Below, one piece after another: positions 1 through 64,000 of a stretch of DNA of 64,000 bases. Location: positions 1,302,001 through 1,366,000 of the forward strand of contig NZ_CP066171.1 of the NCBI RefSeq assembly GCF_028867705.1. Direction: 5' to 3'. This DNA is from Thermoleophilum album (GTDB taxonomy: Bacteria; Actinomycetota; Thermoleophilia; Solirubrobacterales; Thermoleophilaceae). Within the stretch, counting starts at the first letter, position 1. Each line of letters starts with the position of its first letter. Position numbers and translations under genes: made by a program. The notes below the pieces were generated by a model that was given only the letters and a program-made list of their open reading frames with translations, had not been told where the DNA came from and searched no databases.

Positions 1-131
1 GCGTGGCCTCGCAGAGCGCGGTGATATGACCTTCGCGCGCCACCGGAAGCGAGGCTCCCACAGCGACCGCGCAGCGCAGTTGCGCTCCGGTCGTTGGAGC
101 TAGCAGCCTGCGCCTCTCGTCTACCCAGGCT
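1..131. other. Window edge downstream of prmA; no supportable gene
   Basis: An open minus-strand frame runs off the window edge here. It contains a stretch reading LPVAREGHITALCEAT, faintly like the RsmE methyltransferase segment that precedes its ELGV motif, and rsmE often follows prmA. No ATG lies on the minus strand in this interval and the RsmE N-terminal domain is not visible, so I do not call a gene. Confidence 0.2.
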
Positions 132-965
132 TTACGAGCGTGCGGGCGCGAAGAGGCACGCTCGCCACTCCTCCTCGCGGCGCTGCGCTACGGGCCGATG
201 GCGAGCGAAGGCGGCTACTATCGCCTGCTCCTCGCTGGCGATGAAACCGCTCGCGACGACCCAGGCGTCGTCCGCCACCCGCGTCGCCAGCTGCCGCAGC
301 ACCGGTCCCGTCAGGTTCGCCATGTACAGGGCGGCGGGCGGCAGCTCGTCGCGCAGCACGTCGCGCCTCTCGACCGCGGCGAGCGCGAGCGCGTTGGCGC
401 GTGCGTTGGCGCGTGTCGCCGCCACCGCCGCCTCGTCCCAGTCGCAGGCCGACACGACAGTGAAACCAAGCGCGCTGGCGACGAGCGCCAAAACCCCCGA
501 TCCGCAGCCGAGATCCCACAGCGGAGCGCCGCGCAGCTCGGGGCGCTCGTCGGCGAGCGCCACCAGCAGCTCGATCGCGAGCCGCGTCGACGCGTGGGCG
601 CCGGTACCGAACGCCCTGCCCGGATCGATGACGATGTCGGCACGCACACCCTTGGGCGCGGAGCACCACGGTGGCCGCACGTGCACGCCAGCGACCGTCA
701 CGGGGCGGTGGAAGCGCCGCCAGCGATCTGCCCAGTCGACAGGCACCGGTTGCGAACGCACGCTGACGCGCACGCCAGCGAGCTCGGCTTCGTTCGCCCC
801 GCCGAGCTCCGGCAGCTCGCCCGGCGCTCCGTAGAGAGCGAACTCCACGCTGTCGCCGCGGTCGAGCTCCTCGAACCCGTGGGGAGCCAGCTCGATCAGC
901 GCCGCTAGCACACGCTCCCGCTCGCTGCGGGGCGCCGTGAAGCTGAGGCGCACAAGCTCACTCAC
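132..965 (-). CDS. prmA: Ribosomal protein L11 methyltransferase PrmA
   Basis: SAM-dependent methyltransferase that modifies ribosomal protein L11 (family knowledge). With a GTG start at 965 the protein is 277 residues. The PrmA hallmark IDPGRAFGTGAHASTRL lies near residues 113-129, the SAM-binding DLGCGSG near 151-157, and a post-motif NLTGPV near 217-222. The frame is open upstream to 1265, but that part lies inside dnaJ and is not PrmA-like, so the GTG just after the dnaJ stop is preferred. It is the last clear gene of the hrcA-dnaJ-prmA cluster, an arrangement common in Gram-positive bacteria. No strong Shine-Dalgarno sequence is visible, which fits coupling to dnaJ. Confidence 0.93.
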   Translation of the reverse strand: MSELVRLSFTAPRSERERVLAALIELAPHGFEELDRGDSVEFALYGAPGELPELGGANEAELAGVRVSVRSQPVPVDWADRWRRFHRPVTVAGVHVRPPWCSAPKGVRADIVIDPGRAFGTGAHASTRLAIELLVALADERPELRGAPLWDLGCGSGVLALVASALGFTVVSACDWDEAAVAATRANARANALALAAVERRDVLRDELPPAALYMANLTGPVLRQLATRVADDAWVVASGFIASEEQAIVAAFARHRPVAQRREEEWRACLFAPARS

Positions 966-978
966 CGCAAGCCCGCGC

Positions 979-2142
979 TTACCGCAGGACGCGCCGTAGC
1001 CGCTCGACGATCCCGAGGTGGCCGCCGCCCGCCTCGCCAGCGCGCTGCCGGACGCCGTTGGCCTCTCCCCCGCCCAGTTCCGAGCGCAAGCTCTCGAGCA
1101 GTTCCCGCGCCTTGCCGTCGGTGGCGGCTGGGATCTCGACGTCGACGACCACGCGCAGATCTCCCCGACCGCGACCACCGATGCGGGGCATCCCGAGGCC
1201 ACGCAAAGTGACCACCGTCCCCGGCTGGGTGCCGGGCGGCAGCTCGATCGCGCGCTCGCCGCCATCGACCGTGGGCACCGTGACGGTGGTACCGAGCGCC
1301 GCGTCGACCATCGGAATGCGCACCGCGGTGACGAGATCGGGGCCGTCGCGCAGGAAGCGCTCGTCCTCGCGCACGCGCACGAGCAGATACAGATCGCCGG
1401 GTGGCGCCCCGCCAGGACCCGCGTGCCCGCGCCCGCTCAAGCGGATCCGCTGGCCGTCGGCGATGCCGGCCGGCACACCCACCTCCAGCTTGCGGCGCGT
1501 CTCGACAAGCCCGCTGCCGCCACAACGCTGACAGCGGCGGGCCGGCACGAGCCCGGCGCCACCACAGGCAGAACACGTCTCGCTGCGGACGACCCGGCCG
1601 AACGGTGTGCTGACGACTTGCCGCAGCTGCCCGGCCCCGCCGCAACGCCCACAAGCGATCATGCCGCTGCCCGCTTCAGCCCCCGAACCGCCGCACTGCT
1701 CGCAGACGTCGACGGCGTCGTACTCGACATCGACGCTGCCGCCGCGCGCGGCGAGCGCGAGGTCGACCTCGACTTCGAGCTCGATGTCGTCTCCGGGCGT
1801 GCGACCGGCGGTGCCCTGCCCGCCGAAGAAGGCGCTGAACGGGTCGCTGCCGAAGAACGCTTCGAAGATGTCGCCGAAGGAGCTGAAGGAGCGCGCCGTC
1901 GCCTGGAACCCCCGCTGCTCGAGCCCCGCCCAGCCGTAGCGATCGTAGATCGCGCGGCGCTCGGGGTCGGAGAGAACCTCGTACGCCTCGGCCAGCTGCT
2001 TGAACTTCTCTTCCGCTTGCGGGTCGTCCTTGTTGACGTCGGGGTGAAGCTCGCGCGCGCGGCGCCTGAAGGCGCGCTTGATCTCGCGCTCGTCGGCGTC
2101 GCGCGGGACGCCGAGCAGCTCGTAGGCGTCGGGTTTGCTCAC
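979..2142 (-). CDS. dnaJ: Chaperone DnaJ
   Basis: Hsp40 co-chaperone that stimulates DnaK ATPase and delivers unfolded clients. All canonical parts are present in 387 residues: a J-domain with HPD at 33-35, a short G/F-rich linker (about 75-115), and a zinc domain with four CxxCxGxG repeats starting near C147, C164, C190 and C204. Two C-terminal beta-sandwich substrate domains follow. The ATG overlaps the hrcA stop by 4 nt, indicating translational coupling to the heat-shock repressor. dnaK and grpE are not in this window, so the full chaperone set is split in the genome. Confidence 0.97.
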
Positions 2143-3170
2143 CGCTCGTAAACCTCGGTCACGAACCGCGACAGCTCACGGGCGGTCGCGCGCACCGCGG
2201 TGATCGCGCGCGGGTAGTCCATGCGCAGCGGACCGACCACCGAAACAGTGCCGAGGTTGCGCAGCGGTGTCCCGTAGTTGGCCGCGACGAGCGACAGCGA
2301 GCGCATCTCGCGCGCCGGGTTCTCGCTGCCGATACGCAGATAGACATTGGGCTCGTCGAGCCAGCGGCGCAGCAAGCCGAGCAACAGCACCCGCCGTTCG
2401 AGCACCGACAGCAGGTCGGCGATCTGCGACAGCTCGGGCAAGCGGTGCTCGGCCAGAAGCCGGTGGGCGCCCTCCATGAACAGGTTGCTTTGGGCGGTCT
2501 CCTCGAGATCGGTGAACACCGCGCCGATCTCGCGCAGGAAAGCGCGCTCGTGCTCGCCGAGCGCTTCGTCGTCGAGTTTTTTGCGCACCATCCGCGCCCC
2601 GACCTCGAGCCCGCGCAACGTTTCGTTGAGGTAGCTCTCGGCCCACTCGACGAGACCGCGATCGACCGGGCCCGGGAAGCTGAAGACCCGCTTGGTGACA
2701 CCGCCCGTCGAGGTGATCACCACCACCATCACGACCTGCGGTTGCAGCGGCAGGACTTCGATGCGGCGGATCGTGGTGGTCTCGATCGGCGGCGCGGTGA
2801 CCAGCGCCAGCAGGTTCGTCACCTGGGACAGCTGCGCAGTCGCCTCGCGCATCGCCTGCTCGAGCTCGCGCCGAACCGCTGGCAGCGAGATCTTCGCAAG
2901 CTGCTGCGCGGGCAGCGCTCCGCGCTCGAGTACGTCGTCGACATAGGCGCGGTAGCCGCGCTCGGTGGGCACGCGCCCGGCCGACGTGTGGGGGTGGTGG
3001 AGCAGCCCCACTCGTTCGAGCCGGTGGAGCTCGGCGCGGACCGTCGACGGCCCCCACGGGACGTCGCTCTGGGCGGCGATCCACTTCGAGGGGACCGGCT
3101 CGCCGCACGCAAGGTGGCGCTCCACGACCTTGCGCAGAATCAACCGCTGACGCTCGCTGAGCTCCGGCAC
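2139..3170 (-). CDS. hrcA: Heat-inducible transcription repressor HrcA
   Basis: Repressor of class I heat-shock genes through CIRCE operators (family knowledge). From the GTG at 3170 the product is 343 residues, the usual HrcA length, beginning [20 protein letters not shown]. It has the N-terminal winged helix ([19 protein letters not shown]), then a GAF-like domain and a C-terminal part with [22 protein letters not shown]. The frame extends 34 residues upstream to a TTG at 3272, but that extension is not HrcA-like. An AAGGAG sequence abuts the GTG unusually closely, so the exact start is uncertain. I saw no CIRCE inverted repeat upstream. dnaJ follows with a 4-nt overlap. Confidence 0.95.
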
Positions 3171-3341
3171 CTCCTTACCTTGCCGCCCGGTGGCAACAGC
3201 GGCGCTCGGCGGCGAACGCCGCTCGTCCGGCGATCGATGCTCGAGGAGCGCCCTCACGCCCCAATTGTGCAACGCGGACGGACGCCGCCGGTCACGACCT
3301 TGTCGTGCGCGGCCGCGGCCGCCCGCAAGCTCGCGGCGCCG

Positions 3342-3737
3342 TCAGGACGGAAGCTCGATCTCGGCGACGGCGTTGCGGACGATCTGCTTGCCGTCCTGCT
3401 CGGCTACGAGATCGATTACGGCACGGCCCTCTGCCACCTCGCGGACGCTGCCGCTGACCACGATCTCCTTCTCGGGAAGACCCATCCCCCGGAACTGCAC
3501 CGAGAGGCGCTTGAGACGGCGCGGATCGTCCCCCGCTGCCTGTTCGACCGCGCGCGCGACCTGAGCCATCGTCCACAAGCCGTGAAGGATGTTGCCGGGC
3601 AGCCCGACGTTGCGAGCGAACTCTGGGTCGATGTGGATCGGGTTGAAGTCGCCCGAGGCGCCCGCGTAACGGTGCGGCAGGTAGCGGTCGGGCGTGACGC
3701 GCAGCTCCTGGATCTTCTCGCCAGCCTGCAGAGCCAT
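3342..3737 (-). CDS. MaoC-like (R)-hydratase, HadB-like catalytic subunit
   Basis: Single hot-dog (R)-specific enoyl hydratase / 3-hydroxyacyl dehydratase of 131 residues. It carries the full hydratase-2 signature YAGASGDFNPIHIDPEFA (about 24-41), with the catalytic Asp30 and His35. This matches the catalytic HadB subunit of HadAB-type dehydratases, which dehydrate 3-hydroxyacyl-ACP in fatty acid elongation (family knowledge). Its ATG directly abuts the TAG of the upstream HadA-like gene, so the two are almost certainly co-translated as a heterodimer. Assignment to fatty acid synthesis rather than degradation is inference. Confidence 0.85.
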   Translation of the reverse strand: MALQAGEKIQELRVTPDRYLPHRYAGASGDFNPIHIDPEFARNVGLPGNILHGLWTMAQVARAVEQAAGDDPRRLKRLSVQFRGMGLPEKEIVVSGSVREVAEGRAVIDLVAEQDGKQIVRNAVAEIELPS

Positions 3738-4181
3738 CTACGAAACCCCCCGCACGATGTTGGTCCAGAGGCCGCGCACGACCTCCTCGCCATTCTGGTT
3801 GACCGAGCGCGTCTCGAAGACATAGAAGCCCATCCCGCCGCGCTCGTAGATCTCCTTGCAGGTGGTCGTCGTGGTGATGACATCGCCGGAGCACACCGGC
3901 TCGCCCCACACGAACTCCTGACCACCGTGCACCATCATCGCGAAGTTCATCCCGACCTCGGGGTCGAGGATCGCCGGGGCGACCGCTCCCGCACTGAACA
4001 CCACGCAGAACATCGGCGGCGCGACGATGTCGCGAAAGCCCGCCTCGCGGGCCTTGGCGCGGTCGAAGTAGATCGGGTTGGTTTCGCCGACTGCCTGCGC
4101 GTACTCGCGGATCTTTTCCTTGCCGACCTCGTACTCGTACGGGTCCCAGGTTTTGCCTACGGCCTTGGTGTCGACCGGCAT
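3738..4181 (-). CDS. HadA-like dehydratase partner subunit (N-terminal MaoC, FAS1-like)
   Basis: Hot-dog protein of 147 residues related to the HadA/HadC non-catalytic subunits. The stretch YAQAVGETNPIYFD aligns with the hydratase motif, but the catalytic Asp and His positions are replaced (GETNPIYF), as expected for a partner that shapes the acyl tunnel. ATG at 4181 has a good GGAGGGAAG ribosome-binding site immediately upstream. A TACACT hexamer at 4217-4222 may be its -10 element. It is directly followed by the HadB-like gene with no intergenic base. Confidence 0.83.
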   Translation of the reverse strand: MPVDTKAVGKTWDPYEYEVGKEKIREYAQAVGETNPIYFDRAKAREAGFRDIVAPPMFCVVFSAGAVAPAILDPEVGMNFAMMVHGGQEFVWGEPVCSGDVITTTTTCKEIYERGGMGFYVFETRSVNQNGEEVVRGLWTNIVRGVS

Positions 4182-4285
4182 CTTCCCTCCGACTGTCCGT
4201 CAGGTTGCGGCGCGGCAGTGTATTGGAGCTCGCGCCGGAGCGCAGCGCCAAGCCGCGAGCACGACGGGCACGCTGCCGTGGGGCG

Positions 4286-5368
4286 CTAGGCGGCGTCGCG
4301 CAGTGCCTGCGCTTCGGCGAGCGAGGCGAGCTTGCGCAAGGTCTGCTCTTCTAGGCGCCGCACTCGTTCGCGCGGCATGCGCAGGACGCGAGCGACCTGG
4401 TCGACGGTGCGCGGCTCCTGGCCGCCGAGCCCGAACCGCAACTCGATCACGCGGCGCTCGCGGTAGCTCAGGTTGGCGAGCAGCGCCGCGAGGCGCTCGC
4501 GCAGCACCGTCCGCGCGGCGGCCTCGAGCGGCGAGGTGGCGCGCTCGTCGGGGATCAGCTCGCCGAACTGCGCCGAGTCGCTTTCGTCGCCGACCGGCTT
4601 GTCGAGCGACACGAGCGGCTGCGACGCCCGCAAAAGGAGCTCCGCCTCGGCCAGCTCGACGCCGGCTTCGGCGGCAATCTCCTCAATCGTCGGTTCGCGG
4701 TTGCCAGCCGCCTCGAGCTTGCGTCGCGCGCCGTCGAGACGCTTGAGGACGTTGTCGACGTGAATGGGGATGCGGATCGTGCGTCCCTTGTCGGCGATCG
4801 CTCGCGCAATCGCCTGGCGGATCCACCACGTGGCGTAGGTCGAGAACTTGTAGCCGCGGCGCCAATCGAACTTCTCGACGGCGCGCACGAGGCCGATGCA
4901 GCCCTCCTGGATCAGGTCGAGGAAGGGCAGGCCTTGGTTGCGGTGGCGCTTGGCGATCGAGACGACGAGGCGGATGTTGGCGCGGATCATGTGGTCCTTG
5001 GCGGCGAGATCGCCGCGCTCGATCCGCTTCGCAAGGGCCACTTCCTGCTCGGCAGTGAGCAGAGGCGTTTTGGCGATCTCGTCGAGGAAGCGCTGCAGCG
5101 AGTCGACGGTTGCGGGCTCCTCGGCCGGAAGGGTGCGCAGCGCACTCGCGAGCGCGCTAGCTCCCTCGCCGCTCGTCTCGCTATCGGCAGCTTGGTCGGC
5201 ACCCGCCGCGGAGCCGATCAGAGCATCGAGCTCGTCGAGACCGCTGTCGAAATCGCCGAGCTCCGCGGCCAGCTCTTCGCCGCCCTCCCCCTCCTCGTGA
5301 TCGTCGACCAGCGCCAGCTCGCGCAGATGGGTTTCGCTGACGTCGGTGATCTGTTCGCGAACGCTCAC
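4286..5368 (-). CDS. RNA polymerase sigma factor, RpoD/SigA family
   Basis: Sigma-70 family protein of 360 residues. An acidic N-terminal stretch (about 20-75) precedes region 1.2 (VDSLQRFLDEIAKTPLLTAE). Regions 2.1-2.4 are well conserved (LDLIQEGCIGLVRAVEKFDW, YKFSTYATWWIRQAIARAIA), and regions 3 and 4 follow. Region 4.2 reads TVDQVARVLRMPRERVRRLE, with R-L-E where the principal sigma usually has R-Q-I-E, so I cannot say whether this is the primary sigma or a close paralogue. Start is GTG. Neither dnaG nor another sigma gene adjoins it. Confidence 0.9.
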   Translation of the reverse strand: MSVREQITDVSETHLRELALVDDHEEGEGGEELAAELGDFDSGLDELDALIGSAAGADQAADSETSGEGASALASALRTLPAEEPATVDSLQRFLDEIAKTPLLTAEQEVALAKRIERGDLAAKDHMIRANIRLVVSIAKRHRNQGLPFLDLIQEGCIGLVRAVEKFDWRRGYKFSTYATWWIRQAIARAIADKGRTIRIPIHVDNVLKRLDGARRKLEAAGNREPTIEEIAAEAGVELAEAELLLRASQPLVSLDKPVGDESDSAQFGELIPDERATSPLEAAARTVLRERLAALLANLSYRERRVIELRFGLGGQEPRTVDQVARVLRMPRERVRRLEEQTLRKLASLAEAQALRDAA

Positions 5369-5413
5369 GGGCGCGACGTTAAGAGTCGGCCCTAAGCGCT
5401 ACCTAAACGCCCG

Positions 5414-5441
5414 CCGCGCCCTGGGCGCGCCAGGCGCGCGG
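5414..5441 (-). terminator. Hairpin downstream of lepA
   Basis: Arms CCGCGCCCTGG and CCAGGCGCGCGG pair over about 11 bp with a single bulge and a short GC loop, a few bases beyond the lepA stop. On the minus strand it is followed by a modest T-containing stretch (gggcgttta). A role as lepA terminator is plausible; there is no long U tract. Confidence 0.45.
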
Positions 5442-5445
5442 CACG

Positions 5446-7266
5446 TCAATCGGAGCGTCCGTCGCCCGACAGTTCGAGCACGGCAAGGAACGCCTCCTGC
5501 GGCAGCTCGACACGCCCGACCTGTTTCATCCGCTTCTTGCCCCGCTTCTGGCGCTCGAGCAGCTTGCGCTTGCGCGTCACGTCGCCCCCGTAGCACTTGG
5601 CGGTCACGTCTTTGCGTAGCGGTTTCACGGTTTCGCGCGCGATCACCTTCGAGCCGATCGCCGCCTGGATCGCGACCTCGAACTGTTGGCGCGGGATGCG
5701 CTCGCGCAGGCGTTCGCAGATCAGGCGCCCAGAGGGGTACGCCTTGTCCTTGTGGACGATCATCGAGAGCGCGTCGACGCGGTCGCCGGCGAGCAGCACG
5801 TCGAGCTTGACGAGATCCCCGGGACGCGGCTCGAGCAGCTCGTAGTCGAGCGAGGCGTACCCGCGCGTGCGCGACTTGAGCTGGTCGAAGAAGTCGAGCA
5901 CGATCTCGGCGAGCGGCAGGTCGTAGCGCAGCTGGACGCGCTCCGGCGAGAGGTAGTTCATGTCGACGTGAACGCCGCGGCGCTCCTGGCAGAGCTCCAT
6001 GACGGCGCCGACGTGCTCGCGCGGACAGACGATCGTGGCGCGCACATAGGGCTCGCGGATCTCGGCGATGCGGGCGCGATCAGGCATCTCGGCGGGCGAG
6101 CGCACGGTCACGACACTGCCGTCGGTGAGCTCGACCTCGTACGCGACGTTGGGCGTGGTGGCGAGGAGCTCGAGGTCGTACTCGCGCTCGAGCCGCTCGC
6201 GCACGATGTCCATGTGCAGAAGGCCGAGGAAGCCGCAGCGGAAACCGAAGCCGAGGGCCTCGCTGGTCTCGGGCTCGTACTGCAGGGCGGCGTCGTTCAG
6301 CGCCAGCTTGTCGAGCGCGTCACGCAGGTCCTCGAACCGGTCGGATTCCACCGGGAACAACCCGCAGAACACCATCGGCTTGACCTCGCGGTAGCCGGGG
6401 AGCGGCTCGCTGGCGGGACGGCGGCGGCTCGTCAACGTGTCGCCGACGCGCATCCTCTGCACATCCTTGACGCCCGTGATCACGTAGCCGACCTCGCCGG
6501 CGACGAGACGCTCGGCGGGCTGCATCTCGGGACGCATGAAGCCGATCTCGGTGATCTCGGCCTCGGTCTGCGTCTGCATCGCGAGGATCGGCTCGCCGCG
6601 CGCGAGCTCGCCCTCGACCACCCGCACGTAGGCGACTACCCCACGGTACTGGTCGTACTGCGAGTCGAAGACGAGCGCCCGCGCCGGCAGCGATCGGTCG
6701 CCTGTGGGCGGCGGGATGCGCGCGACCAGCGCTTCCAGCAGATCGTCGACGCCCTGGCCCGTCTTGGCCGATACGCGAACCACCTGGTCGGGGTCGTCGC
6801 CGAGCAGGTCGGCGAGCTCCTGGGCGACACGGTCGGGCTCGGCGCCGGGAAGGTCGATCTTGTTGACAACCGGGATCAGTTCCAGGCCGGCGTCGATGGC
6901 GAGATAGGTGTTGGCGAGCGTTTGCGCCTCGATGCCCTGGGAGGCGTCGACCACCAGCAGCGCGCCCTCGCAAGCCGCGAGCGAGCGCGACACCTCGTAG
7001 CTGAAGTCGACGTGCCCCGGCGTGTCGATGAAGTGGAGGTGGTATGTCTCGCCGTCGCGGGCGCGGTAGTCGCAGCGCACCGCCTGCGCCTTGATCGTGA
7101 TTCCCCGTTCGCGCTCAAGCTCCATCGAGTCGAGGAGCTGGGGGCGCGCGTTGCGGGGGTCGACGGCACCGCAGCGTTCGAGGATGCGATCGGCGAGCGT
7201 CGACTTGCCGTGGTCGATGTGGGCGATGATCGAGAAGTTGCGGATGTTGCGTGCAGCCTCGGCCAA
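5446..7266 (-). CDS. lepA: Elongation factor 4 (LepA)
   Basis: Translational GTPase that acts on stalled or mis-translocated ribosomes (family knowledge). From the TTG at 7266 the protein is 606 residues, the normal EF4 length. Near the N-terminus are [20 protein letters not shown] (G1), then [12 protein letters not shown] (G3) and NKIDLPGA (G4). The EF4-specific C-terminal domain ends with conserved [20 protein letters not shown]. The frame is open far upstream through murJ, but that part does not resemble EF4, and TTG is the only sensible start before the G1 motif. No good ribosome-binding site is seen, so the start is tentative. Confidence 0.94.
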
Positions 7267-7331
7267 GGCGCCGTGAGTATGCCCGCGCGGCGCGCGAGCG
7301 CGCCACCTCGCGACGGCGAGGGTTGCGATGT

Positions 7332-9008
7332 TCAGCCTGTGCGCCGCAAAAGCGCCCAGACCCGGTCGATCTCGCGCACGCCGAGCAGCCGGCAGAGAGC
7401 CAGGTAGACGATCCCCCCGGCGCCGCATGCCGCCACCACAGCGACCGCTTGCGCCCACACCGCTCGCCCGATCAGCGCGTCGAGCTCGCTCCAGACGAGC
7501 CAGGAGCAGAGGGCAAGCGCCGTGGCGCTTGCGACCATCCGCGTCGCGGCGGCGGCGGTGCGCCAGCCCTCGATGCCGGCAAGCTCGCGCCGCAACACCG
7601 CGCCCTGCCAGAGGCACATGACAATCGTGCCGGCGACCGTGCCGAGCACGATCCCGGCGATGCCGAACGGCCGGTGGAGCGCCGCTGCGACAGCGGCGTT
7701 GACGGCCAGGTTCGCCAACGAGAGGGCGGTGGTCAACCAGGGCCGCTGAAGGCTGAAAAAGGTGCGCGAGAACAAGAGGCTCACGCCCTGCGCCGGCAGC
7801 GACAGTGACCACCACACCATCGCCGTCGAGACGAGCTCTGTCGCCTCGGCGTCGAAGGAACCGCGCTGGTAGACGAGGCGGGTGATCGGCTCCGCGAGCA
7901 CCGCCATCAAAACAGCGCTCGGTATCAGCAGCAAAAGCACCTGCCGGACGCCCTCGCCGAGCCAGGCGCGCAAGCGCTCGCGGTCACCACGGGCGGCGAG
8001 GCGCGAGAGCGTCGGGAAGAGGATCGTCGCGATCGAGATCGAGAACAGGCCCTGGGGGAGCTGGTAGATGCGGAACGCCTTGTCGATCGCGGCCGGCACC
8101 GCGTCGGAGACGAGGGTGCCGAACAGCGAGTCGATCAAGAGCGACAGGTTGATCAGCCCGAGCGCCACCGTTACCGGCAGCATCAGTTTGAGGACCCGCC
8201 ACACGTAGGGGTCGCGGAAGGCGAAGGCGAAGCCGAGTCGGCCGCCGCGCCCCCGCAGCCACGGCAGCGGTAAGAGCAGCTGCACGATCGTGCCGGCGAG
8301 GATGCCGATCGCGTAGGCGTAGATGCGGTCGTCGGCCGGCAGCGCCGGCGTGAGCGCGACAAGCGCAGCGATGATCACCGCGTTCCAGGCGACGGGCGCA
8401 AGCGCAGGAACGGCGAAGTGGTCGAATGCGTTGAGGATGCCGACAACGAGACCAGTGAGCGCCAGCAGCAGGACGATCGGGAAGAGCAGACGGGCAAGCG
8501 TCACGGTCAGATCGGCGAGCGCCGGGTCGTTCGCGAAGCCGGGCGCGAACAGCGCCATCACCGGCCTCGCGAAGACCACGAACAGCACCGTCAGCAGGCC
8601 GAGCACGACAACGATCAGGGCCGCGAGCGTCGACGCGACACGGAATGCGCGCCGGCGCTCGCCGCGCTCCAGAAGCTCCGTGAAGACGGGCACGAAGGCG
8701 CCCTGCAGGGCCGAGTCAGCGAACAGCGCGCGCACGAGGTTCGGCACTTGGAAGGCGATCGTGAAGGCCGACATCGCGCCGCTGACGCCGTAGAGGCTCG
8801 CAGCGATCACCTCGCGCACAAGCCCCAGCACGCGCGACAGACCCGTGGCGACCGAGAAGAAGAGGGTGGAGCGCACCACGCGCCGGGCGTGGCTGCGGTC
8901 GGTGGCGTCACGCCCTGCTGGGCGGGTGCCGGTCGCTGGCTCCGTTTCGGCAGGTGGCTGTCCACCGACGCCGTCGCGCTGCTCTTGTTTTGGTCGCGCT
9001 CGGTCCAC
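7332..9008 (-). CDS. murJ: Lipid II flippase MurJ (MviN)
   Basis: Polytopic MATE/MVF-fold membrane protein of 558 residues that flips lipid II to the outer face of the cytoplasmic membrane. A hydrophilic N-terminal tail of about 40 residues precedes the first helix ([20 protein letters not shown]). Conserved MurJ features are the [11 protein letters not shown] motif, [16 protein letters not shown], and a series of about 13-14 hydrophobic helices. Start is GTG at 9008. It lies immediately upstream of lepA on the same strand. The last helices are followed by a short basic tail ([14 protein letters not shown]). Confidence 0.92.
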
Positions 9009-9061
9009 TTCGATCGCTTCTCTGCCGAGCCCCGCCCGGTCGCGGGGCGCTCGCGCCGCGC

Positions 9062-9067
9062 TACACT
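9062..9067 (+). promoter_or_regulatory. Possible -10 element (TACACT) upstream of rpsT
   Basis: TACACT preceded by GC lies about 145 bases upstream of rpsT on the coding strand. The same hexamer recurs before several other genes in the window. No convincing -35 is seen. Confidence 0.3.
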
Positions 9068-9211
9068 ACGCGCCCGCTGCGCGGTCGGGCTCCCGCCGGG
9101 GTTCCTCCGCCGCGATCGAGCGCCGCACGGGCTTGGCGTCCTGTCGGGTTCTCGGTCGCGAGGTGTCGGCTTTCGCACCGGCTGCGCGCGCGAACTAGCT
9201 CCACCAGATTC

Positions 9212-9478
9212 ATGGCCAACATCGCGTCGCAAAAAAAACGGATCCAGCGCTCGGAGCGCGAGCGCCGAGAGAACCGCTTCCGCATCTCGCAGGTGCGGAC
9301 CTGGTTCCGCCGTCTCGAGCAAGCGGTCGCGACCGGCGACGCTGCCGCTGCCGAGAGCGAGTATCGGCAGCTGCTGTCGAAGATCGACAAGGCCGTCAAG
9401 AGCGGCGCTCTCCATCGCAACGCCGGTGCGCGCCGCAAGTCGCGCGCCGCGCGTATCCGCGCGCGCCTCGGCAACTAA
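9212..9478 (+). CDS. rpsT: 30S ribosomal protein S20
   Basis: Small basic 16S rRNA-binding protein of 88 residues, starting MANIASQKKRIQRSERERRE and ending RKSRAARIRARL, typical of S20. The frame is open upstream but the ATG at 9212 matches the universal S20 N-terminus. It is the only plus-strand gene in the first 20 kb and lies between divergent murJ and convergent holA, a neighbourhood (rpsT near holA/lepA) seen in many bacteria. Confidence 0.95.
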   Translation: MANIASQKKRIQRSERERRENRFRISQVRTWFRRLEQAVATGDAAAAESEYRQLLSKIDKAVKSGALHRNAGARRKSRAARIRARLGN

Positions 9479-9513
9479 GCGGCGCAGCCAGGACGCCACG
9501 GCGACAAACGTAC

Positions 9514-9531
9514 GCCGTAGCGCGTTACGGC
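9514..9531. terminator. Short inverted repeat between convergent rpsT and holA
   Basis: GCCGTA and TACGGC form a perfect 6-bp stem with a 6-base loop in the gap between the two convergent genes. It could act in both directions, but the stem is short and there is no T tract. Confidence 0.25.
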
Positions 9532-9658
9532 AGCCGGGCACCACACGTCAGGGCGCCACGGCCACGGCGCGTCCCTCGCAAAGGTGCGAACGCCAGGTCG
9601 GAGCCCGAGCACCTACCGCCCCGGCGGCCGCGGGTCGTGGCCGGGTTCGCTCGAGCCG

Positions 9659-10624
9659 TCAGTTCGCGGCCGTCAGCTCGTGCACGGCGCGCACGAGCGC
9701 TCCGCGCGCGTCGGGAGCGCGGGCGGGGCGGCCGCCTCTCGTCTCGAGCTCGAGGGCGTGAAGCCGCACCAAAGTGTGCTCCAGCTGCTCGGTCTTGCAG
9801 CGCCGCGCAGCCTGCAGGAGACGTTTCGCGCGCCAGCCGCTGACTGCGAGCGCGCGTGCGACCTCCTGGTCGGTGCGACCACGGTCGAGCAATCGCCTGA
9901 CGGCGAGCAGCTCGCGGGCACGTCTCGCCAGGGCCGGCAGGATGCGTGCCGGGTCCTCGCCGCGAGCCAGCAGATCCTCGGCCAGGTAGGAGGCACGTTC
10001 GCCGCGCCCAAGCGCGATTGCGTCGGCTAGCGACCAAACGCTCTCCTCGCTGTCGTCGGGAGCGAGCGCGCGCACCAGCGTCGCGTCGACGCGACCGTCG
10101 TCCGCGGCGAGAGCGAGCTTTTCCAGTTCGCGCTCGAGACGCATGCGGCTCGGACCGCAGCGGGCTACGAGCTCCTCGGCTGCGTCGGCTGCGAGCGCCA
10201 GTCCGAACTCGCGCGCCCGGGAGCGCAGCCAGGCTGGGAGCTGCCACGGTTTCGGCGCCTCGTAGAGCCGTACTTCGCCGCCCGCTTCGGCGACCGCGCG
10301 CTCGAGCGCTTGCGGCACGCGCGGCGCGCGCGCCAGCAAAAGCACGACGGTGTCCGGCGCAAGCGCGGCGAGAGCCCTGGCGAGTGGCTCGATCTCGGCA
10401 GCCCGGCACTGCTCGAGGCGATCGACGACGACGTAGCGCCGTCCGCCGAGCAGCATCGGCGAGGCGAGCTCGCCGGCCAAAGCGCGCAGGTCCGTCTCCG
10501 CCGCCTGGCGCGTCTCGAGCTCCGCGCCCTCACGCCGCGCACGCTCGTGCAGCCGCCGGCGCCACGCCTCGACGCGCGGTTCGTCGTCGCCGTAGACGAG
10601 ATATGCCGGCTTCAGCTCGGCGAT
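9659..10624 (-). CDS. holA: DNA polymerase III subunit delta (HolA)
   Basis: Clamp-loader delta subunit. Read from an ATC codon at 10624 it has 321 residues beginning (I)AELKPAYLVYGDDEPRVEAW, matching the HolA N-terminal YLLYGE-type motif, with RRYVVVDRLEQ and VVLLLARAPR further on and the C-terminal collar domain (DQEVARALAVSGWRAKRLLQ). No ATG or GTG lies between the comEC stop and the conserved N-terminus. The first ordinary start is TTG at 10480, inside the fold. The comEC TAG is in the same frame three codons before the ATC. Either ATC is used through coupling to comEC, or an upstream CTG. Identity is firm; the start is not. Confidence 0.85.
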   Translation of the reverse strand: MAELKPAYLVYGDDEPRVEAWRRRLHERARREGAELETRQAAETDLRALAGELASPMLLGGRRYVVVDRLEQCRAAEIEPLARALAALAPDTVVLLLARAPRVPQALERAVAEAGGEVRLYEAPKPWQLPAWLRSRAREFGLALAADAAEELVARCGPSRMRLERELEKLALAADDGRVDATLVRALAPDDSEESVWSLADAIALGRGERASYLAEDLLARGEDPARILPALARRARELLAVRRLLDRGRTDQEVARALAVSGWRAKRLLQAARRCKTEQLEHTLVRLHALELETRGGRPARAPDARGALVRAVHELTAAN

Positions 10625-10633
10625 GGCGCGAGG

Positions 10634-13177
10634 CTAGCGGTGGCGGCGGCGCTCGGTTGCGACGTGCAGCCCCTCCGCGTCAGCGGTCACACGCACGGTG
10701 CCGTCGCGGTCGGTGCGAAAGACGGCGGCACCACTCCGCGCTAGTGCCGCCAGTGTGCTCGGTACGGGATGACCGAACGGATTGCGCGCGCCGACCTGGA
10801 CGACGGCGACCTCTGGCCGCGCCCGCGCGAGCACAGCGGGCAGGCCTGGATCGCCGCTGCCGTGGTGCGGCACCTTGAGGACGTCGACGTCCCCGATCGG
10901 CAGCAGACGTAGCGCCTCGCTCTCGGCGTCGCCCGAGGTCAAAAGCACGAGTCGGCCGACGTGCACGAGCGCGACGACCGCGCGCTCGTTGGGGTCGGAC
11001 GGTGATGGCACGCTGGCGGGCCGCGCCCGCGGCCACAGCACGCGGATGTGGATCTTGCCCACGCGCAGTTCGCGGCCTGCGCGAGCGGCGACCACCGCGG
11101 CGCCGCGGCGCCGCGCCAAAGCGACCGCCGCTCGGTACGAGCGGTCGCGGGTGCTGTCGCCACCGTCGAGGATGAGCCGCGGGCGGAGGGTGCGCACCAC
11201 CTCGGCGAGACCACCGTGGTGGTCGCGAGCGGCGTGGCTGGTGGCGACCGCGTCGAGCCGGCTCACGCCCTCGCCGCGCACGCGGCGCGCTACCCGCCCC
11301 TCGGGTGGCCCGGTGTCGAAAAGAACGCTCGCACCGGTGCCGTCTTGCACGAGTACGGCGTCGCCCTGACCGACGTCGAGGAAGGAGATCGTCGGTCGCT
11401 TCGCGGGCTGCGGACCGCGCAGGTAGAGAGCGGTGGCGGCGGTGTAGGCGAGGAGAACGAAGAGCGCGAATAGCGCCACCGGTCGCACCGCCGGGTGGCG
11501 GTCGCCGTGCCGTGGGACCCTGCTCGCGACCGGACGTCCAGCGGCTGCCGCACGAGCGGCGGCGACCGCGACAGCGGCTAACGCGAGCGCGCACAAAGCA
11601 GCCACCGCAGCCGTCGCCGGAGAAACCGCTTCGGCGCCCGGCGGTGGCGTATCGCCGATGGCGAGCTGGGGAACGACGGCGAGGGTCGCGGCGGTCCACT
11701 CGAGATGACCGAGCGCGAGCTCGAGCGGTGGTGCGGCTACCAGCGCCACGGCGTCGGCGAGCGGCGCAGCGGGCGCCCCGAGAGCGCGCAGCTGTCCCGC
11801 AGCCGCTACGACCGTCGCTGCCCACATCGCTGGCGCCACCGCTGGGAGCGCGACGACGTTGGCGGCGAGCGTCGCTAGCGGCAACGATCCGAACGTCGCG
11901 CACGCCACCGGAGCGGTGGCGACGGTCGCAGCGACGGTCATCGCCACGCCGCTGCGCAGACCGCGGCCGAGCGCAGCGACAATCCGCTGTGCCAGCGTCG
12001 ATGCGCGCGCACGCCCTGCGCGCAGCTCGAGCGTTCGTTCTAGCGGGCGGCCAAGCAGGAGCAGGCCCGCTACGGCCGCGAACGACAGCTGCCAGCTCGC
12101 CGAGTGGATCTGGCGGGGGTCGAGCGCCAGCGTCACGCAGGCGGCGAGCGCGAGCGCGTGCAGTCCCGCGCGGGGTCGGGCCGCGGCTTGCGCAACGAGC
12201 GCGGCGATGCCCATCACGGCGGCGCGCTGAAGCGGGGTGCCCGCGCCGGCGAGGGGAACGTAGACGACGATCGCTGCAGCGGCGAGCAGACGCCGCGGCC
12301 ACGTGCGGGGAAAGATCAAGGCCGCCAGCGGCCAGACCAGAGCCACCAGCAAAGCGACGTTCTGCCCCGACACGGCGAGCAGGTGGCCGAGCCCGGTGGC
12401 GCGAAAATCGTCGCGGACGCGCGGGTCGATGCGCTCGTCGAGGCCGAGGATCAAACCGGCCGCAAGCTCGGCGCGGTCGCCCGGCAGCGCCCGCTGGAGC
12501 TCGCGGAGCGCGCGCAGCCGGGCGCGATCCAAGGTGCCCGCGATGCCGCCCCGGCGCCCGATCGCGACGAAGCGCGTCGCGTAGAGCACAGCTGCAGTCC
12601 CTACCGGCAGCTCGCCACCGCGGCCGCCCGTGCGGCGCACACGGCCTTGCACCTCGACGACGGCGCCGAAAGGGAGGTCGCGTGCGCTGTGCGTCGGTGT
12701 GCGCACGACGATCTCGCCGCCGCTGCCGACCCCCGCGACTATACGAGCGCGCATGCGCAGGCCGGGGCCGCTCGGACGGGGCCGCTCAAGCAGAACGACC
12801 CTGCCCCGCCACGCGCCGACGCCGCCGCTCGCGCGGTAAACGTCCAGCTCGCGCACGGGCGCCTCGAGAGTGTCGAGGCGCACGACGCCCACCAGCGCGG
12901 CGAGCGTGCCGGCGGCCGCGACGAGCACAAGCCCCCCGACTCTCGCTGGACGCACGCATGCGGCGAGCATGGCGAGGCTCGCCACCAGCGTCGCTGCCAC
13001 GGCCGCCTGCAACGCGAGACCGAGACCGCTGGCGGCTAACCCTGCGGCAGCCGCGACGAGCGCAAGCGTTCCGAACGGCACTGGGGCGCCGCCGGCCACC
13101 GTCGCGCTAGGAGCCCGCGCGACATCTGCGGCTGTGTCACGCGACGCCGAAGCTCGACCGCGACGAAGCTGCACCAA
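10634..13177 (-). CDS. comEC: ComEC/Rec2 family DNA-uptake channel
   Basis: Inner-membrane channel that passes single-stranded DNA into the cytoplasm during transformation. The 847 residues have the expected three-part layout: N-terminal helices and an OB-like domain (about 20-230), a central competence domain of many helices beginning near DRAELAAGLILGLDERIDP and LLAVSGQNVALL, and a C-terminal metallo-beta-lactamase-like domain from ISFLDVGQGDAVLV. In the MBL domain the metal motif reads SHAARDHHGG, with Ala where a second ligand usually sits. It lies 7 nt from comEA upstream. holA follows in the same frame beyond its TAG. Confidence 0.92.
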   Translation of the reverse strand: MVQLRRGRASASRDTAADVARAPSATVAGGAPVPFGTLALVAAAAGLAASGLGLALQAAVAATLVASLAMLAACVRPARVGGLVLVAAAGTLAALVGVVRLDTLEAPVRELDVYRASGGVGAWRGRVVLLERPRPSGPGLRMRARIVAGVGSGGEIVVRTPTHSARDLPFGAVVEVQGRVRRTGGRGGELPVGTAAVLYATRFVAIGRRGGIAGTLDRARLRALRELQRALPGDRAELAAGLILGLDERIDPRVRDDFRATGLGHLLAVSGQNVALLVALVWPLAALIFPRTWPRRLLAAAAIVVYVPLAGAGTPLQRAAVMGIAALVAQAAARPRAGLHALALAACVTLALDPRQIHSASWQLSFAAVAGLLLLGRPLERTLELRAGRARASTLAQRIVAALGRGLRSGVAMTVAATVATAPVACATFGSLPLATLAANVVALPAVAPAMWAATVVAAAGQLRALGAPAAPLADAVALVAAPPLELALGHLEWTAATLAVVPQLAIGDTPPPGAEAVSPATAAVAALCALALAAVAVAAARAAAAGRPVASRVPRHGDRHPAVRPVALFALFVLLAYTAATALYLRGPQPAKRPTISFLDVGQGDAVLVQDGTGASVLFDTGPPEGRVARRVRGEGVSRLDAVATSHAARDHHGGLAEVVRTLRPRLILDGGDSTRDRSYRAAVALARRRGAAVVAARAGRELRVGKIHIRVLWPRARPASVPSPSDPNERAVVALVHVGRLVLLTSGDAESEALRLLPIGDVDVLKVPHHGSGDPGLPAVLARARPEVAVVQVGARNPFGHPVPSTLAALARSGAAVFRTDRDGTVRVTADAEGLHVATERRRHR

Positions 13178-13184
13178 CCGGGAT

Positions 13185-13940
13185 TCAGTGCGCCAGTTGC
13201 CGGCGCAGCGTCTCGAGCCGTTTGTCGCCGATCCCCTCGACCTGCGCCAGGTCGTCGAGCGAGCGCAGGACGCCGCGGTCGCGGGCCGCGACGATGCGCC
13301 GGGCCAGGGTCGGACCGATCCCGTCCAGCTGCTCGAGCTGCTCAGCGGTGGCGCTGCTCAGGCTGAGCTTGCCCGCCGCACCCCCCGCCCCGCTCGCTGT
13401 GCCGCCCGCAGCACCTCCAGTGCCGACGGACGCACCGCCGTTCCCCGTTAGCCCCGCACTGCCGCCTGCCGCAACTGCCCCGCCTGCGGCACCACGGCGC
13501 GGGACGACCAGCTGCTGACCGTCCTCCAGGCGCGCGGCGAGATTGACCGCCGCGAGATCGGCGGAGCGCAGCGGCCCGCCCGCGAGCGAGAGCGCGCGCG
13601 CCGCGATCGAACCGGCGGCAAGCTTGTAGACGCCAGGGCGGCGGACGGCGCCTACGACGTGCACCCAGACGGTGCGTCCCTCGGGACGATCGCTTGCGAC
13701 CCGGATCGGCGCCGGATCGCGCCCGCCTGGCTCACCATTCCTCGAGAGCACGTATACGGCGAGCGCGGCGAGCAGGAGAGCGCCGGCGATGGCGAACCAC
13801 CGGCGCACGTCGAGCTCGCCCCGGTCGAGCGAACCAGCGTCGCAGGGGGCTGTGGCGAACGCACCCGAGGCGAACGGTCGCTCGCCGAAGGAGCCGGCGT
13901 CGAGCGGGTGTCTCTCGTACGTTGCGCGGTCGGGACCCAC
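13185..13940 (-). CDS. comEA: ComEA-like DNA-binding competence protein
   Basis: Membrane-anchored DNA receptor of 251 residues. One transmembrane segment (about WFAIAGALLLAALAVYVL) is followed by an SLBB domain (VWVHVVGAVRRPGVYKLAAG). A long Gly/Ala/Ser low-complexity linker leads to the C-terminal helix-hairpin-helix pair (QLEQLDGIGPTLARRIVAAR, LDDLAQVEGIGDKRLETL), which binds double-stranded DNA. Directly upstream of comEC on the same strand, so the two form a competence pair. An N-terminal hydrophilic extension of about 50 residues precedes the membrane segment, and the true start may be internal. Confidence 0.9.
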   Translation of the reverse strand: MGPDRATYERHPLDAGSFGERPFASGAFATAPCDAGSLDRGELDVRRWFAIAGALLLAALAVYVLSRNGEPGGRDPAPIRVASDRPEGRTVWVHVVGAVRRPGVYKLAAGSIAARALSLAGGPLRSADLAAVNLAARLEDGQQLVVPRRGAAGGAVAAGGSAGLTGNGGASVGTGGAAGGTASGAGGAAGKLSLSSATAEQLEQLDGIGPTLARRIVAARDRGVLRSLDDLAQVEGIGDKRLETLRRQLAH

Positions 13941-14047
13941 ACGGCGACGCTACGCTGCGGCGCGTTACGGCGGCGTCGCGTCCGCAACGCGCTAACCACG
14001 AAAGCGAGAAACGGCCTCGCGCGAAACGGCGTTGCGCGAAGTCGGCC

Positions 14048-15574
14048 CTACGCGCAGTCGGCGGCCACGACCCGCAGCGTGCGCACGCTGCGATCGGCGG
14101 GTCCGCGCACTGCCCCGCCGCGCTCGAGCGTGGCCCGCACGTAATCGAGCGCCGCGCGTTCGATCCGCTCGCCTGGCAACACGTTCGGGATTCCGGGTGG
14201 GTAGGCGGCGAGCGACTCGGCGGCGACGCGACCCACGGCCTGTTCGAAAGGCACGATCTCGCTAGGCGCGAAAAACGCCTCGCGCGGCGTCATCACGAGG
14301 TCGCCCCAGCGCGGCGGGGGCGTGAACCCTTGACCGCCGCGGTCGCGACCCCGCCCGAGCTCGGCGACCGCCCGCGCCAGTGCCGCCACCAGGCGATCGG
14401 CGGAGTCCTCTGGTTCGCCCACTCCGAACGCGGCGACGACGATCGTGTCGGCGCACAACTCGAGGTGCACGTCGCAGAGCGAGCGCAACAGCGCCGAGAT
14501 CGTGAACCCGCTCGCACCGGTGCCGCGCACGTCGATCATCAATCGCAGCGGATCGAGCGCTGCGACGCTCGCGCGACCGTCGAGCGAGCGCACGACGCTG
14601 AGACCCGGCAAGCGCTCGACGCCAGCGCGCGCCCGCTCGACGGTCGCGAGCGTGGCGGCGAGCGCGTCGCGCCCGCGCGTCGCGACGAAGCGCCGCGCAG
14701 CGTCGAGCGAGCCGACGAGCAGCGAGTTAGGGCTCGTCGACTCGACCGTCGTCACGCAGCGATCGACGACATCCTCGTCGAGTAGCGACTCGCGCCCCAA
14801 GTGCAACATCGCCGACTGGGTGAGGCTGCCGACGCTCTTGTGGGTGCTCGACACAACAAGATCGGCGCCGAGCTCGAGCGCCGAGGGCGGCAGCTGCTCG
14901 TGGAACCCGAGGTGCGCTCCCCAAGCCTCGTCGACGACGATCGGAACGCCGCGCGCGTGGCTGCGGCGGCAGAGCTCGGCAACGTCGGCGACGGCGCCGT
15001 AGTAGGTCGGCGACACCACCACCACACCGGCCGCACGGGGAGCCGCGTCGAGCGCGCGTTCGAGCGCTTCCGCCGTGACGCAGTGGGCAATGTGGAGCTC
15101 GTCGTCGATCTCGGGCTCCACGAAGATCGGGCGCAAGCCGGAGAGGATGAGAGCGTCGATCGTGCTCGAGTGGGCGTTGCGCTGAACGATCACCTCGCGA
15201 CCGCGATGCGCCAGTGCAAGTAGCGCAGCGTGGTTGCCCTGCGAGGCGCCGTTGATCAGAAACCAGGTGCGCTTTGCCCCCCACACTTCAGCAGCCAAGC
15301 GTTGGGCGCGATCGAGAGCGCTTGGCCGCTCGCCAGCGTCGATCCCAGGAATGCCCGGCGGAATGTCGAGCTCGAAGGCCTTACGACCGAACACCCCGAC
15401 GGCCTCAGGATCGGTGCCGTAGCCCCCCTTGTGTCCAGGCACGTTGAGACGCCCCGGGTTTCGCGCCGCATACGCCCTGAGCGCCTCGAGATAGGGCGCG
15501 CGCTCTTGCGCCGACGGTGCCGCAGGCGCAGTGTCGCCGCTAGAGGTGTCGGTACTTACGACCGGCCTTGGCAC
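14048..15574 (-). CDS. Orn/Lys/Arg decarboxylase family PLP enzyme
   Basis: Fold-type I PLP decarboxylase of 508 residues from GTG at 15574. The N-terminal RNPGRLNVPGHKGGYG is diagnostic of the family. Asp215 in IVVDEAWGAH and the Schiff-base Lys246 in SSTHKSVGSLTQ are present. The C-terminal family domain holds WGDLVMTPREAFFAPSEIV and AAYPPGIPNVLPGE. It probably makes a polyamine (cadaverine, putrescine or agmatine); the substrate cannot be told from sequence. Its start overlaps the end of the LOG-like gene by 19 nt. A TACACT at 15583-15588 lies only 9 bases ahead of the GTG, compatible with a leaderless internal transcript. Confidence 0.88.
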   Translation of the reverse strand: MPRPVVSTDTSSGDTAPAAPSAQERAPYLEALRAYAARNPGRLNVPGHKGGYGTDPEAVGVFGRKAFELDIPPGIPGIDAGERPSALDRAQRLAAEVWGAKRTWFLINGASQGNHAALLALAHRGREVIVQRNAHSSTIDALILSGLRPIFVEPEIDDELHIAHCVTAEALERALDAAPRAAGVVVVSPTYYGAVADVAELCRRSHARGVPIVVDEAWGAHLGFHEQLPPSALELGADLVVSSTHKSVGSLTQSAMLHLGRESLLDEDVVDRCVTTVESTSPNSLLVGSLDAARRFVATRGRDALAATLATVERARAGVERLPGLSVVRSLDGRASVAALDPLRLMIDVRGTGASGFTISALLRSLCDVHLELCADTIVVAAFGVGEPEDSADRLVAALARAVAELGRGRDRGGQGFTPPPRWGDLVMTPREAFFAPSEIVPFEQAVGRVAAESLAAYPPGIPNVLPGERIERAALDYVRATLERGGAVRGPADRSVRTLRVVAADCA

Positions 15575-16074
15575 AAACGGCGAGTGTACGTAAGCGCGCC
15601 CTCGACGGCTTCAGCCACGGAGTTGGCGACGGTAACGCCAGGCGCGAGCATCCGTTCGCCTCCGCCATCCGGCAGCGCCCGCTCGAGGCGCCAAGTAGCG
15701 AGCCCGAACACCGGTTTGCCCGCCTTCAGCGCCAGCGCGATCTCGGAGAGCGTGCCGTAGCCCCCGCCGATCGCCACCAGCGCGTGAGCGGCCCGGACCA
15801 CGAGAGCGTTGCGAGCTTCGCCGAGGCCGGTCGGGATCGCGATCTCCACCCACGGGTTGGCGTCCCGGGGATCGCTGCCCGGGAGGATCCCGACGGTCGT
15901 GCCGCCGGCGCCGCGCGCTCCCCTACAGGCTGCCTCCATCACGCCACCAAGCCCCCCGCAGACCAGGATCGCTCCCCCAGCGGCGATCAGACGCCCCGCC
16001 TCCTCGGCTACCGCAAGCTCGGCGGGGGTCGCCTCTCCCGGCCCGACGACCGCGACAGCCGGACGCGCAGCCAT
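15556..16074 (-). CDS. TIGR00725/LOG-like Rossmann protein
   Basis: Small Rossmann-fold protein of 172 residues with the LOG/DprA-like signature: an N-terminal AVVGPGEATPAELAVAEE, then ILVCGGLGGVMEAACRGA, and the nucleotide-binding GGGYGTLSEIALALKAGKPV. This fits the TIGR00725 branch rather than the classical cytokinin-activating LOG enzymes, whose motif is PGG-x-GT-x-x-E. The function of this branch is not established. It lies between leuS (16 nt gap) and the PLP decarboxylase, whose start it overlaps, so all three may be co-transcribed. Confidence 0.78.
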   Translation of the reverse strand: MAARPAVAVVGPGEATPAELAVAEEAGRLIAAGGAILVCGGLGGVMEAACRGARGAGGTTVGILPGSDPRDANPWVEIAIPTGLGEARNALVVRAAHALVAIGGGYGTLSEIALALKAGKPVFGLATWRLERALPDGGGERMLAPGVTVANSVAEAVEGALTYTRRLCQGRS

Positions 16075-16089
16075 TGCCGCTCCCCGCTG

Positions 16090-18528
16090 TCAGCGGGCGA
16101 CGAAGTTCACGAGACGACCGGGAACGACGACCGTCTTGACGATCTCGCGCCCGTCGAGACGCGCAGCGAGCTTCGGCGAGCGGCGGGCGATCTCGGCTAG
16201 CTCCTCGCGCGACGCGCCCGACGGTGCCTCGACACGGTCGACGAGCTTCCCGTTTAGTTGAACCACGAGCTCGAAGCTTTCGCTCTCGAGCAACGCCGGG
16301 TCGGCCTGGGGCCACGGCTCCTCCCACACCCACCGCCCGGTCATGAGCTCGTATACCTCGGCGCCTAGATGCGGAGCGAACGGGAAGATCAGCGAGCCGG
16401 CGGTGGCGACCGCGAAACGCAGCTGCGATGCCCCTTCGGCCGATTCGTAGAGCTCGTCCTTGTACCTGTAGATCTCGTTGTCGAGCTCGATCACGGCCGC
16501 GATCGCCGTGTTGAAAGCGAACCGCTCGCAGTCACGGGTGACTTTGTCGATCGCCCAGTGCGCTTTGCGCAAGAGCGGTGTGGGCTCTCCCCGGGGAGCG
16601 TCTGAGGGCGGCGTGCGGTCAGCAACCTCGCGCGCCACGCGCCACAGTCGCCCGAGCTGGCGGTGGATGCCGGCGATGCCCTCGTCCGACCAGTCCGCGT
16701 CCTGTTCAGGCGGCCCGATGTAGAGCACGTAGGTGCGCGCGGTGTCGGCGCCGTAGCGCTCGACGTAGTCGCGCGGGCTGACGACGTTGCCCTTCGACTT
16801 CGACATCTTCGCCCCTTCGCGCGTGACCATCCCCTGCGTGAAGAGGCGCGCGAACGGCTCGCGCACGTCGAGCAACTCCATGTCAGCCAGGGCCTTGCAG
16901 AAGAAACGCGCGTAGAGAAGGTGCAGGATCGCGTGCTCGACGCCGCCGATGTACTGGTCGACCGGCATCCAGCGCCGCAACACCTCGCGGTCGAAGGGGG
17001 CGCGATCGTTGCGCGGGTCGCAGTAGCGCAGGAAGTACCAGGACGAGTCGACGAACGTGTCCATGGTGTCGGTCTCGCGCCGCGCCTCGCCCCCGCAGCG
17101 CGGGCATCTCGTACGCACCCACTCCTCGGCCGCCGCGAGCGGCGAGCGCCCCTTCGGTGCGTAGTCGGAGATGTCGGGAAGTTCGACCGGTAGTTGCTCG
17201 TCCGGCACCGGCATGATCCCGCACTCGCGCTCGCAGTAGACGACCGGTATCGGGCAGCCCCAATAGCGCTGGCGGGAAATCAACCAGTCGCGTAGGCGGT
17301 AGTTGACGGCCCGCCGGCCCTTGCCTTCGCGCTCCAGCCATTCGACGATCCGCTCGTACGCCTCGCGGTTGTGGAGGCCATCGAACGGTCCCGAGTTGAC
17401 CATCGGGCCGTCGCCCGTGTAGGCCTCGCGCTGGACGTCCTCGCCACCCTTGATGACCTCGCGGATCGGAAGTCCGAACTCGCGTGCGAACTCGTGGTCG
17501 CGCTCGTCGTGGGCAGGCACCGCCATGATCGCGCCGGTGCCGTACTCCATCAGCACGTAGTCGGAGACGAACATCGGGATCAGCTCGCCGTTGACCGGGT
17601 TTCGCACGTAGCGGCCAAGCGCGACACCGGTCTTGCGGCGATCGGCGGCCCCGCGCTCTTCGTGCGACGCCTGCATCGCGCGGTTGACGTACTCGCGCAC
17701 TTCGGGCGAGTCGTTGAGCTTGAGCACGTCGGGATGCTCGGGAGCGAGCACAAAAAACGTCGCGCCGAAGAGCGTGTCCGGACGGGTCGTGAAGACCGGG
17801 TAGTCGATGCCGAGCTCCTCGCAGCGAAAGACGACCTCCGCGCCCTCGGAGCGCCCGATCCAGTTGCGCTGCATCGTCTTGACGTGCTCGGGCCAGTCAA
17901 GGTCGTCGAGGTCGCGCAAAAGCTGCTCGGCGTAAGCGGTGATCCGGAAGAACCACTGTTCGAGCTGTCGCGCCTCGACGGGAGTGCCGCACCGTTCGCA
18001 GCGGCCGTCGACGACCTGTTCGTTGGCGAGCACTGTCTGGTCGCGCGGACACCACTTCACCGCCGCCTGGCGGCGGTAGGCGAGGTCGCGCTCGAGGAAA
18101 CGCAGAAACAGCCACTGCGTCCAGCGGTAGTAGCTCGGCTCGTGCGTGCCGAACTCGCGCGACCAGTCGATCGAGACGCCCCAGCGGTGGAACTGCCGGC
18201 GGAACTCGGCGATCGACTTTTCGGTCGATACGCGCGGGTGCTGGCCGGTGCGGATGGCGTGGTTCTCGGCCGGCAGCCCGAAGGCGTCGTAGCCCATCGG
18301 GTGCAGAACGCGGTACCCCTGCCGGCGGCGGAAGTGGGCGACCGCGTCGCCCACCGAATAGCACTTCAGATGCCCGATGTGCGGTTCCCCCGAGGGGTAG
18401 GGGAGCATCTCGAGCACGTACTGCTTCGGACGCGCCTCAGGTTCGTTGGAGACTTCCCACGTGCGCTCGCGCGCCCACAGCTCGCGCCACTTGGCCTCGA
18501 TCGCGTGCGGGTCGTAGCGTGCCTCCAC
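16090..18528 (-). CDS. leuS: Leucyl-tRNA synthetase
   Basis: Class Ia aminoacyl-tRNA synthetase of 812 residues from GTG at 18528. It begins VEARYDPHAIEAKWRELW, matching the LeuRS start. HIGH motif (PSGEPHIGHLKC) near residue 50, zinc-binding-like cysteines (WCPRDQTVLANEQ...CERCG), the CP1 editing domain (TTRPDTLFGATF, PAHDERDHEFA) and KMSKS (MSKSKGNVVS) are all present. The frame is open to a GTG at 18582, but that extension runs through a long hairpin and lacks family similarity, so the inner GTG is preferred. No T-box or attenuator was recognised. Confidence 0.95.
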   Translation of the reverse strand: MEARYDPHAIEAKWRELWARERTWEVSNEPEARPKQYVLEMLPYPSGEPHIGHLKCYSVGDAVAHFRRRQGYRVLHPMGYDAFGLPAENHAIRTGQHPRVSTEKSIAEFRRQFHRWGVSIDWSREFGTHEPSYYRWTQWLFLRFLERDLAYRRQAAVKWCPRDQTVLANEQVVDGRCERCGTPVEARQLEQWFFRITAYAEQLLRDLDDLDWPEHVKTMQRNWIGRSEGAEVVFRCEELGIDYPVFTTRPDTLFGATFFVLAPEHPDVLKLNDSPEVREYVNRAMQASHEERGAADRRKTGVALGRYVRNPVNGELIPMFVSDYVLMEYGTGAIMAVPAHDERDHEFAREFGLPIREVIKGGEDVQREAYTGDGPMVNSGPFDGLHNREAYERIVEWLEREGKGRRAVNYRLRDWLISRQRYWGCPIPVVYCERECGIMPVPDEQLPVELPDISDYAPKGRSPLAAAEEWVRTRCPRCGGEARRETDTMDTFVDSSWYFLRYCDPRNDRAPFDREVLRRWMPVDQYIGGVEHAILHLLYARFFCKALADMELLDVREPFARLFTQGMVTREGAKMSKSKGNVVSPRDYVERYGADTARTYVLYIGPPEQDADWSDEGIAGIHRQLGRLWRVAREVADRTPPSDAPRGEPTPLLRKAHWAIDKVTRDCERFAFNTAIAAVIELDNEIYRYKDELYESAEGASQLRFAVATAGSLIFPFAPHLGAEVYELMTGRWVWEEPWPQADPALLESESFELVVQLNGKLVDRVEAPSGASREELAEIARRSPKLAARLDGREIVKTVVVPGRLVNFVAR

Positions 18529-18548
18529 CGTCGCGCGAAGGGTAACGG

Positions 18549-18594
18549 CGAGCGAGCGCGTGCGGCGCGCAGCGCGCCGCACGCGGCTCGCTCG
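18549..18594 (-). terminator. Long GC hairpin between the membrane-protein gene and leuS
   Basis: CGAGCGAGCGCGTGCGGCGC and its continuation pair with the following GCGCGCCGCACGCG-CTCGCTCG through about 22 bp with one bulged G and almost no loop. It sits between the stop of the upstream minus-strand membrane-protein gene (18610) and the preferred leuS start. It could be a terminator, a leuS leader structure or a processing site. No U tract follows. Confidence 0.5.
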
Positions 18595-18609
18595 TCCGCG
18601 CTGCCCCCC

Positions 18610-20595
18610 TTAAGTGGCCTGGGCCGCGGCGTGCCGAAGCTGCCCCCTGCCGGCTGGTCGCGCCCCGCTGCTCATTCCGCCGCGCGCCTCGAAGCGCCGA
18701 CCGAGCCGCCCTAGGCTAAGTGCAAGCGCCAGCGCCATCGCCGCCCAGGCTCCCAGAACCGTGGCGAGGCCGGCCTGCCACAGCCAGGGCGGAACGCCGC
18801 GTGCCTCGCGCAGGAAGATCCACTCGTCGCCCACGAAGGCGCGGGTGAAGACGGGCGCAGCGGGCAGCGCCGCACCGGCCGCGTCGCGCATCGCCCGCTC
18901 GAGTTGGCTGCGCGTGAAGCTCACCGGTAGCGAGCGCCGCGAGCCGTCGAGCCCAGCGTCGGCCGGCAGGCGCAACGGCACCGCCCCGCGCACCCGACCA
19001 GCGTTCAGGCGTAGCGCCGCCTTCCAGGTTCCGGCCAGAGGCACCGGACTTGTGCTGCGATAGCTGCCGTCCGCCGCTCGCGCCATCGGCGCGACCACAC
19101 GGTCGCGCCGGCCCTGCCAGGCGAGCACGTACAACCAGTTCGGCTGGGCCGCGATCGCCGCTGGGGAGAGACGCGCCACCACGTAAGCCTCTCCACTCGA
19201 TCCTGCGACCGGCCGAAGCTCGACGCGCGCCACGGCGTCGGGCACGGTGCGCAGCGAGGCGGCCACACAGGCGCCCACCGCCAGCGCCGCGGCCCCGGCG
19301 AACCCTGCGCGTGCCAGCGCCGGCCGCGGCAGAGCGCCGCGCAGCGATGCCGCGAACAGCGCTCCTAGCACGCCGCCGGCGCAGCCGCCGAGGAGGGCGA
19401 GCAGGAGCCCCTCCGGCAGCAGCGCGGTTGTCCACGGCAGCGGCATCGCCACGCGCGACCAGCCGTAGCCAGCGGCGAAGCCGGCCGCGGCGCTGACGAC
19501 GCCGGCGACGGCGCCGAACCCAACCGTTCGCGTGGGCGCGGGCACCGCTCGCCGCGAAAGCAGCAGCGACCCGACGACCTCGACAGCTAGTGCCTCGGCG
19601 AAAAAGAGCGGCAACGTCGGCGTGTGCACTCCCATCGCACCAGCAAACAGGCTGGCGCTGCCGCGCACCGCGACGTACGCCGTGGCAGCTCCCAGCGCCG
19701 CGCCACGCCCAACCCACGCGCGCGCCGCCACCAGCACGAACGCTGCGGCGAGCGCGAGCACGAGCGGCTGCCATACCTGGCGGTAGAGCGGAACGCCGTA
19801 GTCGTACTCGGCGAGGAACAGCTCGAGCCCGCAGAGAAGACCTCCGAGTAGCGTCGCTCGCTGGGCAGCGCCGAACCAGCGCGCCCAGCGGCGGGCGCCG
19901 GCCAACGTGGGCGCCACCGCGCGGCTCTCGTCCCGCCCAGCGACGCCAGCTGAAGCGCGCTTGGCGCGTGCTTCCGCGCCCTCCTGGACGAGCACGAGCA
20001 TGCCGACGACGCTCAGCACGCCGAAGAAGAGAAAGACGAAGTGGGTCGGCGACCAGAGCGTTACGTCCTGCCCGTAGATGCGGTGCCAGACGTCGTCGAG
20101 CGAGAGCGCGGCGAGAGCGAAGAGCATCGCGGCGGCCAACAGCGCGCCGCCGAGGGGCCCGCGCCGGCCGCCGCCGGCCAGGACCCAGGCGGGTCCGCGG
20201 TCGCGCTGGTCGGCGGTGCCGAGCGCTAGCACCCCCGCCGCGAACGCGGCGAATATGCCGAACAGCATCGGGTAGTGGGCGGGGTTGCCGAGGGGGCCGG
20301 TGTCGCGCCCTTGGTCGATGTGGTAGCCGATGTCCCACATCCCACCCCACATCGCTGCGAGCAGACCGACGGTCGCAATCGCCACGGGCAGCGCCGACCA
20401 CCCTGGGAGACCGAAGAGACGCCCTACGACACGCCCTGCGACACGCAGCGGCCGCGCTTTCCCGCGCCGGTAGCGCACGCAAGTCGCGATCACGGCTGCG
20501 CTGCCGCCCCAGTAGACAGCCGCCAGGACGGCGAGCTGGTCGAGCGGCGCTCCGCCTGCCGAGGGTGCCGCTTGCGCGAAGAACGCCTCAGCCAC
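18610..20595 (-). CDS. Polytopic membrane protein with extracytoplasmic domain, divergent from a TetR regulator
   Basis: I do not recognise the family. From GTG at 20595, which has a GGAGG ribosome-binding site nine bases upstream, it has 661 residues. The first about 430 residues hold roughly a dozen hydrophobic segments. The motifs MWGGMWDIGYHIDQGRDTG and SLDDVWHRIYGQDVTLWSPTH are rich in His, Asp and Trp and may bind a ligand or metal. A predicted extracytoplasmic beta-rich domain (about 450-610) follows, then one last helix near the C-terminus. It is transcribed away from the TetR gene across an operator-like palindrome, so regulation by that TetR is likely. Function unknown. Confidence 0.75.
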   Translation of the reverse strand: MAEAFFAQAAPSAGGAPLDQLAVLAAVYWGGSAAVIATCVRYRRGKARPLRVAGRVVGRLFGLPGWSALPVAIATVGLLAAMWGGMWDIGYHIDQGRDTGPLGNPAHYPMLFGIFAAFAAGVLALGTADQRDRGPAWVLAGGGRRGPLGGALLAAAMLFALAALSLDDVWHRIYGQDVTLWSPTHFVFLFFGVLSVVGMLVLVQEGAEARAKRASAGVAGRDESRAVAPTLAGARRWARWFGAAQRATLLGGLLCGLELFLAEYDYGVPLYRQVWQPLVLALAAAFVLVAARAWVGRGAALGAATAYVAVRGSASLFAGAMGVHTPTLPLFFAEALAVEVVGSLLLSRRAVPAPTRTVGFGAVAGVVSAAAGFAAGYGWSRVAMPLPWTTALLPEGLLLALLGGCAGGVLGALFAASLRGALPRPALARAGFAGAAALAVGACVAASLRTVPDAVARVELRPVAGSSGEAYVVARLSPAAIAAQPNWLYVLAWQGRRDRVVAPMARAADGSYRSTSPVPLAGTWKAALRLNAGRVRGAVPLRLPADAGLDGSRRSLPVSFTRSQLERAMRDAAGAALPAAPVFTRAFVGDEWIFLREARGVPPWLWQAGLATVLGAWAAMALALALSLGRLGRRFEARGGMSSGARPAGRGQLRHAAAQAT

Positions 20596-20719
20596 TCGCT
20601 TCCACCTCCACGCTCTTTGTGTCTTGTCCGTTTTCCGCCTCGCGGCGCCGGGAGACCCCCCGGACCAGTCTTGCGGCGGGCGCCGATCGTTCGCCACCCA
20701 CCACAGCCGCAAAACGATA

Positions 20720-20743
20720 AGACGCATGTTACAGCATGCGTCT
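20720..20743. promoter_or_regulatory. Perfect 9-bp inverted repeat, putative TetR operator
   Basis: AGACGCATG, a 6-base spacer TTACAG, and CATGCGTCT form a perfect palindrome in the divergent region between the TetR gene (start 20783) and the membrane-protein gene (start 20595). Size and position fit a TetR-family dimer site, so autoregulation and control of the divergent gene are expected. Confidence 0.7.
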
Positions 20744-20782
20744 GAATGTATCCCGACGACTTTGGCTGTACGGTCTCTCTGG

Positions 20783-21475
20783 ATGAACGGAAACGCAGGC
20801 ACCGACAGCTCCGCGACTTCCCCAGGCGCGGAAGAGCTCGTCGATCAGCTGCTCGACGCTCCCGGCAACGCCGAGACGACCGAAGAGCGGATCCTGCAGG
20901 CAGCCGCCGAACAGGTCGAGGACTTCGGTCTCAGACGTTTCACGATCGACGACGTCGCCCGCCGCGTCGGCGTCTCGCGCGTCACCGTCTACCGCTACTT
21001 CCCGAAGAAGAACCGCCTCATCGAGGCGCTCGTCCTGCACGAGATGCGGCGCTTCTTGCGCGCCGTCGAAGAGGCGACACGCTCGTGCGCCACACTCGAG
21101 GAGCGGCTCGTCGAGGGTTTCGTGTTCGGCCTGCTGTACCTCCGCCAGCACCGCCTTCTGCGCCGGCTTTTGCGCAGCGAGCCGGAGCTGATCCTGCCAG
21201 CGCTCACCACCGAGGGCGAGCGCGTCCTGGCCGCCGGCCGCGAGTTCATCGCGCGGTTCGCGCGCGAAGAAGCTGCGGCCGGCCGCCTACCGCTCGACGA
21301 AGAAGAGATCCAAGCGGTTTCCGAGCTTCTGACGCGGGCCGTGCTCTCGTTCGTCGTCACGCCGCACTCGGTGCTCGACCTCGAAACACCCGAGGGGATC
21401 AGGCACTTCGCCGAGCACTACCTGGCAGCGACCCTGCGCGGGATCCTGGCACTGCGCGACTCCCGCGGCTCCTAG
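20783..21475 (+). CDS. TetR/AcrR family transcriptional regulator
   Basis: Regulator of 230 residues. The N-terminal helix-turn-helix spans about residues 30-80: TEERILQAAAEQVEDFGL, then FTIDDVARRVGVSRVTVYRY, then FPKKNRLIEALV. The helical C-terminal ligand domain follows. ATG at 20783 is chosen because the frame's earlier codons run through the operator palindrome. No ribosome-binding site is seen, so a leaderless message is possible. The divergent membrane-protein gene and the palindrome between them indicate its likely target. The inducer is unknown. Confidence 0.9.
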   Translation: MNGNAGTDSSATSPGAEELVDQLLDAPGNAETTEERILQAAAEQVEDFGLRRFTIDDVARRVGVSRVTVYRYFPKKNRLIEALVLHEMRRFLRAVEEATRSCATLEERLVEGFVFGLLYLRQHRLLRRLLRSEPELILPALTTEGERVLAAGREFIARFAREEAAAGRLPLDEEEIQAVSELLTRAVLSFVVTPHSVLDLETPEGIRHFAEHYLAATLRGILALRDSRGS

Positions 21476-21488
21476 CCGCAAGCGAAAG

Positions 21489-21561
21489 TGGAGCTGACGG
21501 GACTCGAACCCGTGACCTCGGCGCTGCCAGCGCCGCGCTCTCCCAGCTGAGCTACAGCCCC
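21489..21561 (-). tRNA. tRNA-Ala (anticodon GGC)
   Basis: Read on the minus strand it folds as a full cloverleaf. The acceptor pair GGGGCTG/CAGCTCC contains one G-U. The D-arm is GCTCAGCTGGGAGAGC, the anticodon stem CGGCG/CGCCG has loop CTGGCAG, and the T-arm contains GGGTTCGAGTCCC. The anticodon GGC reads Ala GCC codons. The discriminator is A and CCA is not encoded. Confidence 0.95.
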
Positions 21562-21572
21562 GTGTGGCGGCG

Positions 21573-21578
21573 AGTTTA
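21573..21578 (-). promoter_or_regulatory. Putative -10 (TAAACT) of tRNA-Ala
   Basis: TAAACT on the minus strand lies about 12 bases upstream of the tRNA-Ala 5' end, the right distance for a -10 element. It resembles the TACACT and TAGACT hexamers before other genes here. Confidence 0.4.
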
Positions 21579-21658
21579 AACGCTCACCGGCCGGTCCGCG
21601 CGCGCAGGGGTGTGGCCGCCGGAGTCCCGGCGGCCACCGTCGCTGCGCCTCGGCCCTG

Positions 21659-22033
21659 TTACTGGGAGGAAGCTTCGCCGTCGCGCGATACCCGCGGGCG
21701 CGGCCTGTGGGCCTCGAGAATCCGCCGCCCGAGCTCGGCGACCTGCTCGTCGCTCAACCGTGTGTGGTCGAACCCGACCTCTTCGAGCTCGCGCCGCACC
21801 GCCTGCACGGTGCGCATTGCGTCGAGGTCGTGACCGAGCTTCGCCAACACGGCGCTCAGGTTCGGATCGTCGAGAGCGGTCTGGCCGTTCGCACTCGCGG
21901 TCAGGAGCCACTGGTGCAGAGCCTCCGCTTGTTCGACGGGGAGCTCCAGCCGCACCGGACCGCGCGCGCTCACGGCCTGCGAGACCTCGTCCACGGCCTG
22001 CTCGCCGACAACGCTCTGGTTGGTATCCGTCAT
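21659..22033 (-). CDS. Hypothetical protein, small and acidic
   Basis: Unrecognised 124-residue soluble protein beginning MTDTNQSVVGEQAVDEVSQA. It looks helical and charged, with no membrane segment, signal peptide or cysteine cluster. It lies downstream of rsfS on the same strand, 35 nt away, and may be the last gene of the obgE-proBA-nadD-rsfS run. Codon use matches its neighbours. I can assign no function. Confidence 0.6.
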   Translation of the reverse strand: MTDTNQSVVGEQAVDEVSQAVSARGPVRLELPVEQAEALHQWLLTASANGQTALDDPNLSAVLAKLGHDLDAMRTVQAVRRELEEVGFDHTRLSDEQVAELGRRILEAHRPRPRVSRDGEASSQ

Positions 22034-22068
22034 CGTGTTGTCCTATTCGGCACAAACGCCGCTGTGTT

Positions 22069-22530
22069 TTAGCCCTCGTCGGGCTCGGCAAGATCCGTTG
22101 CGCCAAGCTCGGGTGCGGCGAAGTGTCGGCGCGGCGCCTCCTCCCACAGCGACTCCAGGCGGTAGTAGTCGCGCGCCTCGGGCGTAAAGACGTGCACCAC
22201 GCAGTCCAGGTAGTCGAGAAGGATCCACGACGCTTCGCGCTCGCCCTCGATTCGCGCCGGCCGGATGCCCGCTGCTTTCAGCTCGTCGCGGATCGACTCG
22301 GCGATTGCGCGCGCCTGACGGTCGCTGCGGCCCGTGGCGATAACGAAAAAGTCGGTGAACCCGGCGATCGCGCGTAGGTCCAGCACGACCACGTCCTCGC
22401 CCTTCTTTTCGAGGGCGGCAGCGGCAGCGCGCTCGGCTATCTCCTCGCCGCTCGCCGCTTGCCGCACGGCACCGGCTGCCGAACGAGCAGCTGTTCGCGA
22501 GATGCGCGGCCGGGACGAGCGCCCGTTCAC
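22069..22530 (-). CDS. rsfS: Ribosomal silencing factor RsfS
   Basis: Binds L14 on the 50S subunit and blocks subunit joining in poor growth conditions (family knowledge). The 153-residue protein has the RsfS core: DVVVLDLRAIAGFTDFFVIA, TGRSDRQARAIAESI, ASWILLDYLDCVVHVFTPEA and DYYRLESLWEEAP. An Arg/Ala-rich N-terminal tail of about 25 residues is extra. Its start overlaps the nadD stop by 4 nt, the usual nadD-rsfS coupling. Confidence 0.94.
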   Translation of the reverse strand: MNGRSSRPRISRTAARSAAGAVRQAASGEEIAERAAAAALEKKGEDVVVLDLRAIAGFTDFFVIATGRSDRQARAIAESIRDELKAAGIRPARIEGEREASWILLDYLDCVVHVFTPEARDYYRLESLWEEAPRRHFAAPELGATDLAEPDEG

Positions 22531-23150
22531 CGGGACGCCGCCACCTCCTGGCGGCCGGCGCCGTACAGCCCGGACGCGAATATCCGCTCGTGCACCGCGT
22601 CCGGAACGAGGTAGCGGATCGGCTGGCCACGACGTATGCGCAGCCGTACGAGACTCGAGGAAATCTCGACCCGCGGCATCTCGAAGTAGCGCACTCTTTC
22701 GACGCCGCGCAAGCGGGCGATCGAGATCGCGACCGCGTCACGCGACCAGCCGGTGCGATCGACGACAACCACCTCGGCGAGCTCGAGCAGCCGCTCGGGC
22801 TCGTGCCAACGCGGCAAGCTCGCTGCCTGGTCGCCGCCGAGAATCAGCACCGGCTCTAGATCGGGCTCGCGCTCGCGCAGCTCGGTGACAGTGTCGACCG
22901 TGTACGAGGGCCCCTCGCGTTCGAGCTCAAGCCGCGAGACAGCGAAGCGCGGATCGTCGCCGATCGCGAGCTCGCAGAGCTCGGCGCGGACGTCGGCACC
23001 GGGGTCGTCTTCAACCTCACGGTGCGGTGGTCGCGCCGCCGGTATCCACAGCACGCGCTCGAGGTCGAAACGCGCAGCCGCCTCCTGCGCGAGCACCAGG
23101 TGCCCGAGGTGCGGTGGGTTGAAGGTGCCTCCGAGAAGACCGACCCTCAC
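22527..23150 (-). CDS. nadD: Nicotinate-nucleotide adenylyltransferase
   Basis: Converts nicotinate mononucleotide and ATP to deamido-NAD in NAD synthesis. The 207 residues carry the nucleotidyltransferase motif GGTFNPPHLGHL (7-18), LILGGDQAASLPRWHE in the middle, and VEISSSLVRLRIRRG near the C-terminus, equivalent to the ISST-x-IR motif. It follows proA by one base and overlaps rsfS by 4 nt. Length and order are standard. Confidence 0.95.
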   Translation of the reverse strand: MRVGLLGGTFNPPHLGHLVLAQEAAARFDLERVLWIPAARPPHREVEDDPGADVRAELCELAIGDDPRFAVSRLELEREGPSYTVDTVTELREREPDLEPVLILGGDQAASLPRWHEPERLLELAEVVVVDRTGWSRDAVAISIARLRGVERVRYFEMPRVEISSSLVRLRIRRGQPIRYLVPDAVHERIFASGLYGAGRQEVAASR

Positions 23151-23151
23151 G

Positions 23152-24426
23152 TCACTCGCGCACGTGACCCGTGCCCTCGACGATGTACTTGTAGGTCGTC
23201 AGCTCGCGCAAACCGATCGGACCGCGCGCGTGCAGCTTTTGCGTCGAGTTGCCGATCTCGGCTCCCAGACCGAACTCGTAACCGTCGGTGAAGCGCGTCG
23301 AGGCGTTGACGTACACGCAGGCAGCGTCGACGCGATCGCAGAACGCGCGTGCCGCGTCGGTCGAGGCAGTGACGATCGCCTCTGAGTGGCCCGAGCCGTA
23401 GCGAGCGATGTGCTCCACCGCTTCGTCGAGCGTGTCGACGACACGGACCGCGAGGATCGGCGCCAGGTACTCCGTGCGCCAGTCGTCCTCGGTCGCCGGG
23501 CGCAGCTGCGTCGCTCGATCCTTGGCGAGCGCCTGCGTGCGCGCACAGACGCGCAGTTCGACGCCGCGTTCGAGCAGATCGTCGACGATCGCGGGTACGA
23601 AACGTGGCGCGACAGCACTGTGCACGAGCAGAGTCTCGCAAGCGTTGCAAACACCTGGGCGCTGGGTTTTGGCGTTGATGACGATCCTGCGAGCGCGGTC
23701 GAGGTCGGCGTGAGCGTCTACGTAGACGTGGCAGTTGCCAGCAGCGGCGTAGATCACGGGCACGGTCGCGACCGCCTCGAGCGCTCGCTTGAGACCCTCC
23801 CCGCCGCGGGGGATGATCAGGTCGATCGTGTCCTTGGCAGTGGCGAGAGCGCGCAGGTCGTCGCCGCGCTCTCCCGGCGGTACGAGCACGATCGCGTCGG
23901 CCGGCACACCCTCGGCGGCGGCCGCCTGGGCGGCGATCGTGGCCAGAATCGCGTTCGACCGCTCTGCGCTCGACGAACCACGCAGCACGACGGCGTTGCC
24001 CGACTTGAGACAGAGCGCGGCGCAATCGATGGTCACGTTCGGTCGCGCCTCGTAGACCACAGCGACAACGCCGAGCGGTACGCGCACGCGGCGCAGGTCG
24101 AGACCGTTGGGCAGACGGCGCCCCTCGATCACCTCGCCGACGGGATCGGGGAGCGCCGCCACCGCCCGCACACCGGCCGCGATCGCCGCGATCCGCTCCT
24201 CGCTTAGTGACAAGCGATCGATCAGTGCGTCGTCGAGCCCTGCCTCACGGCCACGCGCCACGTCGTCGGCGTTAGCCTCGAGGATTTCCTCAACCCGCTC
24301 CGCGAGCGTCGTAGCGATGCGCTCAAGAGCAGCGTCACGCACCCGACGGTCGAGCCGAGCGAGCAGCCGTGACGCCGCCTTCGCGCGACGACACAGCTCC
24401 TCGACGGTTGCGGCCGCGATCGCCAT
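23152..24426 (-). CDS. proA: Gamma-glutamyl phosphate reductase
   Basis: Second enzyme of proline synthesis, reducing gamma-glutamyl phosphate to glutamate-5-semialdehyde with NADPH. ATG at 24426 gives 424 residues beginning MAIAAATVEELCRRAKAAS. The aldehyde-dehydrogenase-like fold shows VVYEARPNVTIDCAALCLKS, and the catalytic Cys lies in PGVCNACETLLV. A TTG ten codons upstream would overlap the proB stop. Both starts are possible, but the ATG fits family length. It follows proB in the usual proBA order. Confidence 0.95.
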   Translation of the reverse strand: MAIAAATVEELCRRAKAASRLLARLDRRVRDAALERIATTLAERVEEILEANADDVARGREAGLDDALIDRLSLSEERIAAIAAGVRAVAALPDPVGEVIEGRRLPNGLDLRRVRVPLGVVAVVYEARPNVTIDCAALCLKSGNAVVLRGSSSAERSNAILATIAAQAAAAEGVPADAIVLVPPGERGDDLRALATAKDTIDLIIPRGGEGLKRALEAVATVPVIYAAAGNCHVYVDAHADLDRARRIVINAKTQRPGVCNACETLLVHSAVAPRFVPAIVDDLLERGVELRVCARTQALAKDRATQLRPATEDDWRTEYLAPILAVRVVDTLDEAVEHIARYGSGHSEAIVTASTDAARAFCDRVDAACVYVNASTRFTDGYEFGLGAEIGNSTQKLHARGPIGLRELTTYKYIVEGTGHVRE

Positions 24427-24452
24427 CCCGGCAAGAGTAACGCTGGCCGCGT

Positions 24453-25544
24453 TCAAGCGAGCGCGAGGTAGTTGCGGTGCACGGCTTCTTCGCTCGCGTG
24501 CGGCAACAGCTCGCGTACGCGGTCGCTTGTCAGGCCCATCACCCGACGCAGCTCGTCGGCGCTGTAGTTGACGATTCCCTTCCCTACCAGGCGGCCGTCG
24601 TGGCGGATCTCGACAGCGTCGCCCGGTTCGAACTCCCCCTCCACGGCGAGGATCCCCACCGGCAGCAAGCTGCTGCCACGCTCGACCAGCGCCCGTACCG
24701 CACCGGCGTCGACGACAACCGCACCGCGCGCCGGCTTGGCGTGGCGCAACCAGAGTTTGAAGCTCGGCTCGCGGCCACGCCGAGGGTGGAACAGCGTGCC
24801 CGCGCGACCTCCGGCGAGGACGGTGGCGAGCGCTCTCGGGTCGAGCCCCGAGGCGACGACGCAGGCGATGCCCGCCCCGGTGACCATCTCGGCGGCGGCT
24901 ACCTTCGACCGCATGCCGCCCGAGCCGACAGCGCTGCCGCTCTCGCCGATCGTGTAGTTGGCGAGCTCGCGTGGATCGCGTACCTCGCTGACCAGACGAG
25001 CGCTCGCGTCACGCCTGGGATCGGCGGTGTAAAGACCGTCGGTGTCGGTGAGCAGCAGCAGCAGCCGCGCTTCCACCAGGATCGCCACTTGCGCGGCCAG
25101 AAAGTCGTTGTCGCCGAACGAGATCTCGTCGGTCGTGGTGGTGTCGTTCTCGTTGACGACCGGCACCACACCCCAGCGCAGCAGCGTTGCGAGGGTGTGC
25201 CGCGCGTTGACGTAGTGGGTGCGCTGCGCCATGTCGTAGAAGGTGAGGAGGACCTGCGCGGAGCGCACACCGTGGCTGTTGAGCAAGTCGTGCCAGGCTC
25301 GGTACACGGTCCCCTGCCCCACCGCCGACGCGGCTTGTAGCTCCTCCATCTGTGTTGGACGCACAGCGATACCGAGCTCACGCAGGCCGCAGGCGATCGC
25401 CCCGGAGCTGACGATCACGAAGCGCTCGCCGCGACGAGCGCGCTCGGCGACCGTTGCGGCGACACGCTCGAGGACGTCGCTGCGCACGACCCCCTGCTCG
25501 TCGGCCACGAGCGCAGAGCCGAGCTTTACGACGATCGGGCGCAC
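24453..25544 (-). CDS. proB: Glutamate 5-kinase
   Basis: First committed, proline-inhibited step of proline synthesis. From the GTG at 25544 the product is 363 residues (VRPIVVKLGSALVADEQG). Amino-acid-kinase motifs are VSSGAIACGL, VVPVVNENDTTTTDEISFGD and LLTDTDGLYTADPR. A C-terminal PUA domain begins near LLPVGILAVEGEFEPGD. The frame is open 39 codons further upstream, but that part has no family similarity. It overlaps no neighbour. proA follows within about 30 nt. Confidence 0.95.
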   Translation of the reverse strand: MRPIVVKLGSALVADEQGVVRSDVLERVAATVAERARRGERFVIVSSGAIACGLRELGIAVRPTQMEELQAASAVGQGTVYRAWHDLLNSHGVRSAQVLLTFYDMAQRTHYVNARHTLATLLRWGVVPVVNENDTTTTDEISFGDNDFLAAQVAILVEARLLLLLTDTDGLYTADPRRDASARLVSEVRDPRELANYTIGESGSAVGSGGMRSKVAAAEMVTGAGIACVVASGLDPRALATVLAGGRAGTLFHPRRGREPSFKLWLRHAKPARGAVVVDAGAVRALVERGSSLLPVGILAVEGEFEPGDAVEIRHDGRLVGKGIVNYSADELRRVMGLTSDRVRELLPHASEEAVHRNYLALA

Positions 25545-25685
25545 GGATGCAAGGTTACGGTCGGACCTTGGTGCGCAACGGGGCTCGGCCCCCACTCGCG
25601 GCGAGTGGCGTGTAACCGCGGCAGCGTCAGCCGGCAGCGACAGCCGCGCCGCATCGATCACAGCGGCCCCCCGCCCCCGCAGCGG

Positions 25686-27650
<1,965 letters not shown>

Positions 27651-27661
<11 letters not shown>

Positions 27662-28010
27662 CGCCCTGCTTCTTTTCGGACTTGGAGCTACGCGTGCCGG
27701 TCATAGCGATCTTCGTGACCTCGAGCCGTGTCAGTTCGGCCCGGAAACCGGTGCGGCGCTTGTAGCCCTTCTTCGGTTTGAACTTGAGGATACGCAGCTT
27801 CGGCCCGCGCTCGTGCTGTTTCACTACAGCCTCGACGCGAGCCTTGGCGAGCGCTTTGGCGTCGAGCACGACGTCGCCACCGTCGGGGCGCACGAGCAGC
27901 GGCTCGAGTTCGACCCGCTCGCCCGGCTCGGCGTGCAACCGATCGACCAGCAGCTGCTGGCCTTCGGCGACCCGATATTGCTTGCCTTGAACTCTGACTA
28001 CTGCGTACAC
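27651..28010 (-). CDS. rplU: 50S ribosomal protein L21
   Basis: 23S-binding protein of 119 residues from a GTG start, beginning (M)[19 protein letters not shown]. It contains [19 protein letters not shown], the L21 signature, followed by an extra polar tail of about 20 residues ([17 protein letters not shown]) that overlaps rpmA. First gene of rplU-rpmA-obgE. A TAGACT hexamer at 28048-28053 may be its -10. Confidence 0.96.
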
Positions 28011-28047
28011 GACGACTCCACCCCGCCGCTGGCGAGAACGAGCCGGC

Positions 28048-28053
28048 AGTCTA
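28048..28053 (-). promoter_or_regulatory. Possible -10 (TAGACT) upstream of rplU
   Basis: TAGACT preceded by GC lies 38 bases before the rplU GTG on the coding strand. No clear -35 is visible. Confidence 0.3.
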
Positions 28054-28103
28054 GCGAGCGAGCGGACCCCTTGGCCGGCGGCTGCGAGCCCCGCTAGCCC
28101 AGC

Positions 28104-29960
28104 TCAGGCGCTCGCGGCGCTGCGCCGCCGCGCTCGACGTCCGCCTCGCCGCGTCGCTCCGCCGTCCGCAGGGTCGCTGTCGCTGCTCGCGCCGCCCTCT
28201 GCGACGAGCGTCGCCTCCGCCGAAGAGCGGCCCACCCGCTCGATCCGCACCAGCACCTTCTGGCCGACGAGGCCGGCAGCGCCGCGTACAGCCACCACAT
28301 AGCCGTCGAGCTTGGCTACAGCGTCGTCCTCGTTGTACATGTGCGGCTCGACCAGCTCGACGAACACCTCGTCGCCCTCGCGGAACGGCAGCGCCCGCTC
28401 GGCGATCTCGTCGAGCGTCCCCTCGGCCACGACCTCCATGTGGTCGATCGGCAGCGCTTCCGTGCCCTCGAAGTGGAAACGCTTCCCGGTTTCGGTCTCG
28501 ATCTCGTCGATCCAGTGGTCGGGCGAACGGGTGAGCAGCGCCGAGACGCGCGGGTGCATACGCACCAACAACGCCTCCGCACCAGGGTGAGCGAACGCGG
28601 TCTCGCGCAGCCAGCGGGCAGCCTGCAGCGCCACCGTCTCCTCGCTCAGCACCACCCCCTCGCCGGCACAGGTAGGACACGGCTTGGTGAGGATCCCGCG
28701 CACACCTTCGGTGACGTTCTGGCGCGTCATCTCGACCAGCCCGAGCGGCGAGACCTCGACGACATAGGTCTTCGTGCGGTCGCGCTCAAGCGCCTCGCGC
28801 AGGCGCCGCAGCACCGCGTCGCGGTTGCGCGCGCGAGCCATGTCAATGAAGTCGATGACGATGATCCCGCCGATGTCGCGTAGCCGCAGCTGGCGGACGA
28901 TCTCTTCGGCCGCTTCGAGGTTGGTCTTGGTGATCGTGTCCTCGAGGCGCGCGCCCTTGCCACGGCCGGTGAACGACCCGGAGTTGACGTCGATCACGGT
29001 CATCGCCTCGGCGTAATCGAACACGAGATAACCGCCCGACGGCAGGTCGACGCGCCGCTCGAGGGTCGAGCGCAAGGCGCGCTCGACCCCGAAGCGCTCG
29101 AAGAGCGGTGGTTCGCCGCTGTCGAGCTCGACGCGGTCGACAAGATCAGGCGCCGTGCGGCTAAGGAAGCTGACAAGCCGCTCGTGTGCCTTCTGGTCGT
29201 CGACCAGCGCGCGCTCGAACTCGCTCGAGAAGATGTCGCGCACGACGCGGACCGGAAGATCGGCCTCCTGGAAAACCAGCGCCGGCGCATCGGCGCGCTC
29301 GGCACGTTCGCGCAGGATGTCGTAGAGCATCCGCAAGTAGAGGATCTCGCGTTCGAAGTCGCCGCGCTCCGTTCCCTGGGCGGCCGTGCGGACGATCCAT
29401 CCGCCCTCCGGCAGGTCGATCTTCTGCAGCTCGCGGCGCAGACGGGCGCGCTCTTGGTCGTCGAGCCGGCGCGAGACGCCGATCCCTTCGCCCTGCGGAA
29501 CGTAGACGAGGTAGCGCCCGGCTATCGACAGCTGCATCGACAGCCGCGGCCCTTTTGTCTTCAGCGGATCCTTGACGACCTGCACGAGGATCTCCTGCCC
29601 GTGACGAAGCAGCTCCGAGATCCTCTTGCCCTTGCCGGAGCGTCCGCGCCGCGCGACCTCGACGCCCGGCAGAACGATGTCGTCGGAGTGCAAAAAGCCG
29701 TTCTTCTCGAGCCCGATGTCGACGAACGCCGCCTCGAGCCCGGGCAGGACGTTGTCGACGCGGCCTTTGTAGATGTTGCCGACGATCGAGCGCGCGCCGC
29801 GCCGCTCGACGTAGATCTCGGCGACGCGCCAGTCGGCGGGCTGCCTGCTACGGGCGGAGCGCGAACGCGAGCGTCCTCGACCGCCGACGCTGCCCTCGGC
29901 CTCGAGAATCGCCACCCGCGTTTCGCCGCGGTCGACCGCAACGAGTACCTGCTTTCTCAA
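28104..29960 (-). CDS. Ribonuclease E/G family endoribonuclease
   Basis: Single-strand-specific endonuclease for rRNA processing and mRNA decay. TTG at 29960 has a GAGGA ribosome-binding site. The 618-residue protein holds an S1 domain (NIYKGRVDNVLPGLEAAFVD and on), a catalytic DNase I-like core with metal-binding Asp residues in VIDVNSGSFTG and IIVIDFIDMARARNRDAVL, and a Zn-link CPTCAGEG that holds the dimer interface. An Arg/Ser-rich loop (about 28-42) and a short basic tail flank the core. The long scaffold of E. coli RNase E is absent, so RNase G-like is the closer label. It follows rodA on the same strand. Confidence 0.93.
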   Translation of the reverse strand: MRKQVLVAVDRGETRVAILEAEGSVGGRGRSRSRSARSRQPADWRVAEIYVERRGARSIVGNIYKGRVDNVLPGLEAAFVDIGLEKNGFLHSDDIVLPGVEVARRGRSGKGKRISELLRHGQEILVQVVKDPLKTKGPRLSMQLSIAGRYLVYVPQGEGIGVSRRLDDQERARLRRELQKIDLPEGGWIVRTAAQGTERGDFEREILYLRMLYDILRERAERADAPALVFQEADLPVRVVRDIFSSEFERALVDDQKAHERLVSFLSRTAPDLVDRVELDSGEPPLFERFGVERALRSTLERRVDLPSGGYLVFDYAEAMTVIDVNSGSFTGRGKGARLEDTITKTNLEAAEEIVRQLRLRDIGGIIVIDFIDMARARNRDAVLRRLREALERDRTKTYVVEVSPLGLVEMTRQNVTEGVRGILTKPCPTCAGEGVVLSEETVALQAARWLRETAFAHPGAEALLVRMHPRVSALLTRSPDHWIDEIETETGKRFHFEGTEALPIDHMEVVAEGTLDEIAERALPFREGDEVFVELVEPHMYNEDDAVAKLDGYVVAVRGAAGLVGQKVLVRIERVGRSSAEATLVAEGGASSDSDPADGGATRRGGRRARRRSAASA

Positions 29961-29996
29961 GTTTCCGTCCTCTCGTGTCGAAGGTCCGTCCTTGCA

Positions 29997-31178
29997 TCAC
30001 GCGACCGCCTTCGCCAACGAGAGCTCGCGGGACCTAGCGTGGATCGACTGCAAAAGCCCTAGCGCCAAGAGCGTGACGATCACCGAAGAACCGCCGTAGC
30101 TGAGGAGCGGCAGCGGCACGCCGGTGATCGGCGCGAGGCCGATCGTCATGCCCACGTTCACGAAGACTTGGAACATGAGCATCGCGGTCACTCCGGCCGC
30201 CAGCAGCGCCCCGAAGAGGTTCTTCGCCAGCGTCACCACTCTCAGCGCCCGCCAGATCAGGAGCGCGTAGAGACTGAGCACTAACGCCGCCCCGACGAAA
30301 CCGAAGACCTCGCCGACCACCGCGAAGATGAAGTCGGTGTGGTGTTCGGGTAGGAAGTTGAGCTTCGTCTGTGTCGCCTCGCTGCCACGGCCGGTCTTCC
30401 CGCCGGCACCGATCGCTGTGAGCGACTGGTTTACCTGGTAGCCCTCTTCGCGCGGGTCGGCGGTCGGGTGAAGGAACGCCGTGAGGCGGTCGCGCTGGTA
30501 GGGCTTGAGCACCTCGACCCCGACCGCCGGGGCGACCACGAGCGCAAAAACGGCTGCGCTCACCCCCACGGCAGCTAGCGCCGCCAGATGGCTCCAGCGC
30601 GTTCCAGCGACGAAAAGGACGGCACCGGTAATGGCGAGATAGACGAGACCCGTTCCCAGATCGGGCTGGGCTACGACGAGGGTCGCCGGCCCCAAGCCGA
30701 GGAGCGTGACCTTCACCGTGGTCTGCCGCTCGTGCAGCTGCCGGATCCTGTCGACGACGAAGCCGGCGAGAGCGACCACGAGCAACAGCTTGCCCAGCTC
30801 CGAGGGTTGAAAGTTGAAGAACGGCAGTTCGATCCAGCGCCGAGACCCGCGCGCCGCCGACCCGATCGCGAACACCGCGACGATCGAGCCGATCATCCCG
30901 AGGTAGATAGCGTTGCGGTACTCGCGCAGGCGCGAGTAGTCGATCCGCGAGACCGCCAGCATCAGGACCAGCCCGACGACGCCGTAGGCGAGCTGGCGCC
31001 ACACGTAGTAGTAGGGCTGCCCCGGGATGTCGCCCGTCGTCGCCTCGAGCAGCACGACGATGCTCGCGGCGAGCAAACCCACCGTCGCGACGAGCATGAG
31101 CGGGTCGACGCCGGCCAGCAGCCGCGTGGGCTGCCAAACCGTCCCGCGAGGTCTCGTTGCTACCGAAGACGCGTACAT
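29997..31178 (-). CDS. rodA: Peptidoglycan glycosyltransferase RodA
   Basis: SEDS-family polymerase of lipid II for cell elongation. The 393 residues span about ten transmembrane helices. SEDS signatures include GSAARGSRRWIELPFFNFQP, QPDLGTGLVYLAI, LNFLPEHHTDFIFAVVGEVF and GVPLPLLSYGGSSVIVTL. It lies downstream of its cognate class B penicillin-binding protein and mreBCD. A 139-nt gap to mrdA, in which I see no gene, separates the two. Start ATG at 31178. Confidence 0.95.
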   Translation of the reverse strand: MYASSVATRPRGTVWQPTRLLAGVDPLMLVATVGLLAASIVVLLEATTGDIPGQPYYYVWRQLAYGVVGLVLMLAVSRIDYSRLREYRNAIYLGMIGSIVAVFAIGSAARGSRRWIELPFFNFQPSELGKLLLVVALAGFVVDRIRQLHERQTTVKVTLLGLGPATLVVAQPDLGTGLVYLAITGAVLFVAGTRWSHLAALAAVGVSAAVFALVVAPAVGVEVLKPYQRDRLTAFLHPTADPREEGYQVNQSLTAIGAGGKTGRGSEATQTKLNFLPEHHTDFIFAVVGEVFGFVGAALVLSLYALLIWRALRVVTLAKNLFGALLAAGVTAMLMFQVFVNVGMTIGLAPITGVPLPLLSYGGSSVIVTLLALGLLQSIHARSRELSLAKAVA

Positions 31179-31317
31179 CGCGTTGGTGCGACCCTAGCCT
31201 GCCCGGTGACGGGACGCTCTCCCCGCCAGCCGCGCCCACAGGCCGCCAGGTTCAAGTGTGTCACCTTCCGGCCGGCGCCGCGTCGGCGGCCGTGCTGCGG
31301 TTTCGGCACGATGCCCG

Positions 31318-33180
31318 TCAGTCGGGGGCGCTCCCGGACGGCGCGCGATCGTTGCGCACATCGAAGAGCGCAGCGAGGATGCGACGGGCCATCGGCGCAG
31401 CCGTCTCGGCACCGAAGCCGCCCGCTTCGTCGGTGACAACGACGACGTAACGGATCGCGGGGTACGGAGCGAGTCCGACGAACCACGACTGGTCGGCGCG
31501 GCCGGCGCCCTTTTCGGCGGTACCTGTCTTGCCGGCCACGGGAATCGGAAACCCCTGGAAGACGGGAGTAGCGGTACCGCCGGGCGCCGATGTCGCTCCG
31601 CGCAAACCGTCGAGGATCGCCTGTCGCGTGACCTGCGACATACGCACACTCCGCGCCGGCGGCGCTTGCAAGCTTTGGATGGGACGGCCGGACGCATCCT
31701 CGACACGCAAACCAATGCGCGGAACCACCACCCGACCGCCATTGGCGATCGCCGCGTAGGCGACTGCGAGCTGCACTGGGTCGGCGCGCAGGTCGCCCTG
31801 CCCAACGGCGAGGTTGACGTTGTCACCGACCGTCCACGGGCGATCGGTCAACCTCCGCTTGAACAGCCGGTTCCGCCACGCCGGCGAAGGCACGAGCCCC
31901 TCCCACTCGCCCGGCAGGTCGATGCCCGTGCGCCGCCCGAAGCCGAGCGCGTGCGCCCACCGCTGTAGCTGAGTGCCGCGGGCGTTGAGGTCGGCGCCGA
32001 GCCGGTAGAAGAAAACGTCGCTCGACACCGTCAGTGCGCGGCGCACATCGACCGCCCCGTGGGCCTTGCCGCCGGCGTTGCGAAACGTGATGCCGGAGAT
32101 CGTGATCGAACCAGGGTCGTAGATCACCGAACCGGGAGTGATGAGCCCGGTCTCGAGCGCCGCCGCAGCGGTGACGACCTTGAACGTCGAGCCGGTCGGG
32201 TAGCCACTCTGGATCGCGCGGTTGAGAAGCGGTGCGCCGTTCAGCGGGTCGGTGAGCCGGCGGTAGTCGGAGGCGCGCACAATCTTGGCGAAGATGCTCG
32301 GGTCGAACGAGGGCTGCGAGCCGAGGGCGATCACCTCGCCCGTGCGCACGTCCATCACCACGAACGCGCCACGCCCCGTACCCGATGCCAGCGCTGCCTG
32401 GCCGGCACGCTGGACGTCGAGGTCGATCGACAGGCGCAGGTTGCGACCCTGGATCGGTCGCCGCACCGAGAGCTCGCCTTTGAAGCGACCGCGAGCGTCG
32501 ACCTGCACACGGTTGGCTCCGTTGCGCCCGCGCAGGAAGCGGTCGTACTCGTACTCGATGCCGCTCTGGCCGACCCGATCGCCCATCGCGACACCGCGGT
32601 AGCGGTCCTGGCGGAGCTGCTCGGCGGTGACCTCGCCGACCGTCCCGAAGAGGTGCGCGCCGATCTCGCGGTACGGGTAGGAGCGTAAGAACACGCGTTC
32701 CACGGTCACCCCGGGCAGGCGGTCCTGGTGCTCGAGAACGTAGGCGACGACCGGGAGCGAGACGTCCTGCCGCACGGTCGCCGCCGCGAACGGCATCGCC
32801 TTGAACTGGCGCTCCACCGAGCGTTCGATCCGCCGGGGCGACACTCCGAGGATCCGCCCCAGACGGCGGAAGACCTCCTGGCGGCGGGCGCGGTCGCGCG
32901 GCAGCTTGTCGGGCGTCACTTCCAGCGCCAGGCTCGGGCGGTTGGCGACGAGCACGCGCCCGTTGCGGTCGAGGATCTCGCCGCGTGGCGCCTGCACCCG
33001 GATCTCGCGCACGCGGTTGTTGTTCGCCTCCTGCAGGTAGCGATCGCCCGAGAGGACCTGCAGGTACCAGAGGCGGAAGAAGATCACCGCGAAACCGACG
33101 AGCGCGACGAAGCCGAGGACGGCGATCCGCACCGCGAGCTGCGGCGTGAGCCCGGGCCGCCTGTCAGTTTCGAGGTACAC
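31318..33180 (-). CDS. mrdA: Penicillin-binding protein 2, elongasome transpeptidase
   Basis: Class B PBP partner of RodA, 620 residues from GTG. One N-terminal transmembrane anchor (about 20-45) precedes the PBP dimerisation domain. The transpeptidase domain has all three motifs: STFK (in SGYPTGSTFKVV), SSD in TVSSDVFFYRLG, where the Asp variant fits PBP2 family members, and KTGTAEKG. It ends with DQSWFVGLAPY and a short tail. Five bases separate it from mreD. Expected to act outside the membrane in lateral wall growth. Confidence 0.95.
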   Translation of the reverse strand: MYLETDRRPGLTPQLAVRIAVLGFVALVGFAVIFFRLWYLQVLSGDRYLQEANNNRVREIRVQAPRGEILDRNGRVLVANRPSLALEVTPDKLPRDRARRQEVFRRLGRILGVSPRRIERSVERQFKAMPFAAATVRQDVSLPVVAYVLEHQDRLPGVTVERVFLRSYPYREIGAHLFGTVGEVTAEQLRQDRYRGVAMGDRVGQSGIEYEYDRFLRGRNGANRVQVDARGRFKGELSVRRPIQGRNLRLSIDLDVQRAGQAALASGTGRGAFVVMDVRTGEVIALGSQPSFDPSIFAKIVRASDYRRLTDPLNGAPLLNRAIQSGYPTGSTFKVVTAAAALETGLITPGSVIYDPGSITISGITFRNAGGKAHGAVDVRRALTVSSDVFFYRLGADLNARGTQLQRWAHALGFGRRTGIDLPGEWEGLVPSPAWRNRLFKRRLTDRPWTVGDNVNLAVGQGDLRADPVQLAVAYAAIANGGRVVVPRIGLRVEDASGRPIQSLQAPPARSVRMSQVTRQAILDGLRGATSAPGGTATPVFQGFPIPVAGKTGTAEKGAGRADQSWFVGLAPYPAIRYVVVVTDEAGGFGAETAAPMARRILAALFDVRNDRAPSGSAPD

Positions 33181-33185
33181 GGCGC

Positions 33186-33767
33186 TCAGATGTCGAGACC
33201 GCGCAGACCGACCGGGCCCGTGCGCCGGATCTCGCGCCGGCGTCGTCGCTCGAGGGGATCTACAGCCAGCACTGGCCGCAGCACCTTGCGCACGAGCGCG
33301 AACAGCGGCAGACCCGCGGCAGCGCCGAGCAGCGCCCCGGCGACGAGGTCGCGCGCTAGCAGCCAGCTGACGCGCGCGACGTCACCGGGATCGAGCAGGA
33401 AAGAAACCGCAGTGAAGCCGGCACCGTACGCGAACACCGCCGCGGCCCCGAGCGGTAGGGCGACAAGTGTGTTCCCCGGATCGCGCAGCTCGCGCCAACG
33501 GCCGACGGCGAAACCGAGCAGGGTCAACACGAGCGACGAAACCCCCGCCGTAGCGCCGCTCAGGAAATCGAGGAAGGCGCCGCTGGCGAACCCGGCGGCT
33601 GCTCCGCCCACCGGCCCGGCGAAGAATCCACAAGCCGCGACGGTCACCGGCACGATGTTGAGCTCGGCGCCAAACAGGCCCACCTGGCTTGCGACCGTAA
33701 GCTGCACCACGACCGTCACCGCGGCGAGACCGGTCACGATCGCTGTCGAGCGCCAACCGAGCTCCAT
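33186..33767 (-). CDS. mreD: Rod shape-determining protein MreD
   Basis: Integral membrane elongasome protein of 193 residues with about five hydrophobic segments and an Arg-rich C-terminal tail (DPLERRRRREIRRTG). Family assignment rests on the membrane topology and on its position between mreC (4 nt away) and mrdA. Sequence conservation in MreD is low, so context carries much of the weight. Confidence 0.88.
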   Translation of the reverse strand: MELGWRSTAIVTGLAAVTVVVQLTVASQVGLFGAELNIVPVTVAACGFFAGPVGGAAAGFASGAFLDFLSGATAGVSSLVLTLLGFAVGRWRELRDPGNTLVALPLGAAAVFAYGAGFTAVSFLLDPGDVARVSWLLARDLVAGALLGAAAGLPLFALVRKVLRPVLAVDPLERRRRREIRRTGPVGLRGLDI

Positions 33768-33771
33768 GGTT

Positions 33772-34674
33772 TCAGGGCTGCGCCAGACTGGCGAGACTCG
33801 CGTCCACGGACGGACGGCGCGTCAGCACCTGCACGATGTCGAGCTGCTCGAGATCGGCGAAAGGCCGCAGGTGAACGCGCTGGTAGAGCTCGACCTCCTC
33901 GGGATCGACGTGGACGACGCGCCCGATCGGAATGCCGCGGGGAAATACCGAGGCCAGCCCCCCGGCGTCGAAACCCGAGGTGATCACGACCGAGTTCGGC
34001 TTGACGCGCCGGCGGTCCTGGATGAAGTCGAGCACGAGGTCGCGCGGATCGCCGACCGACGGACGAACGACACCGTTGGCCCCGTCCGGCATCACCTGAG
34101 CGGCGACAGCGCTTGCCGCGTCGGTGATGAGACGCACGCGCGCCGTGTGGCTCGACACCGAGCTCACGCGCCCCACCAAACCGCCGGCGGCGATCACCGG
34201 CTGGTCGATCCGGACACCGTCGCTCGCGCCCCGATCGATCGTCACCGCCGAGTACCACACCGTCGGCGAACGCGCGATCACGCGTGCGGTGAGCGGACGG
34301 GTACCGGCCGGAAAACCAGCGCTCGCGGTCAGGCGTGAGAGCCCGGCTAGCTCGCGGCTGTCGTGCACGCGCACCTGGGCGGCTGCTAGCTCCTGGCGCA
34401 AGCGCGCGACCTCGGCGCGCAGACGCGCGTTCTCGCTTTTCGCTCGCAGGCTGTCTCGCACCCAGCTGGTGAGATCGTCGACCGGCTTGAGCGCTCGCGA
34501 GAGCCCGCGCTCGAGCGGACCGAACAGCTCTTGTGTGCCGCGCGCCAAAACGGAGACGACGCCGCCGGCGGGGTTTCCCACCGACAGGCTGACGAGCACC
34601 AGCGACGCGACGACGAACGCCGCCAGAGCTAGCCGCCGGCGGCGGACGCTTCTGCGGTCGAACACCCGCGCCAC
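33772..34674 (-). CDS. mreC: Rod shape-determining protein MreC
   Basis: Bitopic elongasome scaffold of 300 residues from GTG. It has a short cytoplasmic basic tail, one transmembrane helix (about 15-35), a periplasm-side coiled coil (AKSENARLRAEVARLRQELA), and two beta-barrel domains containing NPAGGVV-type and GLVGRVSSVSSHTARVRLI motifs. It lies 15 nt after mreB and 4 nt before mreD. Confidence 0.93.
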   Translation of the reverse strand: MARVFDRRSVRRRRLALAAFVVASLVLVSLSVGNPAGGVVSVLARGTQELFGPLERGLSRALKPVDDLTSWVRDSLRAKSENARLRAEVARLRQELAAAQVRVHDSRELAGLSRLTASAGFPAGTRPLTARVIARSPTVWYSAVTIDRGASDGVRIDQPVIAAGGLVGRVSSVSSHTARVRLITDAASAVAAQVMPDGANGVVRPSVGDPRDLVLDFIQDRRRVKPNSVVITSGFDAGGLASVFPRGIPIGRVVHVDPEEVELYQRVHLRPFADLEQLDIVQVLTRRPSVDASLASLAQP

Positions 34675-34689
34675 CCCCGGGCGCGCACG

Positions 34690-35760
<1,071 letters not shown>

Positions 35761-35865
35761 CTAGAGTGCCGGCGGCACCCCCGATGTGGCGCGAGCGGGC
35801 GTCACGTGTGAAATGCCACAAGCCCGCACGCGCCCAACGGAGTACGCGGGACGCCGGCGCGCCTC

Positions 35866-35871
35866 AGTGTA
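35866..35871 (-). promoter_or_regulatory. Possible -10 (TACACT) upstream of mreB
   Basis: GCTACACT on the minus strand, about 130 bases before the mreB start, in the 155-nt gap between maf and mreB. This is the only sizeable non-coding space before the shape operon. A -35 is not evident. Confidence 0.3.
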
Positions 35872-35891
35872 GCGACCGCTTCTCGAGGCTC

Positions 35892-36494
35892 CTAGCCGTG
35901 ACCGTGCCCTTGCAGCGGCGCGAGCGGCTCGCAGTGCACGAGCCCCGGCCAGAGCTCGAGGAGGGCGGCGACCGGCAGACCGACTACCGCCGTCGGGTCG
36001 CCCTCGACGCGCTCCACGAGCGCCATTCCGCGCAGCTGGATCGCGTACCCGCCGGCGCGGCCGCGCCACTCGCCGCTCGCCACGTACCAGTCGATGTCGC
36101 GAGCACCGAGCTTGCGGAAAGCGACACGTGCACTGCGCTCGGCGATGCGCTCCTCGCCGTCCGGCGTACGCAAACAGATGGCGCTAGTCACCGTGTGCGT
36201 GCGACCGGCCAGGCGCGCGAGGAAGGAACGCGCCTCGCCGGCGTCGTTCGGCTCGCCGAGAACCGCCCCGTCGAGCGCGACGACGGTGTCAGCGCCGAGC
36301 ACGGGTAGATCGGCGCGCACGGCGCGCGCTTTGCGACACGCGTTTGCGATTGCCACCGCCCGCGGCTCTCCGCGCTGCTCCTCCCCGACCTCTGTGCGCT
36401 CGACGACGAAGGGAACGCCCAGCAGCTCGAGGATCCGCCGGCGTTGCGGCGAGCGCGAAGCTAGAACGAAAAGCGGGTGGCTCTCCCCGCTCAA
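35892..36494 (-). CDS. Maf-like nucleoside triphosphate pyrophosphatase
   Basis: House-cleaning nucleotide pyrophosphatase of 200 residues from TTG. Maf motifs: [39 protein letters not shown], a central [12 protein letters not shown], and [18 protein letters not shown]. Substrate (dTTP/UTP or m7GTP type) cannot be resolved. Its TTG overlaps the ndk stop by 4 nt, so the two nucleotide-metabolism genes are coupled. Confidence 0.92.
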
Positions 36495-36913
36495 GCCACC
36501 GCGCTGCCGACCAGCTCGGGGAAGAAGATCGCGACCTCGCGCTCCGCCGACTGCGGCGAGTCGGAGCCGTGGACCATGTTGTTCTGGACCGACAGCGCGA
36601 AGTCGCCACGGATCGATCCCGGGGCGGCCGCGAGGGGATCGGTGGCACCGATCACCTGCCGCGCAGCCTCGACGGCGCGCTCGCCCTCGAGCACCATCGC
36701 AACGAGCGGGCCGCTCGTGATGAAGTCGACGAGTTCGCCGAAGAACGGCTTCTCGCGGTGCTCGGCGTAGTGGCGCTCGGCGGTCTCGCGGTCGAGCTGC
36801 ATCGACTTCAGCGCGACGATCCGCAGTCCTTTGCGCTCGAAGCGGGCGATGATCTCGCCGGTGAGACCGCGCGCGAAAGCGTCGGGCTTGACGAGGATCA
36901 GCGTGCGTTCCAA
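36491..36913 (-). CDS. ndk: Nucleoside diphosphate kinase
   Basis: Transfers gamma-phosphate between NTPs and NDPs through a phospho-histidine. The 140-residue protein starts at TTG after a GGAG-type ribosome-binding site and begins (M)[20 protein letters not shown]. The catalytic His is in [20 protein letters not shown]. Standard length. It is coupled to maf. Confidence 0.97.
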
Positions 36914-36968
36914 AGCTCTCTTCTCCTCTCCTTTCGAACGGTTGACCGTCGCGTAGTTCTAGCGTCTC

Positions 36969-36993
36969 GCCGGTCGCCGAGTAGGCGACCGGC
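36969..36993 (-). terminator. Hairpin between the zinc-ribbon gene and ndk
   Basis: GCCGGTCGCC, loop GAGTA, GGCGACCGGC: a perfect 10-bp stem 30 bases after the stop of the zinc-ribbon membrane protein. No U tract follows, but the stem is strong and well placed for termination before ndk. Confidence 0.55.
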
Positions 36994-37022
36994 CCCAGCC
37001 GCTGGCCGGAGGCAGGAGTGAG

Positions 37023-37622
37023 CTAGAGGCCCGCCGTGCCGCCCGGCGGGCCGAGAGGAGCCGCGCTCGAGCGCTCGGTACCGCCCTCGACAGCGCGCGC
37101 GTCGCCTCCCCGCTGCAGACGCGCAGCCGCGGTGCGCTGACCACGTCGCCGGGACGGCGCGGCGACCGCCCCGCCGACGCCGAGATCGGCCTCGCAGTAG
37201 GGACAGATCTGCCAGCGCGGGTCGAGCGGCCGCCGGCAAGACGGACAGGGGTCGCGAAGCTTGGCAAGGCAGTGCGGACAGCGCAGGAAAGCACGCTCGA
37301 TGTCGGCGCCACAGTTGCTGCAGCGCAGCTGCGCGAGCGCCCGCAAGCGAGCCTCGGCAGCCGCCACTTCGACTTCGCGCTCGTGGCGGTCGAGGAGTGT
37401 TTCCGGCGGGCGCACGATCGCGTAGACGACGGTGCCGATGAACGGAAACAGCGACGCGCCGACCGCACAGGCGACGAGCACCGGGTCGTCGATGCGGCGA
37501 CGGGCGTCGGCGTACGTCCACCACACGAGCGACAGCCAGATCGCCACGAGCGCTATCAGCAAGAGCCACAGGACCATGTTCAATGGGTCGTTCTGAACGC
37601 CGAGGACAGCCGGTACCGACAT
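37023..37622 (-). CDS. Membrane protein with double zinc ribbon
   Basis: A 199-residue protein with two N-terminal transmembrane helices (about 15-35 and 48-70), then a helical stretch and four CxxC knuckles (101-104, 115-118, 126-129, 140-143) forming two zinc ribbons on the cytoplasmic side. A disordered Arg/Ala/Gly tail follows. I know of no assigned role. It lies downstream of folC and a very small membrane protein. Confidence 0.8.
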   Translation of the reverse strand: MSVPAVLGVQNDPLNMVLWLLLIALVAIWLSLVWWTYADARRRIDDPVLVACAVGASLFPFIGTVVYAIVRPPETLLDRHEREVEVAAAEARLRALAQLRCSNCGADIERAFLRCPHCLAKLRDPCPSCRRPLDPRWQICPYCEADLGVGGAVAAPSRRRGQRTAAARLQRGGDARAVEGGTERSSAAPLGPPGGTAGL

Positions 37623-37740
37623 CGGCTAAGGCGAGCGTACCACCGCTTCGCGCCCGCGCTGTTCCCTGGCAAAGGAGCGACCGCCCCCACGGCACTCGCC
37701 GCCGGTGACGGTCCAAGCGACCTTCGCCTGGCGGCGCGCA

Positions 37741-37857
37741 TCACAGGAGCAACCGTCCGAGCGCGTAGCCGATCGCGAAAAAAACGAGGATGACCGCGGC
37801 CACCACCAAGGCGACCAAGCCGACCATCTGCACAACGGATGGCCCCTCGCGGTTCAT
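37741..37857 (-). CDS. Very small single-pass membrane protein
   Basis: A 38-codon frame starting ATG at 37857: MNREGPSVVQMV, then one hydrophobic helix (GLVALVVAAVILVFFAIGYA), then LGRLLL and TGA. A short polar head, a clean 20-residue helix and an Arg near the end are hallmarks of a real micro-membrane protein. It sits in the otherwise empty gap between folC and the zinc-ribbon gene on the same strand. Function unknown. Confidence 0.6.
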   Translation of the reverse strand: MNREGPSVVQMVGLVALVVAAVILVFFAIGYALGRLLL

Positions 37858-37893
37858 CGCTCGCACAGTAACGCGGGCGGCGCGACGATGCGG

Positions 37894-39159
37894 CTACAGC
37901 ATCGACGGCGGTGCGCCCGGGGGGCGCAACAGGTCGCCGACCAGGTAGATCGAGCCGGTCGCCACCACGCAGCCGTCGGCACCGGCAAGCTCGCGTGCGC
38001 GCGCCAGCGCACTATGCGCGTCGACTGCGGTCTCGCGCCGCGCAGCGGGCGCGACTTTGGCGGCAAGGGTGTCGAGCGTCGCTGCCGGCAACGAGCGCAG
38101 GTTGGTGGCGCGGGTCACTACGAGGACGTCGAACGCCGCGCCGAGCTCGCGCAGCATCGCCGCGGCGTCCTTGTCGTCGAGGATCGCGACGACGGCGACG
38201 CGCGGACGCCTGTCGGCGAGAACCTCGTCGAGCGACGCGCAGAGCGCGCGCACGGCGTCGGGATTGTGCGCTACGTCGACGATCGTGAGCGGCCGCTCGC
38301 CGATCTGTTCAAGCCTGCCCGGCACGGTCGTGCGCGCTGCGCGGCGCACCGCCAGTGCCGACAGCGGCCGCCCGAGGAAACACGCCACGGCGCGGCGGGC
38401 GAGCGCGAAATTGAGGCGCTGGAAGCGACCGCGCGCCGCCAGCTCGCGGCCGTCGACGTCCCCCTCGCCTTCGCCGACAGGCACTAGCCGCGCACGTCGC
38501 TCGCGGCAGACGCGCTCGGCGACAGCCCCTGCTTCGGGCGGTACCGGCCCGCAGACGAGCGTCGCGCCGGGACGCACGACGTCGAGCTTCTCGCGCGCGA
38601 TATCCGCGACTGTCGGACCGAGCCAGCGGGTGTGTTCGAGCCCCACGCTCGTCAGCACTTGCACCTCGGAGTCGATCACGTTCGTGGCGTCGAACCGCCC
38701 ACCGAGGCCTGCCTCGATCGCCGCCACCTCGACCCGCGCCTCGGCGAGAACCAAGAACGCAACGGCGGTCAGCGCCTCGAACTGCGTCACGCGATCGCCC
38801 TCGTCGAGACTGCGCTCGACGATCGCTGTCGCGCGGCGCACGCGGGCGACGGCGCCGGCGAACGTCGCGTCGTCGATCTCGCGACCCTCGATCTGGATGC
38901 GCTCGCCGAAGCGCACGAGGTGCGGCGAGGTGTAGGCGCCGGCGCGCAGCCCCTCCGCTGCGAGCAGGGCAGAAGCGAAGCGCGTGACCGAGGACTTGCC
39001 GTTGGTACCGACGATGTGGATCGTGCGGAAGGCGCGTTGCGGACTTCCGAGCACGGTCAGCAGGCGCCGCATACGATCGAGCCCGAAGCGCATGCCGAAG
39101 AGCTCGCGCGAAAGCAGCCAACGCTCGGCTTCGCGGTAGTCGGGCGAAGGGAGCGGCAC
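37894..39159 (-). CDS. folC: Folylpolyglutamate synthase / dihydrofolate synthase
   Basis: Adds glutamate to dihydropteroate and folates. From GTG the product is 421 residues. Mur-ligase fold: P-loop IVGTNGKSSVTRFASALL, then YTSPHLVRFGERIQI, EAGLGGRFDATNVI and the C-terminal domain with TIVDVAHNPDAVRALCASL. It lies 18 nt downstream of valS, a common valS-folC pairing in Gram-positive bacteria. Confidence 0.95.
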   Translation of the reverse strand: MPLPSPDYREAERWLLSRELFGMRFGLDRMRRLLTVLGSPQRAFRTIHIVGTNGKSSVTRFASALLAAEGLRAGAYTSPHLVRFGERIQIEGREIDDATFAGAVARVRRATAIVERSLDEGDRVTQFEALTAVAFLVLAEARVEVAAIEAGLGGRFDATNVIDSEVQVLTSVGLEHTRWLGPTVADIAREKLDVVRPGATLVCGPVPPEAGAVAERVCRERRARLVPVGEGEGDVDGRELAARGRFQRLNFALARRAVACFLGRPLSALAVRRAARTTVPGRLEQIGERPLTIVDVAHNPDAVRALCASLDEVLADRRPRVAVVAILDDKDAAAMLRELGAAFDVLVVTRATNLRSLPAATLDTLAAKVAPAARRETAVDAHSALARARELAGADGCVVATGSIYLVGDLLRPPGAPPSML

Positions 39160-39177
39160 GCTCGCTCCGTCCCGCGC

Positions 39178-41844
39178 TCAGGCCGCGACCCAGGCGCCGA
39201 TACGTTCGCGCTGCGCCTCGACGTCGCTGAGCTTGCGTCGCTCCCCCTCGACCACTTCGCGCGGTGCCCGCGCGACGAAGTGCTCGTTGGCGAGCTTGTT
39301 GCGCAGCCGCTCGATCTCGCTGTCGAGACGCTCGAGACGGCTGCGCACGCGTGCGCGCGCCTGGTCGGGATCGAACGCTTCGCTGCGCAACACGCGCACC
39401 GCGCCGCCCGCGACCGGCAACTCGAAGACCACCTCTTCGCCGTCGGCGGAGTCGACGAACTCGAAGCGCGCAAGGCGCGCCATCCGTTCGCGCAACTCCT
39501 CGACGCCAGCGACAGCGAGCTCGGCGCGCACCGGTGTGCCGGGTTGCGCGCCGACCTCCTCGCGGAAGCGGCGGAGCTCGACGACGGTGTCGACGACGCG
39601 CGCCATCTCGCGCTCGGCGTGCTCGTCGATCAGCTTGCTGGCCTGGACCGGCCAGCGCGCGCTGGCGAGCAGCGGCTCGCGTTCGCGGAGAGCGTCGGGC
39701 ATAAGCGCCCAAAGCTCCTCGGTGACGTGCGGCATCAGCGGATGGAGCAGGCGCAGCACACGCTCGAGCGCGTACAGCAACACGCCCGAAACCGCGCGCT
39801 TCTCCTCACCCTCGCCGTAGAGGCGCGGCTTTGCGAGCTCCAGGTACCAGTCGCACAGCTCGGCCCAGAAGAAGTCGTAGAGGGTCAGCGCGGCACGCGA
39901 GAGCTGGTAGGAGTCGATGAGCGCGTCGACCTCGCCGACGGTGCGCTCGAGCCGCGACAGGATCCAGCGATCCTCAAGCGTCGTCGCAAGGCTCGGGTCG
40001 GGCAGCGCCTCGGGATCGATGCCGAGCAGCACGAGCCGCGCGGCGTTCCACAGCTTGTTGGCAAGCTCCGCGCCCTGCCTGACGCGCTGCGGCGAGTAGC
40101 GGACGTCTTGCTGCGACGACATCGCGAGCAGACCGAAGCGCAGCGCATCGGCCCCGTGCCGCTCGATCTCGTCGAGCGGATCGATGCCGGTGCCGAGCGA
40201 CTTCGACATCCGCTTGCCCTCGGGCGACTGGATGACCGAGTGGATGACGACGTCGGTGAAGGGGACGGTGCCGGTGAACTCGAGGCCGAACATCACCATC
40301 CGCGCGACCCACAGGAAGATGATGTCGCGCGCCGTCGAGAGCACATCGGTCGGGTAGAACGCCTGGAGCTGCGGGGTTTTCTCGGGCCAGCCGAGTGCCG
40401 CGAACGGCCACAGCGCCGAGCTGAACCAGGTGTCGAGAACGTCCGGGTCCTGCCGCAGCTCTCCGTCGCAAGCCCCGCACCGGGAAGGCGGCTCGAGCGC
40501 CACCCACGTCTCGTCGCAGGCGTCGCAATACCAAGCGGGGATGCGGTGACCCCACCACAGCTGCCGCGAAATGCACCAGGGACGGATGTTCTCGAGCCAG
40601 TCGAGATAGACGCGCGCCCACTTTTCGGGGTGGAAGCGCACGGTGCCGTCGCGTACCACCGCGATTGCGCGCTGCGCGAGGGGCTCGACGTTGCAGAACC
40701 ACTGCAGCGACACGCGCGGCTCGATCCGCCGTCCCGAGCGGTGGGAGTGCGGCACGTCGTGCTCGTACGGCTGGGCACCCACGATGCGCCCCTCCTCGCG
40801 CAGCGCCTGAACGACCGCTTCGCGCGCCTCGTCCACCGACAGCCCCGCGAAGCGTTCGCCGGCCTCGGCGGTCAGTCGACCCTCCTCGTCGATCACCACG
40901 ATCGGCTCGAGACCATGGTCGCGCCCGATCTCGAAGTCGAGCGGGTCGTGACCGGGCGTGATCTTGAGTGCTCCGGTGCCAAACTCGGGATCGACGCGCT
41001 CGTCACCGATGATCGGCAACCGCCGCCCCACCAGCGGCAGCACCGCGGTCTCGCCGATCAGCCGCTCATAGCGCTCGTCGTTCGGGTTCACGGCCACGGC
41101 GACGTCGGCAAGCATCGTCTCGGGACGCACGGTCGCCACCGTGATCGCACCCGACCCCGACGCGAGCGGATAGTCGATCAGGTAGAGGACGTCCTGGACA
41201 CGCTTCTGCACCACCTCGAGGTCGGAGATCGCCGACCGCGTTCCTGGATCCCAGTTGACGATGTAGCGGTCGCGATAGATCAGCCCCTTCTCGTACAAGC
41301 GCACGAAAACCTCGAGCACCGCGCGGGCGTAGGCGGGATCCATCGTGAAGCGCTCGTCGCTGTAGTCGAGCGAGGCGCCGAGGCGCTTGAACTGGCGGGT
41401 GATCATCCCGCCGTAGCGCTCGCGCCACTCCCAGACGCGCTCGAGGAAACGCTCGCGCCCGAGGTCGTGGCGGGTGAGACCTTCCGCGCGCAGCGCCTCC
41501 TCGACCTTCACTTGCGTCGCGATGCCGGCGTGATCGGTCCCGAACACCCACTTGGTGCGTAGCCCGCGCATCCGCGCGCGGCGGACGAGCACGTCCTGGA
41601 TCGAAGCGTTGAGGGCGTGCCCCATGTGCAGGCTGCCGGTCACGTTGGGTGGAGGCACGGCGATCGAGAAGTTCTCGTCCGGGGTTCCGTCGGCGGGCGG
41701 GTGAAAGACGCCGGCCCGCTCCCAACGCTCGAAGGCGCGCGGCTCGCCCACCTCCGGCTGCCAGCGCGTCCGCTCGCGCAAAAGCTCGAGGCGATCGACC
41801 GAGCTTCCCTGTCGCTGCTCGCTCACGGCGCGAAAGTCTTGCAC
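39178..41844 (-). CDS. valS: Valyl-tRNA synthetase
   Basis: Class Ia synthetase of 888 residues from GTG at 41844; a GTG at 41826 is an alternative start. It shows HIGH as HMGH in PPNVTGSLHMGHALNA, the editing domain (TVRPETMLADVAVAVNP), SRQLWWGHRIPAWYCDACDE with zinc-binding-like cysteines, and KMSKS in GKRMSKSLGTGIDP. The C-terminal tRNA-binding coiled coil (ERLDSEIERLRNKLANEHF) ends the protein. Its upstream neighbour is an MBL-fold hydrolase. folC follows. Confidence 0.96.
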   Translation of the reverse strand: MQDFRAVSEQRQGSSVDRLELLRERTRWQPEVGEPRAFERWERAGVFHPPADGTPDENFSIAVPPPNVTGSLHMGHALNASIQDVLVRRARMRGLRTKWVFGTDHAGIATQVKVEEALRAEGLTRHDLGRERFLERVWEWRERYGGMITRQFKRLGASLDYSDERFTMDPAYARAVLEVFVRLYEKGLIYRDRYIVNWDPGTRSAISDLEVVQKRVQDVLYLIDYPLASGSGAITVATVRPETMLADVAVAVNPNDERYERLIGETAVLPLVGRRLPIIGDERVDPEFGTGALKITPGHDPLDFEIGRDHGLEPIVVIDEEGRLTAEAGERFAGLSVDEAREAVVQALREEGRIVGAQPYEHDVPHSHRSGRRIEPRVSLQWFCNVEPLAQRAIAVVRDGTVRFHPEKWARVYLDWLENIRPWCISRQLWWGHRIPAWYCDACDETWVALEPPSRCGACDGELRQDPDVLDTWFSSALWPFAALGWPEKTPQLQAFYPTDVLSTARDIIFLWVARMVMFGLEFTGTVPFTDVVIHSVIQSPEGKRMSKSLGTGIDPLDEIERHGADALRFGLLAMSSQQDVRYSPQRVRQGAELANKLWNAARLVLLGIDPEALPDPSLATTLEDRWILSRLERTVGEVDALIDSYQLSRAALTLYDFFWAELCDWYLELAKPRLYGEGEEKRAVSGVLLYALERVLRLLHPLMPHVTEELWALMPDALREREPLLASARWPVQASKLIDEHAEREMARVVDTVVELRRFREEVGAQPGTPVRAELAVAGVEELRERMARLARFEFVDSADGEEVVFELPVAGGAVRVLRSEAFDPDQARARVRSRLERLDSEIERLRNKLANEHFVARAPREVVEGERRKLSDVEAQRERIGAWVAA

Positions 41845-41850
41845 CGCCCG

Positions 41851-42516
41851 CTAGGCGAGCGAGCTACAGAAGGCGACGAACTTGGCCGTGTCGCGCAGCG
41901 GCGCGCCGTGGCCGAACAGCACGAGTCGCGGCTCGAGCTCGCCGAGGCGCCGCGCCGAACGGCGGTTGGCGGCGGGATCGGGAGTGAAGAACGCCTTCGG
42001 CTCGTGCAAGCCGGGGATGCCCGTGAGCGTGTCGATGTTGTTGACGACGTCGCCCAAGATCAGCACGCGGTCGTCTTCGCGCCAAAGCGCGATGTGTCCG
42101 GCCGAGTGGCCCGGCACGTGCAGCACGCGGAAGCCCGCTACCTCGTCCCCCTCGCGGAGCACCCGGTCGACCTTGTGGCCTGGACCCGCCCAGTGCCGGT
42201 AGCTCATGCGGTTGAGCGGGTGGTCCGGCTGGCGCTCGACGATCAGCTCCGGCCGTTCGGCGGCGTCGTGGTCGCCCTCGCCGACCCAGAGCGGCACGCC
42301 GTAGTGGTTGCAGACGAAGTGGCTCGAGCCTTGGTGGTCGGGGTGGGCGTGGGTCAAGACGTGAGCACGCAGCGACGTCGTTCCGAGCTCACGGAGGATC
42401 CGGCGCCGCGCATGGCGGCTGCCGGCGTCGACGAGAACGTCCTCGACTAGGTAGATGTTGATCGCGTTCGGCGGGAAGCCGCCGAGCTGCCAGACGCCGT
42501 CGGCGAGTTTGCGCAC
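41851..42516 (-). CDS. Metallo-beta-lactamase fold hydrolase
   Basis: Soluble 221-residue MBL-fold protein with the full metal motif HAHPDHQG (in VLTHAHPDHQGSSHFVCNHY), the next ligands in VPGHSAGHIALW and LILGDVVNN, and a late LFGHGAPL. This resembles glyoxalase II-like or general MBL hydrolases; the substrate is not deducible. GTG start. It lies 6 nt upstream of valS. Confidence 0.85.
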   Translation of the reverse strand: MRKLADGVWQLGGFPPNAINIYLVEDVLVDAGSRHARRRILRELGTTSLRAHVLTHAHPDHQGSSHFVCNHYGVPLWVGEGDHDAAERPELIVERQPDHPLNRMSYRHWAGPGHKVDRVLREGDEVAGFRVLHVPGHSAGHIALWREDDRVLILGDVVNNIDTLTGIPGLHEPKAFFTPDPAANRRSARRLGELEPRLVLFGHGAPLRDTAKFVAFCSSLA

Positions 42517-42525
42517 GGGCCGATC

Positions 42526-42957
42526 CTAATCGTCGCCTACTGCCGCCGAGTCGCCCAGTGCCGCCGAGCGAACCGCGGGCGTGGGCGGGCAGTCGCCGCC
42601 GCCACCGCCGGGCGCCCCGCCGCGACCGTCGGGCGCCCCGAGTCGCAACCACCACCGCCCCTGCGGTGGGTCGCCGGCGCTGGCGCGCACCTCGATGGCA
42701 ATGAACGAAAACCAAAGCGCGGCGAAGTCGAAGCGCCTTTCCGCCGGTCGCGCCCACACGGTGTCGACCGTCTCGCCGTTCGCGAGCGTCACCGGCCGTT
42801 CGAGCTCGAGCCGTGCCTCTTTCCCGTGCAACTCGCGGATCCAGCCGCCGACGACCTCGGCGTCGTCCTCGCCGGGGCGGCTTCGCACCCACACGCGCAA
42901 GGGGCGGTCGGTTGGATCGAAGCGCCACAGTCGCCCGAGCCGGCCGAGCAGCGACAC
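42526..42957 (-). CDS. Hypothetical protein between clpX and an MBL hydrolase
   Basis: From GTG at 42957 it has 143 residues (VSLLGRLGRLWRFDPTDRPL). The middle (RVWVRSRPGEDDAEVVGGWI to RFDFAALWFSFIAIEVRA) looks like a compact beta-rich domain. The tail is Gly/Pro-rich (GAPGGGGG). The frame is open upstream but that region lies inside clpX. I do not recognise the family. Confidence 0.55.
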   Translation of the reverse strand: MSLLGRLGRLWRFDPTDRPLRVWVRSRPGEDDAEVVGGWIRELHGKEARLELERPVTLANGETVDTVWARPAERRFDFAALWFSFIAIEVRASAGDPPQGRWWLRLGAPDGRGGAPGGGGGDCPPTPAVRSAALGDSAAVGDD

Positions 42958-42971
42958 CGCGGGACGGGCCG

Positions 42972-44267
<1,296 letters not shown>

Positions 44268-44307
44268 CTCCTCCTCCCTCGCGGAGGCAGCGGCTTCACG
44301 TTTAAGG

Positions 44308-44892
44308 CTAGTGGTGCGTGATCACCCGGTCGATGAGGTTGTACTCCTTGGCTTCTTCGGCAGTCATGAAGTAGTCGCGCTCGGTGTCGCGCGAGACCTT
44401 CTCGATCGGCTGACCGGTGTGCTTGGCGAGGATCTCGTCGAGCTTGCGGCGAACCTCGATGATCTCTTTGGCGTGAATCTCGATATCGGTCGCCTGGCCC
44501 TGGAAGGCGGACGACACCTGGTGGATGAGGATCTTCGCGTTCGGCAGCGCCATGCGTTTGCCGGGCGCCCCGCCGGCCAGAAGCAGCGCACCCATCGACA
44601 TCGCGATACCGACGCAGATCGTCTGCACGTCGGGCTTGATCAGCTGCATCGTGTCGTAGATCGCAAGCCCCGCGTACACCGAGCCGCCCGGCGAGTTGAT
44701 GTACAGCGAGATGTCCTTGTCGGGATCCTCGGACTCGAGGTGCAGAAGCTGCGCCACCACGAGGTTCGCGATCTCGTCGGTGACGGGAGTGCCGAGGAAA
44801 ACGATGCGTTCGTTGAGCAGACGCGAGTAGATGTCAAAGGCGCGCTCGCCGCGCGCCGTCTGCTCTACGACCATTGGGACCAGCGGTGTCAT
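44308..44892 (-). CDS. clpP: ATP-dependent Clp protease proteolytic subunit ClpP
   Basis: Serine protease of 194 residues forming the tetradecameric chamber. The catalytic triad is Ser99 (in [14 protein letters not shown]), His124 ([12 protein letters not shown]) and Asp173 ([14 protein letters not shown]). [19 protein letters not shown] is conserved. It forms the clpP-clpX pair, with tig next upstream. Confidence 0.97.
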
Positions 44893-44998
44893 AGCTCTAG
44901 CTGTATTGCCCGTCGCCTCGATCGATCCTTCAAGAACCCGGCGCTGTGACCGCCGGTCCCACCCAGCTAGCGCCGAAAGCGGCGGGTAGGTGGCGGCG

Positions 44999-45004
44999 AG
45001 TGTA
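44999..45004 (-). promoter_or_regulatory. Possible extended -10 (TGCTACACT) before clpP
   Basis: In the 243-nt gap between tig and clpP the minus strand carries TGC-TACACT, an extended -10-like sequence about 105 bases before the clpP start. A separate promoter for clpPX is plausible. No gene is seen in the gap. Confidence 0.3.
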
Positions 45005-45135
45005 GCAGCGGGAGGTCGGCGCGCCGGGATTGTGCAACGCCTTTATAAACACGCGAGCGCCCGCGCGCTGGCGCCCCGTGCCGTGGCGGGTGCGGGCGGG
45101 TGCAGGCCCACGCCGCCGCAGCGCCAGCATGCCGC

Positions 45136-46542
45136 CTAGTCGCCCGCGCTGCGCGCCGACTCGGGGGTCCAGATCTTCTCCCGCGCCTCGGCGCGACCTT
45201 GCGGAATCGGCTTGCTCTTTTCGACCAACAGGTCGACGGCCTTGCGCATAACGAGGTCTTCGCGGATGGCGTCGACGAGACCGCGCGCCTCCAGCCTGCG
45301 GCGTTCGCGGCGCAGCTCGCTGTCGCTCGGCTCGCGGCCGCGCGCAGCGCGCACGGTCGCGCGCAGCGCCGCTTCGACTTCCTCCTCGCTCGCTTCGATC
45401 CCCTCTTTTTCGACAACGGCGGCGAGCACAGCCTCGCGGCGCAGAGCGCGCTCGGCCTGCTCCTCGCCCTCTGTCACGACCTCTTCCTCGCTCTTGCCGG
45501 CGAGCTCGAGATAGCGCTGGGGATCGATGCCGCGCAGGCGCAGACGGCGCGCGCTGCGCTGCCACATCTCGTGCGCCTTGGCGTGGACGACCTCGTGCGG
45601 CAGGTCGATCTGCGCGCGATCTGCGACAGCGTCGACCACAGCTTCGCGGTACTCCTCCTCGATTTTGCGCTCGGCAACCTCGCGCAGCCGCTTGGCGATC
45701 TCGCCGCGCAGCTCGTCGAGCGTGTCGTAGCCGAGCTGTTCGGCGAAATGGTCGTCGAGCGCAGGCAAGCGCTTTTCCTTCACCTCGCGCACCTCGACGC
45801 GGAAGACGGCTTCCTTGCCGGCTTGGGAGCGCTCGGGAAAGTCGTCGGGCAGCGTCACGCGAACTTCGCGCTCCTCACCCGCGCTGGCTCCCTCTAGCTG
45901 CTCTTCGAAGCCCTCGATCAGTCGACCGGCGCCCAGTTCCAAGAGGTAGCCACGAGCGCTCGCGCCCGCGACCGGCCGGCCATCGACCTCGCCCTCGAAG
46001 TCGACGATCAAAAAGTCGCCCTTGGCAGCGGGGCGCTCGACGGTCTCGAGCCTGGCGTTGGCTTCGCGTAGGCGGCCGAGCTCGTTCGCGACTTCGTCGT
46101 CGCTCACCTCGACCTCGCGCCGCCCGACTTCGATGCCCTCGTAGTCGCCGAGCTTGGCGCGCGGGCGCACGGCGACCTCGGCGGTGAACGTCAGCGGTTC
46201 CCCGCTGCGCTCGGGCAGCTTCGCCACCTTGACGCGTGGCGCCCCGACCGTGACGAGTTTTGCCAGCGCAACAGCCTGTTCGTACCAGTCGGGAAGCTCG
46301 GCGCGCACCGCTTCGTCAAGTACAGCCGACCAGCCCAGCTGGCGAACCACGATCTGGGATGGCACCTTGCCGCGGCGGAACCCCGGCACGCGCAGGTCAC
46401 GGCCGAGCGCCCGCGCAGCGCGATCGACGGCGCGAGCGACCTCGCTCGCCGCGACTTCGACGGTCAGGCGCACGCGCGAACCTTCGAGTTCCTCGGTCGC
46501 GGTGACGCGCACAGTTTCGCCGCTTTGCCTCGTCTCGCTCAT
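45136..46542 (-). CDS. tig: Trigger factor
   Basis: Ribosome-bound chaperone and peptidyl-prolyl isomerase of 468 residues. N-terminal ribosome-binding domain with GRDLRVPGFRRGKVPSQIV (signature FRxGKxP), then an FKBP-like domain (about 160-250), then the long helical C-terminal arms. The tail extends about 30 residues beyond the usual core (KSKPIPQGRAEAREKIWTPE). The tig-clpP-clpX order is conserved. A divergent dehydrogenase gene starts only 20 bp away. Confidence 0.95.
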   Translation of the reverse strand: MSETRQSGETVRVTATEELEGSRVRLTVEVAASEVARAVDRAARALGRDLRVPGFRRGKVPSQIVVRQLGWSAVLDEAVRAELPDWYEQAVALAKLVTVGAPRVKVAKLPERSGEPLTFTAEVAVRPRAKLGDYEGIEVGRREVEVSDDEVANELGRLREANARLETVERPAAKGDFLIVDFEGEVDGRPVAGASARGYLLELGAGRLIEGFEEQLEGASAGEEREVRVTLPDDFPERSQAGKEAVFRVEVREVKEKRLPALDDHFAEQLGYDTLDELRGEIAKRLREVAERKIEEEYREAVVDAVADRAQIDLPHEVVHAKAHEMWQRSARRLRLRGIDPQRYLELAGKSEEEVVTEGEEQAERALRREAVLAAVVEKEGIEASEEEVEAALRATVRAARGREPSDSELRRERRRLEARGLVDAIREDLVMRKAVDLLVEKSKPIPQGRAEAREKIWTPESARSAGD

Positions 46543-46561
46543 TCGCGCGCCGGACGATACC

Positions 46562-47809
46562 GTGCCGCGCGTGGACAGCGGCTTCGGGCAGCGCCTGCGC
46601 GGATGGTTCGTGACGAGCGGCGCTGGGCGCGCGTGGGCTGCTTGGCGTGATCTGACAGCTGGGGCCGCGGCCTACTGGCGCTGGCGGCGCAACCGCCGGC
46701 GCGAGCGTGCCGCGCGGTCGACTCGCAACCAGCCAGCCGCATCGCGACCAACTGCGCGCCAGCCAGCGCAAACAGTCGCGGTTCTCGGCACCGGCAAGCT
46801 TGGCGCGCCCGTCGCGCAGCGTCTTGCCGCGGAGGGGTTCACGGTGCGCGCTTGGAACCGCACCGGCGCGCGTGCCGAACCGCTGCGCGCGCACGGTGTC
46901 GCGGTTTGCGCGAGCGCGGCGGAAGCAGCCACCGGCGCCGACGCTCTTGTGACCCTGTTGCGGGACGGACAGGTCGTCGCCGAGGTGTGCGCAGGTGGTG
47001 TGCTCGAAGCGCTCCCTGCCGGCGCCCTTTGGCTGCAGATGAGCACCGTCGGCGTGCGCGACTGCGAACGTCTGCGCGAGCTCGCCGAGCGGCACGGGGT
47101 CACCTACATCGATGCGCCGGTGTTGGGGTCGCGCGAGCCAGCCGAGCGCGGCGAGCTGGTAGTGCTGGCGAGCGGACCGGAGGCGGCGCAGGCCCGCGCA
47201 AACCCGCTCTTCGCACCGCTCGCTCGCCGCGTTGTGTGGCTTGGCGAGGCCGGTGCTGGCAGTCGCATGAAGGTCGTTGTGAACGGCTGGCTCGTGGCGC
47301 TGGTCGCCAACCTCGCCGAGACGCTGGCGTTGGCGAGCGCGCTGGACGTCGACCGCGGCGTGCTGCTTGACCTGCTGGCAAAGACACCCGTGGGATCGCC
47401 GTATGCAGGGATCAAGGGCGAGCTGATGAGGTCGCGCAGTTACCCGGTGAGTTTCGCGCTCGACCTTGCCGCAAAGGACCTCGAGCTTGTGGCCGAGGCG
47501 CGCGAGCTCGTGGCGCTCGACGGCCACCTGGCCGAAGCGACCCGCAAGCTGTTTCAGCAAGCGAAAGAGGCGGGTCTCGGCAGCCTCGATCTGGCAGCCG
47601 TCTACGAGGTCTGCGCCCCCGCTGGCGAAAGCCGCGACCAGCGCGAGCCGCGCACCGCGGCCGACCGCCGCGAGCCGCACACCGAGACGGGTGTTCGCGC
47701 GCATCTGCCCCACAGGCGCGACAACGCCGAGCAGCGATCGCCAGGTAGGGCGGAGACGGCTGAGGCGGGAGGCGACGATTCGCCGCCCGCGGGTACGCTC
47801 GCGCTGTGA
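46562..47809 (+). CDS. NAD(P)-binding 6-phosphogluconate / 3-hydroxyisobutyrate dehydrogenase-like protein
   Basis: Beta-hydroxyacid dehydrogenase family member of about 415 residues from GTG at 46562. Dinucleotide motif VAVLGTGKLGAPVAQRLAAE lies near residue 70, followed by DALVTLLRDGQVV and the substrate motif region LQMSTVGVRDCERL / IDAPVLGSREPAERGELVVL. The catalytic Lys region is SRMKVVVNGWLVALVANLAE. A basic N-terminal extension of about 65 residues and a polar tail of about 60 residues (rich in RE/RD) are unusual. The next gene overlaps by 4 nt. Substrate unknown. Confidence 0.82.
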   Translation: MPRVDSGFGQRLRGWFVTSGAGRAWAAWRDLTAGAAAYWRWRRNRRRERAARSTRNQPAASRPTARQPAQTVAVLGTGKLGAPVAQRLAAEGFTVRAWNRTGARAEPLRAHGVAVCASAAEAATGADALVTLLRDGQVVAEVCAGGVLEALPAGALWLQMSTVGVRDCERLRELAERHGVTYIDAPVLGSREPAERGELVVLASGPEAAQARANPLFAPLARRVVWLGEAGAGSRMKVVVNGWLVALVANLAETLALASALDVDRGVLLDLLAKTPVGSPYAGIKGELMRSRSYPVSFALDLAAKDLELVAEARELVALDGHLAEATRKLFQQAKEAGLGSLDLAAVYEVCAPAGESRDQREPRTAADRREPHTETGVRAHLPHRRDNAEQRSPGRAETAEAGGDDSPPAGTLAL

Positions 47810-49005
47810 GGGGCGACGTTCAGCGCCGCACGACGAGCGAGCTCGCGCAGCTTGCGGCTGCTGCGGGGCAGCTCGCGATCGACACCGAGTTCGTCTCGGA
47901 GCGCCGCTACCGGACGCTTCTGTGCTTGGTCCAAGTGGCGGTGCCCGATCCGAGCGCACCGGGTGGCGTGCGCTGCGCAGCGCTCGATCCGCTCGCGGGG
48001 TTCGACCGCGAGCCGCTGGCGCGCGTGCTCGCCGACCCCGCGGTGGAGGTCGTGATGCACGCCGGTCGCCAGGACGTGGCGCTGCTTCGGCGCGAGCTCG
48101 CAACCGACATCCACAACCTCTTCGACACCCAAGTCGCCGCTGGGTTCGCCGGCTTCAGCGCACAAGAGGGCTACCAGACACTCGTCCGTCAGTTGGTGGG
48201 TGTGCGCATCGAGGGTGGCGAGGGTTTCACACGGTGGGACCGGCGCCCCTTGACCGAGGCACAGCTCCGTTACGCGCTCGATGATGTGCGCTATCTGCTG
48301 GCCCTCGCCGAGGAGCTGAAGCGCCGGCTCGAGCAGTTCGGTCGGCTCGAGTGGGCGCGCGAGGAGTCGCGCGCTATCGAAGAGATCAGCGACGCCCGCG
48401 ACCCCCTCCAGATCGTGCGCCGGCTGCCGCGCGCCGGACGCCTCAGCGGCGAACAGCGGGCGGTGGCTCTCGGTCTCGTGGAGTGGCGCGAGCAGCGCGC
48501 CGCGCAGCTCGACCGTCCGCCGGCGACGGTGCTCGCCGACCACGTGCTCGTCGAGCTCGCTCGCCGCCGGCCACGGACGCGCAGCGAGCTGCGCGCTGTT
48601 CGCGGCCTCGATGGCCACGTCTCGGGGCGGACGGCGGAGGAGCTGTTGGCGGTCGTCGAGCGTAGCCGCCACCGCGAGCCGCCGCCGGCGCCGCCCCAGC
48701 CGCCGCAGCGCGATGCGAGCGAGCAGCCAATCGCGTCGCTGGCCCAGGCGCTCGTGCGCCAACGCGCCCGCGAGGCCGGGATCGCGACCGAGCTCGTGGC
48801 TACGCAGAGCGAGCTGCAGGCGTTCGTGGCGGCGGTTCGGCGCGGGGACGCGCCGACGGGACGGCTCGCCGCGGGTTGGCGACACGAGTTGGTCGGCCGC
48901 GAGCTTGTGCAGCTCGTCAAGGGCAAGCTGGCGCTATCGGCCGGTAGCGACGGCTTGCGGGTGATCGATGTCGCCCCGCTCGCGCGCGAGCAGGGCACGC
49001 AGTAG
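47806..49005 (+). CDS. Ribonuclease D-like 3'-5' exonuclease with HRDC domains
   Basis: DEDD-type exonuclease of 399 residues. ExoI is LAIDTEFVSERRYRT (Asp26, Glu28), ExoII is VVMHAGRQDVALLRR, and ExoIII is QLRYALDDVRYLLAL. One HRDC domain (about 205-285) follows. After a Pro-rich linker (PPPAPPQPPQ) there is a second helical C-terminal domain. It may trim tRNA 3' ends or degrade structured RNA. Start GTG overlaps the preceding TGA (GTGA). Its last 72 nt overlap the end of the convergent antiporter gene. Confidence 0.88.
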   Translation: MRGDVQRRTTSELAQLAAAAGQLAIDTEFVSERRYRTLLCLVQVAVPDPSAPGGVRCAALDPLAGFDREPLARVLADPAVEVVMHAGRQDVALLRRELATDIHNLFDTQVAAGFAGFSAQEGYQTLVRQLVGVRIEGGEGFTRWDRRPLTEAQLRYALDDVRYLLALAEELKRRLEQFGRLEWAREESRAIEEISDARDPLQIVRRLPRAGRLSGEQRAVALGLVEWREQRAAQLDRPPATVLADHVLVELARRRPRTRSELRAVRGLDGHVSGRTAEELLAVVERSRHREPPPAPPQPPQRDASEQPIASLAQALVRQRAREAGIATELVATQSELQAFVAAVRRGDAPTGRLAAGWRHELVGRELVQLVKGKLALSAGSDGLRVIDVAPLAREQGTQ

Positions 49006-50148
49006 CGGCGGCACGAGCAGCGTCGTAAGCACCGACATAGCGACGATCACCCCGAAGAGCTCCTTGTCGATCACCTGCTCGCTGAGCCCGATCGACGCGA
49101 CGACGATGCCGACCTCGCCGCGCGGCACCATGCCCACACCGACGAGCGTCGCGTCGCGCGGACCGAGCGAACGCGCACCCAGCCAGGCGCCGATGAACTT
49201 TGTGGCGATCGCCACGGCGGTGACCGCTACCACCAGGGCGAGCGCCTTCCAGTCGAGGAGCACGTCGAGATCGACGCTGACCCCGATCGAGGCGAAGAAG
49301 AACGGCGTGAAGACGGCGTAGAGCGGGGCGATCTCGCCCTCGACGGGCACGCGCTCGCGGGTTTCGGCGAGGATCAGCCCGGCCAAGAACGCCCCGACGA
49401 TCGCCGCGAGACCGATCTTCGCGGCGAACGCGGCGAGGCCGAGACAGAGCAGCACCGCGGGCAGGAGCGGTGACTCGGCGAAGCGCGGCGCTTCGAGCAG
49501 CTGCGGCCAGCGCCGCGCCACGCGTGTGCCGCCGAGGGCGAAGAAGGCGACAAACGCGAGCGATAGCAAGGTCGTGAGCACCACACCCGTGGGGTCGAAG
49601 TCGTCCTCGGCGACGAGACCGACGGCGAGGGCGAGGATCAGCAGCGCGAGGATGTCGTCGATCACGGCGGCGCCGAGGATCGTCCGTCCGCCGGGTCGAC
49701 GCAAGGCACGCAGCTCGACGAGCACGGCCGAGGTGATGCCGACGCTCGTGGCGGTCAGGGCCGCACCGAGAAAAACGGCGGTCGAGAACGATTCGCCGAG
49801 CGCCTCGGCGAGACCGAAACCGCCTGCAAGTGGCAGCACGACGCCGAGCACCCCGACGAGAAAGGCCGCGCGACCGACGGCCGTGAGCTCAGAGAGGCGT
49901 GTTTCCACACCGACCCAGAACAACAGGAGCACCACACCGAGTTCGGCGAAGAGGTCGAGCTCGGTGCTCGGCTCGACCAGTCCGAGCAGCGATGGTCCGA
50001 TCACCACACCTGCGAGGATCTCGCCGACGATCGCCGGCTGGCGGAGGCGGCGGAAAAGCTCGTCGCCGAGTTTGGCGGCGAGCAGAACGATGAACAGCGT
50101 GCCGAGCGCGTCGGCGGCGTCGGCGGCCGCCGCGATCGGGAGCGTCAC
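48934..50148 (-). CDS. CPA2-type Na+(K+)/H+ antiporter
   Basis: Monovalent cation/proton antiporter of 404 residues from GTG at 50148, which has GGGGGAG as ribosome-binding site. About 12-13 transmembrane helices. Family features are RQPAIVGEILAGVVIGPSLLG, the discontinuous helix around ALTATSVGITSAVL, the ion-site Asp pair in AAVIDDILALLILA, and MVPRGEVGIVVASIG. No KTN or TrkA-N domain follows. Its GTG overlaps the arsC stop by 4 nt. Its 3' end overlaps the RNase D gene on the other strand. Confidence 0.9.
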   Translation of the reverse strand: MTLPIAAAADAADALGTLFIVLLAAKLGDELFRRLRQPAIVGEILAGVVIGPSLLGLVEPSTELDLFAELGVVLLLFWVGVETRLSELTAVGRAAFLVGVLGVVLPLAGGFGLAEALGESFSTAVFLGAALTATSVGITSAVLVELRALRRPGGRTILGAAVIDDILALLILALAVGLVAEDDFDPTGVVLTTLLSLAFVAFFALGGTRVARRWPQLLEAPRFAESPLLPAVLLCLGLAAFAAKIGLAAIVGAFLAGLILAETRERVPVEGEIAPLYAVFTPFFFASIGVSVDLDVLLDWKALALVVAVTAVAIATKFIGAWLGARSLGPRDATLVGVGMVPRGEVGIVVASIGLSEQVIDKELFGVIVAMSVLTTLLVPPLLRALLARERGDIDHPQAVATGR

Positions 50149-50636
50149 CGCCGCTCCCCCGCTGACAGCTGCCCGCCAGTGATCTCGCCGGCGCGCTCCG
50201 GCGAGGGTCGCGGCTCGCGGGGTCCCGGTTCGGTGCCGTGCGGATGGCGATCGATCTCGGCTAGGAGCGCGTCGACGAGGGCGGCGATGTGGTCGCGGAT
50301 CTCGCGCACAGTCGCGATGTCTTTGCCGGCCGGGTCGGGGATGTTCCAGTCGACGCGCAACGCCCCCGGCACGGCGGGACAGGCGTCGCCGCACCCCATC
50401 GTGACCACAACGTCGGCAGCGTTCGCCAGCTCTGGCGTCAGTTTCTGGGGCCGGCGGTCGGCGAGGTCGATGCCGAGCTCGCGCATCGCCGCGACGACCT
50501 CGGGATGCACACGCTCAGCCGGACGGCTGCCCGCCGAGAGGGCGCGATGCCGGCCGCCCGCACGGCGCTCGAAGAGCGCTGCCGCCATCTGCGAGCGCCC
50601 GGCGTTCTGAACACAGACGAAGAGCACGACCGCCAC
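50145..50636 (-). CDS. ArsC-type low-molecular-weight phosphatase / arsenate reductase
   Basis: LMW-PTP-fold protein of 163 residues from GTG at 50636 (VAVVLFVCVQNAGRSQMAAA). The P-loop is C8-x5-R14 (CVQNAGRS). The second redox region VVTMGCGDACPAVPG carries Cys pairs typical of thioredoxin-coupled ArsC, and VDWNIPDPAGKD follows. Likely reduces arsenate. No arsR or arsB is near, only an antiporter coupled by a 4-nt overlap, so a true arsenic role is not proved. The frame extends 13 codons further upstream. Confidence 0.85.
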   Translation of the reverse strand: MAVVLFVCVQNAGRSQMAAALFERRAGGRHRALSAGSRPAERVHPEVVAAMRELGIDLADRRPQKLTPELANAADVVVTMGCGDACPAVPGALRVDWNIPDPAGKDIATVREIRDHIAALVDALLAEIDRHPHGTEPGPREPRPSPERAGEITGGQLSAGERR

Positions 50637-50724
50637 GCTTTCATCCTGACATGGCGCCGGCGAATGGGTGTGCACGACCCGACAACAGGGGCGCGGCGGC
50701 TGCCGCCGCGCCAGCTACAGGAGG

Positions 50725-50798
50725 GGTGAGCGACGGGATTCGAACCCGCGACCGCCGGGACCACAACCCGGAGCTCTACCAGCTGAGCTACGCCCACC
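50725..50798 (-). tRNA. tRNA-His (anticodon GTG)
   Basis: Minus-strand cloverleaf. Acceptor GTGGGCG/CGCTCAC, D-arm GCTCAGCTGGTAGAGC, anticodon loop TTGTGGT with GTG, T-arm GGGTTCGAATCCC. The extra 5' G(-1) characteristic of tRNA-His is encoded at 50798, opposite discriminator C at 50725. CCA is not encoded. Confidence 0.95.
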
Positions 50799-50933
50799 AC
50801 GCCGGTCGCGCGGTGCGCGACCGCAGGCGACGAATCTAGCAACGGTGCTGCCGGCTCGCCCCTGCCGGCCCGGGCCCTCGGCTCGCCGCTGTGGGCTCGG
50901 GAGTGGCGGCCCGGCACTGCGAGCTCGTCGCTG

Positions 50934-51230
50934 TCAGCGGCGCGCGTTTTGCGCTCCTGCCGGGACCGTGACCTCGACCCGCCGCTCGGCGACGGCCTCG
51001 ACGACCTCGCCCGGCTCGCCTTCGTCGCGCGCGCAGACGATGCGGAACGTGCCCGTGCCCATGTTGGGATTGGGGCGGATCGGCAGGCCGCGGATCTCGT
51101 CCCAGCCTAGGCGCTCGACCTCGAAGGGGTTCATCTCGATCGCCACCGCAGGCCACTCGCAGTTGGCGTTGTGCTGGTCGATCGCCTTCGAGATCACTTC
51201 CAGGTTTTTGACTTCGGCGCGGCGTGCCAC
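50934..51230 (-). CDS. Small conserved-looking hypothetical protein
   Basis: A 98-residue soluble protein from GTG at 51230, preceded by a near-perfect ribosome-binding site GGGAGGTGAT with about 6 bases spacing, which makes expression very likely. Sequence features: MARRAEVKNLEVISKAIDQH, NANCEWPAVAIEMNPFEVER, LGWDEIRGLPIRPNPNMGTG. No membrane segment or known motif. It lies downstream of the sugar-nucleotide epimerase. Function unknown. Confidence 0.7.
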   Translation of the reverse strand: MARRAEVKNLEVISKAIDQHNANCEWPAVAIEMNPFEVERLGWDEIRGLPIRPNPNMGTGTFRIVCARDEGEPGEVVEAVAERRVEVTVPAGAQNARR

Positions 51231-51294
51231 GTTGGTATCACCTCCCGCTCGCCCCGCACGTTGACCGCATCCCTGCGTTGGTTCTTAGTTGAGC

Positions 51295-52245
<951 letters not shown>

Positions 52246-52494
52246 GGCCTTGAGCCTAACTGGCTGAATCGGCGCGCGGCAAACCGGTCGGGCAGGTAAG
52301 CACCTCGCGAAGGGCGGGCAGCGGAATCCTGTCGGCGCACGGCTCGCCCGTCGGTCCAGGGCGTCCGACGTTGGCGCGACCGAGAGGGGCCAACTGTCGC
52401 TGTCGCGTGACCGAGAGCGGCCTTCGACACCGCGGCGCAACGCTGCCCGACGGCCCTTGCCTCGGTAGCTGCAGAGTAGATAGGGTGAGCGCGG

Positions 52495-53529
52495 GTGCGG
52501 AGCACCACGGGGAGGGTGCGGCTGGTGCGCTGGGGCGCCGCAACGGCGGCGGCGGTGACGCTCTTGCCGGCCTCAGCAGCGCGGGCAGTGCCGTTCGGCG
52601 AGGACGCGGTCGCGTCGCTCGGTGGCGCGGCGCTGCACCTTGCCGCTCACGGCGAGACCGGCCCAAACTTCCCGTGCGTGGCGCGCGCGTTCGACCCAAC
52701 GGCGCCGCCCGACGCCGAGGGTTGGGGGCCGACCGATGTAAACGCCCAGACGGCCAACGGGCGCCTGGCAGCGGGGGTTAGCCGCTCGGCAACGCTGACC
52801 GTCTTGCGCTGGCCGAGCCCGAGCTACTACGACCAGATCAAGTACTACACGGTCGATCGCCGGCTGCCGCTGCTCGGCGCCAAGCCGAACGAGGGCGCTT
52901 TCTTGGGCGTGGTGGTTGGCGGGCGAACTTTGTGGCTGCGTGATTTTCCGCGCTCACGCCAGCGCTATCCAACAAGCCGCGGCGACGAGGTGATCACCGA
53001 GTTCAGCGATCCGGCGCGGCGTTTGCGGGTGGTGGTGCGCGACGTTGCGCCGCGCGGGGTCGATGCGTTGATTCGCCGCGTCGAGGTGCGCTCGGCGGGC
53101 GCTCGACGCGCCGTGCGCCCGCGGGCGCTTGTGGCGTTCGAGAACTTCAACCTGGTGGTGTCGAAGCTGCCGGCGGCGCCGCTGCTCGATTTCTGTAACG
53201 AGGAGCTCAACGCTGACAGCGCCCGCTACCTGCCCGGCGCCGACGCGATCGTGCACGAGCGTTCGGGGGTCGACGCCTCGACCGGCAAGCGGTCGTCGGT
53301 GGCGGTGGCGATGGCGTTTGCGCGGCTCAGCGCCCCGGCGAAGCTGGCGCGGGCGCGGCGCGGGATCGATTGGATCGCCCATGTCCAGGCGACTCCCGAC
53401 ACCCATGTGTTGGGCGAGACTTGGCGGGTTGCGCGCGGCCGGGTTTTGACTTACACGGCAACTCCCCACTTGTGGGAGCACACGCTGTTCTATTTGGCGA
53501 TGCTTGAGACCTATGGGGCGGAGCGCTGA
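52495..53529 (+). CDS. Secreted protein resembling a GH15 glucoamylase without its catalytic barrel
   Basis: A 344-residue protein with an N-terminal signal peptide (about 1-31, ending PASAARA). The next about 240 residues look like the N-terminal beta-sandwich of large GH15-type enzymes ([59 protein letters not shown]). The last about 45 residues resemble their C-terminus ([37 protein letters not shown]). The whole (alpha/alpha)6 catalytic core expected between them is absent, with the reading frame intact. It may be an internal deletion product retained as a binding protein, or a decaying gene. Family placement is inference from recalled family patterns. The next gene overlaps by 17 nt. Confidence 0.55.
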
Positions 53530-54268
53530 GGGTTCCGCGGGCGGCGGGGGCACGCACGCGCGAAAGGACGCATCGGCAGGCACGCAAGCACACACGGGCG
53601 CGTCAGCAGGTGTGCACGCACGAGAGGACCCGTCAGCGGGCGTGCACGCACAAGCGGACGCTTGGAGCGCGCAAGGTGCCGCGCCCGGGGCGCCACCCGC
53701 TTTTGGGGAGGAGTTCGAGCGGGCGCTTTGGGACCTAGTTTCGCGGGAGCTTGGCCGTTTGGGGGCGGCGGGCGGCGGTTTTGGCGGTGCGCTTGCGCGC
53801 GGGCCGGTTGGGGGTGCGGCAGGGGCGCTTGGCGGCTGGCTTGGGGCGCGGCTGTCGCGCCTGTTTTTGCGCCGCACGCGGGCGGCGCGGACGCTTGCGC
53901 TGGCGGTACCGCCCGAGCGGGCGCTTGAGCTGGCGCGCGCGGCGCTCGAGCAGGTGGGGCGCTTGGAGCGGCTAGATGTGCCGCCGCCGCCGGGGGACGC
54001 GGCCGGGAGTGCGCGCGGAACTGCGGCCGCACCGGCGGCCGGCGAGCCGCCGCGTGTCGGCCCGCTGGTGGGGTTGGTTCGCGCGGGCTCTCTGAACACA
54101 AACCCGGCAGCTGTGGCGGTGTGGGCGCGCCCGACCGAAGCGGGCGCCTCACAGCTCGAGCTGGTGGCGCTGGCGTTCGAAGGTCTTGTGAAGCAGCGGA
54201 CGGTAGAGGGGGCGCTGCAGAGGGTTTGTGGGCTTGTGGAGAGTTTGAGGGCTCCGGGGGCGAGCTAG
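53513..54268 (+). CDS. Low-complexity hypothetical protein with short tandem repeats
   Basis: About 251 residues from ATG at 53513, overlapping the previous gene by 17 nt. The N-terminal about 50 residues contain a degenerate 10-residue repeat (ASAGTQAHTG, ASAGVHARED, PSAGVHAQAD). Then comes a helical region (FGEEFERALWDLVSRELGRL), a Gly/Ala-rich stretch and an Arg-rich patch. The C-terminal half has one ordered segment (VGLVRAGSLNTNPAAVAVWA). No recognised family. Codon bias agrees with coding, but low complexity makes this less certain. Confidence 0.5.
   Translation: MGRSAEGSAGGGGTHARKDASAGTQAHTGASAGVHAREDPSAGVHAQADAWSAQGAAPGAPPAFGEEFERALWDLVSRELGRLGAAGGGFGGALARGPVGGAAGALGGWLGARLSRLFLRRTRAARTLALAVPPERALELARAALEQVGRLERLDVPPPPGDAAGSARGTAAAPAAGEPPRVGPLVGLVRAGSLNTNPAAVAVWARPTEAGASQLELVALAFEGLVKQRTVEGALQRVCGLVESLRAPGAS
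53570..53659 (+). repeat. Three tandem 30-bp units within a coding region
   Basis: Three in-frame 30-base units, the second and third most alike, encode x-S-A-G-(V/T)-(H/Q)-A-x-x-x. A shorter, more degenerate copy may precede them. Confidence 0.6.
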
Positions 54269-54669
54269 CCGACGTACACCGAGCACCTCGCGTCCGAAGC
54301 GTTCGAAACGGTTGAGAGCACTTCGACAGGTTCGGCGAGCAGGCGGATGGTTTCCGCGTCGGTGTCTTTCAGCACGATCGCGCGGCACTGGGGGTTTTCG
54401 GGTTCGAGGAGGGTTTCGGCGCGCTCTCGCTCGCTACCAGCGCCAGCACCGACCGCGCGACGGCGGTAGCGCTTGATCGTGTAGCTGCCACCGGTTTCGG
54501 GGTCGCTGATGTCGTGGTGTTGTACGAGCACGACTTTGCCGTCGCGGCTGCCCCCGGTGTAGCGGCCGAAGAGGGACCAGGAGAGGTCGGGGATGAGCAG
54601 CTCCGTCGAGCGCGGCTCTACGTGTGCCACGAAGGTGGCAGGCGAGAGTCGCCGGTTGGGGAGCGGCAC
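54265..54669 (-). CDS. Orphan S24 (LexA/UmuD-like) Ser-Lys peptidase domain
   Basis: A 134-residue product whose body is an S24-type domain: FVAHVEPRSTELLIPD with Ser21 in the place of the catalytic Ser of S-M-E-P, then DLSWSLFGRYTGGS, VVLVQHHD and GGSYTIKRYR with Lys66 in the catalytic Lys position. Such domains normally sit at the C-terminus of large defence helicases or repressors. Here nothing precedes it except a fragment (DLRIVPNPPDADRYRAYAAV... ending at a TGA just upstream). It is probably a remnant of a larger gene, though both dyad residues survive. It converges with the plus-strand gene, overlapping its stop. Confidence 0.5.
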   Translation of the reverse strand: MPLPNRRLSPATFVAHVEPRSTELLIPDLSWSLFGRYTGGSRDGKVVLVQHHDISDPETGGSYTIKRYRRRAVGAGAGSERERAETLLEPENPQCRAIVLKDTDAETIRLLAEPVEVLSTVSNASDARCSVYVG

Positions 54670-54797
54670 TCACCCCAATAGGTTCAGGGTTCGGGTTTCG
54701 CTGAAGCCGGCCGCGGCAACCGCTCGGTCGTAGACAGCCGCGTAGGCGCGGTAGCGGTCGGCGTCGGGCGGGTTCGGGACGATGCGGAGGTCGGGGG

Positions 54798-55724
54798 CTA
54801 ACCCCCGGGGCTGAGAGCACTTTCGGTCCAATGTTCGCCGAACAGTTCGGCCTGCCGGAGGACTGTTTCCGTCGCTGCCTTCTGCTTGTCCGGTGGGTAG
54901 CCGTACTTGCGAAGCACCCGCTTGACCGAGCGCCGCAGGCGGGCACGGACGTTCACGCGCTTGGTCCAGACGTGGTGAAGCGGCACCACCCCCTAGGGCG
55001 CGATGGCGCGGGACACGATCTGCCGGATGGCGTGATCCAGGTCCTCCTCGCTCCGCTGTTCGCTTGGCGCGCGCTTGGCGAGCGCCGCCCGCACCGTCTG
55101 GAAGAAGGCCACAGCGTCGCGAATGGCGAGCGCCCTCTCGTGAGGGACCGCGAGCACGAACGCGCGCGAGAGCTCTGAGACCGCGCGCAGCAGCCGGTCC
55201 TTGCCGTTCTCTTGGGCGAGGATGTGCTCCTGGGCCGCGGGGAGCAGCGCGAGGCGTTCCTCAGGTCTCCCGGTCTTCCACGCAGTTCAGTCGAAGCCAT
55301 AGAAGAGGTCGCAGCAGATCTCGTACTTCTCCTGCATCACCGCCACGACCTCGCTCTGGTCGATGGCGGTCCGACCAGTGCCGCCGCTAGCGGTCTAGGT
55401 CGCGAGCGCCTGCATGAGCCCGTGGGCGCGCATGGGCTTGTCCAGGTACATGGTGTGGAGGGACGGTGCGTCGAACCCCGTGAGCCACATGTCGCGCACG
55501 ATGACGAGCTTGAACGGATCGCTTGGGTCCCGGAATCGCTTGGCCAGGAACTCGCGGCGCTGCTTGTTGCGAATGTGCGGCCGCCAGTCGGGCGGGTCCG
55601 AAGCCGATCCGGTCATCACGACTTTGACCTGGCCCCGGTCGTCGGCGTCATCGCGCCAATCGGGGCGGAGCCGCACCATCTCGTTGTAAGAGTCGCCGCA
55701 GATGGGCTCAGCATCACCAGTCAC
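54798..55724 (-). pseudogene. hsdR remnant (type I restriction R subunit), multiply interrupted
   Basis: One minus-strand frame reads through recognisable HsdR pieces. The helicase segment holds [46 protein letters not shown] and [11 protein letters not shown]. The C-terminal part holds [55 protein letters not shown] and [20 protein letters not shown]. Three stops interrupt the same frame, at 55395-55397, 55287-55289 and 54993-54995. Expected stretches are missing after GLMQ and after AIAP, implying in-frame deletions. The N-terminal nuclease and P-loop are absent. No hsdM or hsdS is seen. Confidence 0.85.
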
Positions 55725-56088
55725 CTGATAACTCGCCGATGTCGTGGGCGATGCGATCCTCGACGAGGAACGGGATGATCAGCGTAAGGGACCGCTTTCC
55801 TGGTGCTAGTTGAACCGACGCCTCAGAGGTCGGTCCTGGTGGGCGGGAGATGGGCGCTTGGCAACCCGTATCCCAGCAAAGGGCATGGCAGGATCACGAG
55901 TCCGCCGCGCGGCTCAAGCCCGACTGAACGTGGTCATGAGTTCCGCCGCGGCTACCTTGCCAGGTTCTCGGCCCACCATATCTCCGCCCGGTCCGTGAAC
56001 GCCGTGAAAAAGCAGGCTTGCCGATGAACGCCAAATGCCGGTCACACCCGCCCGCCATGCGCGGCCTATGAACGGCAACTCCTCAACG
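55725..56088. other. Non-coding stretch between hsdR remnant and the HerA-like gene
   Basis: 364 bases with no supportable gene. A short minus-strand open stretch ([20 protein letters not shown]) joins in frame to the hsdR remnant but I cannot place it. No strong terminator hairpin, direct repeat or attachment-like sequence was recognised downstream of the HerA-like stop. Confidence 0.5.
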
Positions 56089-57861
56089 TCACGCCGCTTC
56101 AAGTTGGTTGGCCTTCATAAAGGATTCAACGGTATTGAAGGCGTTGAAAAATAGCGGGCTCCCTGAAAACGATAAAGGGCTCACCGGCCCGATCGTCATA
56201 AACGAGTACTGACGACTCTCAGCGTCGAAGGCCGAGTGGGGGTCGCGGAAGAGTTGGTAGAGGTCCAACGCGGTGCCGGAGGATCCCACGAGCTGCCGCA
56301 GCGACTGGAACTCTTGCCCCAGCCCGAGCCCGAAACCGAAGAAGAAAATGCGCAGTTGCTGGAGGATCTCCGGATGGATGCTCGAGAGCGTCTGGCTAAT
56401 GAAGAGCCAGCCGAGACCGTACTTGCGGGTGGTGCGGGCGGCGTCAATCAGCACGCTGCGCACTGCCTTCGCGGCATCGTCCTCAGAAGGAAGCTCGCGC
56501 GGAGCCAGCCGGTGAGCCTCGTCTATGACGACCAGTGCGTTGAGGTTTTCGCCTTCTTTGTACATCGCCTCAGCCGTGGCAGTCACACCCTCAAGCAGGC
56601 GCTTGATCACGAGAGACTGGATAGTGTCATTCCAGAGAAGATCTTGCGCCTGTTCCTTGGAGACATCCACCACGAGTACTGGGCGGTTGGTCTTTGCTGT
56701 GCCGAGTAGGCATTTCAGCGCGTCCTCGACCTTTCGCCGACCGCTGGCATGATCCTCTTGAAAGAGCCTTGCGACAGGCAGCCAGACGTCCCGATAAAGC
56801 TCATCGGGATTGGCTTCGTTTACGGCATCCTTGAACCGTTCCGCTGCTGCGCCCTCTCGCGCGTATATCTTGTTCCGCAGCCTGTCCTGCTTGAGTAGGC
56901 TCCATGCTTTCTCAAACACAGCCTTCTCGTGCAGCGTGGCCAGAGTGACTCCCCTTGCCTTTCGCATGGCCTCGGTGAATTCGTCGCAGGCCGTGTCAAC
57001 CTTGTCCTGAGTCATCACTTGCAGCTCACGGAAGAAGCGGGACTCAGAAAGTATCTGCCGAAAAAGATCCCATCGATCGAGGACAAGCTTGCTTACCGTG
57101 AGAACAAAAACTTGCTTGCCGAGCTTCCTCACCACGTCACCCACTGGAAGGGCGAATTCGCCGCTCTTCCCTCCCTTGCGCATGTCCCTCGCGAATTCTC
57201 CCTGCGGGTCGATCACGAGCAGCGCCATCTTCCGGTACCGTGCGTAGGCGAGCAGGATCATCTTGGCCAGCACCGACTTGCCTGAGCCGGTCTTGCCGAA
57301 GATGCCGAGGTGGTAGGCCTCGCCGGCCCCGTCCGGCCCGCGGTCGAAGTGCTTGAACCAGAGCGGCAACTTCGGCTTCGAGCCGTAGACGTGGCCCAGG
57401 TAGAAGATCTGGTCGCGGTAGGGGCGAAGAAGTTCGTCCAGCACGTCGTCGGTCACGAGATGGATGGGCGTGCCGGTCGCCGGTACGGTTCCCAAGATGC
57501 TAGGCTCGTATCCGGCAGAACCAACCTGGCGAAACACCGCGCTGATCACCATCTGTCCGAGGTGCGTGTCCTGCCGCTCACTGACCGCGTCCACACGCCC
57601 GCGCTGGCGGATCAGGCTCAGCATCGTTGGATCCTCGTGCCAGATATTGCGGAGCTGAACTTCGGTAATCTGTCCGAGGGCGTAGTGTGGGCTCGTGTCC
57701 TGATTGAACCGAAAGAGCGCGAGTTCTCCGACCAGCTTCCGCGTGGCAGCCGCACCGAGGATGTCAATAGCGAGTTGGGCGGTCGAAGAGGGCGAGCCCA
57801 CGACGCCAAGCCGTTCGGTCTTGTCTACGATCTGATCCAGACTCTTGGGGTAGTTCGTCAT
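56089..57861 (-). CDS. HerA-like hexameric ATPase (FtsK/HerA superfamily)
   Basis: DNA-translocating P-loop ATPase of 590 residues. An N-terminal HAS-barrel-like domain (about 1-150) precedes the ATPase core. Walker A GKTGSGKS is at 189-196, followed by VIDPQGEF. Walker B is VVIDEAH (444-450), and RTTRKYGLGWLFISQTLSSI supplies sensor and arginine-finger candidates. A long insertion (about 255-390) is predicted helical. It ends with FGLGLGQEFQSLRQLVGSSG and a short tail. All catalytic residues look intact. It starts 3 nt after the NurA-like gene, its expected partner, and is the last gene of the defence operon. Confidence 0.88.
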   Translation of the reverse strand: MTNYPKSLDQIVDKTERLGVVGSPSSTAQLAIDILGAAATRKLVGELALFRFNQDTSPHYALGQITEVQLRNIWHEDPTMLSLIRQRGRVDAVSERQDTHLGQMVISAVFRQVGSAGYEPSILGTVPATGTPIHLVTDDVLDELLRPYRDQIFYLGHVYGSKPKLPLWFKHFDRGPDGAGEAYHLGIFGKTGSGKSVLAKMILLAYARYRKMALLVIDPQGEFARDMRKGGKSGEFALPVGDVVRKLGKQVFVLTVSKLVLDRWDLFRQILSESRFFRELQVMTQDKVDTACDEFTEAMRKARGVTLATLHEKAVFEKAWSLLKQDRLRNKIYAREGAAAERFKDAVNEANPDELYRDVWLPVARLFQEDHASGRRKVEDALKCLLGTAKTNRPVLVVDVSKEQAQDLLWNDTIQSLVIKRLLEGVTATAEAMYKEGENLNALVVIDEAHRLAPRELPSEDDAAKAVRSVLIDAARTTRKYGLGWLFISQTLSSIHPEILQQLRIFFFGFGLGLGQEFQSLRQLVGSSGTALDLYQLFRDPHSAFDAESRQYSFMTIGPVSPLSFSGSPLFFNAFNTVESFMKANQLEAA

Positions 57862-57864
57862 GGC

Positions 57865-59043
57865 TTATCTCCCGCTCTCACTCCGATAGCCGTGTAAGGC
57901 GAAGAAGACCTCGCCGACTTCACCGCTGTAGCGTTCCGACACCCGTTGGGTAGTCACCTGGCGGAACGCAGGGATGGCCCGCGCAAGCGCCTTCGCGGTG
58001 CGGTCAGCCAGGTAGATCGGGTAGGGCTCGAGCATGGACGCTGTTGCGCACTGATGCTTCAGCCCCTGGACGACTGTCGCCAGCCGATGCGTGTTCGACG
58101 CCACGCTAGCGGCGACCTCGACCCGCAGCGCTGGGAGCCAATCGTGCGGCTTGTAGTAGAACACCGTCACCGACTGGAGAGCGGACAGGATCTCCTTCGC
58201 GAGCTCGTTGGCCTGCTTGTTGCTCTCGTTTCGGAGCGGCCCAGTATTCAGATGCCAGGTGACCCTGCCTTCACTGTCGCGCGGGTGTTCGAGCTCGACC
58301 GGCTCCGTCAGCTCGCCAGACTTGAGCAAGAGCGTGAGCATCCCACGGTCGTCATGATTTACTAGCCAGCCGAGCCGTTTCCCGATCTCACGACGCGTCG
58401 AGTACTTCGACAGAGCGATATACTGCTTATCTGAACGCTCCGAGCGCAAGAGCTCGAGGTAGGCACTCAGGTACTCGACGCCGTTCTCGAGGAACTCCAT
58501 GGAGCAACGAAGTCCCTTCGCATCGGGCACTTTGTTGAGCGCCTGATTAAAGTAGATGATGGGGAGCGTTAGTGTGCCGTCGATCATCACGACGTCATGC
58601 GGCGCGCTGGTGGCCAAACGAAGCTCCTCCCCGAGCATGACTGCACGGAGAACGCTAGCTGTGTCTTCGAGGTGCGGCTCAGCAGCGATAAAAGTCTTGT
58701 GATGCGGACGTTCCCAATGCCGTTTCTCCGAAGGCGGCGTGAGACCTTCCACGGCCACCGCCGCCGCCGCGGCTAAGTCAATTGTGAGAAGTCGGTCAAT
58801 CGCGTAGGAACCGTCGGTTGCGCATGTCGTGGGCGGCGGCGGATACCCGAGAGACGACTCCTCGATCAGAAGGCCAGACTTCTCAAGCTTCTTGCGTAGC
58901 GCACTGCGCTCTTCTCTGATCTCCCGAAACGAAGCGAGTAGGTCAGCCGCGATCGTCGCCGTCTTGTGCAGCACCTCTTCGACTAGCGCAGCGGGCAGAT
59001 CAGCAAACGGAATTTGGTCAGGTAATTCCCCACCTGCCGTCAT
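57865..59043 (-). CDS. NurA-like nuclease
   Basis: NurA-domain protein of 392 residues from ATG at 59043, which overlaps the preceding stop as ATGA and has GGAGG just upstream; an ATG at 59055 is an alternative. A helical, charged N-terminal region (about 20-60) precedes the first metal motif, CATDGSYAID (Asp77), and the second, HDVVMIDGTLTLP (Asp155). LSKYSTRREIGKRLG and the late PIYLADRTAKAL are typical positions for NurA. NurA works with HerA in DNA end resection in archaea, and the pair is also a common bacterial defence module. Confidence 0.82.
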   Translation of the reverse strand: MTAGGELPDQIPFADLPAALVEEVLHKTATIAADLLASFREIREERSALRKKLEKSGLLIEESSLGYPPPPTTCATDGSYAIDRLLTIDLAAAAAVAVEGLTPPSEKRHWERPHHKTFIAAEPHLEDTASVLRAVMLGEELRLATSAPHDVVMIDGTLTLPIIYFNQALNKVPDAKGLRCSMEFLENGVEYLSAYLELLRSERSDKQYIALSKYSTRREIGKRLGWLVNHDDRGMLTLLLKSGELTEPVELEHPRDSEGRVTWHLNTGPLRNESNKQANELAKEILSALQSVTVFYYKPHDWLPALRVEVAASVASNTHRLATVVQGLKHQCATASMLEPYPIYLADRTAKALARAIPAFRQVTTQRVSERYSGEVGEVFFALHGYRSESGR

Positions 59044-60188
59044 GCCGCCCTCCATAGTCGATAGCTCTCCGCCTCGAAGGTGCGGTATCTCTGATCACGA
59101 CGTGCCCGAGGCAGCATCCACCGTTCCCTAAAGTATTCGAACATCTGGCCTTCGGAATGAAGATACCACTGCAAACGGGAGTGCTCTCCCCGAAGAAACT
59201 CCCGGCAATTGGCCGCAAGTGGGACGACAAACACTTCCCGTTCAATCCCGTGGTACAGCCAGTCACCCGATAACCCGACGCGGCGAAGACATTTCTTAAT
59301 AACCTCACGGCGATTTCGAAAGCCACGACCCCAATGCTCCTGTTTCGCTGTAGGCTCACAGTGTCGCTTCGCGAAGTCCGTAATTGCCTCGTAGAGACCG
59401 TTCGAAAAGTGGAATTCGCCAGAGCCCTTCGTGAAGCCCACGCTCTGATAGAGGAGTCTGTCACCGAAACGGAGTCTGTTATAAAGAGAGGAGCGACCGA
59501 GAGCCGACGTCGTCGTGATCAGCGTGAGACGTCCGTCATGCACCTCGCGCCTGATCACCGAGCGGACGCCGCCGTACTTCCTTTTGAACGCATGGCGGAC
59601 GGTGTCGCTCGCGGCGAGCATAGCCACAAGCTTACCGCACAACAGAAATGAGTAGGGAGGCACCGCACCCAATACGAACGCATCCATTACGTTCCGCAGT
59701 CGCTTCTTGCGGTCGGAAGGAGTCCAGCCGACCCATTGGTCACGGGGTGCCAGACTGAAGACTGGGTCCCCTAACCCAATGACACCAATTAACTTGCCGT
59801 TGTACTCGTCGACGACAAGGAAGCGCAGGCGGCGTCCGTAACCGGACGAAACCGGAATGCTCCAATGTAGGCTCGCATATCGGAAGAGCAGTTCCTCCTC
59901 CGATCCGGGCTGAACCTCTATCAAGCGAGGCGACATCCTCAAAGGATCAACTTCGTGGCCCGACGCGATGCGACGCAGCAGCTTGCTCTCCAGTCGCATC
60001 AGGCTGGCACGAGCCCGCTCGATCCGATGTGCAACGGCGGTCTGGTGAAGCTTCCGGATTCTTTCTTTCGAAAGGTCCCTCGGAGGAAAGATGGCTCCGT
60101 TTTGAACGCGGAACCCCTGGGCACGAAGAGATCGGATAATTCGCTCGCGCAGGTGGGCCGCGTCTATGCCGGGTTCAATGCTATGCAT
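59040..60188 (-). CDS. DUF4338 / Druantia DruA-family protein
   Basis: A 382-residue protein from ATG at 60188, with a GAGGA ribosome-binding site, overlapping the res stop by 8 nt. The DUF4338 core is clear: RLRFLVVDEYNGKLIGVIGL, GDPVFSLAPRDQWVGW, then MDAFVLGAVPPYSFLLCGKL, a TTTSALGRSSLYNRL block and GFTKGSGEFHF. The C-terminal part GLSGDWLYHGIEREVFVVPL to RARWMLPRARRDQRY-like endings match DruA proteins as I recall them. The molecular activity of DruA is not well established. The gene is clearly less GC-rich than the housekeeping block: 34 of 60 bases are G or C at 59161-59220. No druE-type giant helicase is present in the window. Confidence 0.8.
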   Translation of the reverse strand: MHSIEPGIDAAHLRERIIRSLRAQGFRVQNGAIFPPRDLSKERIRKLHQTAVAHRIERARASLMRLESKLLRRIASGHEVDPLRMSPRLIEVQPGSEEELLFRYASLHWSIPVSSGYGRRLRFLVVDEYNGKLIGVIGLGDPVFSLAPRDQWVGWTPSDRKKRLRNVMDAFVLGAVPPYSFLLCGKLVAMLAASDTVRHAFKRKYGGVRSVIRREVHDGRLTLITTTSALGRSSLYNRLRFGDRLLYQSVGFTKGSGEFHFSNGLYEAITDFAKRHCEPTAKQEHWGRGFRNRREVIKKCLRRVGLSGDWLYHGIEREVFVVPLAANCREFLRGEHSRLQWYLHSEGQMFEYFRERWMLPRARRDQRYRTFEAESYRLWRAA

Positions 60189-62931
60189 CGGCGAGATCCT
60201 CGAGACGTCTCGGGCGGGCCGCGTCAAGATCAGACTGGTCGATTCGCTTGTAGTGCCACTCCTTACCCGTGTTAGCGCTGACGCGTTTACACCAGACCTG
60301 CATAGCCTCGTCCTTGGCCCCGGTCCCTTCCCAGACCCGCCCCTTCGTCTCGATGATCCAGTTCACTTCGCTACCTTCGACGGTCTGCACTACGACCCAG
60401 TCCGGATGGTAAAAGCCAATCACGCCCGTCGGCTTGATGTAGTCGACGCGGAACTGCGTCCCAGACTCGCCCTGCTCCGTGGTACCAAGAGATGCAAACC
60501 GGAGCACGTCTGAGGCGCTATCCAGGAACTCAGCAAAGCACCGCTCGAATTTGTTGTATGTGGCGACGTAGTTGAAAATCGTTTTCTTGGCCTCAAGCGG
60601 CGGAAGGTCCCGCCGCCAGCTGAACGGCCTCGTCTCCGAGAGTCTGAAGTCGGCTCGCTCGAATTCAATCGCCCGGCGTTCGAGCGTGAGCTCCGCTATC
60701 TTCCGGCCGAGGTACTTGGCGATGCCTTCCTGTATCTCCGGACGAGCGAGGTGCGAGCGGATGGGGTCGCTTGCGAGATCTACCTCGCGCCCGAAGCAAC
60801 GCTTAGCGACGTAGGAGCGCACCGCCGGGTAGAGTTCGGCGAACCGGCTGGGGAGCTTCGCCTGGCTGATCACCTTGTTGGTGATGGAACTGAGGAGATC
60901 TTGAGCCGTCGGCAGCTCGCCCGCAGTGATGTCGGCTTGATGGACTTCGGTCTCCGTCGTCGCAAACTCCAACTTCAGCTTGATCCGGAACTGCTCGGCT
61001 AGCTCTTCCTGCTCGTAGATGGCCTCTAGGTCGCTGACGCTGAGCTGGGAAAGCTTGCGGAAGTCGTGCACGAGCTGCGGCTTGGTGAGGGGAATGCCGA
61101 TGTCGTACTCGATGCGCTGCTGAAGAGGCTCGATGACGATCGGCGTCGGCGGATCGATCTTGGTCGTCGTGACGCTGACGCCTTCCGCTTCGAGCTGACT
61201 GCGCAGGAGGTTCAGAAGATTGCGTGTGCCGAGGACCTCTAGAGTCTGCAAGCGGTCCGGACTCACCTTCCTCATCATGCGGAGACCCCGGCCGATGACC
61301 TGCTCCGGCAGGATTTCGGCCTTGGCAGCGAACGGGCGCAATCCCAGGACCACGGTGACGTTACGCACATCCCAGCCTTCCCGGAGCATCATGACGCTCA
61401 CGATGACATTGATGTCGTTGTTGTCGATGTCTCGGGCCGCCTCGCGGGCCTTTTCGAGATTCTTCTTTGTTATCTCGCCCGCGGCGTCCGTGTGGATTAC
61501 CAGTACTTCAGACTCCTTGATGCGGAACTCTTTGGTCTTGCACAGATACTCACCGATTGCGTCGGCGTAGGCATTCTTCTCGGCCATGATGAAAAGCACT
61601 GGCTTGACACCTAGCTTCTTCTTGTACGCATCCCAATGCTCTTTCCACCGGGCTACCGCGGCGCGCAGCCGGTAGCCGTACTTCTCCACTACATTGTACT
61701 TGGTGACATGATGCGGATCTCTCGTTGGCAGCTCAGCGTCGTCTTCCTTGCTGACGATTAGTGGAGCCTTGACAATGCGGTCTTCCACAGCCTGGGCGAG
61801 TGGATAGTCGCACACCGTCCAGGGGAAGTACATCCCGTTCTGGTGTTTCGGCGTGGCCGAGAAATCCAGCCAGAGGGCGAGTCCCTTCGGCAGGGCGCGG
61901 TGGATCGCGAGGAGCGACTGGCTCCAGGCCAAGTCTTCATCGTGGACATGGTGCGCCTCATCGTTGATCACCATGAGGTCCTTGAGCAACTTCACCCGCT
62001 CGAGTATCGGGCGCTGGCTTGATGCCACGAGATCTTCCGCGGGCTTCTTACCCAGCAGGGCGTCTACGGCGTTTTGCGGCGTCCATTCCTGGTCGCGCGA
62101 CTCGTAGAGCTGGTGAATGTTGGTGCCGAACTGGTTGCCGGACGGCTCAGACTCGCTCGCCTCCCCGCGGAGGATCACATTGGGCTCAAAAGGCCGCCAC
62201 TCGGGAGGGACGAGCGGCAGCTCCCTGAAGATCCGGTTGCTGGCGAAGTCCTTCTCCAACCGCTGATAGACGATGACGTTCGGCGCCACGATGAGGAAGT
62301 TCGTGGAAAGCTCTGAACTGGGCATGCGCTTCTTGTGGAAGTAGGACCAGACCACCGCCATCGCCATGACCCAGGGCTTGCCTGAGCCTGTGGCCAGCTT
62401 GAAGGCGAAGCGACGGAGGTCCTCGGGTGGAAGGTCCTGCACCCCCTCGGCCTCGAGTTCTGGCACGTAGCGGCGGAGTTGCCGTCGTCCGTCCATGGTG
62501 GTCTGGAACGCGATCGTGTCTCTGCCCGGGTCCCGCCTGAACTTGGTCCCGTAAGTTTGGATCAGCTCCTGCACGTCGCGCGCGCCTGCGACCTCGACAA
62601 GCCAGACCAGCGTCTCTATGGCCTCCCGCTGGCAGAAGTAGTAACGGAACGGCACATTGAAGCCCGGGACCTCGTGGTCTTTCTCGAACCAATACTCGAA
62701 CAACCGGCGGCTGACCACCGACGCGCCCGGGTAGCCCTGCTCGCCCCACGCGTCCACCTTCGTCCGGATTTTCGGCACCAGCAGCAGCTTGCTCGGCCGT
62801 CGGCCTTCGGCCACTCGCCATCCCGTCGGGGCGGCGTCGTCCTTCACGAGGTGCTGCGTCGGCTTCTGCCAGGGTCTCCGCGCGGGGATCTCCGGGAGGT
62901 CCTTGTCGTAGGCGATGACCGCTTCGGCCAT
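60181..62931 (-). CDS. Type III restriction Res-like helicase-nuclease
   Basis: SF2 helicase with C-terminal nuclease, 916 residues. Q-like motif YYFCQREAIETLVWL (about 98-112), Walker A region ATGSGKPW with Pro186 where Thr is expected, DEAH at 324-327, SAT at 358-360, and motifs V-VI in MLREGWDVRNVTVVLGLRPF and EQVIGRGLRMM. The C-terminal endonuclease has PDWVV and IIETKGR (an E-x-K core) near residue 850. It starts 2 nt after mod and overlaps the DUF4338 gene by 8 nt. Cleavage could be intact, but ATP and Mg binding is questionable because of the Pro. Confidence 0.87.
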   Translation of the reverse strand: MAEAVIAYDKDLPEIPARRPWQKPTQHLVKDDAAPTGWRVAEGRRPSKLLLVPKIRTKVDAWGEQGYPGASVVSRRLFEYWFEKDHEVPGFNVPFRYYFCQREAIETLVWLVEVAGARDVQELIQTYGTKFRRDPGRDTIAFQTTMDGRRQLRRYVPELEAEGVQDLPPEDLRRFAFKLATGSGKPWVMAMAVVWSYFHKKRMPSSELSTNFLIVAPNVIVYQRLEKDFASNRIFRELPLVPPEWRPFEPNVILRGEASESEPSGNQFGTNIHQLYESRDQEWTPQNAVDALLGKKPAEDLVASSQRPILERVKLLKDLMVINDEAHHVHDEDLAWSQSLLAIHRALPKGLALWLDFSATPKHQNGMYFPWTVCDYPLAQAVEDRIVKAPLIVSKEDDAELPTRDPHHVTKYNVVEKYGYRLRAAVARWKEHWDAYKKKLGVKPVLFIMAEKNAYADAIGEYLCKTKEFRIKESEVLVIHTDAAGEITKKNLEKAREAARDIDNNDINVIVSVMMLREGWDVRNVTVVLGLRPFAAKAEILPEQVIGRGLRMMRKVSPDRLQTLEVLGTRNLLNLLRSQLEAEGVSVTTTKIDPPTPIVIEPLQQRIEYDIGIPLTKPQLVHDFRKLSQLSVSDLEAIYEQEELAEQFRIKLKLEFATTETEVHQADITAGELPTAQDLLSSITNKVISQAKLPSRFAELYPAVRSYVAKRCFGREVDLASDPIRSHLARPEIQEGIAKYLGRKIAELTLERRAIEFERADFRLSETRPFSWRRDLPPLEAKKTIFNYVATYNKFERCFAEFLDSASDVLRFASLGTTEQGESGTQFRVDYIKPTGVIGFYHPDWVVVQTVEGSEVNWIIETKGRVWEGTGAKDEAMQVWCKRVSANTGKEWHYKRIDQSDLDAARPRRLEDLADA

Positions 62932-62933
62932 CG

Positions 62934-63977
62934 CTACTGGACCTCCACGTCAAAGGCCTGCGAGGTGTCGTTGCCGAAAATGTCGATCACCTTTACCAGG
63001 ATGCGATACTTCCCCGGCTTCTGGTAGGTGTGGAGGTCGGAGGTGAGAGGGAGCCTGCGTTCCTTGCGGGTGCGGTAGGCGACCCACCCCTGCATGAACG
63101 TGTCGTTATGGAAGTCCCAGTCCACCGCCCAGTAGTCGATGTAGTCGGACCACTTCTTCATCTTGCTGCTCACGTCTGCTGGGATTAGATCGGCGTTGGG
63201 CGTGGCGAAGTCCTTTAGCACGACTTGGACGGTGAGCTTCTCGGGCTTGCTGATCTTCGCCTCGAAGTAGGCCAGCTCGAAGAAGCGCACGTCGGCCTTG
63301 GCGGCCGCTTGCTGCTCCATCACCTTACGCGGGATCTGCAGGAGGCGGAGGAGCTTCACACCCTTCTGCTTCGCGATCTCGTGCATGGGGCTCCCCTTGC
63401 GCAGGTCGTTGTTCGGGCCCGCCAGGCCCATCTCCCACTCCCAACCGAGGACGTGCAGCTCGGCCTGCTTGAGCGCGACGCATTCATCGAGCGCCTGGCT
63501 GACTTCTTCAATGGTCACCGGTGCGTCGACCGCCCCGATGTGGACCATCGCCTTGCCCCTTTTGCCGTGGAGGTGCACCATCCCTGCCGCGGGCTGGGCG
63601 CGGTACAGCTCGAGGATGAATGCGAGGTACTCGTAGAGCGCCTGCTCGGCGCGAGATTTGTCCTCGCTGTCGCCGAACGTCACCCCCTGCCAGTACTGGC
63701 GCTCGTACTTGCCGAGGTTCAGGACCTCGAAGGGCTTGCAGTTCGGGATGCCCAGGAGCCGCTTGCGGGTGACGTGGATGGCCCACCGCTCCAGATCGCA
63801 GCCGCTCCAGCGGCGGCCGAGCTTCTCAGCGACCGCTAGGGTCGTGCCCGAGCCGCAGAAGAAGTCGGCGACGAGGTCGCCGGGGTTGCATGCGATCGAC
63901 ACGATTCGCTCGAGAAGCGCCTCGGGCTTCTGCGTTCGGAAGCCTGTCTCCTCCGCAGCTCGCCTTACCAGATACAT
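62934..63977 (-). CDS. Type III-like DNA methyltransferase (Mod), C-terminal part
   Basis: Beta-class adenine methyltransferase C-terminal half, 347 residues visible. Motif X is TQKPEALLERIV (15-26) and motif I is DFFCGSGTT (38-46), followed by GRRWSGCDLERWAIHVTRKR. Motif IV (DPPY-type) and the target-recognition region would lie N-terminal, outside the window. The C-terminal part ends in a beta-rich segment (GKYRILVKVIDIFGNDTSQA). An in-frame TAG at 63987-63989 precedes the ATG used here by four codons, yet the intervening TYAM looks like continuing protein. So the gene may be interrupted by a nonsense change, or split. It lies 2 nt upstream of res. Confidence 0.75.
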   Translation of the reverse strand: MYLVRRAAEETGFRTQKPEALLERIVSIACNPGDLVADFFCGSGTTLAVAEKLGRRWSGCDLERWAIHVTRKRLLGIPNCKPFEVLNLGKYERQYWQGVTFGDSEDKSRAEQALYEYLAFILELYRAQPAAGMVHLHGKRGKAMVHIGAVDAPVTIEEVSQALDECVALKQAELHVLGWEWEMGLAGPNNDLRKGSPMHEIAKQKGVKLLRLLQIPRKVMEQQAAAKADVRFFELAYFEAKISKPEKLTVQVVLKDFATPNADLIPADVSSKMKKWSDYIDYWAVDWDFHNDTFMQGWVAYRTRKERRLPLTSDLHTYQKPGKYRILVKVIDIFGNDTSQAFDVEVQ

Positions 63978-64000
63978 GGCGTAGGTCTACTTAATATCGG

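Follow-up and report, generated by a model that had tools for sequence, protein, structure and literature searches.

A probable AUC start codon for the clamp-loader gene holA in Thermoleophilum album

Results

The comEC-holA junction

The gene for DNA polymerase III subunit delta (holA) of Thermoleophilum album is probably translated from an AUC codon at 10624-10622 of the window, the whole 64,000-nt stretch of DNA that was analysed. This codon would most likely be reached on a leaderless transcript, by reinitiation after the upstream gene comEC, or by both routes. AUC hardly ever starts bacterial proteins, and AUA is equally unusual. The features of the junction are as follows.

10634-13177, minus strand: comEC (ComEC/Rec2) from the ORF list, with its stop TAG at 10636-10634 (Pfam Competence, 3.5e-42)
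10631-10636, minus strand: TAGCCT, proposed -10 box of the holA promoter, at a position conserved in relatives; its first three bases are the comEC stop
10625-10630, minus strand: CGCGCC, a 6-nt spacer read directly from the sequence, which would put the transcription start on the A of ATC; the spacing before GTG in the sister species G029 is the same 6 nt
10622-10624, minus strand: ATC, proposed holA start codon, aligned with the GTG/ATG of relatives and the same in a second strain
10613-10615, minus strand: CTG, codon 4, besides AAG (codon 5) the sole other near-cognate of ATG in the first 24 codons
9659-10624, minus strand: holA, DNA polymerase III subunit delta, 321 aa if ATC is the start (TIGR01128; Pfam DNA_pol3_delta_C)
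10478-10480, minus strand: TTG, codon 49, the earliest canonical start of the holA frame; the second strain has CTG here

Profile comparison placed the holA product within the HolA family (TIGR01128, E 3.4e-56, 190.9 bits with a cut-off of 80), with profile positions 2-302 aligned to residues 8-299 when ATC is numbered as codon 1. The upstream product matches NCBIfam TIGR00361 with an E value of 9.3e-45, but its 152.9 bits are below the cut-off of 190.05. The junction reads CAC CGC TAG CCT CGC GCC ATC GCC GAG CTG AAG CCG in one frame of the minus strand, confirming the original prediction that the HolA N-terminal frame lies directly after the comEC stop. The gap between the stop and ATC is 9 nt, within the range of a termination-reinitiation pair. 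The accompanying claim that no ATG, GTG or TTG occurs before residue 49 was also correct: canonical codons are absent from the holA frame between the comEC TAG and codon 49, where the TTG at 10480 is followed by an ATG at codon 57. A genome search gave a single holA match at E<=0.001, and a second holA copy was rejected on this result.

The same junction in a second strain

The contig BEIR01000010.1 of bacterium HR41 (apparently genome G030) encodes a HolA that is 98% identical to that of T. album, and the DNA is 98.5% identical over 6,967 nt. The comEC-holA junction is identical in HR41, ATC included, although 3 sites in the 200 nt preceding ATC and 19 holA codons distinguish the two strains. 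Since HR41 was assembled separately, a read error at the junction is very unlikely, and sequencing error was rejected as an explanation. Decay of the gene is given the same very low probability, as the holA frame runs uninterrupted to its stop and the genome search gave no second copy. Codons 1-49 differ twice between the strains, both times synonymously, which is too few differences to prove selection after the change.

The two strains also bear on a truncated HolA that would start at the TTG of codon 49 (10480), the first canonical codon in frame. HR41 has CTG at codon 49 and ACG at codon 57, and its first canonical start is the GTG of codon 94. Thus, the truncated start fails in the second strain and was rejected. 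It would moreover cost roughly 40 positions of the TIGR01128 profile, and we regard it as hardly credible.

Start codons of holA in relatives

Comparisons within the family covered 25 holA loci, from 27 of 31 genomes with a match; the matches in G021 and G001 stop short of the N terminus. ATC stands at the start in both T. album strains, whereas the other 23 loci have GTG or ATG, 22 of them at the same distance from a conserved Tyr and one two codons shorter. In the wider order, where 115 of 121 genomes matched holA, 44 further loci were taken and 43 read (L083 could not be parsed); these start at GTG (25) or ATG (18), at the expected place or at most five codons away. The slot occupied by ATC in T. 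album is therefore an RTG start in all 66 relatives read, and ATC is confined to both strains of one species. The conservation of ATC or ATT at the junction of relatives, which had been put forward as a check, was not found. The same count also weighs against AUC, as none of the 66 relatives starts holA with anything other than RTG.

Over the 51 aligned codons that precede the TTG, of which three lie ahead of ATC, T. album and the sister species differ 14, 16 and 28 times at the first, second and third codon positions. This excess at third positions is the pattern of coding sequence.

ComEC and holA share one frame in T. album (G000), G030 and G029, which would allow a ComEC-HolA fusion to be made by reading through the TAG, as the original prediction had considered. 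However, comEC of G029 ends 27 nt before a holA GTG, with a second in-frame TAG between them, so that readthrough there would have to pass two stops ahead of an RTG start. In several other relatives the nearest upstream long ORF, whose identity as comEC is unchecked, lies in a different frame from holA. Readthrough is thus disfavoured, and we consider it highly improbable. Elsewhere among the relatives, holA is in several cases preceded at 9-10 nt by the TAG of a long open frame.

A conserved -10 box upstream of holA

The motif TANNNT ends 5-9 nt before the holA start in all 25 family loci and in none at the other 5-nt offsets out to 69 nt. Shuffling of the bases (2000 trials) gave the motif in 0.26 of the 25 loci on average and never in more than 4, a contrast that overstates the independence of the sequences because those of the family are related. 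In the wider order the motif is found at 5-9 nt in 35 of 43 loci, with 3 matches in total at other offsets. G029 keeps the same TAGCCT although its comEC has already ended 27 nt before the GTG. The original prediction overlooked that the comEC TAG is also the beginning of this conserved, putative -10 box. By the box and its fixed spacing holA is a leaderless-type gene, with a predicted transcript start. T. album holA has the box expected of a leaderless gene, TAGCCT 6 nt before ATC; it lacks the ATG or GTG expected at the 5' end, both strains having ATC.

Similar boxes precede other genes. Among 262 gene pairs with aligned canonical starts, a set from which non-canonical starts are excluded by construction, 43 have a box at 5-9 nt compared with 0-12 at the further offsets examined. 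As judged from these boxes, leaderless-type starts are common in T. album. The 43 boxed genes start at ATG (18), GTG (24) or TTG (1), and the finding that 42 of 43 begin with ATG or GTG counts against AUC.

The position of the box also helps to separate ATC from the CTG at codon 4, from which HolA would be three residues shorter. CTG is a near-cognate codon and the likely gmk start in G024 and G025 (see below), and little would be lost, since the TIGR01128 match begins only at residue 8. However, this CTG lies 15 nt from the -10 box, beyond the leaderless position, the sister species has CTC at that codon, and CTG was inactive in the leaderless reporters described in the available part of a mycobacterial study (PMC4633059). 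A start at CTG is thus unlikely. Initiation at ATC, as originally proposed, is supported by the RTG slot in the relatives and by its presence in both strains, with CTG at codon 4 keeping this small share of the probability.

An apparent AUA start in gmk

Another gene of the T. album genome appears to begin at a near-cognate codon.

G000:C1:1128789-1128241 (L147), minus strand, outside the window: gmk, with an apparent ATA start overlapping the mihF stop (ATAG)

The product scores 218.2 bits with the guanylate kinase profile TIGR03263 (cut-off 160.45), and the preceding gene is mihF, the actinobacterial integration host factor (69.4 bits, cut-off 60). Matches were found in 27 of 31 family genomes and 26 loci were analysed. 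The locus left out, L173 of G026, has a match split in two with an in-frame TGA, a broken gene or an assembly error. In 9 of the 26 (G000, G030, G029, G023, G024, G025, G006, G008 and G022) the open frame upstream of the conserved block of gmk contains no canonical codon.

The triplet compared was the last base of mihF followed by the first two bases of its stop. It is in the gmk frame in 15 of the 26 family loci, as ATA in 14 and TTA in one; where it is out of frame, an A precedes the mihF stop in 2 of 11. In sister families an A stands there in 0 of 14 in-frame and 2 of 39 out-of-frame loci (a mihF end was available for 53 of 59). In 13 of the 14 genomes the A of ATA is the last base of an Arg codon, CGA, which accounts for 7.2% of the 10,305 Arg codons sampled from T. 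album. The 14 genomes cover nine genera, although they are related and hence not independent. G000, G030 and G029 all have the ATA overlapping the mihF stop, and the overlap takes the forms ATAG and ATAA in the family. Thus, in 14 of 26 family genomes gmk appears to begin at an AUA that overlaps the mihF stop and whose conservation is frame-specific; on inspection, the others seem to start at ATC (four genomes), CTG (two) or ATG or GTG (six). Since gmk is found in all three phases relative to mihF, one frameshift or readthrough event could not serve all genomes.

TANNNT was absent at 5-9 nt before the proposed gmk start in all 17 usable loci, which are the 20 examined minus G006, G007 and G025, where the codon had been placed wrongly inside the gene.

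Some observations argue against a wider use of near-cognate starts. In several of the genomes with ATA a canonical codon lies within mihF, 30-36 codons upstream, and in G021 and G009 a GTG stands one codon ahead of the conserved block. In two sister families gmk is ordinary, 55 of 58 loci having their canonical start within 20 codons.

Other possible unusual starts in the genome

About a fifth of the T. album genome (424 kb) was screened with 440 kb of the sister species G029. A first screen flagged 46 of 348 orthologue pairs, some of them in wrong frames, and inspection by eye left only holA, gmk and ylxR with a conserved N terminus and no canonical start. A finer screen flagged 19 of 326 coding pairs and recovered gmk and ylxR; it missed holA because only 8 codons before the first canonical start were examined. 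Preliminary screens had flagged 47 of 180, 15 of 127 and 33 of 171 pairs, many being wrong frames or canonical starts slightly off; in that of 127 pairs a codon-composition filter removed holA, and most flagged pairs had an ordinary start near the boundary. The finer screen also flagged a minus-strand ORF at about 1367872 of G000, outside the window, with a start region resembling the end of a UvrD-like helicase.

G000:C1:1122083-1121799 (L175), minus strand, outside the window: ylxR, with protein-like conservation upstream of its only nearby ATG

The YlxR product scores 66.7 with the Pfam YlxR profile (cut-off 26.9) and follows nusA. The family gave 17 matches, of which 14 were parsed. In ten loci outside this genus and G020, a canonical codon is absent within 59 codons upstream of a conserved Cys motif, and GTA (nine loci) or ATA (one) overlaps a TAG just upstream. 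In the T. album genus an ATG stands directly before the Cys motif, and protein-like conservation continues upstream of it. However, the Pfam profile begins at residue 10 in T. album, adjoining the ATG at residue 11. Because two of the ten loci (G001 and G007) have an in-frame TGA in the match, ylxR is suggestive only as a further gene with an unusual start, and the GTA may be incidental, G being a common third base.

A separate observation from the comparison with G029 concerns the window at 17191-21890 (about 4.7 kb), where identity to the sister species is at least 97% in 500-nt windows, whereas matching T. album and G029 DNA in the sample averages about 80%. The part from 17500 to 21800 is 100% identical to G029, whereas G030, of the same species, is 99% identical over 3,485 nt of this part. 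The segment looks like the product of recent recombination between species.

Discussion

Initiation at AUC

The order's leaderless promoter would be kept in T. album, with TAGCCT 6 nt before AUC, so that a short holA mRNA would begin 5'-AUC. A ribosome finishing comEC would stop 9 nt before the same AUC. On either path initiation would proceed without an evident Shine-Dalgarno site and be of the 70S type, leaderless or post-termination, and fMet-tRNA would accept a third-base mismatch at AUC. We infer the start, the transcript 5' end and the 70S route from the sequence, the -10 box and the RTG codons of relatives. An initiator-type tRNA gene with a CAT anticodon, which we take to be such from its features, is present; none of the 30 tRNA loci and 6 more stretches read (46 tRNA genes listed) showed an initiator tRNA with a changed anticodon. 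GTG is the apparent start of the T. album IF3 gene. This lineage seems to tolerate near-cognate starts, because gmk lacks canonical starts and ATA is favoured only in the gmk frame.

Leaderless initiation (PMC9031893) and reinitiation over short gaps (PMC5972666) are both described as 70S processes in the portions of these papers available to us. In the accessible text on mycobacterial reporters, ATC was used as the presumed negative control, neither CTG nor TTG worked at the leaderless position, and ATC with a Shine-Dalgarno site had only low activity (PMC4633059). In vitro, little or no product formed when AUC was paired with initiator anticodons that match it weakly, the AUC/CAU pair not being among those named in the available part of that report (PMC10158994). 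Because the mycobacterial results go against leaderless non-RTG starts, we hold the AUC start, on the leaderless route, the reinitiation route or both, with good but well short of full confidence.

The AUC may be used only by ribosomes that have just left comEC on a putative comEC-holA mRNA, the 5'-AUC leaderless transcript remaining untranslated. The short distance from the comEC stop is consistent with this, as are gmk, which sits at a stop-start junction without such a box, the RTG required for leaderless initiation in mycobacteria as far as that study was available (PMC4633059), and the short-gap 70S reinitiation described in bacteria in the part of the source at hand (PMC5972666). However, conservation of the holA promoter extends across the order and to G029, whose comEC ends farther away, and we put this restricted route at a little below an even chance.

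Translation of holA from AUC, by whichever route, fits a broader picture that we offer tentatively and think somewhat doubtful as a whole. Family ribosomes in 70S mode, at leaderless ends or after a stop, would accept AUA, AUC, CUG and perhaps GUA; gmk would have moved repeatedly to AUA or AUC for a low, possibly regulated output tied to mihF translation, and holA would have followed in this species. Gene finders appear to assume stricter starts than those of this group, and one that admits only ATG, GTG and TTG would give too short a HolA and would misplace gmk or overlook it. If AUC works at a leaderless 5' end, leaderless initiation does not always follow the RTG rule; should AUC and AUA instead be accepted only behind an upstream stop, these genes offer a natural system for studying codon choice by post-termination ribosomes. 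The in-frame ATA of gmk across nine genera is a directly testable case.

Comparison with known systems

Titles and abstracts in the open-access literature, which lacks most subscription papers, gave no report of holA starting at AUC or of gmk starting at AUA. Non-canonical starts have reportedly been found by proteomics in Deinococcus deserti. Escherichia coli infC starts at AUU, and its product rejects such codons, which explains infC control. The proposed holA start is likewise an AUN codon with a third-base mismatch. However, holA encodes a clamp-loader subunit, which has no role in start-codon choice, and unlike a regulated start of the infC type its ATC occurs in only one species, in two strains. 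The infC-like regulation raised in the original prediction is thus unsupported.

Translational coupling is known at overlapping stop-start junctions such as ATGA. Unlike coupled junctions with RTG, the start triplet is ATC in holA or ATA in gmk. The genes resemble these junctions in having the start near an upstream stop, where reinitiation is possible without a Shine-Dalgarno site, according to the part of the source available (PMC5972666).

The proposed holA start is like near-cognate starts found by proteomics, as E. coli N-terminomics gave ATC and ATT start sites, so that such starts do occur in bacteria. However, the single ATC site in the accessible portion of that work is an upstream alternative start (PMC13245402), whereas in holA, a replication gene, ATC would serve as the main start. 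As far as the available text goes, holA resembles the leaderless genes of mycobacteria (PMC4633059) and Deinococcus-Thermus (PMC12340547) in having its -10 box a few nucleotides before the start and no Shine-Dalgarno site. The first codon of those genes is ATG or GTG, whereas that of holA is ATC.
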